From positions 620,001 through 684,000 of the forward strand of contig CANLQO010000001.1 in assembly GCA_947493335.1 (NCBI GenBank): a stretch of 64,000 bases of DNA, written 5' to 3'. The notes beneath the pieces are model-generated. The model did no database searches, was not told the DNA's origin, and saw nothing but the letters and a program-made list of their open reading frames with translations. The translations under genes and the position numbers were made by a program. Below are positions 1 through 64,000 of the stretch, one piece after another (position 1 is the first letter of the stretch; the number at the start of each line of letters is the position of its first letter). The DNA comes from an uncultured Paracoccaceae bacterium (GTDB lineage: Bacteria; Pseudomonadota; Alphaproteobacteria; Rhodobacterales; Rhodobacteraceae).

Positions 1-105
1 CGCGTCTTCGCCCGGGTAAAGATCGCTCAGATCCCATTCTGGCAGGTCGCCAAAGGCGTTGCCGCCGGATGCGTTGGCGTCGAAAACAGGTGAGGGATGT
101 TGCAT
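1..105 (-). CDS. pepF: Oligoendopeptidase F, M3 family (5' end only)
   Basis: Only the first 35 codons of this minus-strand gene lie in the window, starting at the ATG at 105. AAAGGA sits a few bases upstream as a ribosome binding site. The peptide contains GNAFGDLPEWDLSDLY, which resembles the conserved N-terminus of alphaproteobacterial M3 oligoendopeptidases, zinc enzymes that degrade cytosolic peptides. The HEXXH zinc motif would lie outside the window, so the name rests on this N-terminal stretch alone. Confidence 0.6.
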   Translation of the reverse strand, partial: MQHPSPVFDANASGGNAFGDLPEWDLSDLYPGEDA

Positions 106-173
106 GGGGCGTCCTTTGCAAATGTCTTTGCGCCTACATAGGGCTGCAACTGCGCAAGGGAAAGCGTATCGGA

Positions 174-1043
174 TCAGAAACGATAGAGCTCGGCAGGGTT
201 TTGCACGAGAATTTGCCTGCGCGTGTTGGTGTCAGGCACGGCGCGGTGAAACGCCTGCCACAACGCGTTGGAGGGCGGCATTTCCGCCCCGTTGAGCATG
301 ATGTGTGGCCAGTCAGAGCCCCAAAGGCAGCGTTCGGGGTTGGCGGCCACAAGCGCCTGCACGAAACGATCGGTTTCGGCGTAGGGCGCATTGGCCAATC
401 GATAGAGGCCTGACAGTTTCACGTAGGCGTGGCCATCGGCCAGCAAGCGGCAAAGTGCCTGAAATCCGGCTGTTTCGGGCCCGGCAGACAGGTCGGTGGG
501 CCAGCCGATATGGTCAAAAACAACCGGGACGGGGCAGGCGGCAATATCGGCGGCAAGCTCTTCCATATGTTGGTCTGCATGGCAAAGCATCTGGATATGA
601 AGCCCCCGGTCCGCGAGCCGCGGAGCCATGGCGCGAGCACCATCCCAGCTGAGCACGCCGCCGTGGACATAGTTCAGACGGACGCCTGCAAGATTGCAAT
701 CGACAAACCGATCAAGATCAGCGTCAGAGGCGTTGTCTGGCAGCAATCCGATCCCTTTGAAACCCGCGCCCATGTCACGCACCGCGTTGATTGTGATCGT
801 GTTATCAAGGCCATAGAAGATCGAATGTACAATGACGCCCCGGGTGATCCCCAGCGCAGCCAGATGTGCCTTGTAACCCGCCAGATAGGCCGCGTAGGGC
901 TGTGCAGGGTCTTCGGTGCGGCCCTCAAAAAGCGGCAGTTCGTCCGGGCCTGCCAAAAGGTGGACATGCGTGTCACAGGCGCTGCTGGGGGCTGGTGTCG
1001 CGGGAACAGCTGCGGGGGGGAGCGGGGCAATGGGTTTGGACAT
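174..1043 (-). CDS. Amidohydrolase-family metal-dependent hydrolase (pyrone-dicarboxylate hydrolase-like)
   Basis: This 289-residue protein has the layout of the amidohydrolase-2 TIM-barrel family. It has the metal pair DTHVH (His26, His28) at the first strand, FDHIGWP with His179, and GSDWPH with Asp245 at the last strand. The family includes 2-pyrone-4,6-dicarboxylate lactonase and galactarolactone-type hydrolases, which open lactone rings of sugar or aromatic breakdown products. The exact substrate cannot be read from the sequence. A Pro/Ala-rich stretch of about 20 residues precedes the barrel. No catabolic partner gene is adjacent; the next gene downstream is pepF, 68 bases away on the same strand. 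Confidence 0.75.
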   Translation of the reverse strand: MSKPIAPLPPAAVPATPAPSSACDTHVHLLAGPDELPLFEGRTEDPAQPYAAYLAGYKAHLAALGITRGVIVHSIFYGLDNTITINAVRDMGAGFKGIGLLPDNASDADLDRFVDCNLAGVRLNYVHGGVLSWDGARAMAPRLADRGLHIQMLCHADQHMEELAADIAACPVPVVFDHIGWPTDLSAGPETAGFQALCRLLADGHAYVKLSGLYRLANAPYAETDRFVQALVAANPERCLWGSDWPHIMLNGAEMPPSNALWQAFHRAVPDTNTRRQILVQNPAELYRF

Positions 1044-1119
1044 GGACGGTCTTTAGCGCAGTTTGAGCCTGCTGGGAATGCGAAGGGAGGTGTTTCGCCG
1101 CGCAGGGCGCGGCGATCGG

Positions 1120-1170
1120 TTGGGGGGCCAGCCCCCCAAACCCCCCGAAGTATTTTTGACCAGAAGAAGG
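1120..1170 (+). repeat. Dispersed intergenic element, copy A
   Basis: A perfect hairpin (TTGGGGGG 1120-1127 against CCCCCCAA 1132-1139, four-base loop) is followed by a C run and AAGTATTTTTGACCAGAAG. Copy B at 4598-4654 has the same plan and an almost identical tail; copies C, D and E (10950, 29103, 42212) have a related tail. This copy lies in the 228-base gap between two minus-strand genes but points to the plus side, so it is not an obvious terminator for either. Confidence 0.7.
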
Positions 1171-1271
1171 GGGTGATGCGTGAACCGGTGTGTCAGGTCG
1201 GTCGGGGCCGTGAGAGCCTTGGACGATGAATGGTTCGGATTTTGCCAAAGCAATGACGGAGAACGAATGTC

Positions 1272-2861
1272 TTAGCCGTAGGTGGCAAGCATCGTCTTGA
1301 GGTCATTCAGCGTGTTGGCCTCTGACACCGGTTTGTCCTTGCGCCAGCGCAACATGCGGGGAAAGCGCAGGGCAACGCCGGATTTGTGACGGGGGGAGGC
1401 CTGAATGCCTTCAAACGCGATTTCGAACACGTGATGCGGAGTGACCTGCCTGACAGGGCCGAATTTCTGCAGGGTATTCTTGCGGACCCATGCGGTGATT
1501 TCGCGAAATTCAGCGTCCGTCAGCCCGGAATAGGCCTTGGTGAATGGGGTCAATTCATTGCCGTTCCAAACTGCAAACGTGTAGTCCGTAAAGAGGTTCG
1601 CGCGCCGCCCGTGACCGGCTTGCGCATAGATCATCACAGCGTCGACTGTCAGCGGATCAACCTTCCATTTCCACCAATCGCCGCGTTTGCGGCCAGCCAG
1701 ATAGGGGCTGTCTTTGCGTTTGAGCATGAGCCCTTCGGCGTGAAGTTCCCGGCTGCGGTCATGTTCGGTGGCGAGTGCGTCCCAGTCAGCGAAGGGTACG
1801 CTGGCGGACAATCGAATGGGCGCAGTATCGGGGGTCTCTTTCACAAGCATTTTCAGTCTATTACGTCGTGTTCTGAATGCAAGTTTACGTATGTCGTGGC
1901 CATCGTGTTCCAGCAAATCATAGGCCATAAGGATGACAGGCGCTTCTTTCAGCAGCTTTTTGGGGACAGTCTTGCGCCCGATCCGCGATTGCAGGGCATT
2001 GAAGCTCAGCGGCATTTCGTCCGCAAAAGCGAGGATTTCACCGTCAATGACCGTGCCATCGGGCAGAAAGTCGCGCAATTGGGCCAGTTCAGGAAAGCGG
2101 TCGGTCATCAGATCCTCACCACGTGACCAGAGGTGATGTTCACCCCCGCGCAAGATGAACTGCCCCCTTATCCCATCCCATTTTCGCTCTGCATTCCAGT
2201 CACTTGGCGGGCCAAGCTCATCCAGGCCGTCAAGGCCATACGCCAGATAGAACGGGTAAGGTCGTGAAAGATCAGCGTCTGGGTCATCGGTCTCGATCAG
2301 GTTGGTCCAGGTGGTCGTCTCTGGGGTCCATTTGCCCATGAGCTTGTGGGTCAGTACGGCCTCTTCCTGACCTGTGGCTTGCGCCAGTGCCCGCGTCATC
2401 AGCTTTTGGCTGACACCAACACGAAAGCCACCTGTCAACAGTTTGGTAAACAAGAACCTTTCTGCCGTCGGCATCACGTCCCATGCGGCCAGAATGCCAG
2501 TGCGACGCGTGTCTTCGTCTTGTGCTGACAGTGTTTTGATCCTGTTGATCCAATGTGTCAGGCCCTCGTCGCTCTGGCCGCTTGGCGGGGGCAGGATCAG
2601 GGCAATGGTTTCAGCAAGGTCCCCGACGATTCCGTAGCTTTCCTCAAACAACCAATCGGGCAGGCCTGCGGCCTCTGCAGCCCAGACCCGGAGCTTGGTT
2701 GCGGTGATCGTGCGTTTGGGGCGACGTCCCGAAAAAAGCGCCACGGTCCATAACTTGTCCTCATCGGGGGCGGTCTGAAAGTACGCCGCCAGCGCGGCCA
2801 CCTTGACGCTTGTCTTGGTGCTTTCGTCGATACGGGCAAAAAGAGCGGCGAACTCCCTCAT
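1272..2861 (-). CDS. ATP-dependent DNA ligase (cisplatin-damage-response type)
   Basis: This 529-residue ligase seals nicks using ATP. The adenylation motif KWDG is at 227-230 within ERKWDGIRGQ. IDGEI (motif III) follows near 272-276, and later come LMLKRKDSPY and WWKWK, matching motifs IV and V. About 200 helical residues precede the catalytic domain, as in the ligase that Pseudomonadota encode beside a beta-CASP exonuclease. It is the last gene of a three-gene unit: its ATG at 2861 overlaps the stop of the signal-peptidase-like gene by four bases, and that gene overlaps the exonuclease gene in the same way. This implies translational coupling and a shared role in DNA-damage repair. Confidence 0.9.
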   Translation of the reverse strand: MREFAALFARIDESTKTSVKVAALAAYFQTAPDEDKLWTVALFSGRRPKRTITATKLRVWAAEAAGLPDWLFEESYGIVGDLAETIALILPPPSGQSDEGLTHWINRIKTLSAQDEDTRRTGILAAWDVMPTAERFLFTKLLTGGFRVGVSQKLMTRALAQATGQEEAVLTHKLMGKWTPETTTWTNLIETDDPDADLSRPYPFYLAYGLDGLDELGPPSDWNAERKWDGIRGQFILRGGEHHLWSRGEDLMTDRFPELAQLRDFLPDGTVIDGEILAFADEMPLSFNALQSRIGRKTVPKKLLKEAPVILMAYDLLEHDGHDIRKLAFRTRRNRLKMLVKETPDTAPIRLSASVPFADWDALATEHDRSRELHAEGLMLKRKDSPYLAGRKRGDWWKWKVDPLTVDAVMIYAQAGHGRRANLFTDYTFAVWNGNELTPFTKAYSGLTDAEFREITAWVRKNTLQKFGPVRQVTPHHVFEIAFEGIQASPRHKSGVALRFPRMLRWRKDKPVSEANTLNDLKTMLATYG

Positions 2862-3499
2862 TCCCGCGGGACCAATCCGATGATCCGGTCAACAGCTACG
2901 AAACCACGCCCCCCTGCGGATTGCGGGATCCTGCTGTCGGATGCATTGTCGCGATTGTCACCCAACACAAACACATGATTGGGCGGCACTCGAAACAGAT
3001 CGGTGTCATCCAGCACTGTGTTCGTCTGATCGAGGATGTTGTAGGTGATGCTGCCCAAAGTCTCTGCATACTGCGGAAAGTCACAGCTTTGCCCGACTGG
3101 CGTTGCGGCGGGACAACGTGGCATAAGCCCGTTTTCCAACACCATGATCTGGACGTATGGCGGGCGGGGTTCGCGCGGCACGGGGGCACCATCGATCCAC
3201 AACGCACCCTTGACCATCTGCACGGTCTGGCCTCCAACGGCAACGATGCGGAACACGAAGACGCTGCGCGTAACGACGTCCCGAAAAACCGCAATCCGAC
3301 CCGGTGCGATATCTGTGGCTGCGTCAATCCTGATGCTGATGATGCAGTCGAGCGGCTCAAAGGTCGGTTTCATTGCGCCCTGCGGGATATACCAATTGTC
3401 GATGCGCGGATGAAGCGCTTGCAGGCCTTCTTTCAGGCAGGTCTGCGCCGTAACAGGGCTGCCACAAAGCAGAAGAAAAAGGGCGACGGGCCGTTTCAT
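2858..3499 (-). CDS. S26 signal-peptidase-like protein lacking the catalytic Ser and Lys
   Basis: This 213-residue protein has the S26 fold signature at both ends: YIPQGAMKPTF (37-47) and GDNRDNASDSR (180-190). The canonical first box is P-x-G-S-M-K-P-T with the nucleophilic Ser; here it is Ala42, and the codon is clearly GCA. The general-base Lys of box D (usually K-R-V before the G-L-P-G-D loop) aligns with Phe83 in VFRIVAVGG. Leader peptidase has membrane anchors, but this protein begins with a short cleavable-looking signal peptide (MKRPVALFLLLCGSPVTAQ). It is therefore probably a soluble periplasmic protein without peptidase activity. It overlaps the exonuclease and ligase genes by four bases at either end. 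Confidence 0.8.
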   Translation of the reverse strand: MKRPVALFLLLCGSPVTAQTCLKEGLQALHPRIDNWYIPQGAMKPTFEPLDCIISIRIDAATDIAPGRIAVFRDVVTRSVFVFRIVAVGGQTVQMVKGALWIDGAPVPREPRPPYVQIMVLENGLMPRCPAATPVGQSCDFPQYAETLGSITYNILDQTNTVLDDTDLFRVPPNHVFVLGDNRDNASDSRIPQSAGGRGFVAVDRIIGLVPRE

Positions 3500-4509
3500 A
3501 TGGTGTCCTCTGCCGTCTCCGCAGGTTCGCCGCTGTATTCGGTGCTGACCACATGGGCATCAAAGCCCTGATCGGTCAGCCAGCGCCGAAAGGGTCCGGT
3601 ATAACCGTGGGTGACAAAGACCTTTTCGGCCCCGGTGGCGCGGATTGCCGTGTTCAGCCCGTCCCAATCGGCGTGATCCGAGACAACAAAGCCGCGGTCC
3701 ATGGCCCGTCGACGGCGGACCCCGCGCAGGGCCATCCAGCCGGTAGCGAAGGCGGTTGAGGCGCGACCAAACTGCCGCGCCCAGGGCTGGGCCATGGCAC
3801 CTGGGGTGGCAAGGACCAGCGCGCCGGGATGATCCTTTACGTTCGTCTCAGGCGTCACACGGATCGTATCGGGCAGCGCAATGCCTTGCGCCCGCAGAAC
3901 GTCATTGGTGTTTTCAATCGCCCCATGGGTCAGGATCGGTCCGATGTCAGGATTGACGGTTCGCAGGAGACGCTGCGCCTTACCAAGCGCATACGCACCA
4001 AGGATCGAAAACCTGCCAGCCGCGGCGTTGGTGGCCCACCAGTCGTTGATCTGACTGGTCAAGACAGCCTGTGGTGTCCAAGAAAAGACTGGCAGGCCAA
4101 AGGTGCATTCCGTGATGAAGGCATGACAAGCGACAGGCTCAAACGGTTCAGACAGCCCGTCTGAGATGGTTTTATAGTCGCCGGAGACAACCCAGCTTTC
4201 GCCTTTGACGGTGACTTTGATCTGGGCAGAGCCGGGGACGTGGCTGGCGGGGTGATAGCTGACCTCTGCATCACCAATGCGCCGCACCTCGCCAAAATCC
4301 AGCGTCGCAATCCGCGCGTCATCACCCAGCCGGTGTTGCATGACCGGGGCGGCGGCGTGGGTCGCAAGATATGACCTCATGCCGGGGCGGGCATGATCGG
4401 CGTGACCATGGGTAATCAGCGCACGGTCCACCGGCAGCCATGGGTCGATATAAAAGTCACCCGCCGGGCAATAGATCCCACGATCGGTAAAGGTCAGCAC
4501 ATCCGCCAT
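3496..4509 (-). CDS. Ligase-associated DNA exonuclease (metallo-beta-lactamase/beta-CASP)
   Basis: This 337-residue protein has the metallo-beta-lactamase metal motif THGHADHARPGM near residues 35-46. VSDHADWDGL and VFVTHGYTG, the distal metal and beta-CASP motifs, lie in the last third. The family member encoded with this ligase is annotated as a DNA-damage-response exonuclease, thought to trim ends before ligation. I start it at the ATG at 4509 (MADVLTFTDRGIYCPAGDFY), which matches the usual family N-terminus. An in-frame ATG at 4563 would add 18 Arg-rich residues not seen in the family. No strong ribosome binding site supports either start. It is the first gene of the repair unit. Confidence 0.85.
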   Translation of the reverse strand: MADVLTFTDRGIYCPAGDFYIDPWLPVDRALITHGHADHARPGMRSYLATHAAAPVMQHRLGDDARIATLDFGEVRRIGDAEVSYHPASHVPGSAQIKVTVKGESWVVSGDYKTISDGLSEPFEPVACHAFITECTFGLPVFSWTPQAVLTSQINDWWATNAAAGRFSILGAYALGKAQRLLRTVNPDIGPILTHGAIENTNDVLRAQGIALPDTIRVTPETNVKDHPGALVLATPGAMAQPWARQFGRASTAFATGWMALRGVRRRRAMDRGFVVSDHADWDGLNTAIRATGAEKVFVTHGYTGPFRRWLTDQGFDAHVVSTEYSGEPAETAEDTI

Positions 4510-4597
4510 ATCGCGAGGGTAGCGTTTTGCGAGCCGCTGTCGAGCGGAGCGGCTGCGCCGCACAGGATATTTTGCGCCGCCCCCCGGGCGGCGCGGA

Positions 4598-4654
4598 TGA
4601 GGGGGCTGTCTGCCCCCTCAAACACCCCCGAAAGTATTTTTGACCAGAAGAAGG
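4598..4654 (+). repeat. Dispersed intergenic element, copy B
   Basis: A nine-base perfect stem (TGAGGGGGC 4598-4606 against GCCCCCTCA 4612-4620, loop TGTCT) is followed by ACCCCCGAAAGTATTTTTG and ACCAGAAGAAG. Plan and tail are nearly identical to copy A at 1120. It lies between the start of the exonuclease gene and the end of the alpha/beta hydrolase gene, both on the minus strand, and points to the plus side. Confidence 0.7.
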
Positions 4655-4761
4655 GCTCAGGATCGCGTGATGCGGTCAGTAAGGTGAGTGACGCAATTTT
4701 TCGGGCAAGGGCACGTGTCGCCCGAAGAGCGGCATCGGGCGGCAGGTTCGGGGTGAACGGT

Positions 4762-5697
4762 CTAGGGGTGTGCGGCGAAATGCGCGGCCATGGCGTCGAA
4801 AATGGGGGTGCTCATTTCTGCAGCGTCCATCATCATTTCGTGCTTGCCGCCCGGGACAATCGTCAGGTTGCCGCCCGGCCACTTTTCCATGCGCGCCTTG
4901 ATCCGTTCAGGGTCGACGATGGTCTCATCCGTGCCCAGAAAGGTCAGCGTCGGGGTCGCAGGCGAGGGCAGCGCAGAGAGGCGTCGGGTTTCCCATAGCG
5001 CCTCATTCACCCAGCGCAATGAGGGGCCGCCAAGTCCCAGTTCAGGATGCTGGCGGACCTGTTCCTGCATGTAATTGTACATCTCGGGGTCATTGGTCAG
5101 CTCATTTTCGTCAAACGGCGTCTCGCCCAGCGTGATCTCGCTGGTCTGGCCCGGAACGAGCTTGCCATCAAAGCCCAGCCGGCGACCCACAGACGACAAC
5201 CCCCAGACAAAGCTGCGCAGGCTCAGGCTGCCCTGGATGCCCCACATCGGGGCAGAGAAGACTGCGGCATTCACCGGCAGGTCTTCCATCAGTGCGCGCA
5301 ACCCGATCCCGCCACCCAGCGAATGGGCAATCAGGTAGTAGGGTTCCGGCATGCCAACGGCACGGGCATAATCGATCAGGCAGGCCACATCCTTTTGGTA
5401 GTCGCCAAAGGCCTCGACGTGGCCCATCCCGCGATCATCTGTCATCCGATCCGACAGACCCTGTCCGCGCCAGTCAATGGAGGCCAAGGCAAAGCCACGC
5501 TGCTGCATTTCCCGCGCAACGCGGCCGTACTTTTCGATGAATTCGGTCCGCCCGGTGAACAGGAGCACCGTGCCCCGGGCCGCCGTAAACGGCCAATGAC
5601 CAGCGCGAAGTTGCAAGCCATCGGCGGCTTTGCACCAATGGGCGACCCCGCCGTCCGGGCCTTCGGCCACGTCGGCATGAAACGGCGCTGCCTGCAT
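4762..5697 (-). CDS. Alpha/beta hydrolase, lysophospholipase (PldB/monoglyceride lipase) type
   Basis: Starting at the ATG at 5697, this is a 311-residue hydrolase. It shows the nucleophile elbow AHSLGGG (Ser nucleophile), an oxyanion-region FTGRTEFIEKYG, the IDWRGQGLS strand typical of the serine aminopeptidase/lysophospholipase group, GTDETIVDPE supplying the acid, and GGKHEMMMD with the catalytic His. It probably cleaves an acyl ester of a membrane lipid or monoacylglycerol. A longer frame to 5745 would run into the stop of the upstream SCP2 gene, so the start four bases past that stop is preferred. The two genes probably form one unit. Confidence 0.8.
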   Translation of the reverse strand: MQAAPFHADVAEGPDGGVAHWCKAADGLQLRAGHWPFTAARGTVLLFTGRTEFIEKYGRVAREMQQRGFALASIDWRGQGLSDRMTDDRGMGHVEAFGDYQKDVACLIDYARAVGMPEPYYLIAHSLGGGIGLRALMEDLPVNAAVFSAPMWGIQGSLSLRSFVWGLSSVGRRLGFDGKLVPGQTSEITLGETPFDENELTNDPEMYNYMQEQVRQHPELGLGGPSLRWVNEALWETRRLSALPSPATPTLTFLGTDETIVDPERIKARMEKWPGGNLTIVPGGKHEMMMDAAEMSTPIFDAMAAHFAAHP

Positions 5698-5701
5698 CTG
5701 T

Positions 5702-5989
5702 TTAGCCCAGAACGCCCGCCAAACGCATCGCGGCACCCATGTCACCGTCCATGGTCAGCTTGCCGGTCATATAGGCGGCTGTCGGGTTTTGCTCTCCGGT
5801 CATGATCGCCTCAAAGGTTTCGGCCGAGGCGGTCAGCGTGACCTCTGCATCGTCGTCTCCCGCGCGCGCGCCGTCTTTGTCGATCACGATCGAGCCTTCG
5901 CCCTCGATGTTGAACTTTGCAGTCCCATCAAAGCCGCCGTCGATTTTTTCGTTCAGGGTGGCTACGGCCTTTGTGATGACGTCGCTCAT
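5702..5989 (-). CDS. SCP2 sterol-binding domain protein
   Basis: This 95-residue protein consists of a single SCP2 fold. It starts with an amphipathic helix (MSDVITKAVATLNEKI), continues with FNIEGEGSIVIDKDG, and ends with the helix-turn pattern GKLTMDGDMGAAMRLAGVL that is diagnostic of the family. SCP2 proteins bind acyl chains or sterol-like lipids in the cytosol. The ATG at 5989 is chosen because AAAAGGA lies seven bases upstream. It sits immediately before the lysophospholipase-type gene with four bases between them, which suggests a joint role in lipid handling. Confidence 0.85.
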   Translation of the reverse strand: MSDVITKAVATLNEKIDGGFDGTAKFNIEGEGSIVIDKDGARAGDDDAEVTLTASAETFEAIMTGEQNPTAAYMTGKLTMDGDMGAAMRLAGVLG

Positions 5990-6061
5990 GTGCATGTCCT
6001 TTTCATTCGATTGTGACCGGCGCCCACTGGCATCGGCGGTGTGATACGTTACATTCACCAT

Positions 6062-6613
6062 ATGATCACACGTAGCGCCATCATCAATTTTTCCGTCACG
6101 GCACTTTTGACGTTTACGTCAGCGGCAAGTGCCCAGACGGCAGAGCTGGATCAGCTTTTTGCTGACTTGGCCGAGGCGACGCCCGAGGAGGCATCCCGGA
6201 TCGAGGGGCAGATCAACACGCTTTGGAGCAAAAGCGGCTCTGCCGCGATGGATTTGTTGCTGCGCAGGGGCGAGGACGCATTGGAAGACGGCGATGTGCA
6301 GGCCGCACTTGAGCACTTCAGCGCGCTTGTCGATCACGATCCGAATTTTGCCGAGGGCTACAATGGACGGGCCACGGCCTATTACCTGTCGGGCATGGTT
6401 GGTCCGGCGCTGGAAGATATCCGGCAAGCGCTGCGGCTGAACCCGCGCCACTTTGGTGCCCTGCGCGGGTTGGCCATTGTGCTTGAGGAACTGGAGCGCC
6501 CGGCAGATGCGCTTGAAATCTACCAAGAAGTCCTGGCCCTGAATCCCCACGCAGAAGGTGTGGCAGAGGCCGTCAAACGCCTTGATATACAGCTTGAAGG
6601 CCAGTCGCTTTAA
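6062..6613 (+). CDS. Secreted tetratricopeptide-repeat protein
   Basis: This 183-residue protein begins with a Sec signal peptide (MITRSAIINFSVTALLTFTS, cleavage near SAQT). Three TPR units follow: one around GEDALEDGDVQAALEHFSAL, a second around GRATAYYLSGMVGPALEDIR, and a third around LAIVLEELERPADALEIYQ. TPR proteins act as scaffolds, so no enzymatic role is implied. It is divergent from the SCP2 gene, with about 70 bases shared for both promoters, and lies 24 bases before the helicase gene. An ATG seven codons upstream (6041) is an alternative start, but it would place extra residues before the signal peptide. Confidence 0.8.
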   Translation: MITRSAIINFSVTALLTFTSAASAQTAELDQLFADLAEATPEEASRIEGQINTLWSKSGSAAMDLLLRRGEDALEDGDVQAALEHFSALVDHDPNFAEGYNGRATAYYLSGMVGPALEDIRQALRLNPRHFGALRGLAIVLEELERPADALEIYQEVLALNPHAEGVAEAVKRLDIQLEGQSL

Positions 6614-6637
6614 CCTGCGGCAAGATCGGACGCATCC

Positions 6638-9379
6638 ATGCAACCCTCGCGCATTACGGCCGTTCTTGGCCCGACCAACACCGGCAAGACGCATTACGCG
6701 ATAGAGCGGATGTTGGGCTATCGCAACGGGGTCATCGGCCTGCCGCTGCGACTTTTGGCGCGCGAGGTCTATGACCGCATCGTCGCGGTCAAGGGGCCCA
6801 GCGTCGTGGCTTTGATCACAGGCGAAGAACGCATCGTCCCGCCCCGCGCCGCATATTGGGTCTGCACAGTCGAGGCGATGCCAGAGGGCTTGGGGTGCGA
6901 TTTTCTCGCGGTCGATGAAATCCAGCTTTGCGCAGACGCCGAACGCGGTCACGTCTTTACCGACCGGCTGCTGCATGCGCGTGGGCTGCATGAGACGCTC
7001 TTTATGGGGGCCGATACGATGCGCGGCGCGATTGCCGCGATGGTGCCGGGCGTCGCATTCCTGCATCGCGAACGGTTCAGCACGCTGACCTACACGGGGT
7101 CGAAAAAACTCAGCCGGATGCCAAGCCGGGCCGCCATCGTCGGGTTTTCGGTCGAAAACGTCTATGCCATGGCAGAGCTGTTGCGCCGCCAAAAGGGTGG
7201 GGCGGCGGTCGTCATGGGGGCCCTGTCGCCGCGCACCCGCAACGCGCAGGTCGAGATGTATCAGAACGGAGAGGTTGATTACCTCGTGGCCACAGATGCC
7301 ATCGGCATGGGGCTGAACCTTGATGTGGAACATGTGGCCTTTTCAGCGCTGGCCAAGTTCGACGGGCAGCGGATGCGGCACCTTTTCCCCGAAGAATTGG
7401 CGCAAATTGCAGGCCGGGCCGGGCGGCACCTGAAACCCGGTACCTTTGGTGTCACGGGCGAGGCACCCAGCTTGGATGACGAAGTTGCGCAGGCGATTGT
7501 CGATCACCGCTTTCGTCCGGTGCAGAAACTGCAATGGCGCAACAGTGACCTGCAGTTCGGCTCGCCCAAGCGGCTGATCCAAACGCTTGAGGCCCGCACA
7601 GATGATATCTGGCTGACCCGCGTGCGCGAAAGCGATGATCTGGCCGCGTTGAAAGCTCTGGCAGCGGATGAACTTGTGGCTGCGCGGGCCAGTGACGGGC
7701 CATCGGTGCGCCTTTTGTGGGATGTGTGCCGCGTGCCCGACTTTCGCGGTATCAGCCGGGGAGAACACGCAAACCTTTTGACCCGGATTTACACCGACCT
7801 GCATCAAGCAGGGCAAGTGGACGAAAACTGGTTTGCGCTGCAGGTGGCACGCATCGACAGGACCGATGGCGATATCGATACGTTGTCCAAGCGGTTGGCA
7901 TATATCCGCACATGGACCTATGTGGCGCAGCGCAAGGGCTGGTTACGTGACGAATTGCATTGGCGCGATGCGACGCGCGCTGTAGAAGACCGTTTATCAG
8001 ACGCGCTGCATGGCGCGCTGACACAAAGATTTGTGGACCGGCGGACCAGCGTGCTGCTTCGCCGGCTCAAGCAGAAGGAGAGCCTTGTGGCCGAGGTGAA
8101 CGACAAAGGCGAAGTGACCGTAGAGGGTGAATTCGTCGGCAAATTGGAAGGCTTCCGCTTTCGCATGGACAAGGCGGGCAGCCCCGATGAGGCCAAGACG
8201 CTGCGGCAGGCCTCTGCCGCTGCATTGGTGCCGCATTGGCACCTGATGGCAGACCGGTTCTACAATGCGCCCGACCCCGAAATGGACTTTACCGAACAAG
8301 GGGGCCTGATGTGGGGTGATGCTGCGGTTGGTAAATTGACCGCCGGGGCCGATCCACTGAAGCCCGAAGTCGTGGCCTTTGTCGATGACGAGGCCGGAGA
8401 GGACGTGGCCGCCAAGGTCAAGCGGCGCCTGCAACACTTCATCGAACGCAAGATCGCGGCGGGATTTGAACCTCTGCTTGCGCTCAAGAATGACGAAACG
8501 TTGACAGGAACCGCCAAGGGATTTGCCTTTCGCATGGCCGAGGGCTTTGGTGTCATTCCGCGCGGCGAGGTCGCGGATGAGGTCAAGGCGCTGGATCAGG
8601 ATGCCCGCGGCACCCTGCGCAAGCATGGCGTGCGTTTTGGACAGTTCACGATTTTCATGCCGTTGCTGCTGAAGCCTGCGCCGACGCGGTTGCGGCTGGT
8701 GTTGTGGTCACTGGCCAAGAACCTGTCAGAGTTCCCCGAAAGCCCACCGCCCGGTCTGGTGACCGTGCCTGCCGCCAACGACGTGCCGCCGGGCTATTAC
8801 GCGATGGCGGGCTACCGCGCCGCGGGCGAACGCGCGATCCGCATCGACATGCTGGAACGGCTTGCCGACATGCTGCGCGACAAGGATTCGCGCGGCGGAT
8901 TCGAGGCGAACGCAGACATGCTTTCGATCACTGGCATGACGCTCGATCAATTCGCCGATCTGATGGGCGGTTTGGGCTACAAAGCCGAAAAAGGTGAGCG
9001 GGAGAAGGTCAAGGCTGTGGCGGTTGATGCCGTGGCTGCCACGCCCGAAGCGACTGAAACGCCTGCGGAAATCCCCTTGGAGGCCCCGGCAGAGGTGGTT
9101 GTGCCAACGGATGAGGCCCCGGCGGACACCACGCTTGCGGCCCCCGACACCGGCCCTGAGATGGAAGTGTTCTATACCTTCACCTGGGGTGGCCGCGCGC
9201 AGCGTCAGGGCGGGCGTCCGCAGGGTCAGCAAAAGCCCCGCGGCAAAGGCAAGCCCAAGGGCAAAGGCGGACCACGCGGCGACAAGCCGCAAAAATTCTC
9301 GTCCAAACCCAAGGCCGAGAAAAAGATCGACCCCGATAACCCCTTCGCTGCGGCCCTGTCGGGTTTCAAGACCGATTGA
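6638..9379 (+). CDS. Suv3-like DExH-box RNA helicase
   Basis: This 913-residue helicase has motif I GPTNTGKTHY at 11-20, DEIQ as the Walker B/motif II box in AVDEIQLCADAERGH, GAD and VATDAIGMGLN in the second RecA domain, and QIAGRAGR as motif VI. This pattern matches the Suv3 family (mitochondrial degradosome helicase), whose bacterial members are common in alphaproteobacteria. A low-complexity Ala/Pro/Glu linker (about 790-845) leads to a basic Gly/Lys/Arg/Gln-rich tail (GGRAQRQGGRPQGQQKPRGK and beyond) that probably binds RNA. It overlaps the S4 RNA-binding protein gene by four bases, which suggests both act in RNA metabolism. Confidence 0.85.
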   Translation: MQPSRITAVLGPTNTGKTHYAIERMLGYRNGVIGLPLRLLAREVYDRIVAVKGPSVVALITGEERIVPPRAAYWVCTVEAMPEGLGCDFLAVDEIQLCADAERGHVFTDRLLHARGLHETLFMGADTMRGAIAAMVPGVAFLHRERFSTLTYTGSKKLSRMPSRAAIVGFSVENVYAMAELLRRQKGGAAVVMGALSPRTRNAQVEMYQNGEVDYLVATDAIGMGLNLDVEHVAFSALAKFDGQRMRHLFPEELAQIAGRAGRHLKPGTFGVTGEAPSLDDEVAQAIVDHRFRPVQKLQWRNSDLQFGSPKRLIQTLEARTDDIWLTRVRESDDLAALKALAADELVAARASDGPSVRLLWDVCRVPDFRGISRGEHANLLTRIYTDLHQAGQVDENWFALQVARIDRTDGDIDTLSKRLAYIRTWTYVAQRKGWLRDELHWRDATRAVEDRLSDALHGALTQRFVDRRTSVLLRRLKQKESLVAEVNDKGEVTVEGEFVGKLEGFRFRMDKAGSPDEAKTLRQASAAALVPHWHLMADRFYNAPDPEMDFTEQGGLMWGDAAVGKLTAGADPLKPEVVAFVDDEAGEDVAAKVKRRLQHFIERKIAAGFEPLLALKNDETLTGTAKGFAFRMAEGFGVIPRGEVADEVKALDQDARGTLRKHGVRFGQFTIFMPLLLKPAPTRLRLVLWSLAKNLSEFPESPPPGLVTVPAANDVPPGYYAMAGYRAAGERAIRIDMLERLADMLRDKDSRGGFEANADMLSITGMTLDQFADLMGGLGYKAEKGEREKVKAVAVDAVAATPEATETPAEIPLEAPAEVVVPTDEAPADTTLAAPDTGPEMEVFYTFTWGGRAQRQGGRPQGQQKPRGKGKPKGKGGPRGDKPQKFSSKPKAEKKIDPDNPFAAALSGFKTD

Positions 9380-9762
9380 GCGACAGCGACACCAGCATCC
9401 GGCTTGATAAATGGCTTTGGCAGGCGCGGTTCTTCAAATCGCGCTCCATTGCTGCGGGGGTGGTGAGCGCGGGGAAAGTCCGTGTCGATGGCACCCCGGT
9501 CAGCAAACCCAGCAGAGCCGTTGCGCCCGGTATGGTGTTGACCTTCACCCAGCAACAGGATGTGCGCGTTGTGCGAATCCTTGCCTGTGGCACCCGGCGC
9601 GGACCGGCACCAGAGGCGCAAACCCTTTACGAGGATATGTCTCCGGAAAAGGTCAAACGTCCCTCCAATCCCCGGTTTGACGGGAAAGGTCGCCCGACAA
9701 AGAAGGATCGGCGCGACATGGCGTCCCGAACCCGTGATGACGGGTCGTTCGGGCTTGAATGA
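9376..9762 (+). CDS. S4-domain RNA-binding protein (Hsp15-like)
   Basis: This 128-residue protein carries an S4 domain at the N-terminus: IRLDKWLWQARFFKSRSIAA, then VSAGKVRVDGTPVSKPSRAV and GMVLTFTQQ. The C-terminal half is basic (KRPSNPRFDGKGRPTKKDRR). Hsp15 binds stalled 50S subunits carrying peptidyl-tRNA, and this is the nearest well-known relative. It starts with TTG at 9376, in a TTGA overlap with the helicase stop codon, so translation is probably coupled to that gene. No better start exists close by. Confidence 0.85.
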   Translation: MSDSDTSIRLDKWLWQARFFKSRSIAAGVVSAGKVRVDGTPVSKPSRAVAPGMVLTFTQQQDVRVVRILACGTRRGPAPEAQTLYEDMSPEKVKRPSNPRFDGKGRPTKKDRRDMASRTRDDGSFGLE

Positions 9763-9811
9763 CCGGGGCGTTCAGCCTAGCAAGGCGCGCGTGAGATTTC
9801 GGAATTAGAAC

Positions 9812-10147
9812 ATGACCTACATCGTCAACGACAGCTGCATCGCCTGCAAATACACCGACTGCGTCGAAGTGTGCCCCGTGGATTGCTTTTACGAAGGCGA
9901 AAACATGCTGGTCATTCACCCCGACGAATGCATCGATTGTGGCGTGTGCGAACCTGAATGCCCCGCCGATGCGATCCGCCCGGACACAGAGCCGGACATG
10001 GAAAAGTGGGTCGAATTCAATCGCAAGTATTCCGAGATGTGGCCCGTCATCATCACCAAGAAAGACCCGCTGCCCACCGCCGAGGAAATGGACGGCAAAG
10101 AGGGCAAGATGGAGCTTTTCTCCGAAGCAGCGGGCGAGGGCGGTTGA
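9812..10147 (+). CDS. fdxA: Ferredoxin FdxA, 7Fe-8S type
   Basis: This 111-residue ferredoxin has two cysteine clusters, [17 protein letters not shown] (residues 9-25) and [12 protein letters not shown]. The extra spacing in the first cluster and the long C-terminal extension (about 55 residues ending in [14 protein letters not shown]) match the FdxA group that binds one [3Fe-4S] and one [4Fe-4S] cluster. It is a low-potential cytosolic electron carrier whose partner cannot be told from the context. It lies 49 bases after the S4 gene and 208 bases before carD. Confidence 0.93.
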
Positions 10148-10355
10148 TTCGCGCCTTTGGATTTCTAATGCTTTGATGACATTGCACTTTTCCGCTTGCG
10201 CCGGGGCGCTGGCGAGTGGGTGCTTTTTGTGGTATACTGCCTGAAATGATGCCCAAGACCTGACACGCGATTGCAAGGTATGGAAACTGACGGGGACTTT
10301 TGTCGCCGCCGGTTTTTTTGTCGCGCAATGAACGGGTCAGACAGAAAGGATTGCG

Positions 10356-10865
10356 ATGAGCAAGTCGAAGAAAAAAGAGTTTCAGCCCAATGACTTCGTG
10401 GTTTACCCGGCGCATGGCGTGGGCAAGATCGTGTCGGTTGAGACGCAAGAGGTCGCGGGCTTTGAGCTTGAGCTGTTCGTGATCGCGTTCGAAAAGGACA
10501 AGATGACCTTGCGGGTGCCGACCCACAAGGCAACCGAGGTGGGCATGCGCGCGCTGTCGACCCCTGATGTCGTGAGCCACGCGATGAAGACCCTGCGCGG
10601 CAAGGCCAAGGTCAAGAAAGCCATGTGGTCACGCCGGGCACAGGAATACGAGCAAAAAATCAATTCTGGTGACCTGATTGCGATTGCGGAAGTGGTCCGT
10701 GACTTGCATCGTCAGGACGATCAGCGCGAGCAGAGCTATTCCGAGCGGCAGCTTTATGAAGCCGCGCTCGAGCGGCTGACCCGTGAAATTGCGGCCGTGG
10801 CTGGCAACGATGAGGTCGCAGCCGCCGAAGAGATCGACAGCGTTCTGGTGTCACGCGCGGCTTAA
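10356..10865 (+). CDS. carD: CarD-family transcriptional regulator
   Basis: This 169-residue protein has the CarD/TRCF RNA-polymerase-interaction domain at the N-terminus (FQPNDFVVYPAHGVGKIVSV, residues 9-28). A helical C-terminal DNA-contacting domain follows (MWSRRAQEYEQKINSGDLI). CarD/CdnL binds the RNAP beta subunit and stabilises open complexes, mainly at rRNA and growth-related promoters. AGAAAGGATTGCG before the ATG is a good ribosome binding site. The 208-base leader contains TATACT at 10233-10238, but no convincing -35 box. An intrinsic terminator follows at 10911. Confidence 0.93.
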   Translation: MSKSKKKEFQPNDFVVYPAHGVGKIVSVETQEVAGFELELFVIAFEKDKMTLRVPTHKATEVGMRALSTPDVVSHAMKTLRGKAKVKKAMWSRRAQEYEQKINSGDLIAIAEVVRDLHRQDDQREQSYSERQLYEAALERLTREIAAVAGNDEVAAAEEIDSVLVSRAA

Positions 10866-10910
10866 GTCGCAGCGACGATTTTCTGGAAAAATCGTAGGAC
10901 AGGATCTGAT

Positions 10911-10942
10911 GGGGTCGCTTCTCGGGCGGCCCCATTTCTTTT
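10911..10942 (+). terminator. Intrinsic terminator after carD
   Basis: GGGGTCGC (10911-10918) pairs with GCGGCCCC (10926-10933) through eight pairs with one G-T wobble. The loop has seven bases, and ATTTCTTTT follows. A second, weaker hairpin (ACGATTTT 10875-10882 with AAAATCGT 10888-10895) lies between it and the carD stop. Confidence 0.8.
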
Positions 10943-10949
10943 GGCCGGT

Positions 10950-10989
10950 GCCGGAGCCTCCGGCGGGCATATTTTCATTCAGAAGAAAG
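10950..10989 (+). repeat. Dispersed intergenic element, copy C
   Basis: A short hairpin, GCCGG (10950-10954) with CCGGC (10960-10964), is followed by GGGCATATTTTCATTC and AGAAGAAAG. The tail is nearly the same as in copies D (29103, minus strand) and E (42212). It sits between the convergent carD and purD genes. Read on the minus strand, its tail supplies the last codons and the stop of purD (10975). Confidence 0.7.
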
Positions 10990-12252
10990 CGGAAGTGCGC
11001 GCCAGCCGATATCCCGGCGACAAAAGCCCTGGGGCCATGAGATCTGATTAACCTGCGCATAGGCACGGGCATGGGCCTCGGCCAATGTAGCACCACGCCC
11101 GGTCGCGGCAAGGACGCGGCCCCCGGTGGCAACGATTTGCCCGTCGCGGGTGCTTGTGCCTGCGTGAAACGTCATATGGTGGCTATCGTCGGGTGTTGCA
11201 TCCAGCCCCTTGATCGCGCTGCCCTTTTCATATGCGCCGGGGTAGCCGTTGGCTGCCATCACCACGGTCAGCGCATGGTCATCGGCCCAATTGACTTGTG
11301 CTTCTGACAGGCGACCCTCTGCGCAGGCTTGCAGCAGATCCAGCACTTGGCCGCCCAGCCGCATCATCAGGCATTGGCATTCGGGATCGCCAAAGCGGAC
11401 GTTGTATTCGACCAGTCGCGGCTGGCCGTCTTCGATCATCAGGCCAACGAAAAGCACGCCTTGAAACGGCGTGCCGCGCGCCGCCATGGCCTGCATCGTG
11501 GGACGCACGATCTCGTCCATGGTTTTGGCAATCACCGCATCGCTCATGACCGGGGCAGGGGAATATGCCCCCATGCCGCCGGTATTGGGGCCTGTGTCGC
11601 CTTCGCCGACGCGCTTGTGGTCTTGTGCTGTGCCGATGGGCAAAAGCGTTTTGCCGTCAGACAGCACGAAAAAGGACGCCTCTTCCCCGGTCATGAATTC
11701 CTCGATCACCACTTCTGCGCCGGCCTCGCCAAAATTGCCGTCGAACATGTCGTCAATCGCGGCAAGGGCCTCGGCCTCGGTCATGGCGACCACCACGCCC
11801 TTCCCTGCGGCTAGACCATCGGCCTTGACGACGATCGGTGCGCCCTGGGTGCGAATGTAGTCGCGAGCATCATCGGGGTGGGTGAAATGCGCGTAAGCGG
11901 CGGTGGGGGCATTCGCCGCGTCGCAAATCGCTTTTGTGAAAGATTTCGACGCCTCCAGTTGCGCTGCAGCCCCTGAAGGTCCGAAAACTGCAAGTCCCGC
12001 ATCGCGCAGGACATCGGCAACACCGGCGGCCAAAGGGGCCTCTGGCCCGATGATGACAAAATCAACGGCGTTTTCTTCGGCAAATGTCGCGACGGCCTGA
12101 CCGTCAAGGATGTTGATATCGGCACATTCCGCCAAGGCCGCGATGCCCGCATTGCCGGGGGCGACGATCAGCCGGTCGCACTTGGGGTTCTGCTTGACCG
12201 CCCATGCCAGCGCATGTTCGCGTCCGCCGCTGCCCAGGATCAGGATATTCAC
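10975..12252 (-). CDS. purD: Phosphoribosylamine-glycine ligase
   Basis: PurD joins glycine to 5-phosphoribosylamine with ATP, the second step of purine synthesis. The 425-residue protein starts [16 protein letters not shown], the family N-terminus. It has the ATP-grasp stretch [18 protein letters not shown], then [10 protein letters not shown] and [12 protein letters not shown] use the GTG at 12252 because the family begins at this strand; the frame upstream to 12399 is unconserved and would overlap xseA. The normal end (RRDIGWRAL) is extended by a few residues coded by intergenic element C. It is divergent from xseA with 70 bases between the starts. Confidence 0.95.
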
Positions 12253-12322
12253 GCGCGCCCCCCGCTTGGCCTTTGTTGGCCGCCGTTCTAGGGTTAGCAC
12301 CAGCGGATCACAAGGGCAGGCC

Positions 12323-13834
12323 ATGGACCTTTTCGAAGACGACGCCCCAAAGGGCAACGCGCCAGAGTTTACCGTCTCGGAACTCACCGGATCGATCAAA
12401 AAGACTTTGGAAGGGTCTTTTGGTCGGGTGCGGGTGCGGGGCGAGGTGGGGCGCGTGATGATCGCACGATCCGGCCATATCTATTACGACATCAAGGATG
12501 ATCGGAACGTGATTTCCTGCACCACCTGGAAGGGGCAGGTGCCGGGGCTGGGGGTGACACCGGAAGAAGGTCTGGAAGTCATTGTGACCGGCAAGCTGTC
12601 CACTTTTGGACCGCAGTCGCGCTATAACATCAACGTCGACAGCATCGAGGTCGCCGGCGCGGGCGCCCTGATGGCGATGCTGGAAAAGCGAAAGGCGCAA
12701 CTGGCCGCAGAGGGGCTTTTTGCGCCGGAACGCAAGCAGCCGCTGCCCTACCTGCCCGAGGTGATCGGTGTGGTCACCTCGCCCAGCGGGGCGGTGATCC
12801 GCGACATTTTGCACCGCCTGCGCGACCGGTTCCCGCGCAAGGTCCTGGTTTGGCCGGTGGCGGTGCAGGGCAACAACTGCGCGCCAGAGGTGGCCAATGC
12901 CATCAAGGGGTTCAACGCGCTGACGCCCGGCGGCGCTTTGCCACGGCCTGACCTGTTGATCGTCGCGCGTGGTGGCGGCTCAATCGAGGATCTCTGGGGG
13001 TTCAACGAAGAGGTTGTGGCCCGCGCGGCGGCGGCGTCTGACATCCCGTTGATCTCTGCCGTAGGGCATGAGACGGACACGACGCTGATCGATTTTGTCA
13101 GCGATTTGCGAGCCCCGACCCCGACGGCGGCCGCAGAACACGCAGTGCCTGTGCGGATGGAATTGCTGGCCTGGGTCGAAGAACAGGGCGCGCGACTGCA
13201 TCGTGCGTTGGGGGCATCGGTAGACCGGCGCAAGCAGCGTGTGCGCGATCTGGGGCGCGCCTTGCCGAACCTTGACAGTCTGGTAGAGCGACCCCGGCAA
13301 CAGCTTGATTTCATGTCGGAAAGGCTGCCAGCCGCCTTGCGGGCAGCGGCGTCAAAAAAGCGGGTGCAATTGTCAGAGACGGGGTTGCGGCCCGGCATGT
13401 TGCGCCGCGCGATTGCAGAGAACCAAAGACGGTTGGCCGAACTGGATGCGCGGCTTGCCCCAGCGCTGACCCGGCGCGTTGCAGAAGCCAAACGCGCGTT
13501 GGGGCAACAGAACCTGCGCGCGCCGGACACAGGTCGCGCACAAGAACGACTGGATGGTTTACTTCACCGCCTCTCTGACCGCGCCAATCGCCAGCAAGAG
13601 GCGCGGGCCGCAAGGCTTATCGCTTTGGACAGGTTACGTGAAACGTTGGGCTATAAGGAAACGCTCAGGCGTGGTTACGCCGTCGTGCGTGGCGATGGTG
13701 AAGTGGTCACCGGCGTTGCGTCGGCCAAGGCCGCCAAAACGCTCGAGGTCGAATTTGCCGATGGGCGCCTTGCGCTGAATGGCAAGGCCAAGTCGCCCAA
13801 AGCCAAACCTGACGCGCAGGGCAGCTTGTTCTAG
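12323..13834 (+). CDS. xseA: Exodeoxyribonuclease VII large subunit
   Basis: XseA is the catalytic subunit of the single-strand exonuclease that trims DNA to short oligonucleotides. This 503-residue protein has the N-terminal OB fold (FTVSELTGSIKKTLEGSFGRV, then GHIYYDIKDDRNVISC), the central catalytic part (GVVTSPSGAVIRDILHRL, ARGGGSIEDLWGFNEE, ISAVGHETDTTLIDFV) and the long coiled coil rich in R, Q and L. The start is the ATG at 12323, which gives the usual N-terminus; earlier in-frame codons are unconserved. It overlaps the converging small secreted-protein gene by four bases. Confidence 0.95.
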   Translation: MDLFEDDAPKGNAPEFTVSELTGSIKKTLEGSFGRVRVRGEVGRVMIARSGHIYYDIKDDRNVISCTTWKGQVPGLGVTPEEGLEVIVTGKLSTFGPQSRYNINVDSIEVAGAGALMAMLEKRKAQLAAEGLFAPERKQPLPYLPEVIGVVTSPSGAVIRDILHRLRDRFPRKVLVWPVAVQGNNCAPEVANAIKGFNALTPGGALPRPDLLIVARGGGSIEDLWGFNEEVVARAAAASDIPLISAVGHETDTTLIDFVSDLRAPTPTAAAEHAVPVRMELLAWVEEQGARLHRALGASVDRRKQRVRDLGRALPNLDSLVERPRQQLDFMSERLPAALRAAASKKRVQLSETGLRPGMLRRAIAENQRRLAELDARLAPALTRRVAEAKRALGQQNLRAPDTGRAQERLDGLLHRLSDRANRQQEARAARLIALDRLRETLGYKETLRRGYAVVRGDGEVVTGVASAKAAKTLEVEFADGRLALNGKAKSPKAKPDAQGSLF

Positions 13835-14220
13835 GAAAACAGATCATCGCAAATCAGCGGTGCAGGGTCCTCCACCGCCTCAAACAGAACCGTCGTGCTT
13901 GGGCGGTTGGTGAATTCCGCGCGGATGCCTTTGGGGGTGCGGAACACTTCCCAGCATTTGGGTTCAGGATCGTTTTCGTAAAGAAAACAAATGTTTGTGT
14001 CGTCCTCGTACCAGATGCCATCGGTGCATGTGCCATCAAGGGGCGACCAGATCACGCGGCGGTCGGGCAGATATTGTTCCACCCCAAAGGTCGTGCCATC
14101 GGGCAGGCCGAAGGTCAGAGTGCGACCGGTGGCGTATTTGTCAAATGCCTCACCGCTCATCGGGGATTGGGCAGCAAGAGGGGTCGCCAACAGGAAAAGC
14201 GCCAGCGTCAATCGGACCAT
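13831..14220 (-). CDS. Small secreted protein of unknown function
   Basis: This 129-residue protein has a clear signal peptide (MVRLTLALFLLATPLAAQ). The mature part contains four cysteines (DGTCTDG, NICFLYE, PKCWEV, LICDDLF), suggesting two disulphides in the periplasm. The pattern TFGLPDGTTFGVEQY, then WSPLDGTCTDGIWYEDD, is a compact beta-rich fold that I do not recognise for certain. The ATG at 14220 is chosen so that the signal peptide starts the protein. It overlaps the upstream AlkB-like gene by 13 bases and the converging xseA by four, so it is probably co-transcribed with the former. Confidence 0.7.
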   Translation of the reverse strand: MVRLTLALFLLATPLAAQSPMSGEAFDKYATGRTLTFGLPDGTTFGVEQYLPDRRVIWSPLDGTCTDGIWYEDDTNICFLYENDPEPKCWEVFRTPKGIRAEFTNRPSTTVLFEAVEDPAPLICDDLFS

Positions 14221-15218
14221 TTTGCTACCCTTGGGTCCATCACCCGCCGCCAAAAGGGCGGGAACAGCGCCACTGTCGCCATAACTGGCAGCGCGCGGGG
14301 CAGGGTTGGGCCCTTTGGAGGCAAGGTCAATGCCGGAAAAGCCCGGCCCGGATGCGCGTGGTGGTCAGAATGGCGTGGCGCATTCAGCATCATGGCAGAG
14401 GAGTACCAGTGCGGACTGTTCCAGCTGTGGCGGTCGCCGACCGGCTCTGGCTTGCCATCGGAACGGGACGCGCGGGTCAGCCCATAATGCTGCACGTAAT
14501 CGGACAGCAGAAGTTGGACCTGCGCCAGCCCTGCCACACTCAGATAGGCCAGCACGCCGCCAATGCCTCCAAGGCTTGCGGCGATCCCGATCATCAGCGC
14601 CCCACCACCCAGATAGATCAGATAGGGGTGATGCAACGGGCCGCGGTTTACGCGGGCAAGTCGCGCAGCCTCTGCCCGGTAACCGGCTGCAAATGACCCC
14701 GACCAGGCGCGCCAGGCATAGCGGTAGAACCCTTCACCGCGGCGGGCAGAATTCGGGTCTTGCGGCGTTGCCACGTGGCGGTGATGGACAAGCACGTGGG
14801 CCGAGGTGTGGTGCCCAAAAAGCAATGAGATATAGACCCACATGCCCAAACGATGCAGAATCCGGCTGCTTTTGTGGATCAGTTCATGCGCGTTTGAATT
14901 GCTGACCTGTCCAAAATACAGGCCAGCCGCATACCACACGGCCAATTTTCCGGGCAGCGTCAGATGCGGTTGCGACAACCCCCAGACCACCGCGCCCAAC
15001 AGCGCAAAATGCGCCAGCGCCAGCGTCACCGACAGCGTGGTGGCGACCGGAAATTCCTGATCCGGCAGGGCGGGCGAGGTGCGCCTCACAAGGTGGTCCA
15101 GCCCTGCCACAAGCGCTGTCATCAGCAGCAGCGCCAGCACAATCCAAGCCCCACCCAGCAAGGCGGCGGCGGCGATCACCGGGATCGGCAAAACTGTGGC
15201 AAAAGCAAAGAAACGCAT
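14208..15218 (-). CDS. AlkB-like integral-membrane alkane/fatty-acid monooxygenase
   Basis: This 336-residue membrane protein has the three histidine boxes of the AlkB non-haem di-iron family: NAHELIHK, GHHTSAHVLVHHRHVATPQD and, near the C-terminus, LNAPRHSDHHAHP. At least four hydrophobic segments surround them (residues 1-40, 60-80, 125-140 and 215-240). AlkB hydroxylates terminal methyl groups of alkanes using O2 and electrons from rubredoxin. No rubredoxin gene is next to it, so the donor must be elsewhere, or another ferredoxin. The ATG at 15218, with AGGGT upstream, is preferred to the longer frame starting at 15311. Confidence 0.85.
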   Translation of the reverse strand: MRFFAFATVLPIPVIAAAALLGGAWIVLALLLMTALVAGLDHLVRRTSPALPDQEFPVATTLSVTLALAHFALLGAVVWGLSQPHLTLPGKLAVWYAAGLYFGQVSNSNAHELIHKSSRILHRLGMWVYISLLFGHHTSAHVLVHHRHVATPQDPNSARRGEGFYRYAWRAWSGSFAAGYRAEAARLARVNRGPLHHPYLIYLGGGALMIGIAASLGGIGGVLAYLSVAGLAQVQLLLSDYVQHYGLTRASRSDGKPEPVGDRHSWNSPHWYSSAMMLNAPRHSDHHAHPGRAFPALTLPPKGPTLPRALPVMATVALFPPFWRRVMDPRVAKWSD

Positions 15219-15391
15219 AAGCACCCTATGACACGCGAACGTGGCTATATCATGAAGCGTTTGCCGGGTCAGCCACTCAGAAGGTGCGGCGCTTGATCGC
15301 GGCATGCGCAAGTCAGCCCTGCCATGTCGTTTTTGCGATTTAAGCCGTGCAACTCGGGCGCTATGGTCGGGCCAATCGCGAAAGGGACGTT

Positions 15392-17077
15392 ATGGCGCTG
15401 GATGAACGCAAAGGTGTCTGGAAATCAGGCAAAGGCAAGGGGCGGCACACGCCAAAGGGCCGTCAGTTGGACGACGCGGCATGGGAAGAGGTCCGCGATC
15501 TCTTGGGCGACAAGCCCCGTGACCGTGATCAGTTGATCGAATTTTTGCATTTGATTCAAGACACTTACGGTTGCCTGTCTGCCGCGCACCTGCGTGCGCT
15601 GGCCGAAGAAATGCGCCTGTCTCAGGCCGAGGTTTATGAGGTTGCATCCTTCTACGCCCATTTTGACGTGGTCAAAGAGGGCGAGCCAAAGCCACCGGCG
15701 CTTACCATCCGGGTCTGCGACAGCCTGTCATGCGAACTCGCCGGGGCGCAGCAATTGAAAGCCGCACTTGAAGATGGCCTTGACGCCTCCGAAGTCCGCG
15801 TTTTGCGGGCGCCCTGCATGGGGCGTTGCGACACCGCGCCGGTTCTGGAATTGGGCCACGCCCATATCGACCACGCCACGCCCGAAAAGGTGAAAGCCGC
15901 CATCGCGGCAGGTGACACACATGCACATATCCCAGAGTATCAAGGGTTTAGCGCTTATCAGGCCGACGGCGGCTATACCAAACTGACCGCACTTCGCAAC
16001 GAAGGCGACTGGGAAGCGGTACAGGACATTGTGCTGTCCTCGGGCCTGCGTGGCCTTGGCGGCGCCGGTTTTCCCTCTGGCAAAAAGTGGGGCTTTGTCC
16101 GCGCCAACCCCGGCCCACGCTACATGGCCGTCAACGGTGACGAGGGCGAACCCGGCACATTCAAGGACCGCTACTACCTTGAACGGGTCCCGCATCTGTT
16201 TCTAGAGGGCATGTTGATCGCGGCCTGGGCGGTTGAGGCCGACAAGGTCTTTATCTACATGCGCGATGAATACCCCGCTGTTTTGTCGATTTTGGCGACT
16301 GAAATCAAAGCCTTGGAAGACGCGGGCGTCGTCTCGCCCGGATATATCGACCTGCGCCGCGGTGCCGGAGCCTATATCTGCGGCGAAGAATCCGCGATGA
16401 TCGAAAGCATCGAAGGCAAACGCGGGTTGCCGCGTCATCGCCCGCCCTTCGTGGCGCAAGTCGGCATTTTTGGCCAGCCGACACTGGTGCACAACGTCGA
16501 GACCCTGCACTGGGTCACCCGCATCCTGCGCGAGGGGCCAGAGGTCTTGTCCGGCACGGAAAAGAACGGGCGCAAGGGGTTGCGGTCTTACTCCGTCTCG
16601 GGCCGGGTCGCCAATCCCGGCGTGCACCTTTTGCCCGCCGGATCAACGATCATGGACATCATTGCCGCCGCCGGTGGCATGGCAGAGGGGCACAGCTTCA
16701 AGGCCTATCAGCCCGGCGGTCCGTCCTCTGGTCTTTTGCCCGCGTCGATCAACGATGTTCCGCTCGACTTTGACACGCTGCAGCCGCTTGGCACCTTCAT
16801 CGGTTCTGCCGCTGTTGTCGTTCTGTCGGATCAGGACAGCGCCAAGGCCGCCGCGCTCAACATGTTGCGGTTTTTTGAGGATGAAAGCTGTGGCCAATGC
16901 ACGCCCTGTCGTGTGGGCTGTGAAAAGGCGGTCAAGCTGATGGAAAAGGATAGCTGGGATCAGGATCTGCTGGGCGAGCTTTGCACGGCCATGTCGGACG
17001 CCTCGATTTGTGGTCTGGGACAGGCCGCCCCGAACCCGATCAAGCTGGTGATGCAGCACTTCCCTGATGAGGTCTGA
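15392..17077 (+). CDS. NuoE-NuoF-type fusion, NADH/formate dehydrogenase diaphorase subunit
   Basis: This 561-residue protein fuses two electron-transfer subunits. The N-terminal part (about 30-185) is a NuoE/FdsG-like thioredoxin fold with its [2Fe-2S] cysteines in CDSLSCELAG and APCMGRCDTAP. The C-terminal part (about 200-561) is NuoF/FdsB-like, with the FMN/NAD site RGLGGAGFPSGKKW, GAGAYICGEESAMIESIEG, and the [4Fe-4S] motif ESCGQCTPCRVGCEK. Such units pass electrons between NAD and a catalytic partner such as formate dehydrogenase alpha. No such partner is adjacent. The start is the ATG after AAAGGGACGTT. Its stop overlaps the start of the oxygenase gene by one base. Confidence 0.85.
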   Translation: MALDERKGVWKSGKGKGRHTPKGRQLDDAAWEEVRDLLGDKPRDRDQLIEFLHLIQDTYGCLSAAHLRALAEEMRLSQAEVYEVASFYAHFDVVKEGEPKPPALTIRVCDSLSCELAGAQQLKAALEDGLDASEVRVLRAPCMGRCDTAPVLELGHAHIDHATPEKVKAAIAAGDTHAHIPEYQGFSAYQADGGYTKLTALRNEGDWEAVQDIVLSSGLRGLGGAGFPSGKKWGFVRANPGPRYMAVNGDEGEPGTFKDRYYLERVPHLFLEGMLIAAWAVEADKVFIYMRDEYPAVLSILATEIKALEDAGVVSPGYIDLRRGAGAYICGEESAMIESIEGKRGLPRHRPPFVAQVGIFGQPTLVHNVETLHWVTRILREGPEVLSGTEKNGRKGLRSYSVSGRVANPGVHLLPAGSTIMDIIAAAGGMAEGHSFKAYQPGGPSSGLLPASINDVPLDFDTLQPLGTFIGSAAVVVLSDQDSAKAAALNMLRFFEDESCGQCTPCRVGCEKAVKLMEKDSWDQDLLGELCTAMSDASICGLGQAAPNPIKLVMQHFPDEV

Positions 17078-17865
17078 TGCGTGATGTCCTCGACCTTGAG
17101 GCGTTTCCGTTGGATTCGCCAAAAAGTGAGGCATATCAGTCCCTTGTGGCGCGCTGCCGGTCCGAAATGGCTGGTGGCGGGCTGTTCAACCTCGATGGCT
17201 TTCTAAAACCAGAGGTCGCGCAGGCCGAGGCTCAGGCGCTGACCCCATTGATGGACAGGTCATCGTATCTTCACAAGCGTCGGCACAATATCTATTTCAA
17301 GAAGGACCTTGAGGGGGTGTCGCCAGAGCATCCCGCGCTGGCCGAGTTTGAAACCTCCAACAACACGCTTTGCAGTGACCAACTTCTGGGTTCTGTGGTG
17401 GAGGCGATTTACAACTGGAAACCGTTGCAGCACTTTCTGGCAGAGGTGATGGACAAGCCTGCGCTTTACCCGATGGATGATGCCTTGGCCGCTTTCAACG
17501 TCATGCGGTATCAAGAGGGGCAAGCGCTGAACTGGCACTTTGACCGGTCCGAATTCACGGTGACGCTTTTGCTGCAAGCCCCTGAAAAGGGTGGAGAATT
17601 TGAATATCGCACCGAGCTGCGCAGCATTGATGACCCCAATTATGACGGCGTCGCGCGGCTGCTGGCCGGAGATGACCCGCAGATGCAGCGCATGAATGTG
17701 GTGCCGGGCACCTTGAATGTGTTTCGTGGCGTGAACACGCCGCACCGGGTCACGCCGGTTGTCGGTGACCGCGCCCGGATGATCGCCGTGTTGACCTATT
17801 ACGAACGGCCCGGCGCGCGGTTCACAGCGGCCGAACAGCTTGGGTTTTATGGCCGCACGGCCTGA
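17077..17865 (+). CDS. Fe(II)/2-oxoglutarate oxygenase of the BesD/HalD-related group
   Basis: This 262-residue protein has the iron facial triad of a 2-oxoglutarate oxygenase: His154 and Asp156 in LNWHFDRSEFTVTLLLQ and His223 in GVNTPHRVTP. The likely 2-oxoglutarate-binding Arg is in DRARMIAVLTYYERPG. Overall it resembles proteins annotated as BesD/HalD-type amino-acid halogenases. In true halogenases the HxD Asp is replaced by Gly or Ala; here Asp is kept, so hydroxylation is more likely than chlorination. The substrate is unknown, perhaps a free amino acid as in that family. Its ATG overlaps the stop of the diaphorase gene (TGATG), so the two are translated together. Confidence 0.75.
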   Translation: MRDVLDLEAFPLDSPKSEAYQSLVARCRSEMAGGGLFNLDGFLKPEVAQAEAQALTPLMDRSSYLHKRRHNIYFKKDLEGVSPEHPALAEFETSNNTLCSDQLLGSVVEAIYNWKPLQHFLAEVMDKPALYPMDDALAAFNVMRYQEGQALNWHFDRSEFTVTLLLQAPEKGGEFEYRTELRSIDDPNYDGVARLLAGDDPQMQRMNVVPGTLNVFRGVNTPHRVTPVVGDRARMIAVLTYYERPGARFTAAEQLGFYGRTA

Positions 17866-17927
17866 CGGGCTTTCAAATCGCCGCGTTCGGCATTAGGTGA
17901 TTTGCATTCACGTATCAAAGGCCGCTC

Positions 17928-19826
17928 ATGTCGTTCTTCAAAAAGCTCAAGGACCGGATGTTCCGGTCGTCCTCCAAGATCGACGAAGGTCTTGATGCCA
18001 TCGTCAAAGATGGAGGCGAAGAGGAGGTGGTCGAGGTCGACACCGCCGCCGAGGACGCAGCAGCGGAGCATGCCCGGCAAGAGGCAGAAGCCCTTGCTGC
18101 ACAGGAGGCCGAGGAGGCCCGCCTAGCCGAAGAAGCCCGCCTTGCGGCGGCAGAGGCCGAAGCAGCGCGACACGCGGAAGAGGCACGTCAGGCGGAAGAG
18201 GCGCGACAAGCCGAAGAGGCACGACTGGCCGAAGAAGCCCGGCGCGCAGAGGTGGCCCGTCTTGCGGAAGAGGCGCGTCAGGCCGAGGAGGCCCGCCAAG
18301 CCGAAGAAGCGCGATTGGCCGAGGCGGCCCGCCAAGCCGAGGAGGCGCGATTGGCCGAGGCCGCTCGTGCCGCCGCAGAGGCTGAGGCAAAAGCCGCCGC
18401 AGAAGCAGCCCGGCTTGCTGCCGAACAGCAACAGGCGGCTGATGCAGCGGAAGCTGCCCGCATCGCCGCAGAGGCAGAAGCCGCAGCAGCCAAGGCAGAG
18501 GCCGAACGTCTGGCGCGTGAAGCTGAACAACAACGTCTGGCAGAAGAGGCCGCCGCTGCCGAAGCCGCTCGTCGCGCCGCCGCTGCAGAAGCAGAACAGG
18601 TAGCTCAAGAAGCCGAAGCCGCCAGACGGGCGGAAGCTGAGCGGTTGGCGCAGGAGGCAGAAGCCGCGCGGAAGGCGGAAGCTGAGCGGTTGGCAGAAGA
18701 AGCCGCGAAACAAGCCGAAGCTGCGCGACTGGCACAGGAAGCAGAGGAAGCCCGTCTGGCACAGGACGCCGACCCCGGCATGACGGAGGCCGAAATCGAC
18801 GAGCTGGCCGAGGAGATCGAAGCGCAGGTCGAAGCCGCCGCCGAGGCCGCTGCAGCCCCTCCCGTGCGCGAGGCCGTCGTCGCCCCGATGACCCGGTTGG
18901 AGCCGTCACCGCTTGATGAGGCACCCGGCGAACTGACTGAAAAGAAAGGCCTTTTGGGGCGGCTTTTTGGTCGCGAACAAAAAACTGTGGTGCGCCGAAC
19001 TCTTGATGACGACATGCTCGAACAACTCGAAGAGCTGCTGATCACCGCCGATATGGGCGTTGATACGGCACTGCGTGTCACGGCCAATATGGCCGAAGGG
19101 CGGCTGGGCAAAAAGCTTTCGGTTGATGAAATCAAAGGCCTGCTGGCCGATGAGGTGACCCGCATCATGGAACCGGTCGCACGGCCCATGCCGCTTTATG
19201 CACACACACCGCAGGTCGTGCTGGTCGTGGGTGTCAACGGATCGGGCAAGACCACGACAATTGGCAAATTGGCCAGTCAGTTCAAAGCCGCCGGAAAGTC
19301 CGTGGTGATCGCGGCAGGCGACACATTCCGCGCCGCGGCGGTGGAGCAATTGCAGGTCTGGGGCGATCGCGCCGGGGTGCCGGTGTTGACCGCGCCCGAA
19401 GGTTCTGACCCGGCATCGCTCGCCTTTGACGCCATGGCCAAGGCACAGGCTGATGGCGCGGATCTTTTGATGATCGACACAGCCGGGCGGTTGCAGAACC
19501 GCGCGGATTTGATGGAGGAACTGTCCAAGATCGTGCGGGTCATTCGCAAGAAGGACCCCGATGCGCCGCATAACACCTTGCTGGTTCTGGATGCCACGAC
19601 CGGACAGAATGCCCTGCAACAAGTTAAAGTATTTCAAGAGCTTGCGGATGTTTCCGGCTTGGTCATGACCAAGTTGGACGGGACCGCCAAGGGCGGCGTT
19701 CTGGTCGCACTTGCCGACAAGTTCGGCCTGCCCATCCATGCCATCGGGGTCGGCGAACAGATCGACGATCTGGCCCCTTTTGACCCAGAGGATTTCGCCA
19801 ACGCTCTTGTCGGCCGCGCGGGGTGA
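17928..19826 (+). CDS. ftsY: Signal recognition particle receptor FtsY with an extended Ala/Glu/Arg repeat
   Basis: FtsY is the SRP receptor GTPase that docks ribosome-nascent chains at the inner membrane. The NG domain occupies about residues 330-632: GVNGSGKTTTIGK (P loop), DTFRAAAVEQLQVW, DTAGRLQNR, TKLDGTAKGG and GVGEQIDDLAPFDPEDF. The acidic A domain is unusually long: residues about 30-290 are almost wholly Ala, Glu, Arg, Gln and Leu, in units such as AEEARQAEEARLAEEA, and should form a long charged helix. Most FtsY A domains are much shorter. Its stop overlaps the GTG of the EamA gene by four bases. Confidence 0.95.
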   Translation: MSFFKKLKDRMFRSSSKIDEGLDAIVKDGGEEEVVEVDTAAEDAAAEHARQEAEALAAQEAEEARLAEEARLAAAEAEAARHAEEARQAEEARQAEEARLAEEARRAEVARLAEEARQAEEARQAEEARLAEAARQAEEARLAEAARAAAEAEAKAAAEAARLAAEQQQAADAAEAARIAAEAEAAAAKAEAERLAREAEQQRLAEEAAAAEAARRAAAAEAEQVAQEAEAARRAEAERLAQEAEAARKAEAERLAEEAAKQAEAARLAQEAEEARLAQDADPGMTEAEIDELAEEIEAQVEAAAEAAAAPPVREAVVAPMTRLEPSPLDEAPGELTEKKGLLGRLFGREQKTVVRRTLDDDMLEQLEELLITADMGVDTALRVTANMAEGRLGKKLSVDEIKGLLADEVTRIMEPVARPMPLYAHTPQVVLVVGVNGSGKTTTIGKLASQFKAAGKSVVIAAGDTFRAAAVEQLQVWGDRAGVPVLTAPEGSDPASLAFDAMAKAQADGADLLMIDTAGRLQNRADLMEELSKIVRVIRKKDPDAPHNTLLVLDATTGQNALQQVKVFQELADVSGLVMTKLDGTAKGGVLVALADKFGLPIHAIGVGEQIDDLAPFDPEDFANALVGRAG

Positions 19827-20725
19827 GCGACTGGATCGTTGCACTCGCCGGGACACCGGAGGGGGCGCGGCTTGCAACGGCGCTGGCGCTGATGTCAGCG
19901 GTGGCCCATGCGGCCTTTGGCGCGCTGCAAAAGGGGCGGCACGATCCGTGGTTGACGCGCGGCGCGATTGACGGCTGGCTTGTCGTGATCTCGGCGCCGG
20001 TGGCGCTGTTTCTTGTACCGTGGCCATCCGGACAGGTGGCGTTGATCCTCGCAGGCGCATTGGTGATCCACTTCGGCTATAAGCTGACGATGGCGCTGGC
20101 CTATGAAAAGGCAGCATATACAGTGGTTTACCCGGTGGTTCGCGGCACCGGCCCGATTGTGACGGTTCTGGCGGCAAGCGTGATCTTTCACGAACATTTC
20201 ACCCTGACCCAGTGGGGCGGCGTGGCCTGTTTGTCAGGGGGAATCCTGTTGTTGGCGGTGCGCAATCTGGCAGAAGAAACGTTGGATATCCGCGCGTTGC
20301 GGATCGGATTGGCCTGGGCGGTGGCGGGTGGTGTTCTGGTGGCGATCTATACGACTTATGACGCTTATGGAATCCGCCAAGCCACTGATCCGTTTACGTT
20401 TTTGGCCTGGTTCTTCTTTATCACCGCGCTTGATTTTCCGCTTTTGGCGGCGTGGCGTTATCGCCGGATGACGGCACCGCCTGCGCTGGCCCCCCTGATG
20501 TGGCGCGGGATGATCGGGGCGGTCATCGCGTGGTTCAGCTTTGGCGGCGTGATGCTGGCGACACGGTTGGACAAGGTCGGCGAAGCGGCGGTTTTGCGCG
20601 AGACCTCGACCGTCTTTGCGGCCCTGATCGGCTGGCTGTTTCTGGGCGAAAAAGTGGGCCCGCGCCGCACGTTTCTGATGGCACTGGTTGCACTGGGCGC
20701 CGTGATCGTGGAAACGGGGGGCTGA
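19823..20725 (+). CDS. EamA-family (DMT) transporter
   Basis: This 300-residue protein has about ten hydrophobic segments in two EamA-like halves, with the usual short charged turns (AYEKAAYTVVYPVVRGTGPI in the first half, RLDKVGEAAVLRETSTVFAA in the second). The drug/metabolite exporters of this group move amino acids, nucleosides or other small molecules outward, but the cargo cannot be inferred. It begins with GTG at 19823 in a GTGA overlap with ftsY. The septation-protein gene follows 11 bases after its stop, so the three genes form one operon. Confidence 0.85.
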   Translation: MSDWIVALAGTPEGARLATALALMSAVAHAAFGALQKGRHDPWLTRGAIDGWLVVISAPVALFLVPWPSGQVALILAGALVIHFGYKLTMALAYEKAAYTVVYPVVRGTGPIVTVLAASVIFHEHFTLTQWGGVACLSGGILLLAVRNLAEETLDIRALRIGLAWAVAGGVLVAIYTTYDAYGIRQATDPFTFLAWFFFITALDFPLLAAWRYRRMTAPPALAPLMWRGMIGAVIAWFSFGGVMLATRLDKVGEAAVLRETSTVFAALIGWLFLGEKVGPRRTFLMALVALGAVIVETGG

Positions 20726-20736
20726 GGGAGATTTTG

Positions 20737-21348
20737 ATGAGCGAAAAGACGATCAATCCAATCCTGCGGCAAGTCCTGGAGCTTGGCCCTACGATTTTGT
20801 TTTTCCTCATTTATTTAAGGATCAAGGATGATACCTTTACCTTGGGCGGCACCGAATACACCGGATTCATCGTCGCCACGCTGATCTTTGTGCCGATCCT
20901 TTTGGTGGCGATGGCGGTCTTGTGGGCGTTGACACGGAAATTGAGCCGGATGCAAATTTTCACGGCCTTCATGGTGATCTTCTTTGGTGGCTTGACCGCC
21001 TGGTTCAACGATGAGCGGTTCTTCAAGATGAAGACCAGCATCGTCTATGGCTTCTTTGCCACGATCCTTGGGGTCGGATTGCTGCAAGGCAAAAGCTATC
21101 TTCAGTGGATCATGGGCGAATTTTTGCCCATGAAACCAGAAGGCTGGATGATCTTTACCAAGCGTGTGGCCCTGATGTTTCTGGCCCTTGCTGTCGCGAA
21201 CGAGATTATTTGGCGCACGCAAAGCACCGAACTTTGGGTGAAGCTGGAAACCTTTGCCTTTCCGGCGGTTTTATTTGTGTTTCTCTGGGCGCAGATCGTG
21301 GTGTTGCAACGCTATCTGATTGAGCCAGAGACCCCGCCAGAGACCTAG
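20737..21348 (+). CDS. yciB: YciB/IspZ-type intracellular septation membrane protein
   Basis: This 203-residue protein has five or more membrane segments and the YciB signature: INPILRQVLELGPTILFFL at the N-terminus, IFTAFMVIFFGGLTAWFNDE in the middle, and GKSYLQWIMGEFLPM followed by ALAVANEIIWR. YciB (IspZ) is an inner-membrane protein linked to septation and envelope integrity in enterobacteria. The ATG at 20737 follows GAGGGAG with good spacing. The gene is the third in the ftsY-EamA-yciB unit, an arrangement compatible with membrane biogenesis. It overlaps the converging PilZ gene by four bases. Confidence 0.9.
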   Translation: MSEKTINPILRQVLELGPTILFFLIYLRIKDDTFTLGGTEYTGFIVATLIFVPILLVAMAVLWALTRKLSRMQIFTAFMVIFFGGLTAWFNDERFFKMKTSIVYGFFATILGVGLLQGKSYLQWIMGEFLPMKPEGWMIFTKRVALMFLALAVANEIIWRTQSTELWVKLETFAFPAVLFVFLWAQIVVLQRYLIEPETPPET

Positions 21349-21671
21349 CGCATTTCGGCCAGCCCGACCGAGCTGAACCGGGTCTGCATTGACGGGCGTT
21401 TGGCGTAGCGCAGCGAATCCACCTGACGGATTGTCAGCATCGGGCGGAACATGATGCCAACGCGGTCGTTTTCTGCCCACCTTACAACGGCGTTGACCTG
21501 ATCGGCGCCCGCTTTCAGCACTACCTTGTCACCGGGGGCAAGGTCAGCGGTGTTTTCAAGCTGCGCGCCTTGTTCGTTGACGTCGATCACCTTGGCCGGT
21601 CGAATGCCAAAAGCGGTTTTTACCTGTGCCGGGAACGCAGTGGGGTAGCGATGGTTTCTGAACCTTTGCAT
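21345..21671 (-). CDS. PilZ-domain protein
   Basis: This 108-residue protein has the PilZ pattern: RNHRYPTAFPAQV carries the Arg-rich cyclic-di-GMP switch motif (R-x-x-R form), followed by DVNEQGAQLE as a variant of the D/N-x-S-x-x-G box, then VVLKAGADQVNAVVRWAENDRVGIMF. The usual Ser of the second motif is replaced here, so cyclic-di-GMP binding may be weaker or absent. The start at 21671 has AAAAGGA seven bases upstream. As a stand-alone PilZ domain it could read the signal made by the cyclases at 45476 and 46259. Confidence 0.75.
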   Translation of the reverse strand: MQRFRNHRYPTAFPAQVKTAFGIRPAKVIDVNEQGAQLENTADLAPGDKVVLKAGADQVNAVVRWAENDRVGIMFRPMLTIRQVDSLRYAKRPSMQTRFSSVGLAEMR

Positions 21672-21800
21672 GGCCAAATCCTTTTTACTCTGCGCCTTGA
21701 TACCAAGGGCGTGTAAAGGATTGGTTAGCGCCCGCCGGTCCCAAAAGTTAACGGCAGAAGCCGTCTTGACGGCTCCTTTTGCGGGGCGTATGCGAAGGGT

Positions 21801-21852
21801 GTGGCGATTTGTTACCGGATTGCGGGCCACGTTAAATATGCCGCTAAAAGGG
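21801..21852 (+). ncRNA. SAM-II riboswitch upstream of metZ
   Basis: The P1 stem is GTGGC (21801-21805) with GCCAC (21826-21830). The loop carries GATTT, ACCGG and ATTGC, and the 3' part is GTTAAATATGCCGCTAAAAG then GG. These conserved blocks and their spacing match SAM-II, the pseudoknotted S-adenosylmethionine riboswitch found in front of alphaproteobacterial methionine genes. GCGG (21822-21825) can pair with CCGC (21841-21844) to form the pseudoknot. The gene downstream (metZ) makes homocysteine, which fits feedback by SAM. Confidence 0.88.
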
Positions 21853-21863
21853 TCAGGGCGTAA

Positions 21864-21899
21864 CCCCGATACCTGTTTCCGGTGTCGGGGTTTTGTTTT
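21864..21899 (+). terminator. Intrinsic terminator between the SAM-II riboswitch and metZ
   Basis: CCCCGATACC (21864-21873) pairs with GGTGTCGGGG (21881-21890) through ten pairs with one wobble, and TTTTGTTTT follows. It begins 11 bases after the riboswitch and ends 17 bases before the metZ ATG, so it is well placed for attenuation of metZ. No minus-strand gene ends here, so the plus-strand leader is the only transcript it can stop. Confidence 0.8.
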
Positions 21900-21916
21900 G
21901 GCGAAAGGGGCCAGAA

Positions 21917-23086
21917 ATGACAGATCACAAAAAGCGCACCAAGGCCGTGCACGGCGGCGTCCGGCGCAGTCAGTACAACGAAGTCTCTGAGGCGATTTTC
22001 CTAACCCAGGGCTTTGTTTACGACACGGCTGAGGCGGCAGAGGCCCGGTTTCTGAAGGCCGGTGAGGATGAGTTCATCTATGCCCGGTATGGCAACCCCA
22101 CGGTGGCGATGTTCGAGGACCGGATCGCCGCTTTGGAGGGGGCCGAGGACGGGTTCGCCACGGCCTCTGGCATGGCGGCGGTGAACGGGGCGTTGACGTC
22201 GATGCTGCAGGCGGGCGACCACGTTGTAAGCAGTCGGGCGCTATTTGGATCCTGTCTTTATATCCTCGAAGAAGTGTTAACGCGCTTCGGGGTCGAGGTG
22301 ACATTCGTGGACGGCACGGACCTTGACCAATGGGCCAGTGCGATCCGTGCGGACACCAAGGCGGTGTTCTTTGAAAGCATGTCGAACCCCACCTTGCAGG
22401 TCATTGATATCAAAGCTGTTTCCGCGCTTGCCCATGCCGTTGGTGCGGTGGTGATCGTCGACAATGTTTTTGCGACACCGGTGTTTTCCGACGCGATCGC
22501 GCAGGGTGCGGATGTCGTCGTCTATTCCGCCACCAAGCATATCGACGGGCAGGGTCGTGCTTTGGGTGGAATTATCCTTGGCAAACAGGAGTTTATCCGC
22601 GGCACGGTGGAACCCTATATGAAGCATACCGGGGGGTCGATGTCGCCGTTTACGGCGTGGATGATGCTCAAAGGTCTGGAGACGATGGACCTGCGGGTGC
22701 GGGCGCAGGCCATGTCAGCACAGCTGCTGGCGGAGGCGTTGCAGGGGCATAAGGCGTTGAAAAACGTGATTTATCCCGGACTAAGCGATCACCCGCAGCA
22801 TGATCTGGCGATGGCGCAAATGGGCGCGGGCGGCACGGTTCTGGCGTTTGATTGCGGCTCGCAGGCGCAGGCGTTTGAGGTGCTCAACAAGTTGGAAATT
22901 GTGTTGATTTCCAACAACCTGGGTGATGCCAAATCGATTGCAACGCATCCGGCGACAACCACGCATCAAAGGCTGCCCGACGCACAGAAAGACAGCCTTG
23001 GGATCACACCGGGCTTGGTGCGGTTGTCTGTCGGCCTCGAAGATCCGGCGGATTTGGTAAACGACCTGATGCAGGCGCTGGGCTGA
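21917..23086 (+). CDS. metZ: O-succinylhomoserine sulfhydrylase
   Basis: This 389-residue PLP enzyme of the Cys/Met-metabolism family forms homocysteine from an activated homoserine and sulphide. It contains YARYGNPTVAMFEDRIAALE, FATASGMAAVNGAL, VDNVFATPVFSDAI and SATKHIDGQGRALGG, whose Lys binds PLP. The MetZ name (rather than MetY) follows from the length of about 390 and the alphaproteobacterial context. The ATG at 21917 is preceded by GAAAGGGG. Control is very probably by the SAM-II riboswitch and terminator directly upstream. Confidence 0.92.
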   Translation: MTDHKKRTKAVHGGVRRSQYNEVSEAIFLTQGFVYDTAEAAEARFLKAGEDEFIYARYGNPTVAMFEDRIAALEGAEDGFATASGMAAVNGALTSMLQAGDHVVSSRALFGSCLYILEEVLTRFGVEVTFVDGTDLDQWASAIRADTKAVFFESMSNPTLQVIDIKAVSALAHAVGAVVIVDNVFATPVFSDAIAQGADVVVYSATKHIDGQGRALGGIILGKQEFIRGTVEPYMKHTGGSMSPFTAWMMLKGLETMDLRVRAQAMSAQLLAEALQGHKALKNVIYPGLSDHPQHDLAMAQMGAGGTVLAFDCGSQAQAFEVLNKLEIVLISNNLGDAKSIATHPATTTHQRLPDAQKDSLGITPGLVRLSVGLEDPADLVNDLMQALG

Positions 23087-23102
23087 TCCGGGCGAATCAA
23101 TG

Positions 23103-23130
23103 GTTAACCCCTGCAAAACCGGGGGTTAAC
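23103..23130. other. Nine-base-pair inverted repeat after metZ
   Basis: GTTAACCCC (23103-23111) and GGGGTTAAC (23122-23130) form a perfect inverted repeat around a ten-base centre, 16 bases after the metZ stop. No T tract follows on either side, so it is not a standard intrinsic terminator. The gap up to folE2 holds three further similar motifs: GTTTAAC near 23191, GTTAAC near 23218 and CTTAAC near 23280. The repeat could be a metZ 3' stem or an operator; the sequence does not decide. Confidence 0.5.
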
Positions 23131-23249
23131 GCCCGTCAAACCCATGCACATTCGATACACAACCCATGCGGACAAAGTCCCAAAATGCCGGGTTTAACGC
23201 AGCGCACGGCGCGTTTCGTTAACCATGTCACGCCAGAATCAGCGCAAAC

Positions 23250-23269
23250 ATGTTTCGCGTGCGAAACAT
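23250..23269. promoter_or_regulatory. Perfect palindrome upstream of folE2, parS-like but two bases longer
   Basis: ATGTTTCGC (23250-23258) and GCGAAACAT (23261-23269) are exact inverted arms around GT, 73 bases before the folE2 start. The half-sites TGTTTC and GAAACA equal those of the ParB site parS, but parS has four bases between them and this has six. The palindrome at 38180 uses the same half-sites with seven. I treat it as a putative operator. Confidence 0.5.
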
Positions 23270-23342
23270 TGCATGGAATTCTTAACCACGTTGCGGGCGC
23301 GGGGCAGGCGGGGCATGCTGCCCGTCTAAGGGAGGCACGGGA

Positions 23343-24554
23343 ATGACTGATCCGCGCGCAGAGCTGTCACGTATCTATTGGGAAAATGTTGGAGAAACGA
23401 CCAACAGCCCCCATATCGGGGATGCGGATGTGCCAGAGGGGGCCCCATCGATGAATATTCATTCCCAGGATTTTGAACGCGAACCCAGCCGGGAAGAGGC
23501 CGAAGCGGCGCTTGCCCTGCTGCGGCGGTGGGCGGGGGACGTCAGCCCCGAAGAGGTGGCCACGCTTGACCCATTGGTCAGCCGGTTGATCCCGGGGCAG
23601 GAGGTCAGCAATTACCCCGCGCTGGCCCGCGCCTATCCGGATGCCTTTGAGGTCGACGACGCCTACAAGGCAAGTATGCCGGATCTGCAGAACGGCCCCA
23701 GCAGTCTGATCCGGGGTGCCAAGCAACAGATCCAGCATGTGGGCATCAGCAATTTCCGCCTGCCGATCCGGTTTCACACCCGCGACAATGGTGATCTGAC
23801 GCTGGAGACATCCGTCACCGGCACTGTCAGCCTTGAGGCCGAGAAGAAGGGCATCAACATGTCCCGGATCATGCGGACCTTCTACAAGCACGCGGAAAAG
23901 ACGTTTTCCTTTGAGGTGATCGAAGCGGCGCTGGATGCCTACAAGACCGACCTCGAAAGCTTTGATGCGCGGATTCAGATGCGGTTCTCTTTTCCGATGA
24001 AGGTGGAAAGCCTGCGGTCCGGGCTGGAGGGGTATCAGTATTATGATATCGCGCTGGAGCTGATCGAACAGGCCGGAGTGCGCAAGAAGATCGTGCATCT
24101 GGACTACGTCTATTCCAGCACCTGCCCATGTTCGCTGGAGCTGTCTGAACATGCCCGCCAATTCCGGGGTCAGTTGGCCACGCCGCATTCGCAGCGGTCA
24201 GTCGCGCGGATTTCGGTGTTGCTGGAAGAGGGGGCCGAGACGCTGTGGTTTGAGGACCTGATCGACCGGGCCCGCTCGGCAGTGCCGACCGAGACGCAAG
24301 TGATGGTCAAGCGCGAGGATGAGCAGGCCTTTGCCGAACTCAACGCTGCCAATCCGATCTTTGTGGAAGACGCGGCAAGGCTATTCACCGAGCAATTGCA
24401 TATTGATCCGCGGATCAGCGATTTCCGGGTGATTGCCAGCCATCAGGAAAGCCTGCACAGCCACGACGCGGTGAGCGTATTGACCGAAGGCCCGACGTTC
24501 GAGGCGGCCTCGCTTGATCCGCGTTTGTTTGCGAGCCTGTTTCACGTCGGTTAG
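23343..24554 (+). CDS. folE2: GTP cyclohydrolase FolE2 (type IB)
   Basis: FolE2 converts GTP to dihydroneopterin triphosphate, the first step of folate synthesis, and replaces the zinc enzyme FolE. The 403-residue protein has FRLPIRFHTRDNGDLTLETS, MSRIMRTFYKHAEKTFSFEV, YVYSSTCPCSLELSEHAR with the catalytic Cys, and the terminal FRVIASHQESLHSHDAV. GGGAGG lies seven bases before the ATG at 23343, which supports this start even though FolE2 proteins more often begin near the internal MNIHSQ (residue 37). An N-terminal extension of 36 residues is thus likely. Folate genes folB and folP are 15 kb away. Confidence 0.93.
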   Translation: MTDPRAELSRIYWENVGETTNSPHIGDADVPEGAPSMNIHSQDFEREPSREEAEAALALLRRWAGDVSPEEVATLDPLVSRLIPGQEVSNYPALARAYPDAFEVDDAYKASMPDLQNGPSSLIRGAKQQIQHVGISNFRLPIRFHTRDNGDLTLETSVTGTVSLEAEKKGINMSRIMRTFYKHAEKTFSFEVIEAALDAYKTDLESFDARIQMRFSFPMKVESLRSGLEGYQYYDIALELIEQAGVRKKIVHLDYVYSSTCPCSLELSEHARQFRGQLATPHSQRSVARISVLLEEGAETLWFEDLIDRARSAVPTETQVMVKREDEQAFAELNAANPIFVEDAARLFTEQLHIDPRISDFRVIASHQESLHSHDAVSVLTEGPTFEAASLDPRLFASLFHVG

Positions 24555-24654
24555 GGCGTTTATTGGTCTAAGACGCTGCCTATGCGGCGCGACGGACCGC
24601 GAACCCACGAGCCGGGTGGCATGTAAGGCGCGGCGATCTGCGAAGAAACGCCCC

Positions 24655-24993
24655 TTAATTGTCGTCTGACGACCACAACGTTGTTGCAAAGATGTTGAGA
24701 CCCGCAATGACGGTCTGGCCGTCTTGCGTGGCGCTTTGAAGGCGATTGCTTCCAAGGTCATCAAGCACGCTGAGGCCGAATGTGTTGATGCTGCCAATCG
24801 CTTTGAGGCTGGCGGACCAATCCATGATCTTATCACCGCGGAACGTATCGGCCGTCAGGGTCACGGCTGCCGCGTTGAAGGCATCAGAACCGGTGTGGTC
24901 CATGGCGACATAGCCAACGGTCGCGGCCTGCGCGGACGCGCCAAAGGCGGCAAAGCAAGTGCAGACGGCGAGGCTGCGGAGACGGTGATACAT
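24655..24993 (-). CDS. Small secreted protein, unknown
   Basis: This 112-residue protein has a signal peptide (MYHRLRSLAVCTCFAAFGASA, cleavage near AQA-ATV). The mature part of about 88 residues contains VGYVAMDHTGSDAFN and GLSVLDDLGSNRLQSA and has no cysteine. GGAAGATCACC before the ATG is a plausible ribosome binding site. I recognise no domain; it looks like a small periplasmic or exported protein. It is divergent from the aquaporin gene, with a 203-base gap that should hold both promoters. Confidence 0.6.
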   Translation of the reverse strand: MYHRLRSLAVCTCFAAFGASAQAATVGYVAMDHTGSDAFNAAAVTLTADTFRGDKIMDWSASLKAIGSINTFGLSVLDDLGSNRLQSATQDGQTVIAGLNIFATTLWSSDDN

Positions 24994-25196
24994 GGTGATC
25001 TTCCAGATCGGCAGGTGTTAAGGCAGCAGACACAATGGCCTGACGCCCTTGTCGGGGCGCATGACCCCTCTAAGCGCGAAATTGGACATATCTTTGACCA
25101 AAACTTAGCGGGGAACGGCACCGAAACCTTCCCATATCTTTCTGCGACAGCCTGCCGCAGGGTGCCCGCATCAAAGCCAAAAAGGGAACGAGGGAT

Positions 25197-25880
25197 ATGA
25201 AGAGTTATATTGCAGAGGCCATCGGCACATTCGTGTTGGTGTTTTTCGGCGTCGGATCGGCGGTGCTGGCGGGGGGGGACATCGGATACGTCGGGATTTC
25301 CTTTGCCTTCGGTATCTCGGTCGTCGCAATGGCCTATTCGATCGGGCAGGTTTCAGGCGCACATCTGAACCCGGCGGTATCGCTTGGCGCGCTGGTGGCG
25401 GGCCGGATCGATATGCCCACGTTCATCGGCTACAGCCTGTTCCAGACGCTGGGCGCGATCATCGCTGCTGCGTTGATCTATGTGATTGCGACCAACTCTA
25501 TCGGCGGTCATGACGTGGCAGCCAGCGGTCTGGGCCAGAACGGCTGGGGCGCGGGTTATGGCGGAGAGTTCACCATGATCTCTGCCCTGTTGTTCGAGGT
25601 TGTGGCGACGGCAGTCTTTTTGATCGTCATCCTTGGGGTCACTCAGGATGAGACCGGCAGCCCCTTGATGGCCGGGCTGGCTATTGGTCTGACGTTGACG
25701 ATGATCCACCTGATCGGGATTTCGATCACCGGGACCTCGGTGAACCCTGCGCGCTCTATCGGGCCAGCACTGTTTGTCGGCGGCACGGCGCTGGCGCAGC
25801 TGTGGCTGTTCATTGTGGCCCCGCTGATCGGTGCGGCCATTGGCGGCGCGCTGCACAAGGCGCGCATCACCTCGCCCTGA
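25197..25880 (+). CDS. aqpZ: Aquaporin, AqpZ type
   Basis: This 227-residue channel has six membrane segments and two NPA loops: SGAHLNPAVS (NPA at 58-60) and GTSVNPARS (NPA at 183-185). His171 and Arg186 correspond to the selectivity-filter residues His and Arg of water-specific AqpZ, as opposed to the Gly and Asp pattern of glycerol facilitators. It should speed water flow across the inner membrane during osmotic change. GAGGG lies directly before the ATG. Its own terminator follows at 25903, and the K+ transporter gene comes next, so two osmotic functions are neighbours. Confidence 0.93.
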   Translation: MKSYIAEAIGTFVLVFFGVGSAVLAGGDIGYVGISFAFGISVVAMAYSIGQVSGAHLNPAVSLGALVAGRIDMPTFIGYSLFQTLGAIIAAALIYVIATNSIGGHDVAASGLGQNGWGAGYGGEFTMISALLFEVVATAVFLIVILGVTQDETGSPLMAGLAIGLTLTMIHLIGISITGTSVNPARSIGPALFVGGTALAQLWLFIVAPLIGAAIGGALHKARITSP

Positions 25881-25902
25881 TACATCCAAGAGACCAGCAA
25901 AG

Positions 25903-25932
25903 CGCCCGGCATCCGATGATGTCGGGCGTTTT
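25903..25932 (+). terminator. Intrinsic terminator after aqpZ
   Basis: CGCCCGGCATC (25903-25913) pairs with GATGTCGGGCG (25918-25928) through eleven pairs with one G-T wobble. The loop is CGAT and TTTT follows. Confidence 0.85.
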
Positions 25933-26032
25933 GCGTTCGGGCTGTCACGCGCTGCGAGGTCAGGCCGCGACAGGCGGATCTGTCAATTCGACACCGCTTG
26001 ACACCCCACGCGCCATTCGCCACCGATGACCC

Positions 26033-27484
26033 ATGATTGACGTGCGTCCCATCGGATATGTGATTGGCCTGCTTGTGGCGGCGCTGGGCGTGACCATGCT
26101 GGCCCCGTTGCTGGCGGATCTGCTGGCGGGCAACGGGCATTGGCCGGTCTTTGCGGAATCGGCCATTATCACCGTCCTGACCGGCATTCTGGTGGCGGGT
26201 GCCTGTGCCAATGGCGTGAGCGCGGGGTTGAGCCTGCGCCAGACCTTTCTGCTGACGACGCTGGTATGGCTGACCCTGCCGGTCTTTGGGGCGATCCCTT
26301 TTGTGCTGGGGGCGACCAACGCCAATTTTACAGACGCGTTCTTTGAAGCGATGTCGGGCCTGACCACCACCGGATCGACGGTGTTTAGCGGTTTGCAGGC
26401 CTTGCCCGAGGGCCTGAAGCTTTGGCGCGGCATTCTGCAATGGCTGGGGGGCGTGGGGATCATTGTGGTCGCCATGGTGTTCCTGCCGGAATTGCGCGTG
26501 GGCGGTATGCAGATTTTCCGGTCAGAGGCCTTTGACACCATGGGCAAGATCCTGCCCCGCGCAGGTGAGATCGCGACGCGGATATCGGTGATCTATGTGG
26601 CGCTGACGCTGGCCTGCGCGCTGGCCTACAGCGCCTTTGGCATGCTGCCCTTTGACGCGCTGGTCCATGCGATGACGACGGTGGCCACAGGGGGGATGGC
26701 CAATAGCGACGCCTCTTTCGGGTTCTACGGGGCCGGGGTGCATTATACGGCAGTAATCTTCATGCTGCTCGCCGCCTTGCCCTTTGTCCGCTACGTGCAA
26801 TTGCTGGCGGGGACCGCGCGCCCGATGTTGCGTGACAGCCAAATCAGGGGCTTTTTCTATGTGATCTTCACGGTCGTCCTGTTGCAAGCGTCCTGGCTTT
26901 GGGGGCGCGACGGGGTGATGACAGAGGTGGCCTTTCGCGAGGCGCTGTTCAACGTAACCTCGATCACCACCGGCACCGGCTATGCCAATGCGGATTACAT
27001 GACCTGGGGAACGTTCCCGGTGGTGATGTTCTTTTTCATCGGGCTGATCGGGGGCTGCGCGGGGTCAACGGCCTGTTCGGTCAAAGTCTTCCGGTATCAG
27101 CTGCTGTTCGCCTCGATCAAAAGCCAGATCCGCCAGATCCACAGCCCGCATGGCATCTTTTCCCCCCGCTACGAGGGCAAGACCGTGACAGAGGACGTGC
27201 TGAATTCGGTCATGGCGTTCTTTGTGGCCTTTGTTCTGTCCATCGGGATCGTGTCGGTGCTGCTGGGTTTTACCGGGCTTGATTTCATCACCAGCGTGTC
27301 TGGTGCGGCCACAGCACTTGCCAATGTGGGACCGGGGCTGGGCACATTGATTGGCCCGGCGGGGAATTTCGCGCTGCTGCCTGACAGCGCCAAGTGGCTG
27401 TTGGCGATTGCGATGTTCGTTGGCCGGTTAGAGATCATGGTGGTGTTGGTGGTGCTCAGCCGCAAATTCTGGAGAGACGGATGA
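26033..27484 (+). CDS. trkH: TrkH-family potassium transporter
   Basis: This 483-residue membrane protein has the four-repeat selectivity filter of TrkH/KtrB: SGLTTTGST (near 109), TVATGGMAN, TSITTGTGYAN and ALANVGPGLG, each preceded by a pore helix. It is the membrane subunit that takes up K+ under control of a cytosolic TrkA/KtrA ring. No trkA gene is in the window. The start at 26033 lacks a strong ribosome binding site, but the protein length fits. The stop overlaps the ATG of the following decarboxylase gene by four bases, an unexpected pairing of ion transport and amino-acid catabolism. Confidence 0.92.
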   Translation: MIDVRPIGYVIGLLVAALGVTMLAPLLADLLAGNGHWPVFAESAIITVLTGILVAGACANGVSAGLSLRQTFLLTTLVWLTLPVFGAIPFVLGATNANFTDAFFEAMSGLTTTGSTVFSGLQALPEGLKLWRGILQWLGGVGIIVVAMVFLPELRVGGMQIFRSEAFDTMGKILPRAGEIATRISVIYVALTLACALAYSAFGMLPFDALVHAMTTVATGGMANSDASFGFYGAGVHYTAVIFMLLAALPFVRYVQLLAGTARPMLRDSQIRGFFYVIFTVVLLQASWLWGRDGVMTEVAFREALFNVTSITTGTGYANADYMTWGTFPVVMFFFIGLIGGCAGSTACSVKVFRYQLLFASIKSQIRQIHSPHGIFSPRYEGKTVTEDVLNSVMAFFVAFVLSIGIVSVLLGFTGLDFITSVSGAATALANVGPGLGTLIGPAGNFALLPDSAKWLLAIAMFVGRLEIMVVLVVLSRKFWRDG

Positions 27485-29091
27485 AAAGACCCTTGGGTGC
27501 GCAGATTTCCCACATGCTGAAGGATCGGGGGGTCGATGTCATTTTTGGCATTCCGGGCGTGCATAATCAGGAAATGTATCGCGGCATCGAAGAGGCCGGG
27601 ATCACCCATGTGCTGGCCCGACACGAACAGGGTGCGGGGTTCATGGCGGATGGTTACGCCCGTGCGACGGGCCGCCCGGGCGTGGCCTATGTCATCACCG
27701 GGCCGGGCTTGTGCAATATCATGACGCCGATGGGGCAGGCCTATTCCGACAGCGTGCCGATGCTGGTGATCTCAAGCTCTTTGGATGAAACGGCGGCGAC
27801 GCGCGGCCAGTTGCACCAGATGAAGGATCAGGAAGCGGCAGCGAGGACGGTCTGTGACTGGTCCGAAACGGCCACGTCGGCAGAGGCGGCGTATGCGCTG
27901 ATCGACCGGGCCCTGGGTGAAATGCGGCGCGACAGGGCCCGCCCCAAGCATCTGACGGTGCCGATTGCCCTGCTCGAGGCGACAGCGCCCAAAGGCTGGG
28001 TCACGCGCGCCGATCTTGGGCCGCGCCCCGTCCCGACAGAGGCGAATTGGGTCGACTACGCCGCACTGCGGCTGCAAGAGGCCAAGCGCCCGCTGGTGAT
28101 CTTTGGCGGTGGTGCGCGGGATGCAGGCTTTCCCGCGCCCGGAGAGGCCCGACCAGAGGCGGTGATGCAATTCCTGCGCCGCAGCGGGGCGGCCAGTTTC
28201 ACGACCTACGCCGGGCGCGGAATCGTGCTGGATGACGCCCCGCTTCACTTCGGGGCCATGTTGGCGCGGCCGGGCAGTGCCGAGGTCTTTGCCAAGGCCG
28301 ATCTGGTGGTCGCCATCGGCACGCAACTGTCCGAAGTTGACCTGTGGCGCAGCCGTGCGGGGCATGACGCGCCCACGATCCGGGTCGATATCGATCCAGA
28401 GGTTTTGGCGGTCACGCAGGACCTGCAAATCCCGGTGCGCGCCGATGCGCAGGACTTTGTCACCCGCGTGGCGGCTGCGCTAGAGGTCTCGGGTTCGGAT
28501 TGGGAGGTCGCAGAGGTGGCCGCGACCCGGCAACGCTGGCAGGCAGAGATCGAGGCCGAACGCCCTGGCATCCTGCCGGTCGCCGACGCCCTGCGCGCGG
28601 CCCTGCCATCTGACACGATGATCTATTCGGACATGACCCAGTTCGCCTATGCGGCCAAGGAAATCTGGCCGATGGATCGCCCCGGCCACTGGCATCACCC
28701 CTCGGGGTTCGGCACGCTGGGCTACGCGCTGCCGGCGGCCATCGGCGGCAAGATCGGCCGGGGTGACAAACCTGTGGTGGCCATCGCGGGCGACTATGGG
28801 TTCCAATATACCTTGCAGGAACTGATGGTTGCCGTGGAGTTGGAGCTGCCGCTGCCGATCATCCTGTGGGACAACGGCAAACTGGGCGAGATCGAGGACA
28901 GCATGATCCGGGCGCAAATCGCGCCGAATGCGGTGATCCAGAAAAACCCCGACTTTATCAAACTGGCGGACGCCTATGGTGCGGCCTCAGCCCGCCCGAC
29001 GTCACTGGTAGAGATGCAGGCGGCGGTCAAAACCGCGCTGACCCACGCGGGCCCGACCCTGATCCACATCCTCAGCGACATCGCCCTTTAG
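27481..29091 (+). CDS. Thiamine-diphosphate enzyme, probably 5-guanidino-2-oxopentanoate decarboxylase
   Basis: This 536-residue protein has the acetolactate-synthase-like three-domain plan. The N-terminal domain has GIPGVHNQEMYRGIEE and ARHEQGAGFMADGYARATG with the catalytic Glu; the middle domain has KADLVVAIGTQLSEVD; the C-terminal domain has the ThDP/Mg motif GDYGFQYTLQELM through DNGKLGE. The last motif, GDY with DN in place of the common GDG with NN, is what I recall for the arginine-transaminase-pathway decarboxylase AruI. Acetolactate synthase or a related lyase cannot be excluded. It starts at the ATG overlapping the trkH stop; the frame extends upstream but only into trkH. Confidence 0.65.
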   Translation: MKRPLGAQISHMLKDRGVDVIFGIPGVHNQEMYRGIEEAGITHVLARHEQGAGFMADGYARATGRPGVAYVITGPGLCNIMTPMGQAYSDSVPMLVISSSLDETAATRGQLHQMKDQEAAARTVCDWSETATSAEAAYALIDRALGEMRRDRARPKHLTVPIALLEATAPKGWVTRADLGPRPVPTEANWVDYAALRLQEAKRPLVIFGGGARDAGFPAPGEARPEAVMQFLRRSGAASFTTYAGRGIVLDDAPLHFGAMLARPGSAEVFAKADLVVAIGTQLSEVDLWRSRAGHDAPTIRVDIDPEVLAVTQDLQIPVRADAQDFVTRVAAALEVSGSDWEVAEVAATRQRWQAEIEAERPGILPVADALRAALPSDTMIYSDMTQFAYAAKEIWPMDRPGHWHHPSGFGTLGYALPAAIGGKIGRGDKPVVAIAGDYGFQYTLQELMVAVELELPLPIILWDNGKLGEIEDSMIRAQIAPNAVIQKNPDFIKLADAYGAASARPTSLVEMQAAVKTALTHAGPTLIHILSDIAL

Positions 29092-29102
29092 GCCGGATTG
29101 GT

Positions 29103-29156
29103 CTTTCTTTTGAATGAAAATATGCCGGGGAGGTCTGGAGGGGCTGGCCCCTCCAG
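29103..29156 (-). repeat. Dispersed intergenic element, copy D
   Basis: On the minus strand a nine-base perfect stem (29156-29148 with 29143-29135, CTGGAGGGG with CCCCTCCAG) is followed by CCCCGGCATATTTTCATTC and AAAAGAAAG. The tail is the same as in copies C and E. It lies 11 bases from the stop of the converging plus-strand decarboxylase gene and points away from the hairpin array and protease-like gene, as expected of a terminator for the latter. Confidence 0.7.
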
Positions 29157-29270
29157 TCGGTCGGCCCATGCACAGCATGGGTCGAAATGAAGCGGGCATT
29201 AAGAAGTCACACTTTGCCAATAGAGCGGACCAGTAGCAACCGGGTGCGGCCGCAATTGGCTGCGCCAACC

Positions 29271-29384
29271 GCTTACCCGCACACGTCGCATTCTGGCGAA
29301 TGCGACGGGCTTACCCGCACACGTCGCATTCTGGCGAATGCGACGGGCTTACCCGCTCAGGTCGCATTCTGGCGAATGCGACGG
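29271..29384. repeat. Three tandem 38-base units, each with a perfect 9-bp hairpin
   Basis: Units at 29271-29308, 29309-29346 and 29347-29384 begin GCTTACCCGC and end GCGACGG. Each holds the inverted repeat GTCGCATTC and GAATGCGAC around TGGC. Units 1 and 2 are identical; unit 3 has TCAGG in place of ACACG just before the hairpin. The array ends two bases before the stop codon of the minus-strand protease-like gene, so it forms the start of its 3' untranslated region. The remainder of the 29092-29386 gap holds copy D and no gene that I can see. Confidence 0.9.
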
Positions 29385-29386
29385 GG

Positions 29387-31123
29387 TTACCAGCAGCTGA
29401 CCAGAACGGTCTGGTCGGCGGCGCGCAGCGTCAAGGTTTCGGGGGGCATGAATGCAACCGTGTCGGTCGTGGCCACGGCGATCCCGGCACCTGCAAGCGA
29501 TGCGACGATCTGATCGGCATCCACCGAAAAGCTGACCTCGGGCGGCAGGACCTGCCCACCCTTTGACACCTTGGGCAAAAGCATGCCCAGAATAGCACCG
29601 CCATTGTCAAAGACCGGGCCGCCCGCGTCGCCGGGTTGCGCTGTCAGGGCCAGGCGCTTGACCTCTTCCTCACCATTGAGGCCGCGCAAATCCGCAAGCC
29701 GGCCAAAGGTCAGTGAGGGTGTCACCAGCACGCCACCATAGGGATAGCCCGCCACGGCGACCTCTGACTGCAGGCGTGGCACGCCGGTCTGAAAAGCTGC
29801 CACCGCAATCGGGGCCAACCGGGTCATGGGGCGCAGCACAGCCAGCCCCAGCGCATCATCGCGGTGGGTGACTTCGGCCTCTGTGTCGGTGTCAATGGTC
29901 AGGCGGGTGCAGCTGTCAATCGCCTCGGTCGTGGTCAGCACTGTGCCGACGCCGTCAATAAAGAACCCGGACCGGGACAGGCGCGGCTTGCGCACCTGCA
30001 ACCCGGCAATCAGGTCGGTCGCCTGATCCTCATCCGGCAGGGCGATGCTGGGGTCAAGGACGCCAGCGATCGGGGTGAAGCTCGCCTTCATCTCGTCGCG
30101 GATGCGGCGAAAGCGTTCGTCATCCCCGGCAGGCCAGACCAGCATGAACCCCTTGATCTGCCCGCCAGATTGCGCCGCATAGGTATAGGACTGCAGGCGG
30201 GTCCCCTGCGCGTTGATCTCAAAAGAGGAATTGCGGCGCTGGCGATCGCCTTCGGTTGGCACAACCTCGAGCGTTTGCAGGATCTCATAAAGACCAAAAA
30301 GCCGGTTTTGATCCCCCGGCTGGCTGATCAACAGCACCTGCGCGGCCAGATCGCCCTTGGCATCATAGCGGGCGAAGGGCGGTTCATATTCGGCGAAGGC
30401 CACAACACCCGTGGGCAAAACGATCTCGATCCCGGCGACATCGTCGCGCACGGTTTGCAGGTTCATGCCCTCAAGCACAGCGTTATAGGCCCCCAGCAGT
30501 TCAGCCCGCTGGGCCGAGGTCAGGATGCCGGTTGCATCATGATTATTGGCGACCTGCCAGGCCTGCATGGCACCGCGGGTGCCGCGCCCGTATGATCCGT
30601 CGATCGCCCCCTGATAGGTGCCCGCCCATTTCAGCGCTACTTGCAAAAGTTCTTTCTCGGCGCGGGTCAGCAGCGCCTCTGACGCGCGGGCCTGACGGGG
30701 TGTTTCATCGGGGACAATCAGCGGCGCGGGCTCTGGCAAGGGGTCAGCCACGGTCGCAGTCGCATCGGTGCCGGGCAGCGGCTGTGCTGTCGTCTCCGCC
30801 CCCACGCCCACAGGCCAGAATTGCTGCTGAAAGTTGTTCCCAAAAGCGATGAAACTGTCACCGGGGATCAACCGTTGCCGCCGCAGGCTGCGCAAAAGCG
30901 CATCGGCATCATCGGGCGCATAGGGCCCCAAGACGATCCCGTACCAGCCAGAGCCCAGATAGAAGCCCGCAACATTGTCGAGCGCTGCTGCATATGCACG
31001 CACGCGATCCTGAGCGGCGGCAAGGGTCGGCTGCGCCTCGATCTGGACCCAGACCGGGCTTTGTGCCCAGGCCGATACGGCCCAAAACATCAGAAAAAAC
31101 GCGTAACGGAATGACTTTAACAT
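29387..31123 (-). CDS. Trypsin-like (pseudo)protease with SPOR-like and peptidoglycan-binding domains
   Basis: From the ATG at 31123 this is a 578-residue exported protein. It has a signal peptide (MLKSFRYAFFLMFWAVSAWA), then a SPOR-like domain (about 23-95), a PG-binding-1 domain with AIDGSYGRGTRGAMQAWQ (about 155-212), a central beta domain, and a C-terminal trypsin-like fold (about 380-550). In the trypsin fold the serine box reads GDAGGP (Ala500, codon GCG) rather than GDSGGP. The TNAHVV histidine box aligns with TTTEAI (Glu400), and the usual NDLA Asp aligns with Gly426. All three triad positions are lost, so proteolysis is unlikely. It could be a cell-wall-bound scaffold or regulator. 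Three hairpin repeats directly follow its stop. Confidence 0.8.
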   Translation of the reverse strand: MLKSFRYAFFLMFWAVSAWAQSPVWVQIEAQPTLAAAQDRVRAYAAALDNVAGFYLGSGWYGIVLGPYAPDDADALLRSLRRQRLIPGDSFIAFGNNFQQQFWPVGVGAETTAQPLPGTDATATVADPLPEPAPLIVPDETPRQARASEALLTRAEKELLQVALKWAGTYQGAIDGSYGRGTRGAMQAWQVANNHDATGILTSAQRAELLGAYNAVLEGMNLQTVRDDVAGIEIVLPTGVVAFAEYEPPFARYDAKGDLAAQVLLISQPGDQNRLFGLYEILQTLEVVPTEGDRQRRNSSFEINAQGTRLQSYTYAAQSGGQIKGFMLVWPAGDDERFRRIRDEMKASFTPIAGVLDPSIALPDEDQATDLIAGLQVRKPRLSRSGFFIDGVGTVLTTTEAIDSCTRLTIDTDTEAEVTHRDDALGLAVLRPMTRLAPIAVAAFQTGVPRLQSEVAVAGYPYGGVLVTPSLTFGRLADLRGLNGEEEVKRLALTAQPGDAGGPVFDNGGAILGMLLPKVSKGGQVLPPEVSFSVDADQIVASLAGAGIAVATTDTVAFMPPETLTLRAADQTVLVSCW

Positions 31124-31297
31124 GGCAGCTTTAGAATCCTTTGCCGCGCGCAGCACGCGGGTTGCGGCGGAAATTAGCAAAATCGCAAGCCGATGCAGCA
31201 CAAATCGACGCGACCGGCGGCGTTTTCCCGGGCCTGTGGTGATTGACCCTCAATCCTGCGCCGCCTATTGAACCCCAGACCAAGGAACGAGGGCGAA

Positions 31298-32218
31298 ATG
31301 GCCGAGACACCACGCAGTTTTCAGGGGATTATCCTCGCGTTGCAGTCCTATTGGGCGTCCAAGGGCTGTGCGGTCTTGCAGCCCTATGACATGGAGGTTG
31401 GTGCGGGCACCTTTCACCCCGCCACGACGTTGCGCGCGCTGGGCAGCAAGGCCTGGGCTGCGGCCTATGTGCAGCCCTCGCGCCGTCCCACCGACGGGCG
31501 CTATGGCGAAAACCCCAACCGGTTGCAGCATTACTACCAGTATCAGGTCATTATTAAGCCTTCGCCCCCCGATTTGCAGGCGCTGTATCTCGGCTCGCTT
31601 GAGGCGATCGGAATCGACGCCAGTCTGCACGACATCCGCTTTGTTGAGGACGACTGGGAAAGCCCGACGCTGGGTGCATGGGGGCTGGGCTGGGAGGTTT
31701 GGTGCGACGGCATGGAAGTCAGCCAGTTCACCTATTTCCAGCAGGTTGGCGGGCACGATTGTCATCCCGTGAGCGGAGAGCTGACCTACGGGTTGGAGCG
31801 GCTGGCGATGTATGTGCTGAACGTGGATCACGTGATGGACATGCCGTTTAATGATCCCCAAAGCCCGATCCCGCTGACCTATGGCGACGTCTTCAAGCAG
31901 ACCGAAGAGGAATACGCGCGCTGGAACTTCGACACGGCTGACACCGACACGCTGTTGCAGCACTTCAAGGATGCCGAAGCCGAATGCGCCCGTATTCTGG
32001 CGCAGCCTGCGGTCGATCCGAAAACCGGCAAGACCATCGTGATGGCGCATCCCGCCTACGATCAGGCGATCAAGGCGAGCCATCTGTTCAATCTGCTGGA
32101 TGCGCGCGGCGTGATTTCGGTGACGGAACGGCAGGCCTATATCGGGCGTGTGCGGGCGCTGGCCAAGGCCTGTGCGGATGCCTTTGTCACCACGCCAGCA
32201 GGGGGTGCCGCGGCGTGA
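31298..32218 (+). CDS. glyQ: Glycyl-tRNA synthetase alpha subunit
   Basis: This 306-residue alpha subunit carries the class II catalytic core of the bacterial alpha2beta2 enzyme: [54 protein letters not shown] and FTYFQQVGG. It activates glycine and needs GlyS for tRNA recognition. The ATG at 31298 follows GAGGGCGAA. It is the first gene of glyQ-FkbM-unknown-glyS, and its stop overlaps the GTG of the methyltransferase gene. In most bacteria glyQ and glyS are adjacent. Confidence 0.97.
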
Positions 32219-32871
32219 GCCTGTCCCAGACCCTTGCCCATCATTGGCGCAATGTGACCGGCCAGAAGGCCGCGGCACAGGCCCGCGCACAGGCGGCGTT
32301 TGACGCCGTGTGCGCCGCCATGGGGCCGGGTGATCTGGCGATTGATCTGGGCGCGAACCGGGGGCTTTTCACCACAAAGCTGGCCAAGACGGGGGCGGAT
32401 GTTGTGGCGTTTGAGCCGGACCCGCATGCCTTCGCCGCCCTGTCAAAGGCGGTGGCAGGCATGGAGAACGTACGCTGCTTGAACGCGGCGGCGGCGGCAA
32501 AGGCCGGCACCATGACCTTATACCGGACGGCGGATTTTGACCGCGACCCGGACCGGCATTCGACGTCGTCGTCACTTGTTGCTGACAAGCGCAATGTGAC
32601 GGCTGCGGCCGGAGTTGAGGTAGACGTGATTGATTTCGTGGCGTTTCTGGAGGCAGAAGATCGCGACGTGGCCGTGATGAAAGTGGATATTGAAGGGGCC
32701 GAAGTCGATCTGATGGAAGCGCTTTTGGACCATCCCGTCGCCGACCGCGTCGGGCACATCTTTGTCGAGACCCACGAACGCGCGATCCCGCGATTGGCGG
32801 AACGCACAGCGGCGCTGAAGGCGCGGACCGCAGGCCAAAGCCATCCCGCCGTGAACTGGGACTGGCACTGA
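32215..32871 (+). CDS. FkbM-family methyltransferase
   Basis: This 218-residue SAM-dependent methyltransferase has motif [17 protein letters not shown], the acidic loop [10 protein letters not shown], and the FkbM motif [19 protein letters not shown]. FkbM enzymes O-methylate sugars, polyketides and lipids, and the substrate cannot be told here. It starts with GTG at 32215 in a GTGA overlap with glyQ and ends one base into the ATG of the next gene, so it is translated with the glycyl-tRNA synthetase genes. Its presence between them may simply reflect shared transcription. Confidence 0.85.
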
Positions 32872-33398
32872 TGTTGGGCCGGATTATCATAGGATTGTTG
32901 CTGATGAGTGCGCTGATTGCCGGTGTGGCGATGTATTACTTGCAGGTCTATGCCTTCTACGATGAGGTCAGCGGCGAGGTTGAGAATGTACAATTGACCA
33001 ATGTGGTCACAGGACAATCCGAACCAATTTTGTTCGAAAACTTCAAGGGCATCGACAGCGACAGCAGCCCCCTGCGGTACCGCGCCTGTTTCAACGTGGC
33101 CGGATCGCTGGCGATGATGACCGAAACATATGTGGTGCTGAACGCAGCAACCCCCTTGGTCGCGCCGGGGTGGTTTGACTGCTTTGACGCCGACCAGATC
33201 GGCGCCGACCTTGAGGCCGGGCTGGCGCTGCCCTTTCTAGGGCAGGAAAACGTGACCTATGGGATTGACCGGATTGTTGCCGTCTACCCCGATGGCCGGG
33301 CCTTTGCCTGGCACGAGATTAACCGCTGCGGCGAGGTTGTCTTTGACGGCGACCCGGTGCCCGATGATTGCCCCACACCACCCGAAGGGTTGAGATAA
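32871..33398 (+). CDS. Single-span membrane protein of unknown function between glyQ and glyS
   Basis: This 175-residue protein has one N-terminal hydrophobic helix (IIIGLLLMSALIAGVAMYYL, residues 5-24). A periplasmic domain of about 145 residues follows, with cysteines in YRACFNVAG, WFDCFDAD, INRCGEV and DDCPTP, so two disulphides are possible. It probably belongs to the uncharacterised DUF6446 group seen in Rhodobacteraceae, though I am unsure of the number. The ATG overlaps the preceding stop by one base and its own TAA overlaps the glyS ATG by one base. No function can be given. Confidence 0.75.
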   Translation: MLGRIIIGLLLMSALIAGVAMYYLQVYAFYDEVSGEVENVQLTNVVTGQSEPILFENFKGIDSDSSPLRYRACFNVAGSLAMMTETYVVLNAATPLVAPGWFDCFDADQIGADLEAGLALPFLGQENVTYGIDRIVAVYPDGRAFAWHEINRCGEVVFDGDPVPDDCPTPPEGLR

Positions 33399-35491
33399 TG
33401 CCTGATCTTCTGATCGAACTGTTTTCCGAAGAAATCCCCGCGCGGATGCAGGGCAAGGCCGCGTCTAACCTGCAAAAGCTGGTGACGGACGGGCTGGTTG
33501 AGGCCGGGTTGACCTATGGCGGGGCTGCCGCCTTTGCCACGCCGCGCCGCCTTGCGCTGTCGGTTGAGGGGTTGACGGCTGCGTCACAGGCGGTGCGTGA
33601 GGAACGCAAGGGTCCCAAGGTCGGCGCGCCGGATCAGGCGGTACAGGGCTTTGCCCGTGGCGCTGGCATTGAGGTGTCAGCGCTGGAGGTCCGCGACGAC
33701 AAGAAGGGCCAGGTCTATTACGCGGTGATCGAAAAGCCCGGACGCCCGGCGGCCGAGATCGTGGCCGAGGTGCTGGAAGGGGCTGTGCGCAACTTTCCCT
33801 GGCCCAAGTCGATGCGCTGGGGGGCGGGCAGCCTGAAATGGGTGCGGCCGTTGCATTCCATCATCTGCCTGCTCAGCGATGAGGCGGGGGCCGAGATTGT
33901 GCCGCTTGAGGTCGACGGGATCAAGGCGGGGAACGCGACGCAGGGCCACCGGTTCCTATTTCAAGGTGAGATCACGGTCACCGGGTTTGAGGATTATGAG
34001 GCCAAGCTGAAGCAGGCGCATGTTTATCTGCGCGCCGACGAACGGGCACAGATGATCTGGCACGAGGCGACCAATCAGGCCTTTGCCCAAGGGCTGGAGG
34101 TGGTCGAGGACCGTGGACTTTTGGCCGAAGTGGCCGGGCTGGTGGAATGGCCCGTGGTGTTGCTGGGCAAAATTGCCGACGACTTTCTGGACCTGCCGCC
34201 GGAGGTCTTGCAGACGTCAATGCGCGAGCATCAGAAGTTCTTTTCCGTCAAGGACAAGACGGGCCGGATTGTGCAGTTTGTGACCGTGGCCAATACCGAA
34301 ACGGCGGATGGCGGCGCGACCATTCTGGCAGGCAATCAGAAGGTACTTTTTGCGCGGCTTTCGGATGCAAAATTCTTTTGGGAGAATGACTTACGCGTCG
34401 CCAAGGCGGGCATGGAGCCATGGTTGGAGAGCCTTTCCAATGTGACGTTCCATAACAAGCTGGGGTCACAAAAGGACCGGGTTGAGCGGATCGTGTCGCT
34501 GGCCCGCGAACTGGCCCCGGTTGTGGGTGCGGATGCGGATGAAGCGGCAGAGGCCGCGCGGATCGCCAAGGCCGATCTGTCGTCCGAGATGGTGTTTGAA
34601 TTCCCTGAATTGCAGGGGCTGATGGGGCGGTATTATGCAGAGGCCGCGGGCTCCTCGCTTGCTGTCGCGCGCTCCTCGCAAGAGCATTACTCGCCGCTGG
34701 GGCCGTCGGATGTCGTGCCGACCGCGCCGGTGTCGGTGGCCGTGGCGCTGGCGGATAAGCTAGACACGCTGACGGGGTTCTGGGCGATTGATGAAAAGCC
34801 GACGGGGTCGAAGGACCCGTTCGCCCTGCGCCGAGCGGCGTTGGGGGTCATTCGGTTGGTTTTGGAGAATGGGCTGACGTTGCCACTCAACGACGCATTC
34901 GCGAAAGCATCCGAAATTTTGGGGCCCAAGATGCGGTCGGAAGAAACAAAGGGGTTCGCAGATATTAATGATCTGCGTGGGTTTCATCACGACCGCCTCA
35001 AAGTCTATCTGCGCGACCAAGGCGTCCGCCACGACGTCATCGATGCCTGCATTGCGATGCCGGGGAATGATGACCTGACGCTGCTGGTGAAACGGGCCAA
35101 GGCACTGCAGGCGACGCTTGAAACCGATGATGGCGAGAACCTCATTCAGGGGTTCAAGCGGGCGAATAACATTCTCAGCCAAGCCGAGGAAAAGGATGGG
35201 GTCGCCTATGAATACGGGGCCGATCCGAAGTTTGCCGAACATGACAGTGAGCGGGCGCTGTTCACCGCACTTGATGAGGCGGACCGGGTGATCAAACCGG
35301 CGATGGAGGCCGAGGACTTTGGCACCGCCATGGCCGCGATGGCAGAACTGCGCGGGCCGATTGATGCTTTCTTTGAGGATGTGCAGGTCAACGCCGACAA
35401 CGACATCGTGCGGCGGAACCGGTTGAACCTGCTGAGCCGGATCAGAACCACCTGTCTGGCTGTTGCCGATTTGACGCGGATTTCTGGTTAA
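33398..35491 (+). CDS. glyS: Glycyl-tRNA synthetase beta subunit
   Basis: This 697-residue beta subunit begins MPDLLIELFSEEIPARMQ, the conserved N-terminus, and contains KSMRWGAGSLKWVRPLHSI and SMREHQKFFSVKDKTG. The C-terminal anticodon-binding part ends NLLSRIRTTCLAVADLTRI. It binds the tRNA and completes the alpha2beta2 enzyme with GlyQ. The start is fixed by the TAATG overlap with the preceding gene. It ends the four-gene operon, 73 bases before the PPDK-like gene. Confidence 0.97.
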   Translation: MPDLLIELFSEEIPARMQGKAASNLQKLVTDGLVEAGLTYGGAAAFATPRRLALSVEGLTAASQAVREERKGPKVGAPDQAVQGFARGAGIEVSALEVRDDKKGQVYYAVIEKPGRPAAEIVAEVLEGAVRNFPWPKSMRWGAGSLKWVRPLHSIICLLSDEAGAEIVPLEVDGIKAGNATQGHRFLFQGEITVTGFEDYEAKLKQAHVYLRADERAQMIWHEATNQAFAQGLEVVEDRGLLAEVAGLVEWPVVLLGKIADDFLDLPPEVLQTSMREHQKFFSVKDKTGRIVQFVTVANTETADGGATILAGNQKVLFARLSDAKFFWENDLRVAKAGMEPWLESLSNVTFHNKLGSQKDRVERIVSLARELAPVVGADADEAAEAARIAKADLSSEMVFEFPELQGLMGRYYAEAAGSSLAVARSSQEHYSPLGPSDVVPTAPVSVAVALADKLDTLTGFWAIDEKPTGSKDPFALRRAALGVIRLVLENGLTLPLNDAFAKASEILGPKMRSEETKGFADINDLRGFHHDRLKVYLRDQGVRHDVIDACIAMPGNDDLTLLVKRAKALQATLETDDGENLIQGFKRANNILSQAEEKDGVAYEYGADPKFAEHDSERALFTALDEADRVIKPAMEAEDFGTAMAAMAELRGPIDAFFEDVQVNADNDIVRRNRLNLLSRIRTTCLAVADLTRISG

Positions 35492-35564
35492 CGAAGCATT
35501 GTCACTTTAGGTTTACACGGGCGTGTCCATGCGCCTATGCTGCGCGTGAAAAAGGATCGCCGCA

Positions 35565-38120
35565 GTGCAGCAACATACGACATTCACCGATGTGACGCTG
35601 ATCACCAACACCGCGCCCATGTCGCCGGCGGTGCATGGCGGGCGGGCGAAGTGTTTGCAGCGGCTGATCCGGCTTGACATGCCGGTGCCGACCACGGTGG
35701 CGCTATCGTTTGATGCGGTTGCGCGGATAGCGCGGGGGCAGTTGCCGGACATGCGTGCCGTGCTGCAACCCTTTGGAAATGAACCGCTTTTGTCTGTCAG
35801 GCCCAGCTCTCAGGATCCGGACTGGGGCGGGCCGGGTGCGATCCTGAATATCGGGATGAACGACGCGCGGCTTATTCGCATGAAGGGCGAAGTGGGTGAG
35901 GCCGCGGCCTATGCGCTTTACCTGCGGTTCGTGCAATCCTATGCGACCCATGTGGCGCGGCTGGACCCTGAGGCCTTTGATTTTCCCAATCTGACCGGTG
36001 AACACGCGCTGGTGGCGGCGCTGGAAGCCTATGAGGATGAGGCGGAAGAGCCGTTTCCGCAGGATATTGAGACGCAGCTGGCAGAAGTGCTGCGGTCGAT
36101 GGCGCGGGCCTGGGATGGCACCACGGCGCGGCTGCTGCGCGAGGCGAAGGGCGCACCGGCGGATGCGGGGCTTGGCCTTGTGGTGCAGGCCATGGCGTTG
36201 GGCGTCGGACGGGGTGAATGCGGCTCTGGCGTGATCCAATATGTCAACGGTGACACCGGCGCGCCGCAGGTCACGGGCCGCTATCTGGGCCAGTCGCAGG
36301 GGCGGTTGGCGTTGGCAGGGCTGGACGGCACATTGTACCTGACCACCGATCCGCGCGGCCCGTCGCTGGAAGAGGCATGCCCGGACGCTTTTGCCAAGCT
36401 TCTGGCCTATGGCGATGTTTGCCGGATGCGTCTGCGCGAAGAAATGCAGGTGGAATTCACGATTGAAAACGGGGTCTTATCGGTTCTGGACGCGGTGCGC
36501 GTGCAACGGTCAAGTCGCGCGGCGGTCAAGGTCGCCGTGGCGCTGGCCGAGGATGGCGTGATCCCCAAAGACGAAGCGGTGATGCGGGTGCAGGCGGGCG
36601 CGTTGTCGGAAATGCTGCACCGTCAGGTTGACCCCACAGCGGCGCGCGATGTGCTGGCCACCGGCATCGCGGCAAGCCCCGGTGCCGCAACGGGGCGCAT
36701 CGTCTTGTCGGCCAATGAGGCGCAGGCGAGTGCCGCCCGGGGCGAGGCCTGCGTGCTGGTCCGGCGCGAAACGACGCCAGAGGATATTCGCGGGATGCAT
36801 GCAGCACATGCCGTCCTGACGATGCGCGGCGGGATCACCAGCCACGCCGCTGTTATCGGGCGCGGGCTGGGCGTGCCCTGTGTTGTGGGGGCGTCTGACC
36901 TGCTGATCGACCGCAAGAAGGCGCAGGTTGTGACACCTGATGGCCGGGTTTTCGCCGAGGGTGACGTGATCACGGTTGATGGCACGACGGGCGACGTGCT
37001 CGCCGGTGCGCCGGATATGCTGGAAGCCGCACTGGACGAATCCTTTCAGACGCTGCTGTCATGGGCCGATGACTATCGCGATATCGGCGTGCGGGCCAAT
37101 GCCGACACGCCTGCGGACGCACAGACCGCGCGCAATTTCCGCGCCGAGGGCGTGGGCCTGTGCCGGACGGAACATATGTTCTTTGAAGGCGACCGGCTGG
37201 GCGTGATGCGCGAGATGATCTTTGCCGAGACGGCCGAGGATCGGCGCGTCGTGCTTGACCGGCTTTTGCCGATGCAACGCGCTGATTTCAAGGCTCTTTT
37301 CGGGATCATGGAAGGGCTGCCCGTCACCATCCGCCTGTTTGATATGCCGCTGCATGAGTTTCTGCCTTACGACAGGGCAGGCCAGCGCGAACTGGCCGAG
37401 CAGCTTGCACTGCCAGTGCCCGAGGTCACCGAACGGGTGCAGGCGCTCAGCGAGTATAACCCGATGCTGGGCATGCGCGGTGTGCGGCAGGGGATCTCTG
37501 TCCCGGAGATCTACGAGATGCAGGCGCGCGCGATCTTTGAAGCCACCGCCGAGATGGCGCAGGAAGGCGTGACGGTCGTGCCAGAGATCATGATCCCGCT
37601 GATCAGCGCCATGCGTGAAGTCGAACTGGTCAAAGGGCGCACAGATGCGATTGCCGCCGCGGTCCGCGCCGAGATGAACCAGCCATTTGACTACAAGCTG
37701 GGCGTCATGGTCGAAACGCCGCGCGCAGCATTGCGGGCCGAGGATATTGCGCAGCATGCTGAGTTCCTGTCGTTTGGCACAAATGACCTGACCCAAATGA
37801 CATATGGGCTGTCGCGTGACGACGCGGGCCGCTTCATGAGCGCCTATGTCCAGCAGGGTGTTTACGAGGAAGACCCGTTCCATTCGCTTGATCTGGACGG
37901 CGTTGGAGAGCTTCTGGCGATTGGCGCGGCAAGGGGCCGGGCCGGGCGTCCGGACGTGGTTTTGTCAGTCTGTGGAGAGCATGGCGGGTCCCGTTCGGCC
38001 ATCGCATTCTGCCGCGCGCAGGGATTTGACTATGTCAGTTGCTCGCCTTTCCGGGTTCCGCTTGCGCGACTTTCCGCCGCGCAGCTGACAATTTCTGCGC
38101 GACCACAATCCCAGATGTAG
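35565..38120 (+). CDS. PPDK-like PEP-utilising protein with a degenerate nucleotide-binding domain
   Basis: This 851-residue protein keeps the swivelling His domain (GGITSHAAVIGRGLGVPCVVG in two parts, phospho-acceptor His427) and the C-terminal PEP/pyruvate barrel (GLCRTEHMFF, FGTNDLTQMTYGLSRDD, SVCGEHGG with Cys803) of pyruvate phosphate dikinase. In the N-terminal ATP-grasp domain the usual S-V-R-S-G-A-R stretch ending in M-P-G-M-M-D is replaced by SVRPSSQDPDWGGPGAIL. The usual MQDIEFTIE with LQTR reads MQ-VEFTIE with LDAV, so ATP-binding residues are lost. It may pass phosphate between PEP and another partner. GTG start, with AAAGGA eight to nine bases upstream. Confidence 0.8.
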   Translation: MQQHTTFTDVTLITNTAPMSPAVHGGRAKCLQRLIRLDMPVPTTVALSFDAVARIARGQLPDMRAVLQPFGNEPLLSVRPSSQDPDWGGPGAILNIGMNDARLIRMKGEVGEAAAYALYLRFVQSYATHVARLDPEAFDFPNLTGEHALVAALEAYEDEAEEPFPQDIETQLAEVLRSMARAWDGTTARLLREAKGAPADAGLGLVVQAMALGVGRGECGSGVIQYVNGDTGAPQVTGRYLGQSQGRLALAGLDGTLYLTTDPRGPSLEEACPDAFAKLLAYGDVCRMRLREEMQVEFTIENGVLSVLDAVRVQRSSRAAVKVAVALAEDGVIPKDEAVMRVQAGALSEMLHRQVDPTAARDVLATGIAASPGAATGRIVLSANEAQASAARGEACVLVRRETTPEDIRGMHAAHAVLTMRGGITSHAAVIGRGLGVPCVVGASDLLIDRKKAQVVTPDGRVFAEGDVITVDGTTGDVLAGAPDMLEAALDESFQTLLSWADDYRDIGVRANADTPADAQTARNFRAEGVGLCRTEHMFFEGDRLGVMREMIFAETAEDRRVVLDRLLPMQRADFKALFGIMEGLPVTIRLFDMPLHEFLPYDRAGQRELAEQLALPVPEVTERVQALSEYNPMLGMRGVRQGISVPEIYEMQARAIFEATAEMAQEGVTVVPEIMIPLISAMREVELVKGRTDAIAAAVRAEMNQPFDYKLGVMVETPRAALRAEDIAQHAEFLSFGTNDLTQMTYGLSRDDAGRFMSAYVQQGVYEEDPFHSLDLDGVGELLAIGAARGRAGRPDVVLSVCGEHGGSRSAIAFCRAQGFDYVSCSPFRVPLARLSAAQLTISARPQSQM

Positions 38121-38179
38121 GGTGAAGATCGCGGGATAACCCATGATCCTGCTTCATTATCTTTAAACTGTGACCGGAT

Positions 38180-38198
38180 TGTTTCCCTTTGGGAAACA
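38180..38198. promoter_or_regulatory. Palindrome upstream of the SleB-type hydrolase gene
   Basis: TGTTTCCC (38180-38187) and GGGAAACA (38191-38198) are perfect inverted arms around TTT, 91 bases before the gene start and 60 bases after the PPDK-like stop. No T tract follows, so an operator is as likely as a terminator. The half-sites TGTTTC and GAAACA are the same as in the folE2 palindrome at 23250. Confidence 0.45.
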
Positions 38199-38288
38199 CC
38201 CGCCGGGGGGTGGGTGGACGTATGGGTAAACATTGCGTAAAGAGCCGCTGCTGGCGTGGGGCTGTCTGCGTTCTGGTTGGGGTGTATA

Positions 38289-38963
38289 ATGCGTGTATTC
38301 GGCATTGGGATGAAGGCTGCCTTTGCGGCGGCCGTGTTTTTTGCAAATAGTGGAACGGCGCAAGCCGATGACGTTTTGGCCAGTCGCCTTGGGGCGCTGC
38401 TGGGTCAGGAACGCGAATCGATTGCTGTTGTGCCTGACGCGCGACTTGCGGCACTGACGACGCTTCCCTCTGCCGAGGATCGTGGCATTACGACCTCGCC
38501 TGCGACAATCACCTATGACAATGCCTTCCTGTCGTCGATGTCGGCACCCAGCGGCGGGCCGGAGTGGCGCTGTTTGTCTGAGGCGCTTTACCATGAAGCG
38601 CGCGGCGAAAGCACCAAGGGGCTGTTCGCGGTGGGCGAGGTGATCCTGAACCGTGTGGATAGCGCGGCCTATCCCAACAGTATCTGCGGCGTGGTGCATC
38701 AGGGCACGGGCCGCAAGTACGCCTGTCAGTTCACATGGACATGTGACGGCCGGTCTGATGCGATCAACAATCGCAACGCGTTCAACCGCGTTGGCAAGGT
38801 GGCCAAGTTGCTGATGGACGGCGCGCCACGCGAATTGACCGCAGGGGCCACGCATTACCACACCACGGCGGTGAACCCGTCCTGGGCACGCCGTTTCCCA
38901 CGCACGGCCAAGTACGGCGTCCACATCTTTTACCGTCAGCCGACGCGCAGCGCCTCGAACTAG
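38289..38963 (+). CDS. SleB-family cell-wall hydrolase
   Basis: This 224-residue exported protein has a signal peptide (MRVFGIGMKAAFAAAVFF, cleavage near AQA) and a C-terminal hydrolase-2 (SleB) domain: CLSEALYHEARGESTKG carries the catalytic Glu, followed by VGEVILNRVDSAAYPNSICG, CQFTWTCDG and GATHYHTTAVNPSWARR. SleB-type enzymes are lytic transglycosylases acting on peptidoglycan; here the role is probably wall remodelling, since spores are not expected in this group. The ATG at 38289 starts the signal peptide; GTG at 38256 is an alternative. A palindrome lies 91 bases upstream. Confidence 0.88.
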   Translation: MRVFGIGMKAAFAAAVFFANSGTAQADDVLASRLGALLGQERESIAVVPDARLAALTTLPSAEDRGITTSPATITYDNAFLSSMSAPSGGPEWRCLSEALYHEARGESTKGLFAVGEVILNRVDSAAYPNSICGVVHQGTGRKYACQFTWTCDGRSDAINNRNAFNRVGKVAKLLMDGAPRELTAGATHYHTTAVNPSWARRFPRTAKYGVHIFYRQPTRSASN

Positions 38964-39052
38964 GTCGCAGATGCGGCCAAGGCTGTCGCGCTGCCTCTTG
39001 CTTGGGCGCGAGGTGCCACGTATCCCCGGATCAACACAATCAGGGGGTCGCG

Positions 39053-39955
39053 ATGAGTGACGAAATCCGGCAGGCCTTTGCCCATCCATCCGAACGCGCC
39101 GAGGCGAGCGCCACGGCGCCCTGCGACCGTATTTCGCTGCGCGATTACGTGGTCGAGGTGGAGATTGGCGCATTCCAGCAGGAGCGCGGCCATTTACAGC
39201 GGGTGCGGTTCAACGTGGTGGTTGAAGTGTCTCCCCTGACAGGTCCGATTGACGACGATGTGGATCGCATCCTGTCCTACGACCGCGTGACAGAGGCCAT
39301 CGGGGTCGAGTTGGGCGCGGAGCGGATCAATCTACTTGAGACATTGGCCGCCCGCGTGGCGGAACGGATATTGCTGGAACCGCAGGCGGATCGGGTATTT
39401 GTGCGGATCGAAAAGCTGGACCGTGGGCCATTCTCGCTTGGGGTGGAGATTGTGCGCAGTCGGGATGGTGTCGCGCAGGCCGGGCAAGCCCACGAAGAAG
39501 CGCCACATCCGCGCGTGCTGTATTTGTCGAATGACGCGATTGCCGCTGACGGCGTGGCGGCGCTGATTGATGCCACGGTCGCACAGGGTGCGCCGGTGAT
39601 TGTGTGCCTTGGTGCGGATGACGCGCCTGCGCCGAAAGCAGCGCATCCCTTGGCCCAGCGGCGGATTGATTTGTTGGCGATCGAGCAAAACGCCTGGGTG
39701 CTGGCGGCAAGGGTGCCAAAGTGCAAGGTGGTCGGCACGCGGACAGAACTCGACTGGGCAATGAAGAATGGCCAGATCTGCATTTGGGCCCCCAGCAAGA
39801 TTGTGCTGGATGCGGTCGACGGACCCAGCGCCAGCCCGCGCGACGCGGTGGCGCTGGCCGCCTGGTTCGCCGCCGAGATGGAAGCGGTTGAGTTGCTGAT
39901 CGTCGGCGAGGACGCGCCCGACGGCGCGGTGCCCGCGCGCAAGGTTGCGGTATGA
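39053..39955 (+). CDS. folB: Dihydroneopterin aldolase with a C-terminal extra domain
   Basis: FolB converts dihydroneopterin to 6-hydroxymethyldihydropterin. The aldolase part is residues about 25-140: ISLRDYVVEVEIGAFQQERG, LSYDRVTEAI, LLETLAARVAERILLEP and the catalytic-Lys region VRIEKLDRGPFSLGVEI. A further 160 residues follow (VLYLSNDAIAADGVAALIDA, ICIWAPSKIVLDAVDGPSAS, MEAVELLIVGED), so the 300-residue protein is more than twice the usual length of about 120. The extra part looks like an alpha/beta domain and vaguely like amino-acid kinases, but lacks motifs I can name. It overlaps folP by four bases. Confidence 0.85.
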   Translation: MSDEIRQAFAHPSERAEASATAPCDRISLRDYVVEVEIGAFQQERGHLQRVRFNVVVEVSPLTGPIDDDVDRILSYDRVTEAIGVELGAERINLLETLAARVAERILLEPQADRVFVRIEKLDRGPFSLGVEIVRSRDGVAQAGQAHEEAPHPRVLYLSNDAIAADGVAALIDATVAQGAPVIVCLGADDAPAPKAAHPLAQRRIDLLAIEQNAWVLAARVPKCKVVGTRTELDWAMKNGQICIWAPSKIVLDAVDGPSASPRDAVALAAWFAAEMEAVELLIVGEDAPDGAVPARKVAV

Positions 39956-40800
39956 TTGCCGGCGTGCCGCTGACGCGGCCGCAGGTCATGGGCATCCTGA
40001 ATGTGACGCCTGACAGTTTTTCGGATGGCGGTGACCATCTGGCGGTGGAAACTGCCATGGCCGCGGGTTTGCGGATGCAGGCCGAGGGGGCGGCCTTTAT
40101 CGACATTGGCGGCGAAAGCACGCGGCCCGGTGCTGCCGAAGTTCCGATAGACCAGGAAATCGCCCGTATCGCGCCGGTCATTGCCGGGCTCAGGGCGCAG
40201 AGCGATGTGGTGATCTCTGTCGATACGCGCAAAGCTGCCGTGGCCGAGGCGGCGCTGCAGGCTGGTGCAAATTTTGTCAATGATGTCAGTGCGTTTCGCT
40301 TTGATCCTGATCTGGCGGATGTGGTGGCGAAGGCAGGCGTGCCGGTCTGCCTGATGCATTCCATCGGCACGCCCGAGACGATGCAGGATCAGGCCAGTTA
40401 CCGCGATGTGGTGGCAGAGGTTCTGGCGCATCTGCAGGACCGGATCACCGTGGCCGAGGCGGCGGGGATTGCACGCGAACAAATTGTCATTGATCCCGGC
40501 ATCGGTTTTGGCAAGACGCTGGAACACAACCTTGATCTGATTGCCGGGCTGCACCGGTTCCACGCGCTGGGTTGCCCGGTGTTGCTGGGGGCCTCGCGCA
40601 AGCGGTTCATTGGCACAATCGGCCATGCGCCCGAGGCCAAGGACAGGTTGGGCGGGTCGCTGGCCGTGGCGCTCGAAGGGGTCAGACAGGGCGTGCAAAT
40701 CTTGCGGGTTCACGATACTTTGCCGACCAAGCAGGCGATTGATCTGCAATTGGCGATGCAAGGAACGGGCGCAGATGGGCAAAAAACTCTTCGGGACTGA
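39952..40800 (+). CDS. folP: Dihydropteroate synthase
   Basis: FolP condenses hydroxymethyldihydropterin diphosphate with p-aminobenzoate and is the target of sulphonamides. The 282-residue protein has both signatures, [16 protein letters not shown] and [15 protein letters not shown]. It also has [21 protein letters not shown] and [11 protein letters not shown]. It starts at an ATG that overlaps the folB stop, and its last 26 bases overlap the start of glmM in another frame, so folB, folP and glmM form one coupled unit. Confidence 0.97.
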
Positions 40801-42118
40801 TGGGGTCAGAGGGCGGGCAAATGCCCTGCCGATGACGGCTGATATGGCGCTGAAGATCGGTGCTGCAGCGGGGCGGTATTTTCGCAATGACGGCAGCAAT
40901 GGCCACCGGGTGGTGATCGGCAAGGACACGCGGCTGTCGGGCTATATGTTTGAGAACGCGCTGACCGCGGGGCTGACGAGCACGGGCATGAACGTCTTTC
41001 TACTGGGGCCGATTCCAACACCTGCGGTGGGCATGCTGACCACCAGCTTGCGGGCCGATGTGGGCATCATGATTTCGGCCAGCCACAACCCGCACCACGA
41101 TAACGGCATCAAGTTTTTCGGGCCCGACGGGTTCAAGCTTTCGGATGCGGCGGAGGCGGAGATCGAGGCGTTGGTAGCGGGCGAGATCGCGCTGGCACAG
41201 GCCGAGAACATTGGCCGTGCCAAACGAATTGATGATGGCCGGTTCCGCTATGCCGAGCGGGTGAAATCTACTGTGCCAGGCGGTATGCGGCTGGACGGTC
41301 TGAAGGTGGTGATCGATTGCGCCAATGGTGCGGCTTACAAGGTGGCCCCCGAAGTGCTTTGGGAATTGGGCGCGACGGTGATCCCGGTCGGCGTGGAGCC
41401 CAACGGTGTGAATATCAATGCTGGTTGCGGGTCAACCGCGCCGCAGACCGCCGCAGAGACGATCATTGCGCATGGTGCGGATGTGGGCATTTGCCTGGAT
41501 GGTGACGCCGACAGGGTGATGATTCTGGATGAAACCGGCCGGGTTGCTGATGGCGACCAGATCATGGCGCTGATGGCGGCACGCTGGGCAGATGAGGGTC
41601 GGCTGAGCGGTGGCGCGCTGGTGGCCACGGTCATGTCGAACCTGGGGCTGGAGCGTTATCTGGATGGGCGCGGGCTACGGCTGGAGCGGACCGGCGTTGG
41701 CGACCGCTATGTGGTGGAACGGATGCGCGCGGGCGGGTTCAACCTCGGTGGGGAGCAATCGGGCCATATCGTGATGACCGATTACGCGACCACGGGCGAT
41801 GGCTTGCTGGCGGGTCTGCAGTTTCTGGTGGCGATGATCCAGACCGGGCAGAAGGCGAGCGATCTGACCCGCAGTTTCGAGACCGTGCCGCAGCTTTTGA
41901 AGAATGTGCGGTACGGAGCAGAGGCGGCGCCGCTGGAGGCCGCAGCGGTCAAGGCGGCGATTGTTGATGCGGAAGCAAAGCTGGCCGGGAAAGGCCGGTT
42001 GTTGATCCGGAAGTCCGGGACCGAGCCACTGGTGCGGGTCATGGCAGAATGTGAGGACCCGGATCTGCTGGTGGCGGTTGTGGATGGGATCGTCGCGGAA
42101 GTTGAGGCCGCCGCCTGA
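40775..42118 (+). CDS. glmM: Phosphoglucosamine mutase
   Basis: GlmM interconverts glucosamine-6- and -1-phosphate on the way to UDP-GlcNAc for peptidoglycan and lipopolysaccharide. The 447-residue protein starts [13 protein letters not shown]. It has the active-site Ser in [16 protein letters not shown], the metal loop [20 protein letters not shown], and the phosphate-binding [12 protein letters not shown]. It overlaps the end of folP by 26 bases; the folP-glmM order is common in bacteria. Intergenic element E follows about 90 bases after the stop. Confidence 0.97.
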
Positions 42119-42211
42119 GGGCAAGGTGCGGCTGCGCCGCGCGACATGATGTGGTGGCAGGGACTGCAACGTCGCGGTCCGCAATCAAAGTGATGCAGGA
42201 GGCGCGGGTGT

Positions 42212-42272
42212 CGGGGGCCAGCCCCCGGCAGGCAAGCCTGCCCCCCCGGCATATTTGATTTCAAAAGAAAGA
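42212..42272 (+). repeat. Dispersed intergenic element, copy E
   Basis: There are two hairpins: CGGGGG (42212-42217) with CCCCCG (42222-42227), and GCAGGC (42228-42233) with GCCTGC (42236-42241). CCCCCCGGCATATTTGATTTC and AAAAGAAAG follow, the tail seen in copies C and D. It separates the convergent glmM and EamA genes. Read on the minus strand, its tail gives the last three codons and the stop of the EamA gene (42261). Confidence 0.7.
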
Positions 42273-43166
42273 GGCGGCGATGCGTTTCAGGCTGGGCCAT
42301 TGGCTGATCGCGAGGCCAAAGAGGATCAGGGCGAGGGCGGCGAAAAAGCGCAGCGGCAGGACCTCGTTGAGGATCAGCGCACCGAAGATGACCGACCAGA
42401 GCGGGACCTGATAGTTCACCAGTGTCATGAAGACCGACCCGGCGGTTCGGATTGTGAATACACGCAAAAGTGCAGCAAGGGCGGTGGGGACGAGGCCAAG
42501 GAAGATGATGGCAGCGGTGCTGCGGGTGTCAGAGGGGGTGGGCAGGCCTTCGTATATCAGCATGGCCGGGATCAGGCAGACAGAGCCCACACACAGGGTC
42601 AGCGCTGCCATGACAATGCTGTCAATCGGCGGGCAGCGCCGGGTCAGCACGGATGAGACCGCGTAGGAGAGTGATGCAAGGAGGCAGGCGATCTGACCCA
42701 AGGGCTCTGCCCCTTGGCCAAGTCGCAGCACGCCGGGGCCGATCAGGACGATTGCGCCGGTAAAGCCCAGCAGCACGCCAGTCAGTTGCCGGGACGAGAG
42801 TTTTTCGTCCGAGAAGGCATGTGCCAACGGCAGGACAAAGAGCGGCAATGCCGCCATAGAGATCCCGGCAAAGGCAGAGGGGACATATTGTTGCCCCCAG
42901 CTGAGCAGGGCAAAGGGCAGGGCCGTGTTCAAAATGCCGATCACCAGCAGGTAACCCGTCAATGGGCCCGAAAACCGGGGCATGGGGCGGCCCATCACAC
43001 GCATCAGGGTCAGCAGCGCTAGCGCCCCAAGCGTTGTGCGGGCGCAAGCGACGGTGAGCGGGCCAAAGCCTTCGAGTGCGATGGCCACGACCATAAAGGT
43101 GCCACCCCAGATCAGCCCAAGGGCGAAGATCGAGAACCAATTGAAGGGCGTGGGCGTGGGCATCAT
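42261..43166 (-). CDS. EamA-family (DMT) transporter
   Basis: This 301-residue membrane protein has ten hydrophobic segments in two EamA halves: LIWGGTFMVVAIALEGFGPL opens the first half, YVPSAFAGISMAALPLFVLP follows, and TAGSVFMTLVNYQVPLWSVI lies in the second. Probably an exporter of small metabolites, cargo unknown. The ATG at 43166 (a second follows at once) fits the family start; the frame to 43238 adds unconserved residues. Its three C-terminal residues and stop come from intergenic element E. It is not closely similar to the other EamA protein at 19823. Confidence 0.85.
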   Translation of the reverse strand: MMPTPTPFNWFSIFALGLIWGGTFMVVAIALEGFGPLTVACARTTLGALALLTLMRVMGRPMPRFSGPLTGYLLVIGILNTALPFALLSWGQQYVPSAFAGISMAALPLFVLPLAHAFSDEKLSSRQLTGVLLGFTGAIVLIGPGVLRLGQGAEPLGQIACLLASLSYAVSSVLTRRCPPIDSIVMAALTLCVGSVCLIPAMLIYEGLPTPSDTRSTAAIIFLGLVPTALAALLRVFTIRTAGSVFMTLVNYQVPLWSVIFGALILNEVLPLRFFAALALILFGLAISQWPSLKRIAASFF

Positions 43167-43241
43167 GGGGCAGGGGTACCGCGATTGACGGGCCTTGGAC
43201 AGATGCGATCTGGTCCGACAGTTTGGATGGTGCGACAAGGG

Positions 43242-43272
43242 AAAGGCCCGCAGTTCCCTGCGGGCCTTTTGA
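43242..43272. terminator. Bidirectional intrinsic terminator at the end of ilvC
   Basis: AAAGGCCCGCAG (43242-43253) pairs perfectly with CTGCGGGCCTTT (43258-43269) over twelve bases with loop TTCC. A run TTTT completes it on the plus side, and AAAGG gives CCTTT on the minus side. It lies 30 bases past the ilvC stop (minus strand), which it most likely serves. Confidence 0.85.
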
Positions 43273-43298
43273 GGTTTGAACCGTGGGCCGAGGCCCGC

Positions 43299-44354
<1,056 letters not shown>

Positions 44355-44453
44355 TTATAGCGAGCGGCTTGCCGGGTTGTGAGTGCTGAAGTCGGGTTTT
44401 TTGGATCTGATTTGTGATTGTTATGCGTTTGAATTCGAGTTACGGGGGTTTTT

Positions 44454-44909
44454 ATGCTTGATGATGATGACAGACGAATTTTGCGCAGGTTGCAGGCGGA
44501 CCCCGGGGCCGGTGTCCCGGAATTGGCTGATGCCACGGGGCTGACGGCGGCGCGGGTGACCCGCAGGCTGGACAAGCTGCGCGAGACCGGGGTGGTGCAG
44601 GGGGTTGCGGCGGTGATCGACTGGCGGGCGCTGGGTTACGCAGTTGAGGTCAGTTTGCGGATTACATTGGACAAGACCCAAGCCCGCGCGTTTGACGATT
44701 TTCTGGCCGCCGCGCGTGCGGTGCCCGAAGTGGTTGAAATCCAGACCTTTCTGGGGCGGGTCGATGTGCGACTGTCCGTGATCGCCAAAGACCTGCCGGA
44801 TTATCAGCGGATGTATCGCAGCCATATCCTGACCCTTCCGCATATCGCCGATATCGAAGCGCTGATGACTGTGGCACAGGTCAAAAACGATACCGGGCTG
44901 CCGATATGA
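44454..44909 (+). CDS. Lrp/AsnC-family transcriptional regulator (first of two)
   Basis: This 151-residue protein has an N-terminal helix-turn-helix (ILRRLQADPGAGVPELADAT, then AARVTRRLDKLRETGVV) and a C-terminal RAM ligand domain (VEVSLRITLDKTQARAFDDF, VEIQTFLGRVDVRLSVIAKD). Lrp/AsnC proteins sense amino acids and usually control nearby transport or biosynthesis genes. It is divergent from ilvC, which makes ilvC a reasonable target. The stop overlaps the start of the second regulator by four bases, so the two are made together and could form hetero-oligomers. Confidence 0.9.
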   Translation: MLDDDDRRILRRLQADPGAGVPELADATGLTAARVTRRLDKLRETGVVQGVAAVIDWRALGYAVEVSLRITLDKTQARAFDDFLAAARAVPEVVEIQTFLGRVDVRLSVIAKDLPDYQRMYRSHILTLPHIADIEALMTVAQVKNDTGLPI

Positions 44910-45358
44910 TGCTGGATGAGACAGACCGCGCAATCCTGCGGGCGCTGGTTGAGAATGCGAGCCAATCGACAAAGCGGATCGGAGAGCGGTTGGGGCTCAG
45001 CCAGCCCGCGACATGGCGCAGGATCAAGCGCTTGCAGGATGCGGGCGTGATTGCGGGGCGTCGGTTGCGGCTTGATTCCGAAAAACTAGGGTTCGGGGTG
45101 ACGGTGTTTCTGGGGGTGAAGCTGGCGACCAAGGGACGGGTGAGCCTTGAGGATTTTGAACGCGCGGTCAGCGGGATACCCGAGGTGCAGACGGTCGAGC
45201 ATGTGCTGGGGCTTTATGATTATCGCCTGCGCGTCGTTGCCCGTGATCTGGCCGATTTTGAGCGGGTGCTGCGGCGTCGGATCATGACCATGCCGGGGGT
45301 CGGTGATGTCGAGGCCAACGTGCTGCTCAGCGAAGAACGCAGGCCCGGTCCGCTTTAG
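44906..45358 (+). CDS. Lrp/AsnC-family transcriptional regulator (second of two)
   Basis: This 150-residue regulator has the same plan as its neighbour: HTH (AILRALVENASQSTKRIGER, then SQPATWRRIKRLQDAGVI) and RAM domain (VTVFLGVKLATKGRVSLEDF, VQTVEHVLGLYDYRLRVVA). Residues shared with the first protein are moderate rather than high, so the pair looks like an old duplication. It begins at an ATG overlapping the first gene's stop. About 115 bases without a gene separate it from the diguanylate cyclase gene. Confidence 0.9.
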   Translation: MMLDETDRAILRALVENASQSTKRIGERLGLSQPATWRRIKRLQDAGVIAGRRLRLDSEKLGFGVTVFLGVKLATKGRVSLEDFERAVSGIPEVQTVEHVLGLYDYRLRVVARDLADFERVLRRRIMTMPGVGDVEANVLLSEERRPGPL

Positions 45359-45475
45359 GTGGACCGGAATTACTTCAAGTGTGATTCATCTTTTGGTCAT
45401 AAAACCGGGCCGCGTTAACCTGTCGTTTTCCCTGTTCTGTGCATGGTGATCCGGGGCGTAAGGGATTGATGCGTC

Positions 45476-46192
45476 ATGATTGAAGTGAAGCAACGACGGG
45501 ACATGTGGACCTTTGCGGTGTTGTTTACCGCGCTTGAAGTCGCTTTTTTGATGATTGTGCAGGTGCTGTTTTATCCGCCTGAGATGCGGGCCTATATCCT
45601 GGCGCGCGAACCATTGTTGACCTTGATGATCTCTTTGCCGGTCTGTTTGTATCTGGGTGGCCAGATGCATGAAAATTATCTGCGCAAACAAGAGCTGAAG
45701 TCACTGACGCAGCGGGACCGGCTGACGCAGGCGGCGACGCGGGACTTCTTTTATGAACGTCTGGCCGAGGAACCGGATGCCTATGGCGTCTCTTTGATGG
45801 TGGACATCGATTATTTCAAAAAGGTGAATGACACCCATGGCCATATGGTCGGAGATGAAGTGATCAAATCTGTCGCACAGGTGTTGCGGGCCAATTGCCG
45901 CGAGGTTGATATTGTTTGCCGGTTTGGGGGCGAGGAGTTTGTGATCTTCCTGCACAAGGTCAGCCCTGAACAGGGTCTTGATATCGCAGAGCGTATGCGC
46001 CGGTCGGTGGCGTCTGCACCGGTCCGCGCGCATGGGGCGACGGTGGCCGTGACGGTGTCGATCGGCGGATCGTTGAAAGAGGTGTCCGACGACATCGACG
46101 CCTCAATCGGCAGTGCCGATCTGGCGCTTTATCAGGCCAAGGAAAGCGGGCGGAACCGATCGGTCATGCAATGGATGCAAAAAGCGGCGTGA
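45476..46192 (+). CDS. Membrane-bound diguanylate cyclase with an intact I-site
   Basis: This 238-residue protein has two hydrophobic helices at the N-terminus (about 12-32 and 44-62). A short linker leads to a GGDEF domain: RDRLTQAATRDFF, SLMVDIDYFKKVNDTHGHM and the active site FGGEEF. REVD lies five residues before GGEEF and matches the RxxD inhibitory site, so feedback by cyclic-di-GMP is expected. It makes cyclic-di-GMP from two GTP. It is followed 66 bases later by a paralogue with the same design. No sensory domain other than the membrane part is visible. Confidence 0.9.
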   Translation: MIEVKQRRDMWTFAVLFTALEVAFLMIVQVLFYPPEMRAYILAREPLLTLMISLPVCLYLGGQMHENYLRKQELKSLTQRDRLTQAATRDFFYERLAEEPDAYGVSLMVDIDYFKKVNDTHGHMVGDEVIKSVAQVLRANCREVDIVCRFGGEEFVIFLHKVSPEQGLDIAERMRRSVASAPVRAHGATVAVTVSIGGSLKEVSDDIDASIGSADLALYQAKESGRNRSVMQWMQKAA

Positions 46193-46258
46193 GCGCCTTT
46201 GACGGTTAATCTATTGAAGATGACGGTGTGCTAGATCGCGTCGCATGGATGCGGTGTC

Positions 46259-46996
46259 ATGAAGATTGAATCGAACAGGGACGTTCTTGTCTTTGCCTGT
46301 TGCAGCACAATTGCGGCCTGCGCTGTTGTGACACCTGTGATCGTGCTGCTTTACCCGCCCGAAGACTGGCGTTGGGAATTGTCGTTGAGTCTGACGTTGA
46401 CGGTCACAATCACGATGAGCCTGTGCACGTTCATTGGCCGAAAAATGATGTTAATCAGCATCTTGTCCGGCGAACTTCAACGCCTTGTCGCGCGCGACCG
46501 GCTGACAGATGTGGCCACGCGCGACTACTTTTACAGCCGTATGGCAGAGGCGCCAGACAGTTTTGGCGTGTCTCTCATGGTCGATATTGATCACTTCAAA
46601 AGGGTCAATGACACCCACGGACATATCGCGGGTGATGCCGTGATCAGGCGGGTCGCGAAGGTTTTGCAGGACATGGTTGGTGCCGATGATCTGGTGTGTC
46701 GCTTTGGCGGAGAGGAGTTTGTGATCTTCCTGCATCGGGCTGACATCACCGCCGCGCAGGGCATGGCGGAACGCTTGCGCCGCCGGGTAGCAAAAACGGT
46801 CGTGTCTCATCTGGACGTGCCCCTGACCGTCACCGTTTCAATCGGGGGGTCACTGCAGGCGAAATGCGCTGAGATTGACGCGGCGATCCATCAGGCGGAT
46901 GAGGCGCTTTATCAGGCGAAGTCGATGGGGCGTAACAGAGTTGTATTCTACGCTGATGCCGCGACAACGCAGGCGGATGTGCGCATGGCCGGCTGA
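46259..46996 (+). CDS. Membrane-bound diguanylate cyclase without an I-site
   Basis: This 245-residue paralogue of the preceding cyclase has two N-terminal membrane helices (about 8-30 and 38-62) and a GGDEF domain with RDRLTDVATRDYF, SLMVDIDHFKRVNDTHGHI and FGGEEFVIFLH. The residues five before GGEEF are GADD, not RxxD, so the inhibitory site is lost and product inhibition is not expected by this route. The two genes probably arose by tandem duplication and then diverged in regulation. The gene ends 86 bases before an aminotransferase gene. Confidence 0.9.
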   Translation: MKIESNRDVLVFACCSTIAACAVVTPVIVLLYPPEDWRWELSLSLTLTVTITMSLCTFIGRKMMLISILSGELQRLVARDRLTDVATRDYFYSRMAEAPDSFGVSLMVDIDHFKRVNDTHGHIAGDAVIRRVAKVLQDMVGADDLVCRFGGEEFVIFLHRADITAAQGMAERLRRRVAKTVVSHLDVPLTVTVSIGGSLQAKCAEIDAAIHQADEALYQAKSMGRNRVVFYADAATTQADVRMAG

Positions 46997-47082
46997 CCCC
47001 GGAGTTTTCTGCATACCAAGATAGACTTTGCCAATCAGGGCGCCTGCCGCTAGCCAAGGGACAACAAGCGCAGGAGGTTCTG

Positions 47083-48213
47083 ATGGACGGCACAACACGA
47101 CACCCGGTTGACCCGGATGGATTGATGGAATTCTCGGTTGTCTTCACCGACCGGTCCCTGAATCACATGAGCCAGACGTTTCAGGGTGTCATGAATGATA
47201 TCTCTGGCCTGCTCAAAGAGGTCTACAACGCACATCACGTCGCAATCGTGCCCGGCGGCGGCACCTTCGCGATGGAGGCGGTTGCCCGGCAATTCGGCAG
47301 CAATGCCCATGCGTTGATCGTGCGCAATGGCTGGTTTTCATATCGCTGGACGCAGATTTTCGAGGCCGGTCAGTTCACCGCAGACACCACAGTGATGATG
47401 GCGCGACAGGCGGGCAATGCCAAAGGCGCGCCCTTTGCCCCGGCGCCAATCGAAGAGGTGACGGCGGCGATCAAAGAGGCCAAACCCGATGTGGTCTTTG
47501 CCCCGCATGTGGAAACCAGCGCCGGGATCATCCTGCCTGACGACTACCTGACCGCGATGGCGGAGGCAGCACATCAAGTTGGCGCGCTGATGGTGCTGGA
47601 TTGTATCGCCTCTGGCTGTGTTTGGGTCGACATGCAGGCCACGGGCGTTGATGTGCTGATCTCGGCGCCGCAAAAGGGCTGGTCATCAACCCCCTGCGCG
47701 GGCCTGGTGATGATGTCGGACCGCGCAGCGGCCCGGTTGGCAGAGACGACGTCAAACAGTTTTGCGAGCGATTTGAAGAAATGGCACAGCATCATGGCAG
47801 CCTATGAAGGCGGCGGGCATGCTTATCACGCCACGATGCCCACGGATGGACTGCGGGCGTTTCGGGACACGATGGTTGAGACCCGTGACTATGGTTTTGA
47901 CAAGCTGAAGGATGCGCAGTGGGCCTTGGGCAACGCGGTGCGGGCACATTTGGCGTCCAAGGGGGTTACGTCTGTCGCGGCAGAGGGGTTCGGCGCGCCC
48001 GGCGTGGTGGTCAGCTACACCGATGATCCCGATGTGCAAAACGGCAAGAAATTCGCCGCAGAGGGCATGCAGATCGCGGCGGGGGTACCGCTCGCGGTGG
48101 GAGAACCAGACGGGTTCAGCACCTTCCGGTTGGGGCTTTTTGGATTGGACAAGCTGTACGATGTTGATGGCACGCTGGCGCGTCTGTTGCCGGTCGTCGA
48201 TAAGGTGATCTAG
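47083..48213 (+). CDS. Class V aminotransferase (alanine/serine-glyoxylate type)
   Basis: This 376-residue PLP enzyme has the class V fold: VPGGGTFAMEAVARQF near 57-72, VFAPHVETSAGIILPDDY, VLDCIASGCVWVDMQATGVD, and SAPQKGWSSTPCAGLVMM, whose Lys binds PLP. Relatives transfer amino groups from serine, alanine or purine-derived ureidoglycine to glyoxylate; which one applies here is not visible. AGGAGG lies five bases before the ATG, the strongest ribosome binding site in this part. A small hairpin separates it from the converging UbiH-like gene. Confidence 0.82.
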   Translation: MDGTTRHPVDPDGLMEFSVVFTDRSLNHMSQTFQGVMNDISGLLKEVYNAHHVAIVPGGGTFAMEAVARQFGSNAHALIVRNGWFSYRWTQIFEAGQFTADTTVMMARQAGNAKGAPFAPAPIEEVTAAIKEAKPDVVFAPHVETSAGIILPDDYLTAMAEAAHQVGALMVLDCIASGCVWVDMQATGVDVLISAPQKGWSSTPCAGLVMMSDRAAARLAETTSNSFASDLKKWHSIMAAYEGGGHAYHATMPTDGLRAFRDTMVETRDYGFDKLKDAQWALGNAVRAHLASKGVTSVAAEGFGAPGVVVSYTDDPDVQNGKKFAAEGMQIAAGVPLAVGEPDGFSTFRLGLFGLDKLYDVDGTLARLLPVVDKVI

Positions 48214-48221
48214 CCCAAAGA

Positions 48222-48243
48222 GGGCGCGTGTCAGGACGCGCCC
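48222..48243. terminator. Hairpin between convergent genes, possible terminator
   Basis: GGGCGCGT (48222-48229) pairs perfectly with ACGCGCCC (48236-48243) around a six-base loop. It overlaps the stop of the minus-strand UbiH-like gene (48231) and lies eight bases past the aminotransferase stop. T tracts are poor on both sides (TCTTTGG on the minus side), so this is only a likely terminator. Confidence 0.45.
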
Positions 48244-49412
48244 AGCCCCATTTTCATCACCTGCCGACGCAAGGGTATGGTGTCATGCAGCGCGCGAATG
48301 CCCCATGGGCGCAGATCGCGTAGCAGGCTGTTGCCCGCGATAGAAGCGCGGTTCAGTGCGTCGATCCCGGTGACGCGCAGCTTGATGTCGCTGTGCCGCG
48401 CGGCCTGATAGGCATCCAGCATCGCGGGTCCGCCAAGGTCGGCGCGATGCGTCTCGGCCAATTCCAGCAGGCAGGCCAGATCGGACAGCGACATGTTCAG
48501 CCCCTGCGCGCCGATGGGTGGCATGACATGGGCGGCCTCGGCCACGAGGGCAGTGCGCTGGGCGGTCAGTCGGCGCGCGATCTGTGAGATGATCGGCCAG
48601 ACGCTGCGACGGCTGACAAGGGTCAGTGCGCCATTGGTCGCGGCGCTGCGGGCGGTCGCTGCGGCATTGAAAGCAGGTTCGGGCAGTGCCGCCAGACGCG
48701 CGATTTCGGCCCCGTCTGCCATCCAGACCACGGCAGAGCAGGGGCGCCCATCGTGGTCGGGCAGGGGGACAAGGGTGAAGGGTCCGCCGGACTGGTGAAC
48801 CTCGGTCGAGATGTTGTCGTGTGGCGCGTCATGGGTCACCGCGAAGGTCAGCGCCTTTTGACCGTAGCGCGTGGTTTTGGCCGTGATCCCCACGGCCGCG
48901 CGTACCGAAGAGGCGCGGCCGTCGGCCCCGATCACCAGTTTTGCGCGCACCCGGCTGCCATCGGTCAGGGACACTATCGCCTCGGTCGAGCGGGTCAGCA
49001 TGCCGGCAAAGCCTAGCCCCGGTCGGAAATCCACATTAGGCAGTTCGGCCAGCCGTGCCACCATTTCCCGCCGCAGCAGCCAGTTGGGCAGGTTCCAGCC
49101 AAAGGGCAGATCAGAGATGTCGGCGGCGTCAAAATCCCGCACAACCGGTGGGGTCGCGGCCGCATCAACAATGCGCATGACCTGCAATGGCGCAGCCTGC
49201 GCTTTCAGCTTTTCCCAGATTCCGGCGCGATCCAGAAAGGCGCGCGCCGGTTGCAGAAAGGCAGTGGTGCGCAGGTCTGATCCGGGGGCCTGCGCCTCTG
49301 TCACGGGGGGCGCGGGGTCGATGATCACCACCGAAAAGCCTGCCGATCCAAAGGCCGCGGCCGCCGTCAGTCCGGCAACGCCGCCACCCGAGATGAGGAT
49401 ATCCACTGTCAT
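48231..49412 (-). CDS. UbiH/Coq6-family FAD-dependent hydroxylase
   Basis: This 393-residue monooxygenase has an FAD-binding GxGxxG region (DILISGGGVAGLTAAAAFGS, 4-23), the middle motif LVIGADGRASSVRAAVG, and the second FAD motif, which normally reads G-D-A-A-H in the family. Here it is ALVAEAAHVMPPIGAQGLN: the Asp that contacts FAD ribose is replaced by Glu with a shifted context. The family hydroxylates the aromatic ring of ubiquinone precursors. It is divergent from the GntR gene with about 106 bases between them. Confidence 0.85.
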   Translation of the reverse strand: MTVDILISGGGVAGLTAAAAFGSAGFSVVIIDPAPPVTEAQAPGSDLRTTAFLQPARAFLDRAGIWEKLKAQAAPLQVMRIVDAAATPPVVRDFDAADISDLPFGWNLPNWLLRREMVARLAELPNVDFRPGLGFAGMLTRSTEAIVSLTDGSRVRAKLVIGADGRASSVRAAVGITAKTTRYGQKALTFAVTHDAPHDNISTEVHQSGGPFTLVPLPDHDGRPCSAVVWMADGAEIARLAALPEPAFNAAATARSAATNGALTLVSRRSVWPIISQIARRLTAQRTALVAEAAHVMPPIGAQGLNMSLSDLACLLELAETHRADLGGPAMLDAYQAARHSDIKLRVTGIDALNRASIAGNSLLRDLRPWGIRALHDTIPLRRQVMKMGLGAS

Positions 49413-49518
49413 GCCGCAGACATAGGCCGTGGCTGCGATATGGGGAAGGGGGATGTGGCGAATTGCGCCAGGGCCAATGGCTCGCTAGTGTTTGCCAAGC
49501 CCTGCGAAAGGAAGACCG

Positions 49519-50172
49519 ATGCCTGTGCCGCCCCGTCCGCAAAAGGACGCCTATGACCTGATCCTTGAAGCGATCGACAGCCATATCTACACCCCCGGCG
49601 ACCGGCTGGTCGAAAGCGAGTTGGCTGACCGTTTCGGTGTCAGCCGCACGCCCGTGCGCGAAGCGCTGCAGCGGCTTGAAACGCAAGGATTGCTGACCCG
49701 CGACGGGCGGTCACTGATCGTGGCCTCGCTGGATCATACGCAGATGTCAGAGCTTTATGTGGTCCGGGGCGAGCTGGAGGGGCTGGCTGCGAAGCTGGCC
49801 GCGCGCCACGCCACGCCCGAAGAGGTTGGTGTTTTGCGCGATATGCTTGAGGCAGATAAGGCCCTGCGCGACGATCCAGAGGCGCTGGCCCGCGCGAACC
49901 GGCGGTTTCACAAGCAGATCCATCTTGCCTCTCACAACCGGTTTCTGGTGCGGCAGCTTGATCTTGTGCACCGCTCGATGGCGCTGCTTGCGACCACGTC
50001 AATCTCTGCCGAGGGGCGCGGTGCGGATACGCTGGCCGAACATCAGGTCATTGTCGAAGCGATTGAAAGCGGCGATGGGGATGCCGCCTATGCGGCGCTG
50101 CGCGATCACATCTCTAAGGCGTTTGTGACCCGTCTGAAGCTGGACGCGCAGAAGGTCGAGGCCGCCGAGTAG
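49519..50172 (+). CDS. GntR-family (FadR/FCD) transcriptional regulator
   Basis: This 217-residue protein has a winged HTH of GntR type (YTPGDRLVESELADRFGVSR, TPVREALQRLETQGLLTRDG) and an all-helical FCD ligand-binding domain (ELYVVRGELEGLAAKLAARH, NRRFHKQIHLASHNRFLV). FCD regulators respond to small carboxylic acids and control catabolic operons. AAAGGAAGACCG precedes the ATG. Its 3' end overlaps the converging glycosyltransferase gene by 59 bases, a long overlap that could produce complementary transcripts. Confidence 0.88.
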   Translation: MPVPPRPQKDAYDLILEAIDSHIYTPGDRLVESELADRFGVSRTPVREALQRLETQGLLTRDGRSLIVASLDHTQMSELYVVRGELEGLAAKLAARHATPEEVGVLRDMLEADKALRDDPEALARANRRFHKQIHLASHNRFLVRQLDLVHRSMALLATTSISAEGRGADTLAEHQVIVEAIESGDGDAAYAALRDHISKAFVTRLKLDAQKVEAAE

Positions 50173-52033
50173 CCCCGGGCAAAAGGACGCCGTGGGCGGT
50201 CTTGTCCCAATAAAACGGCTTCCACGTCAGTTCCAGCAGGCCCTTGTAGGCGGCGATGGTGGCCAGCGGAAAATAAAGCTGCAGGCTGAGCGCCCATGGC
50301 CAAAGCCCGCGTTTGCCCGCACGGCCCAAAGCGACCCATGCAATGGCGAGGGCCGCGACCTCTGTCGCCACAAAGAGCCCCGCAAAGCCCCAGAAGGCAG
50401 CAGGTGGCAGCAAGGTCTGTATCGGGTGCGGCACGCCGAAGGGGATCAGCCAGAACGACCAGAGAAGCGGTGAGAGCAGGAACTGCGCAAGCGTGCCTGC
50501 AAAGAGAATTTGCAGACCAAAGAACCGCCATGCCCCCAGATCACGCCAAAGCCGGACCGGATCGCGCATATGGACGCCATAGGTGATCGCGTAGCCCTTG
50601 AGCCAGCGCGACCGTTGCTTGACCCACGGCCAGAAGCGGCCATTGGCCTCTTCCTCGGTCACGGTGTGCACAAATTCCGTGCGGTAGCCGTGACGCGCCA
50701 GACGAATGCCCAGATCGGCATCTTCGGTGACGTTGTGCGCATCCCAAGCGCCCAGCTTTTCAAGCGCGTCGCGGCGAAAGAAGAGCGTCGTGCCACCCAG
50801 CGGCACCACAAGGCCCATGCGGGCGTAACCGGGCAGGATCACCCGAAACCACGCGGCATATTCGATGGTGAAACAGCGGGTCAGCCAGTTGGCGCGGGCG
50901 TTGTAGTAGTCGAGCGTCCCTTGCAGGCAGACCACGTTGGGTGGCGCGTTGGCAAAGTGTTGCGCGACCTTGCGCAATTGGTCGGGGGCGGGGGCGTCCT
51001 CTGCATCATAGACGCCGATGATCGACCCGCGCGCAAAGTCGAGCGCGTAGTTCAGTGCGCGCGGCTTGGTCTTGATCGTGCCATCGGGCACGGTGATCAG
51101 CCGCATCCACGTCAGCAAACGTGCGCGGCCAACGGCGTTGCGGGTAGTGTGATCTGACGCCTCCATCACGAGGCAGACGTCAAGCAATTCACGCGGATAA
51201 TCAATGGCTTCCAGCCGGTTAAGCAAGTGCTCCGCGATGGCTTTTTCGTGGTAAAGCGGGATCAGAACCGTGATCACAGGCAGCCGTGCCAGCGTGGCAC
51301 CTTGCGCAGACTGGCTGGTGGGCAAACCCTTGCGGCCCACGATGGCCGCGGCGGTTTTGATGCCGGTCGACAGCGCGAGGATCAGGACGGTCAGGCCAAT
51401 CATCACGGTCAATGTGGTGACGGGCGCAAAGATGGCGGCGGCCAAAAGTGCGCTGACCAAGAGGATCGCAAGGCGCATGGCCGTGGGTGCCGCCCAGGTT
51501 CGGCAACTTTCATCGCGCGGCACACGGTTTTCGGCCCGGCGGATCAGGTGGCTGGCGAACTGTGTGCTGATGCAACGAGAAATGTGATCCTCGGTCGTGA
51601 AGGCCACGCGCACATCGCCAAAAAGTGCCGTCAGCGCTGCGTGATGCCGGGCGAATTGTTCGGCAGACGGGGCGAGGACAACGACGCAGCCGCCCAATCG
51701 CCGCCATGGCAACACGCCTTTGCGCAACGCCGACGCCGGGCCAAGTTGCAGAACAAGCCGGGGATCCGGCGGTTCGCGCAGGGGGTCAATCAGTTGAGAG
51801 CCGGTGCGGTCTGTTTGCGCCTCGACCAGGGCGCGATGAGACAGGCCGTGCTGGGCGTAAAGCACATCCTCGACCCGCAGGCCCAGCCGTGCGGCTGATT
51901 GTTGCGCCAGAAAGATTGTGTCTGCGGCCAAAGCGCCGGAGGCGGATAACTGGTCGCAGGTCAGCGAGCGCCGCAGGGGCTGGTGCACCTCTGCAGCGGG
52001 GTCTGGCATCAGGTGCGGCATTTGTCGCGTCAT
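50114..52033 (-). CDS. Membrane glycosyltransferase, family 2, with an N-terminal extra domain
   Basis: This 639-residue protein begins with about 185 residues resembling the N-terminal domain of type II secretion ATPases (AAARLGLRVEDVLYAQHGL). Two membrane helices (about 188-235) and a GT2 domain (about 250-490) follow, with VITVLIPLYHEKAIAEHLLN, VYDAEDAPAP (DxD-like), TEDADLGIRL and QRSRWLKG (QxxRW). Several C-terminal membrane helices follow. The set TED plus QxxRW marks processive synthases, so it may make an exopolysaccharide. No other polysaccharide genes are adjacent. Its last 20 residues are Arg/Pro/Ser-rich and overlap gntR. Confidence 0.82.
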   Translation of the reverse strand: MTRQMPHLMPDPAAEVHQPLRRSLTCDQLSASGALAADTIFLAQQSAARLGLRVEDVLYAQHGLSHRALVEAQTDRTGSQLIDPLREPPDPRLVLQLGPASALRKGVLPWRRLGGCVVVLAPSAEQFARHHAALTALFGDVRVAFTTEDHISRCISTQFASHLIRRAENRVPRDESCRTWAAPTAMRLAILLVSALLAAAIFAPVTTLTVMIGLTVLILALSTGIKTAAAIVGRKGLPTSQSAQGATLARLPVITVLIPLYHEKAIAEHLLNRLEAIDYPRELLDVCLVMEASDHTTRNAVGRARLLTWMRLITVPDGTIKTKPRALNYALDFARGSIIGVYDAEDAPAPDQLRKVAQHFANAPPNVVCLQGTLDYYNARANWLTRCFTIEYAAWFRVILPGYARMGLVVPLGGTTLFFRRDALEKLGAWDAHNVTEDADLGIRLARHGYRTEFVHTVTEEEANGRFWPWVKQRSRWLKGYAITYGVHMRDPVRLWRDLGAWRFFGLQILFAGTLAQFLLSPLLWSFWLIPFGVPHPIQTLLPPAAFWGFAGLFVATEVAALAIAWVALGRAGKRGLWPWALSLQLYFPLATIAAYKGLLELTWKPFYWDKTAHGVLLPGATRRPRPSARPASDGSQTP

Positions 52034-52108
52034 CAGGCCCGTCCGGTTTTCCGGCGTTCAGGATGGCGCAAGGTTGATTAACGGAAGGTTAAGAAATCAT
52101 TGAAAGAT

Positions 52109-53254
52109 TTAGGCAGCGCGGGCGTCCATGGCCGCGGCGAAACGTTCGAACAGGTAATAGCTGTCCTGCGGGCCGGGCGATGCCTCTGGATGGTATTGCA
52201 CGCTGAAGACGGGGCGGCCATCAACGCGGATGCCACAGTTTGAGCCGTCAAATAGTGACACGTGGCTTTCGATCACGCCTGCGGGCAGGGTTTGGCTGTC
52301 GACGGTAAACCCATGATTCATAGAGGTAATTTCAACTTTTCCAGTCTCAATATCCTTAACCGGATGGTTCGCGCCATGGTGGCCGTGATTCATCTTGATC
52401 GTTTGCGCGCCAAGCGCCAGTGCCAGCATCTGGTGGCCCAGACAAATGCCAAAAACCGGCAGATCGGTGTCCAACACACCTTTGATCATCGGCACGGCGT
52501 AGGCGCCGGTGGCCGCCGGGTCGCCCGGGCCGTTCGACAAAAAGACGCCATCGGGGTTGAGCGCCAGCACCTCTTCCGCGGTGGCCGTCGCGGGCAGGAC
52601 GGTGACGTCACAGCCTGCCGAAGCGAGGCAGCGCAGGATGTTCCGCTTGGCGCCGTAGTCGATTGCCACGACCTTGTGCCGCGCGGCGGTCTGGGGTTTG
52701 TACCCCTCTGGCCAAGCCCACCGCATCTCATTCCATTGATAGGATTGGGCACATGTGACCTCTTTCGCGAGGTCGAGGCCCTCTAGACCGGAAAAGCCAC
52801 GCGCGGCTGCGACCAGCGCGTCGATGTCAAAGTTGCCTTCGGGGTCATGCGCCATGGCCACATGCGGCGCACCTTGCTGCCGGATCGCGCGTGTCAGACG
52901 CCGTGTGTCAACGCCACCGATGCCAATCCGACCGCGCCGGGAAAGCCAGGCGGTCAGTTCTTCTGTCGCGCGCCAGTTCGAGGCATCAGTTGGGTCCCAT
53001 TTGACCACCATGCCAGACGCGACGGGATCGGCGGTTTCGTCATCTTCCGGTGTGACACCGGTGTTGCCGATATGGGGGAAGGTGAAGGTCACGATCTGCC
53101 CGGCGTAAGAGGGATCTGTCATGATCTCCTGATAGCCGGTCATGGCGGTGTTAAAGCAAAGCTCTGCCGTGGTTTCGCCCGTCGCGCCAAAGCCGCGTCC
53201 GTAAAAGATGGTGCCGTCTGCAAGAACAAGGCAGGCCGTTGGTTTCGCTGGCAT
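52109..53254 (-). CDS. carA: Carbamoyl-phosphate synthase small subunit
   Basis: CarA is the glutaminase subunit that feeds ammonia to CarB for arginine and pyrimidine synthesis. The 381-residue protein has LVLADGTIFYGRGFG near the start, then NTAMTGYQEIMTDPSY, GGVDTRRLTRAIR, and the class I glutaminase triad: FGICLGHQMLALALG (Cys) and VQYHPEASPGP (His, Glu). Three in-frame ATGs exist at 53272, 53263 and 53254. I choose 53254 because GGGGGA is eight bases before it, whereas the others lack a site. It is divergent from the YqeY gene. Confidence 0.95.
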   Translation of the reverse strand: MPAKPTACLVLADGTIFYGRGFGATGETTAELCFNTAMTGYQEIMTDPSYAGQIVTFTFPHIGNTGVTPEDDETADPVASGMVVKWDPTDASNWRATEELTAWLSRRGRIGIGGVDTRRLTRAIRQQGAPHVAMAHDPEGNFDIDALVAAARGFSGLEGLDLAKEVTCAQSYQWNEMRWAWPEGYKPQTAARHKVVAIDYGAKRNILRCLASAGCDVTVLPATATAEEVLALNPDGVFLSNGPGDPAATGAYAVPMIKGVLDTDLPVFGICLGHQMLALALGAQTIKMNHGHHGANHPVKDIETGKVEITSMNHGFTVDSQTLPAGVIESHVSLFDGSNCGIRVDGRPVFSVQYHPEASPGPQDSYYLFERFAAAMDARAA

Positions 53255-53431
53255 CGCGTGCATCCCCCACATGGCGCAAAATTGGGCCGTAACTAAGGGG
53301 GCAGGGCAGCATGGTCAAGGGCCATCCGGCCCCTTGTTTTGCACGATTTTGACGCCGCGTTCAGGGTGCTTGTCAGTCTGGGGGCGCGCCAGTATGGTGC
53401 CCGCTCGCCTGACGCCATAAACGGAGCTTTC

Positions 53432-53887
53432 ATGGACATGCGCACCCGGGTCACAACGGCCCTGAAAGATGCAATGAAGTCGAAAGAGGCTGACCGCCTG
53501 TCGACGCTGCGACTGATCAACGCCGCCATCAAGGACCGCGAGATCGCGCAGCGCGGCTCGGACGAGGATGCGGTCGGCGATGCAGAAGTGCTGGCCATTC
53601 TGGGCCGCATGGTCAAGCAGCGGCAGGAGAGCGCGCGCGCCTATGAAGAGGGCGGGCGGTTGGAACTGGCCGACAAGGAACGCTCTGAGATCAAAGTGAT
53701 TGAAGACTTCCTGCCCACTCAGCTCGATGACGATGCGGCCGAGGAAGCTGTGATCGCCGCGATTGATGAGGTGGGCGCCAGTTCGATCCGCGACATGGGC
53801 AAGGTCATGGGTGTGCTCAAGGCCAAGTTCACCGGGCAAATGGACTTTGGCAAAGTCGGTCCGATGGTCAAGGACAAGCTTGGCTAA
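53432..53887 (+). CDS. GatB/YqeY-domain protein
   Basis: This 151-residue protein has the full YqeY pattern: TALKDAMKSKEADRLSTLRL, ILGRMVKQRQESARAYEEGG, EDFLPTQLDDD, and the helical tail ending GPMVKDKL. The YqeY domain resembles the C-terminal tRNA-binding part of GatB, so an RNA-related role is likely but unproven. ACGGAG is seven bases before the ATG at 53432. It is divergent from carA, a pairing that I believe is common in alphaproteobacteria. Confidence 0.9.
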   Translation: MDMRTRVTTALKDAMKSKEADRLSTLRLINAAIKDREIAQRGSDEDAVGDAEVLAILGRMVKQRQESARAYEEGGRLELADKERSEIKVIEDFLPTQLDDDAAEEAVIAAIDEVGASSIRDMGKVMGVLKAKFTGQMDFGKVGPMVKDKLG

Positions 53888-53917
53888 GCTGAGCGACAGC
53901 CGCGATGCGTGCGCCTG

Positions 53918-54406
53918 TCAGGGGCGCAGCGCGCGTTTGAGGTCATCGTAAAGCGCCAGACGCTCTGCCTCATCCAGAAAACTGCCGATTTCCACCTCGC
54001 GGTCGCCGCCGCGCAGGGTGATGTAGTTCTTCACCGGTCCGCCGGTGGGGTGCAGATGCACGCTGACCCAATAGCGGTTCGCCTCCCAGTTCTGGGGGGG
54101 CGCTTTGGGGTTGTGGCGGACAAGCTGCGCGTGATCGGGGGTCACGGTCAGCTCTTCCAGCACCTCGCCCCGGCGGTAGCTGACGTTGATCGCGGTCCAA
54201 AGCCCGCCGATCATCAAGGCAAAGAACGGCAAGAGGCCCCACAGGATCAACGATCCAAGCACCACGATCAGTGGCAGGGCGACCAGCAGGCAGGTGGCCC
54301 CCATGAAAAGCACAAAGTCCCGGCGCAACAATGACCGGTAGGGCCAGAGCGATAGCTGCCAATGCGCGGCTTTTTCGGGGTGATCTGGGGTCCATTCGTA
54401 GGGCAT
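53918..54406 (-). CDS. DUF2244-family membrane protein
   Basis: This 162-residue protein has two adjacent membrane helices (about 30-72, FVLFMGATCLLVALPLIVVL then LILWGLLPFFALMIGGLWTA). They are flanked by an N-terminal hydrophilic start (WQLSLWPYRSLLRRDF) and a beta-rich cytosolic domain (VTPDHAQLVRHNPKAP, ANRYWVSVHLHP, EVEIGSFLDEAERLALYDDL). This is the pattern of the DUF2244 family, common near cytochrome oxidase genes in this group. Here ctaD is only 1.6 kb away. Function unknown. Confidence 0.85.
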   Translation of the reverse strand: MPYEWTPDHPEKAAHWQLSLWPYRSLLRRDFVLFMGATCLLVALPLIVVLGSLILWGLLPFFALMIGGLWTAINVSYRRGEVLEELTVTPDHAQLVRHNPKAPPQNWEANRYWVSVHLHPTGGPVKNYITLRGGDREVEIGSFLDEAERLALYDDLKRALRP

Positions 54407-54742
54407 GAAACAAGGTTACAACGCGGGCTGTGGCAGAGGCGATGTGCCCTAAAGTCGCGCAACAAAGCACGGCGCAATTGCGGCGGGAATCGGGCCACGC
54501 GATTCGCTGGTCTCGATCTCATCGTTTCCAATTTGGTCAAAATCCGGGCTTTTGCCGCTGATTTATGGCGATTTGAGGGCGAATTCAGGCGGTCTGGCCC
54601 CGGATTTGGCCAAATTGTGTTAAGAAAAGATAAAGATGCCTTGTTTTGAAGGCAGCACTCTTTTACAAATGATCCATGGGAAAGCTCTGCCTTTTATGTC
54701 GCGGAGATGGCCGAGTGATGTGTAAATAGGAGTTTGCGCGAA
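54407..54742. other. 336-base intergenic region before the VPLPA-CTERM gene
   Basis: No gene is visible on either strand. Its right half is AT-richer than the surroundings (about 54615-54720). It holds a short inverted repeat, TGCCTT (54637-54642) and AAGGCA (54649-54654), and AGGAG at 54729-54733 as the ribosome binding site for the next gene. The left part should hold the DUF2244 promoter. I see no clear -10/-35 pair. Confidence 0.5.
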
Positions 54743-55357
54743 ATGAATATGATTAAGAAATTTGCGATTGCCGCGACGATTGCAGCGGGTGCGCTTGCAA
54801 CATCCGTGAGCGCCGCACCAATTACCGCTGGCGGTTTCACCTACACACCGGATGGTGCGCCGTTTTCGCTTGAAGCTGCTGCTCTGGAGACAGACAGCGT
54901 AGCGGCTGTGTTGAACCCGGGTGGCCCGTTGTCAACGACGTTGGACCTGAACACCAACGTAAGTGGTGAGATGAACAATGGCACCGATCTGGATGGCGGC
55001 ACGATCTGGTTCCGGTTTGTGTCTTCCGTCGCTGGTCTGTTTGCTGTGAATACAAGCACAACAAATGACGCCAACAGCTACGAGGACCTTCGTATTTCTT
55101 GGTGCGCCGACGCTGATGCGTCAGGTTGCATTGGCGAGCTCGCGTTCATCGAAGAGCCTGTATCCGGCGTAAAAATGTCGACCTATTTTGCTGCTGCTGG
55201 CGAAGTTCAGTGGCTGGTTGCAACTTGGTCCGGTGTGACTGGGACGAACAACAACCTTGACTTCAAAGTGACGACGACTGTTCCAGTGCCTGCCGCTGGT
55301 CTGTTGTTGCTGGCCGGTCTGGGTGGTTTGGGTGCGATGAAGCGCCGCAAGGGCTAA
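54743..55357 (+). CDS. VPLPA-CTERM sorting-signal protein
   Basis: This 204-residue exported protein has a signal peptide (MNMIKKFAIAATIAAGALAT, cleavage near VSAA). The mature domain of about 150 residues is rich in Thr, Gly, Asn and Ala, with one cysteine pair (SWCADADASGCIG). The C-terminus is VPVPAAGLLLLAGLGGL followed by AMKRRKG. Motif, hydrophobic helix and basic cluster form a VPLPA-CTERM signal, which in Rhodobacteraceae directs proteins to an exosortase-type sorting enzyme. No such enzyme is in the window. It has its own terminator and an AT-rich leader, so it is a single-gene unit. Confidence 0.85.
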   Translation: MNMIKKFAIAATIAAGALATSVSAAPITAGGFTYTPDGAPFSLEAAALETDSVAAVLNPGGPLSTTLDLNTNVSGEMNNGTDLDGGTIWFRFVSSVAGLFAVNTSTTNDANSYEDLRISWCADADASGCIGELAFIEEPVSGVKMSTYFAAAGEVQWLVATWSGVTGTNNNLDFKVTTTVPVPAAGLLLLAGLGGLGAMKRRKG

Positions 55358-55379
55358 GTCCAACCACAATAGAATACGG

Positions 55380-55413
55380 AAAGCCCCGCCATTGTGCGGG
55401 GCTTTTTGTTTTT
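55380..55413 (+). terminator. Intrinsic terminator after the VPLPA-CTERM gene
   Basis: AAAGCCCCGC (55380-55389) pairs perfectly with GCGGGGCTTT (55396-55405) around CATTGT, and the T-rich run TTGTTTTT follows. It also lies just past the stop of the minus-strand COX1-like gene (55419). Confidence 0.9.
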
Positions 55414-55418
55414 GCGGG

Positions 55419-55949
55419 CTAGCTGGTCCTTTTGCTCTTGTGCCAGACCGAGTGCCCTAGGCACAGCAATAGTGCAACCAGTGCGACCCAGCAGATAAAG
55501 GTGACCCAGGCGGATGCGCTGATGGCCAGCGCCATGGCATCGGGGAAGTCGATGTAGCGGCGCGGTGGGGTCGCCCAAACGATCATGCGCGGTAGCATCT
55601 GGCCCAGCACCAACGACAGATGGAACAGCCAGAATAGTGCCAAGAGCAGGCGCGGGGCCGGAATGCCCAAGGCTCGCGCTTGCGCGAAATGGAGCAGGCC
55701 GAGCAGCCCCATCGCGCCAGCGATGGTCCAGGAGCCGTGAAACCCGGCCACCACATAGTAGGTGTCGTGGTCAGGCTGCAGCGCTTGAGCAGCCCCTGCA
55801 GAGAGCGCCCAAAGCTGCAAAGTTACGGGCAGAGCCAAAGCTGCATATGTCGCGGCGGCCACGGCAAAAAGGCCCCAGACGGGCAGACCTCGCCAACACG
55901 CAAGCGCAGGCAGGCCGATCAGCAATGCAGCGGACAACAGGAACGTCAT
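55419..55949 (-). CDS. Cytochrome oxidase subunit I-like half protein, 176 residues
   Basis: From the ATG at 55949 this protein has about five hydrophobic helices. Two stretches are plainly those of COX1: [19 protein letters not shown] (60-78), against [15 protein letters not shown] in the true ctaD next door, and PPRRYIDFPDAMALAI (128-143), against [15 protein letters not shown]. It therefore corresponds to the C-terminal half of subunit I, without the helices that bind Cu-B and the first haem a His. Of the two haem His in HFH, the first is Gly69 and only the second (His71) remains. It cannot be a working oxidase on its own. It lies past the ctaD terminator on the same strand with a poor ribosome binding site. 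Confidence 0.7.
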   Translation of the reverse strand: MTFLLSAALLIGLPALACWRGLPVWGLFAVAAATYAALALPVTLQLWALSAGAAQALQPDHDTYYVVAGFHGSWTIAGAMGLLGLLHFAQARALGIPAPRLLLALFWLFHLSLVLGQMLPRMIVWATPPRRYIDFPDAMALAISASAWVTFICWVALVALLLCLGHSVWHKSKRTS

Positions 55950-55962
55950 GTGCCGAGGTGAG

Positions 55963-55998
55963 CAAAAGAAAAGGCCCCGGTCAATCAACCGGGGCCTT
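55963..55998 (-). terminator. Intrinsic terminator after ctaD
   Basis: On the minus strand AAGGCCCCGGT (55998-55988) pairs perfectly with ACCGGGGCCTT (55981-55971), and TTTTCTTTTG follows (55970-55963 and on). It separates ctaD from the COX1-like half gene. Confidence 0.88.
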
Positions 55999-56020
55999 CT
56001 TTGATTACGGTGCCGAGAGG

Positions 56021-57691
56021 CTAGTGCGCGTGGGGCTTGTCCCAGTCGGACTGCTTTGGCAGCGTCTCGAACGTATGCTCTGGCGGTGGGGACGGCAGGG
56101 TCCATTCCAGCGTGTCGGCATATTCGTTCCACGGGTTCGGATCAGACACCCGGCGGCCATAGAACAGCGAATAGAAGATCACGCCGATGAAGAACACAAA
56201 GCTCGCGAACGACAGGAAGGCACCCCAGCTAGAGACATAGTTCCACAGGGCATAAGCCTCTGGGTAGTCGATGTAGCGGCGTGGCATGCCCTGACGGCCC
56301 AGGAAGTGCTGCGGGAAGAAGGTGATGTTGGCACCGATGAACATGGTCCAGAAGTGCAGCTTACCTGCCCATTCGGGGTACATGCGGCCTGACATCTTGG
56401 GGAAGTAGAAGTAGATCCCCGCGAAGATCGAGAAGACAGCACCCAGCGACATCACGTAGTGGAAGTGTGCCACGACGTAATAGGTGTCGTGATAGGCGCG
56501 GTCGACGCCGGCCTGTGACAGCACGATGCCGGTCACACCGCCCACGGTGAAGAGGAAGAGAAAGCCCATCGCCCAAAGCATCGGGGTCTTGAACTCCACC
56601 GAGCCACCCCACATCGTCGCGATCCAAGAGAAGATTTTCACGCCCGTGGGCACCGCGATGACCATGGTGGCCAGCATGAAGTAGGACTGCTGGGTCAGGG
56701 ACATGCCGACCGTGTACATGTGGTGCGCCCAGACGACGAAGCCCAGCACACCAATGGCGACCATCGCATAGACCATCGGCAGATAGCCAAAGATCGGCTT
56801 GCGGCTGAAGGTGGCGATGACGTGGCTGATGATGCCAAAGCCGGGGATGATGATGATGTAAACCTCGGGGTGGCCGAAGAACCACAGGATGTGCTGGTAA
56901 AGGATTGGGTCCCCACCGCCAGCCGGGTCAAAGAAGGTCGTGCCAAAGTTGCGGTCGGTCAGCAGCATGGTGATGGCACCGGCCAGCACCGGCAGGGCCA
57001 GAAGGATCAGCCAAGCGGTGACAAAGATCGACCATGAGAACAGCGGCACCTTGTGCAGGGTCATGCCCGGCGCGCGCATGTTCAGGAAGGTGGTGATCAT
57101 GTTGATCGCACCAAGGATCGAAGAGGCACCCGAGACGTGGACCGCAAAGATCGCGAGGTCCATGGACATCCCGCCCTCGGTGGTCGAGAGCGGTGGATAG
57201 AGCACCCAGCCAACGCCCGATCCCAGCTGCCCGTTGCCGCCCGGAGACAGCATGGAAGCCACGCCAAGCGCCGTGCCTGCCACGTACATCCAGAACGACA
57301 GGTTGTTCATGCGCGGGAAGGCCATATCGGGCGCGCCGATCTGCAAGGGCATGAAATAGTTGCCAAATCCGCCAAAGAGCGCCGGAATGACCACGAAGAA
57401 CATCATCAGGACGCCGTGATAGGTGATCATCACGTTCCACAGGTGTCCGTTGGGTGTGCAAACCTCACCGCTGGCGATGAAACGCGCGCCTTCGGCACAC
57501 ATGTACTGCACACCGGGGTGCATCAGTTCCAGCCGCATGTAGACGGTGAAGGCGACCGAGATGAACCCGACGGCGCCTGCGACGAAGAGGTACAGGATAC
57601 CAATGTCTTTGTGGTTGGTGGACATGAACCAGCGGGTAAAGAAGCCGCGGTTGTCTTCGTGCTCGTGGCCGTGGATGGCTGCGTCTGCCAT
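56021..57691 (-). CDS. ctaD: Cytochrome c oxidase subunit I (aa3 type)
   Basis: This 556-residue haem-copper oxidase subunit has 12 expected membrane helices. It shows [11 protein letters not shown] (haem a His), [17 protein letters not shown] (Cu-B His and cross-linked Tyr), [11 protein letters not shown] (Cu-B His pair), [14 protein letters not shown] (haem a3 and haem a His) and the C-terminal [20 protein letters not shown]. It reduces O2 to water and pumps protons in the respiratory chain. AAGGAG lies six bases before the ATG. Subunits II and III are not adjacent, which is common for this group. A strong terminator follows. Confidence 0.97.
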
Positions 57692-57843
57692 GTGGCTCTC
57701 CTTGATTGGCTATCTTTGCGTCGGGCGAGTCACACGCGCCCCACGCCTTGGAACGGGTTCTAGTGGGTTGCGCGCGGCGGGGCAACACGCGAAGTGCCTG
57801 TGAGACTGGGATATATTGGCGCAGGTAAAGGGGCGGTGGCGGC

Positions 57844-59814
57844 CTAGGCGGTTTTCTGGAGGGGCGCGCAGACCTCGCCCACCACGGCCAGCGCCTGCGC
57901 GTCCGTCAGCGGGCGGGCGAAATAATAGCCCTGAAACTGATCACAGGCCATCTGGGTCAGGATTTCGACCTGTCGGCGGGTTTCGACGCCTTCGACGGTC
58001 ACCGACATGCCCAGCTTGTGCCCCAGCAGGATGATCGTTTCAATGATGTCCATGTAGCGGCTTTCCTCAAAGTCGTGACCATGCAGAAAAGACTTGTCGA
58101 TTTTGATCTTGTCGAAGCTGTATTTCCAAAGATAGCCAAGGCTGGAATAGCCGGTGCCAAAATCATCCATCGCGATGCCAATGCCCGCGTTGCGCAGTTT
58201 CTTGAGGGCCGCGCTGACGCCTTCCTCATCGCTGAGCAGAAGGCTTTCAGTCAGTTCCAGTTCGAGGCGTTCGGGCGCGAGCCCGATGCGATCCATTTGC
58301 AAGATGATGTCCTGAGCGAGCGCATCATTCTGGAATTGCACCGGAGACAGATTGACCGAAACATAGATCGGAGCGGGCCATTTGCGGGCCTCTCGCATGG
58401 CCTTGCGCAGCACAACCATGCCAAGTTCATGGATCAGGCCGGTGCTTTCCGCCACCGGGATGAATTCATCGGGGCCGATGATCTGTCCATCTTCGCTGCG
58501 CAGGCGGGCCAGCGCCTCAAACCCGACGATCTGTCCGGTCCGGGCGTCGACGAAGGGTTGAAAGTGCACTTCAACCGCGCGGTCAAAGCCGACGCGACGC
58601 AGGTAACTTTCGATCTGATTGTGGCGGGTCGATATCTGATCGAGCGCATCGACATATTCCACGATCTGGCCATAGCCATTCGAGACCGCGCGGTTCAGGG
58701 CCACATCGGCTGCATGCAGGGCCCTGTCCGTGGGCTGACCCACGGGTGAAAGGTGCATGCCGATACTTGCGGTGCAAAGCACGGTGTGACCATCAATGAC
58801 CACAGGTTCGCCGATAGCCGTCTGAATATCGCGCCCAAATTTGCGCAGCGCCTCGCGGGTGATGGTCGGCAGGGCTACCATGAATTCGTCGCCATTCATC
58901 CGCCCCACAAAGCCAGAGTTGCCAACGATCTGCAAAAGCCGCTCTGCCGTTTTACACAAAAACGCATCGGCCACGGCGGGGCTGAAGACATCATTGACCG
59001 ATTTGAAGTTATCAAGGTCGATCAGGATGATGCCGATCTGTTCGCCGGGGTCGCGCCGATTAGCAAAAATAGGTCTGATCTTGCCGCTGATCCCGCTGCG
59101 GTTCATCAGCCCGGTCAACCCGTCCTGACGCGCAAGGCTGGCAAGCTCCGCCTCGCGCAGGATCGTTTTGCGGCGCAGCCGGATCATTGTCAGCATCGGG
59201 ATCAGAAAGGCAAAGGCCGAAATCAGCGGCACGCCGACGACCACAAGACCGGTCACGTTGAAGAGTGAAGCGCTGGTGTCGATGTGATGTGACTTCATCT
59301 CTGCAACTCCGATCACGCCGCCGGCCCCGTCAAAGAACGGCAGGCGCGCAATCGACGCGAGGCCAGCGTCACCGCCCACGGGGTCATCCCCACCGTCTTC
59401 CAGAATTGTGACCTGTGGTGTCTGACGGGCGGTGGTGGCGCGGACGCTGGCCCGGCGTTCGTCCTGCGACAGAAACGTCGGTGCCGGTCCCAGCGACAGC
59501 ATCAGCTCTCCCTCCGGTGAAAAAAGCGCAATACTCGTGACCCGCCCATGGGTTTCGGCCATGCGCAAAGCAGCCATCTGCTCGGGCGTGGTTTGCCCGG
59601 TCGCGAAGATGTCTTGCAGGTTCGGCGTATGCCGCGCGAGATGTTCAGCCCATCCGACCGCATCGCTTTGCGCCTTGATCTTGATGTCATGCATGCGCGC
59701 CGTCTGCATGGCGTAGTAGGTTCCGACAACCAAGAGACCGGCGAGCACAATCGATCCGACCACCGCCCAAAAGACGGAGTGGTCTTTTTGGCTGATTTGG
59801 GGTTGATCGACCAT
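57844..59814 (-). CDS. GGDEF/EAL cyclic-di-GMP phosphodiesterase, membrane-bound
   Basis: This 656-residue protein has an N-terminal helix (about 15-36), a periplasmic sensor of about 150 residues, a second helix (about 188-212), a GGDEF domain and an EAL domain. The GGDEF active site reads NGDEF (in RMNGDEFMVALP) instead of GGDEF, so cyclase activity is doubtful. The EAL domain looks complete: GFEALARLR, VNLSPVQFQN, ELELTESLLL, DDFGTGYSSLGYL, KIDKSFL and EGVET. It therefore most likely degrades cyclic-di-GMP, opposing the two cyclases at 45476 and 46259. Confidence 0.9.
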   Translation of the reverse strand: MVDQPQISQKDHSVFWAVVGSIVLAGLLVVGTYYAMQTARMHDIKIKAQSDAVGWAEHLARHTPNLQDIFATGQTTPEQMAALRMAETHGRVTSIALFSPEGELMLSLGPAPTFLSQDERRASVRATTARQTPQVTILEDGGDDPVGGDAGLASIARLPFFDGAGGVIGVAEMKSHHIDTSASLFNVTGLVVVGVPLISAFAFLIPMLTMIRLRRKTILREAELASLARQDGLTGLMNRSGISGKIRPIFANRRDPGEQIGIILIDLDNFKSVNDVFSPAVADAFLCKTAERLLQIVGNSGFVGRMNGDEFMVALPTITREALRKFGRDIQTAIGEPVVIDGHTVLCTASIGMHLSPVGQPTDRALHAADVALNRAVSNGYGQIVEYVDALDQISTRHNQIESYLRRVGFDRAVEVHFQPFVDARTGQIVGFEALARLRSEDGQIIGPDEFIPVAESTGLIHELGMVVLRKAMREARKWPAPIYVSVNLSPVQFQNDALAQDIILQMDRIGLAPERLELELTESLLLSDEEGVSAALKKLRNAGIGIAMDDFGTGYSSLGYLWKYSFDKIKIDKSFLHGHDFEESRYMDIIETIILLGHKLGMSVTVEGVETRRQVEILTQMACDQFQGYYFARPLTDAQALAVVGEVCAPLQKTA

Positions 59815-59877
59815 CCTGCTCCTCTTCCTCTTGGCATCGGAATAGGGGGCAAGATTTAAGTATGCGCTAATTTCGCG

Positions 59878-60552
59878 TCACAGATCGCAGGTTTCCCGTG
59901 CGTTTTTTGTCATCACCGTATCGAAGGTCTTGCGCAGGGCCACATCAAGGTCGTCAAAGGTCACAGGCAGGCCAAGATCAACGAGCGATGTCACCCCATG
60001 TTCGGTGATGCCGCACGGCACGATCCCGTCAAAGTGGCTGAGGTCCGGTTCGACGTTGATCGAAAGCCCATGAAAGGACACCCATTTACGCAAGCGAATG
60101 CCAAGGGCCGCGATCTTGTCTTCGCGCAAGCTGCCGTCTGCGGCAAGAGGCTTATCCGGTCGCGTGACCCAGACGCCAACCCGGCCCGCACGCCGTTCCC
60201 CGACCACGTTGAATTCGGCCAGCGTGGCAATGATCCAGCTTTCAAGGTCATGCACGAAACAACGCACATCCCGCCCGCGTTGAGAGACGTCAAGCATCAC
60301 ATATGCGACGCGCTGACCGGGACCATGATAGGTATATTGCCCTCCGCGGCGCGCTTCAAAGACGTCAAAGCGGTCAGGATCAACCAGATCAGCGGGCTTG
60401 GCCGATGTCCCGGCGGTATAAAGCGGTGGGTGCTCCACAAGCCAAATGCATTCATCCGCCGTTCCGGCCGCGATTTCGGCCGCGCGGGTTTCCATGAAGT
60501 CCACCGCTTCCGGGTAGTGGGTCAGACCGGGGTTTGTGATCCATTCAACCAT
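59878..60552 (-). CDS. lipB: Octanoyltransferase (lipoate synthesis)
   Basis: LipB moves an octanoyl group from acyl carrier protein to lipoyl domains of dehydrogenase complexes. The 224-residue protein has the family signature [17 protein letters not shown] (69-85), the catalytic Lys146 in DKIAALGIR and the catalytic Cys180 in [18 protein letters not shown] lies between them. The ATG at 60552 follows GGGGAACGGATC; the frame extends to 60588 but without support. It lies about 160 bases from tRNA-Leu, which is on the other strand. Confidence 0.95.
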
Positions 60553-60714
60553 GATCCGTTCCGTTCCCCAGACAGCAATTGCAGGCAATTCCCAACATAG
60601 GGATCAGGTAGCGCTCTGCCAACGCAAGCGCAACATCTGCCGTCCAAGGGGAAATGATGGAAAACCACTTGGCAATGGCAAACCCCTGATCTAGAAGACC
60701 GGCAGCCCAGACTT

Positions 60715-60801
60715 GCGGTCGTGGCGGAATTGGTAGACGCGCAGCGTTGAGGTCGCTGTGAGGTAACACTCGTGGGGGTTCGAGTCCCCCCGACCGCACC
60801 A
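60715..60801 (+). tRNA. tRNA-Leu, anticodon GAG
   Basis: An 87-base tRNA with acceptor GCGGTCG (60715-60721) and CGACCGC (60791-60797), followed by A and an encoded CCA (60799-60801). The anticodon arm is CAGCG, TTGAGGT, CGCTG, giving GAG. The long variable arm of a class II tRNA and the TTCGAGTC T loop are present. GAG reads CUC and CUU leucine codons. Confidence 0.97.
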
Positions 60802-60974
60802 TCCCACCGACAGAATGATCGTACTTTGCTTTGCGTCTGACCTGCGCACGGTCGCCGCAGTTCTGCTGGGCGAAACGTTTTCAATTTTATGAAGATTTCT
60901 GCACGGCATTTACGGCCCATTAGGTGGCGCGCACGCATGAAGCCCGGAACGAGGAATTCTGTGGGTGAATTGCG

Positions 60975-63900
60975 ATGGCCAATATCAGTGGCTCCAACAA
61001 CAACGACACGCTGGCGGGGACGTCGGGCGACGATACCATCGACGCGCGCAACGGGAACGATACTGTCAACGCCGGGTCCGGCAATGACACCGTCTATGGT
61101 GGCAGTGGCAGCGACACGCTGAATGGCGAAGGCGGCGATGATGAGCTGTTTGGCGGCGCGGGCTATGATTCCATGTATGGCGGCGCAGGCAATGACACCT
61201 TCTATGGTGACAGTGACACTTATGACGACATGTATGGCGGCGACGGCAATGACGTCATGTATGCGGGCGACGCCGACGACAACTGGCTTTACGGCGGCGC
61301 GGGCGAAGACACGATCTATGGCGGTACCGGATCAGAATCGATGGACGGCGGCAGCGGCAATGACATGCTGTATGCCGGTGCAGGGAATGACAGCGTCGTC
61401 GGGGGTGACGGCGATGACTATATGCAGGGTGAGCAAGGCGATGACACCCTTTATGGCGGCGACGGCGCTGACACCTTCGGTACGTCAAGCGGCGCAGGCA
61501 ACGATACGATCTACGGCGGGTCAGGTGGAAACGACCGCGACCGCATCCGTTTTGTCAGCAGCGATGATGTCACCGTCACCTTCACCGGTGACGAGCAGGG
61601 CACCTATAGCCAGAATGGCGGCACGGCCCAGGGCAGCTTTGAAGACATTGAAGAAATCGAAACCGGCGCTGGCAATGACACGATCAACATGGCCGCGTCC
61701 AACAGCAGTCAGACGGTCTATTCCGGCGCAGGTGACGACAGTATCACGGGCGGTGGCGGTGATGATCTTGTCTATGCGGGTGACGGCAGTGACAGCGTCA
61801 CCGGCGGCGGCGGCGCGGATCTGATCTATGGTGGTGCCGGGGCAGACACCCTGACCGGGGGCACCGGCAATGACACGCTTTACGGTGGTGATGGCGATGA
61901 CAGCCTGAGCGGCGAGGCCGGAGACGACGCGCTTTTTGGAGGCGAGGGCAGCGATCAGATTGATGGCGGCACCGGTAATGACACGATCGAGGGCGGGGCT
62001 GGAAACGACAGCATCACCGGTGGGAGCGGCAATGATACGATTGCTGGCGGAACCGGGCGCGACACGATCGACGGCGGCGATGGCGATGACGTCATTTACG
62101 GCGACGATGAAAGCGGTTCCTTTTCGGCGGGGACGCCTGAATCGCTGAATTGGACGACACAGGGTCCCGCAGGCACCGATCTGTCCGCTGGATTTGTGCA
62201 GGATACCGGCGACATGAATGTCGCGGTCAGCTTTACCAATGACGGTGGCAACACCGGGATCACCGTCACCGAGGACACGCAGTATACCGAAGGTGGCGAG
62301 CCCTATGCTACCAATTCCGGCCTTTACCTGACTGGCGGTGCGGGCCCCAACATGACGGCGGACTTCGTGTTCACCGCGGAAGGCGGGACCGGCCTGCCGG
62401 ACACGGTCGGCGATCTGACCTTCCGCCTGAACGATGTGGACCAGGGCAGCTGGCAGGATGTCGTCACGGTGAATGCCTATGATGTCGATGGCAACCTGAT
62501 CACGGTGACCCTGACACCGGAAGACCCGGCCAATGATACGGTCAGCGGAAACACGGTGACAGCCGGAAACACCTCTGAAACGCAAACGTCTGCTGCCGGT
62601 TCGATCCTTGTTTCGATTCCGGGGCCAGTCCACCGGTTCGAGATCATCTATGCCAATAACGGGACCGATGGGCAGGCGCTATGGGTCACGGACATGCACT
62701 TTGCCACGGCGGCGCAGGGCGATGGCGATTCCGTGCAGGGTGGTGCGGGCAACGACCAGATTTTCGGCGGCGGTGGCGACGATACGCTTGATGGCGGCAC
62801 CGGAAATGACACGCTGACCGGTGGCAGCGGCAATGACCAGCTAGATGGAGAGGCGGGCCGCGACACGGTCTACGGTGGCGACGGTGACGACACCCTTAAC
62901 TATGCCGTTGGCGGTGATGAGCTTTACGGCGGAGCGGGCGACGACAACGTGCGCGGCGGTTTCACCGCCGGTGCGGATGACGCCACCCTCTATGGCGGGG
63001 ATGGGAACGATAATCTTATCACCTATGGGGCCAATGACACGATCTATGGTGGCGCGGGCGATGACGTCATTGCGGCCGACAGCGGCGACGAATCCATTGA
63101 TGGCGGTTCTGGAAATGACGAAATCTACGCCGGTCATGGCAATGACACCGTTGAGGGCGGTGCCGGCAACGATACGATTTACGACAGCAGCGGAAACGAC
63201 ACGCTTTTTGGCGGTGACGGCAACGATTCCATCTATGGTGGCAGCGGCGATAACCTGATCGATGGCGGTCGCGGGGCCGACACGATCAATGCGGGCGCGG
63301 GCAACGACCAGATCTTCTTTTCCAACAACGACAGTGCTGACGGCGGAAGCGGGGATGATGAATTCCTGTTCTTCGACTATGCGCCCGGCGAAACCGGCGA
63401 CATCTCGCTTGACGGCGGTGACGGGTTCGACTCGCTGCAGCTTGGGTCGTCTGCCGATATGTCGACGCTGAACATCACCAGCGACGATGCGAACGGAAAA
63501 TCGGGCACGGTGCAGATGGACGACGGGTCCACGCTGACCTTTGCCCGGATGGAAAACATCGTTTGTTTTACCCCCGGTGCGCGCATCCTGACCCCGCATG
63601 GTGCCCGCCCGATTGAGACGCTGTCGGTTGGCGATCTGGTGCTGACCCGTGACCACGGGCTGCAGCCGATCCGCTGGATTCAGTCCAGCACCGTGCCAGC
63701 CGTCGGACGTCTGGCCCCGATCCGCATCCGCCCGGGCGTTGTGACAGGACAGGCGGTGGACCTGCTGGTGTCACCACAGCACCGCATGCTGTTTCAGGGC
63801 TATCGCGCGGAGCTGTTGTTTGGTCAGTCAGAGGTGCTTGTCGCGGCGAAGCATCTGATCGACCAAAAGCGCGTGACCCGCGAAGAGGGTGGGGAAGTGA

Positions 63901-64000
63901 CCTATCTGCATATGATGTTTGACGAACACGAAATCATCTTTGCAGAGGGTGCCCCGACTGAAAGCTTCCACCCCGGCGATCTGGCCATTGGTGCGATCGA
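60975..64000 (+). CDS. RTX calcium-binding protein with a Hint domain (3' end missing)
   Basis: The frame opens at the ATG at 60975 and stays open to the window end, 1008 codons so far. Residues about 10-375 are dense RTX nonapeptides (GGSGNDMLY, GGAGADTLT, GGTGNDTLY) that fold into calcium-bound beta rolls. About 378-580 is a different domain without repeats (SLNWTTQGPAGTDLSAGF, SILVSIPGPVHRFEIIYANN), perhaps a beta sandwich. RTX repeats then resume to about 860. From about 863 comes a Hint domain (CFTPGARILTPHGARPIETL, GDLVLTRDHG, VSPQHRML), whose first residue is the catalytic-type Cys. It is probably secreted by a type I system. Confidence 0.88.
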   Translation, partial: MANISGSNNNDTLAGTSGDDTIDARNGNDTVNAGSGNDTVYGGSGSDTLNGEGGDDELFGGAGYDSMYGGAGNDTFYGDSDTYDDMYGGDGNDVMYAGDADDNWLYGGAGEDTIYGGTGSESMDGGSGNDMLYAGAGNDSVVGGDGDDYMQGEQGDDTLYGGDGADTFGTSSGAGNDTIYGGSGGNDRDRIRFVSSDDVTVTFTGDEQGTYSQNGGTAQGSFEDIEEIETGAGNDTINMAASNSSQTVYSGAGDDSITGGGGDDLVYAGDGSDSVTGGGGADLIYGGAGADTLTGGTGNDTLYGGDGDDSLSGEAGDDALFGGEGSDQIDGGTGNDTIEGGAGNDSITGGSGNDTIAGGTGRDTIDGGDGDDVIYGDDESGSFSAGTPESLNWTTQGPAGTDLSAGFVQDTGDMNVAVSFTNDGGNTGITVTEDTQYTEGGEPYATNSGLYLTGGAGPNMTADFVFTAEGGTGLPDTVGDLTFRLNDVDQGSWQDVVTVNAYDVDGNLITVTLTPEDPANDTVSGNTVTAGNTSETQTSAAGSILVSIPGPVHRFEIIYANNGTDGQALWVTDMHFATAAQGDGDSVQGGAGNDQIFGGGGDDTLDGGTGNDTLTGGSGNDQLDGEAGRDTVYGGDGDDTLNYAVGGDELYGGAGDDNVRGGFTAGADDATLYGGDGNDNLITYGANDTIYGGAGDDVIAADSGDESIDGGSGNDEIYAGHGNDTVEGGAGNDTIYDSSGNDTLFGGDGNDSIYGGSGDNLIDGGRGADTINAGAGNDQIFFSNNDSADGGSGDDEFLFFDYAPGETGDISLDGGDGFDSLQLGSSADMSTLNITSDDANGKSGTVQMDDGSTLTFARMENIVCFTPGARILTPHGARPIETLSVGDLVLTRDHGLQPIRWIQSSTVPAVGRLAPIRIRPGVVTGQAVDLLVSPQHRMLFQGYRAELLFGQSEVLVAAKHLIDQKRVTREEGGEVTYLHMMFDEHEIIFAEGAPTESFHPGDLAIGAI

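Follow-up and report, generated by a model that had tools for sequence, protein, structure and literature searches.

A small stand-alone relative of helices 8-12 of cytochrome c oxidase subunit I with patchy presence in Rhodobacterales

Introduction

What is the function of a protein that resembles only a part of cytochrome c oxidase subunit I (COX1, CtaD) and is encoded directly behind a complete gene for this subunit? This question is raised by a locus within a 64,000-nt stretch of DNA, which is referred to as the window. The features of this locus are as follows.

53918..54406, minus strand: DUF2244 membrane protein (PF10003, 135.6 bits)
54734..55357, plus strand: putative secreted protein with a PEP-CTERM-like C-terminal signal (17.2 bits against a cut-off of 20.7), convergent with the small gene
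55419..55949, minus strand: small COX1-like protein gene (176 aa, five helices), a stand-alone relative of COX1 helices 8-12
55969..56000, minus strand: terminator-like hairpin from a scan (stem of 14 pairs followed by a T-rich tail), in the gap that separates the small gene from ctaD
56021..57691, minus strand: ctaD, full-length aa3-type cytochrome c oxidase subunit I (556 aa; PF00115, 511.7 bits)

A 2022 review describes how bacterial oxidase biosynthesis factors originated in evolution as an enigma, and partial duplication of genes is named there as a possible route (PMC9145763). The family to which the small protein belongs is a concrete candidate for this route, by which a piece of subunit I would have become a protein of its own that is under selection and apparently mobile. 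The small protein is also a means to study what the P-side half of COX1 can do on its own.

The small gene and its relationship to CtaD

The small gene starts with ATG, 71 bp behind the ctaD stop codon, and the open reading frame at 55419-55949 (minus strand) codes for 176 residues with no internal stop codon. An assembly error is unlikely, as the gene is located within a 2.05-Mb contig and is free of frameshifts. In a single BLASTP comparison with the adjacent CtaD, 31 of 117 positions were identical (E 3e-11). The aligned region includes the HDTYYVVA and PRRYID stretches, which the first-pass annotation had correctly described as common to the two proteins.

A profile built from 11 copies of the family was searched against PDB. 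Profile positions 5-170 of 177 matched residues 349-520 of R. sphaeroides CtaD (E 8e-25), which correspond to COX1 helices 8-12. This similarity is significant and spans nearly the whole length, and by this measure the window protein is a homologue of COX1 helices 8-12. It had been described as the C-terminal half of subunit I; the match covers five helices out of twelve, or roughly one third of CtaD.

The likeness to CtaD/COX1 (PF00115, TIGR02891) thus consists of helices 8-12, the HDTYYVV and PRRYID stretches and the profile match, while the small protein differs by the absence of helices 1-7, an extra histidine (His110) and a shorter link between helices 8 and 9. With helices 1-7 absent, the protein presumably has no CuB ligands, no second haem a ligand and no proton channels. 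A catalytic CtaD subunit has twelve helices and a CuB site, as opposed to the 176 aa and five predicted helices of the window protein. In split mitochondrial Cox1, a separately encoded C-terminal piece completes the split enzyme. The likeness is that a C-terminal COX1 piece is a protein of its own; the window small gene is different in that it adjoins a full ctaD.

No match of the window protein to the Pfam COX1 model (PF00115, gathering cut-off 34.8 bits) was found up to E 10, and it scores 24.9 bits on the NCBIfam CtaD model (TIGR02891) against a curated cut-off of 670.75. By Pfam scores, its relatives are nearer to COX1. Among the 11 family members scanned, eight match PF00115 at E<=0.1 and ten match TIGR02891 at the same threshold (best E 1.3e-14). 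The PF00115 cut-off is passed by six of the seven relatives that were scored (37.2-47.9 bits), with the copy from genome G054 below it (26.8 bits). The first-pass annotation knew of no named family for such a protein. This holds: many copies match the general COX1 model, and no model in Pfam, NCBIfam, PHROGs or PADLOC names them. A description of such a protein family was not found in the literature within open-licence PMC.

CtaM (DUF420), an oxidase biosynthesis protein with four or five helices, is comparable in being small, polytopic and not widely distributed, and in the sections cited here it is said to be absent from R. sphaeroides and P. denitrificans (PMC9145763). Four Pfam families were matched by the 11 scanned members at E<=0.1, and DUF420 is not among them (0/11).

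Distribution of the family

A search for stand-alone homologues of similar length had been proposed as a check. Such homologues exist: 20 stand-alone copies of 157-220 aa were collected, one of which is the open piece of a broken gene. All copies with organism names are from Rhodobacterales.

In a family sample of 394 genomes (393 genera), at least 14 are carriers. This is a lower bound, since full ctaD matches fill the lists, only some of the candidates per genome were scored and the closer look covered 13 genomes. Copies are open in the window genome, G331, G211, G300, G246, G054, G289, G171, G305 and, very divergent, G264. They are broken or partial in G226 (TAG), G128 (two TAA), G077 (in-frame TAG) and G341 (94-aa frame). 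A search of 390 genomes of the order, which overlaps with the family sample, adds G655, G696 and G772. Within individual genera the gene is rare. It is present in one of six genomes of the window's genus (the window genome alone), in one of 20 genomes of a second genus and in four of 56 genomes of a third one (G772, G794, G798, G820). Each of the 14 carriers in the family sample has at least one further COX1-type match, as do most of the non-carriers.

Named records comprise Pseudaestuariivita rosea H15 and a Pseudophaeobacter MAG (apparently identical to G226 and G300) as well as a Neomegalonema MAG. Plasmid copies were found in Tateyamaria omphalii (one record) and in Pseudosulfitobacter pseudonitzschiae (44 records, 43 of them at 90-95% identity and one at 80-90%). 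Two family members on roseobacter plasmids, WP_076630965.1 and WP_037930134.1 (195 aa), are annotated as "cbb3-type cytochrome c oxidase subunit I". They belong to the same family, yet this name does not fit a 195-aa protein of five-helix size, and the misleading database name is corrected here.

Several searches delimit this distribution. Among 362 alphaproteobacterial genomes (some from the window's own family), all listed matches with E<=1e-18, the window copy aside, are in frames of at least 532 aa; divergent short copies below the E limit, or beyond the at most nine candidates scored per genome, would be missed. A pattern scan of a genome-contig collection returned no close relatives, and a plasmid search with the window protein as query returned nothing. 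No further small copies turned up in the genus of G246 (2 genomes) or in that of G331 (4 genomes, of which three are 60-63% complete). A search of 340 relatives gave no new small copies among the matches listed, which full ctaD dominated. In five sister species, no relics were detected by tblastn and profile search. Phage carriage was found neither in a phage collection nor by a peptide-pattern scan of viral contigs. For 11 of the 20 copies, PADLOC and PHROGs gave nothing better than E 0.01 (best E 0.015 and 0.023), and identity with a defence or phage family was dropped on these values.

The small copies thus form an unnamed family with patchy presence in Rhodobacterales. Sporadic presence implies that the gene is dispensable for aa3 assembly, which speaks against an essential assembly role. 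The first-pass annotation had suggested assembly, haem delivery or inhibition by mimicry as possible roles.

Genomic setting

Small copies are linked to ctaD in the window and in G246, G054, G289, G171, G305 and G264, as well as in G077, where the copy has an in-frame TAG. G077 apart, the gap between ctaD and the small gene is 68-90 bp in these seven linked copies. In all seven gaps that were read (folds, inspected by eye), a GC-rich hairpin with a short run of T is located just ahead of the start of the small gene. A sigma70-like promoter was not found for the window small gene, where only 0.2 would be expected by chance. In G054, G264 and G289, the gene immediately behind the small gene is of the DUF2244 type. 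It begins one base before the end of the small gene in G054 and 9 bp after it in G264.

The other 14 copies have no ctaD in the stretch that was read, which extended over 5-24 kb rather than over whole replicons. These dispersed copies are from G331, G211, G300, G226, G128, G696, G772, G655, G798, G820, G794, the two plasmids and the Neomegalonema contig. All 13 that were measured have a lower GC content than their locus (e.g., 0.52 vs 0.64 and 0.49 vs 0.58). The plasmid copies have 0.52 in surroundings of 0.65, and the difference is minimal for G331 (0.466 vs 0.475). The six ctaD-linked copies that were measured are within 0.07 of their own loci. Related copies with 49-90% amino acid identity (G696, G798, G820 and the plasmids) occur in several genera and at different loci. 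Low GC content and the occurrence of relatives in several genera, at several loci and on plasmids indicate that the dispersed copies have moved horizontally.

The surroundings of the two plasmid copies were also noted. On plasmid P8 of Pseudosulfitobacter pseudonitzschiae (L167), the copy is near a two-component system and genes whose annotations are CHAT-domain, caspase-family and trypsin-like proteins. The copy on the Tateyamaria omphalii plasmid (L166) sits among polysaccharide genes.

In the sister species of the window genome (L044-L048), filler DNA of about 240-400 bp is located between the same two terminators in place of the small gene. It is alike only in L044 and L048 (by eye) and has no trace of the small gene. 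All six genomes of the genus carry the PEP-CTERM-like gene in the interval from ctaD to the DUF2244 gene. The parts of its product that were compared are very different from one species to another, while its 3' end and the terminator are 77-91% alike at the DNA level.

Conserved residues

Three features of the window copy are discussed in this section.

55752..55769, minus strand: HDTYYV motif (residues 61-66), aligned with CtaD H411-D412-T-Y-Y-V, ahead of helix 10
55620..55622, minus strand: His110, specific to the family, in the helix equivalent to COX1 helix 11
55548..55565, minus strand: PRRYID motif (residues 129-134), aligned with CtaD P480-R481-R482-Y483

In the PDB-chain alignment numbering of R. 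sphaeroides CtaD, H61 corresponds to H411, D62 to D412, G69 to H419, H71 to H421, R130 to R481 and R131 to R482. We take H419 to be the haem a3 ligand and H421 to be a haem a ligand. Residue counts refer to 19 copies, with the very divergent G264 left out; this copy has neither the motifs nor His110.

Conservation is high in the first motif (D62 in 16/19, T63 in 14/19, Y64 in 18/19, Y65 in 16/19, V66 in 15/19) and, in the second, is highest for P129 (17/19) and Y132 (16/19), with R130 in 11 and R131 in 14 of the 19 copies. F106 and W107 are each present in 17/19. Some copies have incomplete P-side motifs, with PRRY missing in G246 and G211 and the Asp missing in G289. In a published analysis, H411, D412, R481 and R482 are listed, together with subunit II residues, in a single water cluster on the P side that includes the Mg site and the haem propionates (PMC12901375).

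According to the first-pass annotation, the haem a3 histidine is lost (Gly69) and the haem a histidine is kept (His71). This is correct for the window copy. It was dropped as a family hallmark once more copies had been collected, since the histidine at the H419 position is kept in five and that at the H421 position in nine of the 19 copies. The contrast thus belongs to the window copy and some others. Only the two plasmid copies have both histidines, in which they differ from the window copy.

His110 is present in 16 of the 19 copies (absent in G211, G246 and G289). At this position, Phe is found in all 17 aligned COX1 rows. When all 76 COX1 segments were considered, one pattern gave Phe in 57 of them and was unmatched in 19. 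The copies from G171, G305 and G054 carry His110 even though they are otherwise nearer to COX1. His110 is the strongest single argument for a common origin of the small copies, and it is also the best candidate for a gained function.

Selection

For the window copy and ten relatives, identity is 0.36-0.50 at codon positions 1 and 2, compared with 0.26-0.36 at position 3, where it is near the expectation from composition (0.25-0.34) and thus saturated. Against G331, the identities at the three positions are 0.46/0.49/0.31, while composition predicts 0.25/0.29/0.25. As the codon comparison rests on a protein alignment, positions 1 and 2 are somewhat favoured in these values. Among five closer dispersed copies, dN/dS is 0.13-0.30 in the 10 pairs (Nei-Gojobori, own script); the least saturated pair has a dN of 0.047 and a dS of 0.161. 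A dN/dS calculation had been proposed as a check on decay, and these values, obtained for copies other than that of the window, are not near one.

These patterns show, at the level of coding sequence, purifying selection on the family. No close relative of the window copy was found in its genus (6 genomes) or by the pattern scan of genome contigs. Its own dN/dS is thus unmeasurable, and we infer that it is presently under constraint. The first-pass annotation had argued for selection rather than decay; this is borne out for the family and is probable for the window copy.

Predicted structure

From an alignment of 11 sequences, AlphaFold2 predicted a model with a mean pLDDT of 86.8 and a pTM of 0.81. 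Helices are predicted for residues 2-19, 24-53, 69-93, 99-126 and 136-175. In a Foldseek search against PDB, this model had no match at E<=0.001. Among the best 50 of 114 rows, the first haem-copper oxidase is a ba3 chain at rank 32 (TMq 0.41). As a control, helices 8-12 of the window CtaD were modelled with 15 relatives (pLDDT 76.5), and this model matched COX1 (E 2e-15, TMq 0.74). As the control was matched and the small protein was not, its helices may be packed otherwise than in COX1, an indication that is weak with 11 sequences in the alignment.

With hand-set loop boundaries in the window copy, the segments predicted to be inside carry one, two and three Lys/Arg and no acidic residues. 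The outside loop between helices 9 and 10 has no Lys/Arg and two acidic residues, and that between helices 11 and 12 has three Lys/Arg and two acidic residues. An N-out/C-in orientation would in part fit these charges.

Origin and function

A tree places 11 small rows on one side of a branch (100/98) and 32 COX1 segments on the other, with very long branches and a bootstrap that had not fully settled. For eight small copies, the ctaD of the same genome was included, and none of the eight groups with it. On a subfamily profile built without it, the window copy scores 93.3 bits, while the best of 76 COX1 segments reaches 72.3. Leave-one-out profiles are also passed by G211 (124.4 vs 78.9 for COX1) and G289 (81.0 vs 77.2), while G246 fails (58.2 vs 80.6 for the best COX1 segment). 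We infer a single origin by partial duplication.

It is unlikely that the copies instead go back to several events in which a 3' part of ctaD was duplicated in tandem, each independently, and are alike only by their descent from COX1. Such an event would leave the copy directly behind ctaD, and the ctaD-linked copies from G171, G305 and G054 indeed score higher with COX1 segments than with other small copies; G264, lacking motifs and His110, would also be compatible with a separate event. However, these same three copies have His110 like the dispersed group, a residue that is absent from the aligned COX1s, and the tree separates small copies from COX1, including their own ctaD, although the long branches may force this grouping. 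A decaying or neutral partial duplicate that is open by chance is very improbable. In its favour, copies are visibly broken in G226, G128, G077 and G341, and close sister species have neither the gene nor recognisable remains. Against this stand the many open copies of similar length, their family-specific residues, the saturation of third positions with conservation of first and second ones, and the low dN/dS. For the family as a whole, the codon-position pattern and dN/dS largely refute decay.

Concerning function, we tentatively favour a partial ctaD duplicate which has turned into an accessory factor for the aa3 oxidase, as one selected family. It would be non-essential and act on the oxidase as a modulator of assembly or activity. 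According to this proposal, ctaD helices 8-12 were duplicated in Rhodobacterales, became a separate gene and gave rise to an independent family of small membrane proteins, some of which have stayed behind ctaD, the window copy among them. The five helices would be oriented N-out/C-in, like COX1 helices 8-12, and the DTYY and PRRY loops would face the periplasm. In COX1, these loops belong to the region of the Mg site, the haem propionates and subunit II, and the small protein might dock there on subunit II or on a subunit I intermediate. Where the gene is behind ctaD, it may be expressed at a low level through read-through of the ctaD terminator. Counting against a role in the oxidase are the patchy distribution, the many sites away from ctaD, the incomplete motifs in some copies, the unmatched fold, the terminator between ctaD and the small gene and the profile score of G246 below that of the best COX1 segment.

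The main rival, which we consider only slightly less probable, is a COX1 fragment repurposed as a mobile single-gene membrane protein outside the oxidase, with a function in stress, defence or small-molecule processes. It would have spread via plasmids and AT-rich singletons, and the ctaD-linked copies would mark only its birthplace. This is what would be expected from the 14 copies for which no ctaD lies in the stretch read, including two on plasmids that differ in gene content, from the reduced GC content of all 13 dispersed copies measured and from the related copies across genera, with the gene absent from 19/20 and 52/56 genomes in two of these. The predicted fold, unmatched to COX1 when the control was matched, points in the same direction. 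On the other hand, few stretches of the family are as well conserved as the DTYY and PRRY loops, which would be odd for a wholly unrelated function. Linkage to ctaD is found in eight lineages, and the PADLOC and PHROGs scans of 11 copies favour no defence or phage function.

The proposed accessory function could be extended to include mobility. In this rather unlikely scenario, a horizontally traded derivative of COX1 helices 8-12 with 170-200 aa docks on the aa3 oxidase of the host, or on subunit II of that enzyme, with an effect on assembly, haem loading or activity. His110 might be a haem or metal ligand, and a conditional advantage would explain repeated gain and loss.

Other observations

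At about 61002-63698 of the window (plus strand), RTX calcium-binding nonapeptide repeats (PF00353) are matched at least 20 times in an open frame, and the beginning of a Hint_2 domain comes after them. The ORF list for this region consists mostly of shifted-frame and antisense ORFs. At locus L049 (G014:C3:2363000-2379000), a second ctaD consists of two frames, of 393 and 301 aa, that overlap, and a full-length frame is present elsewhere in that genome.
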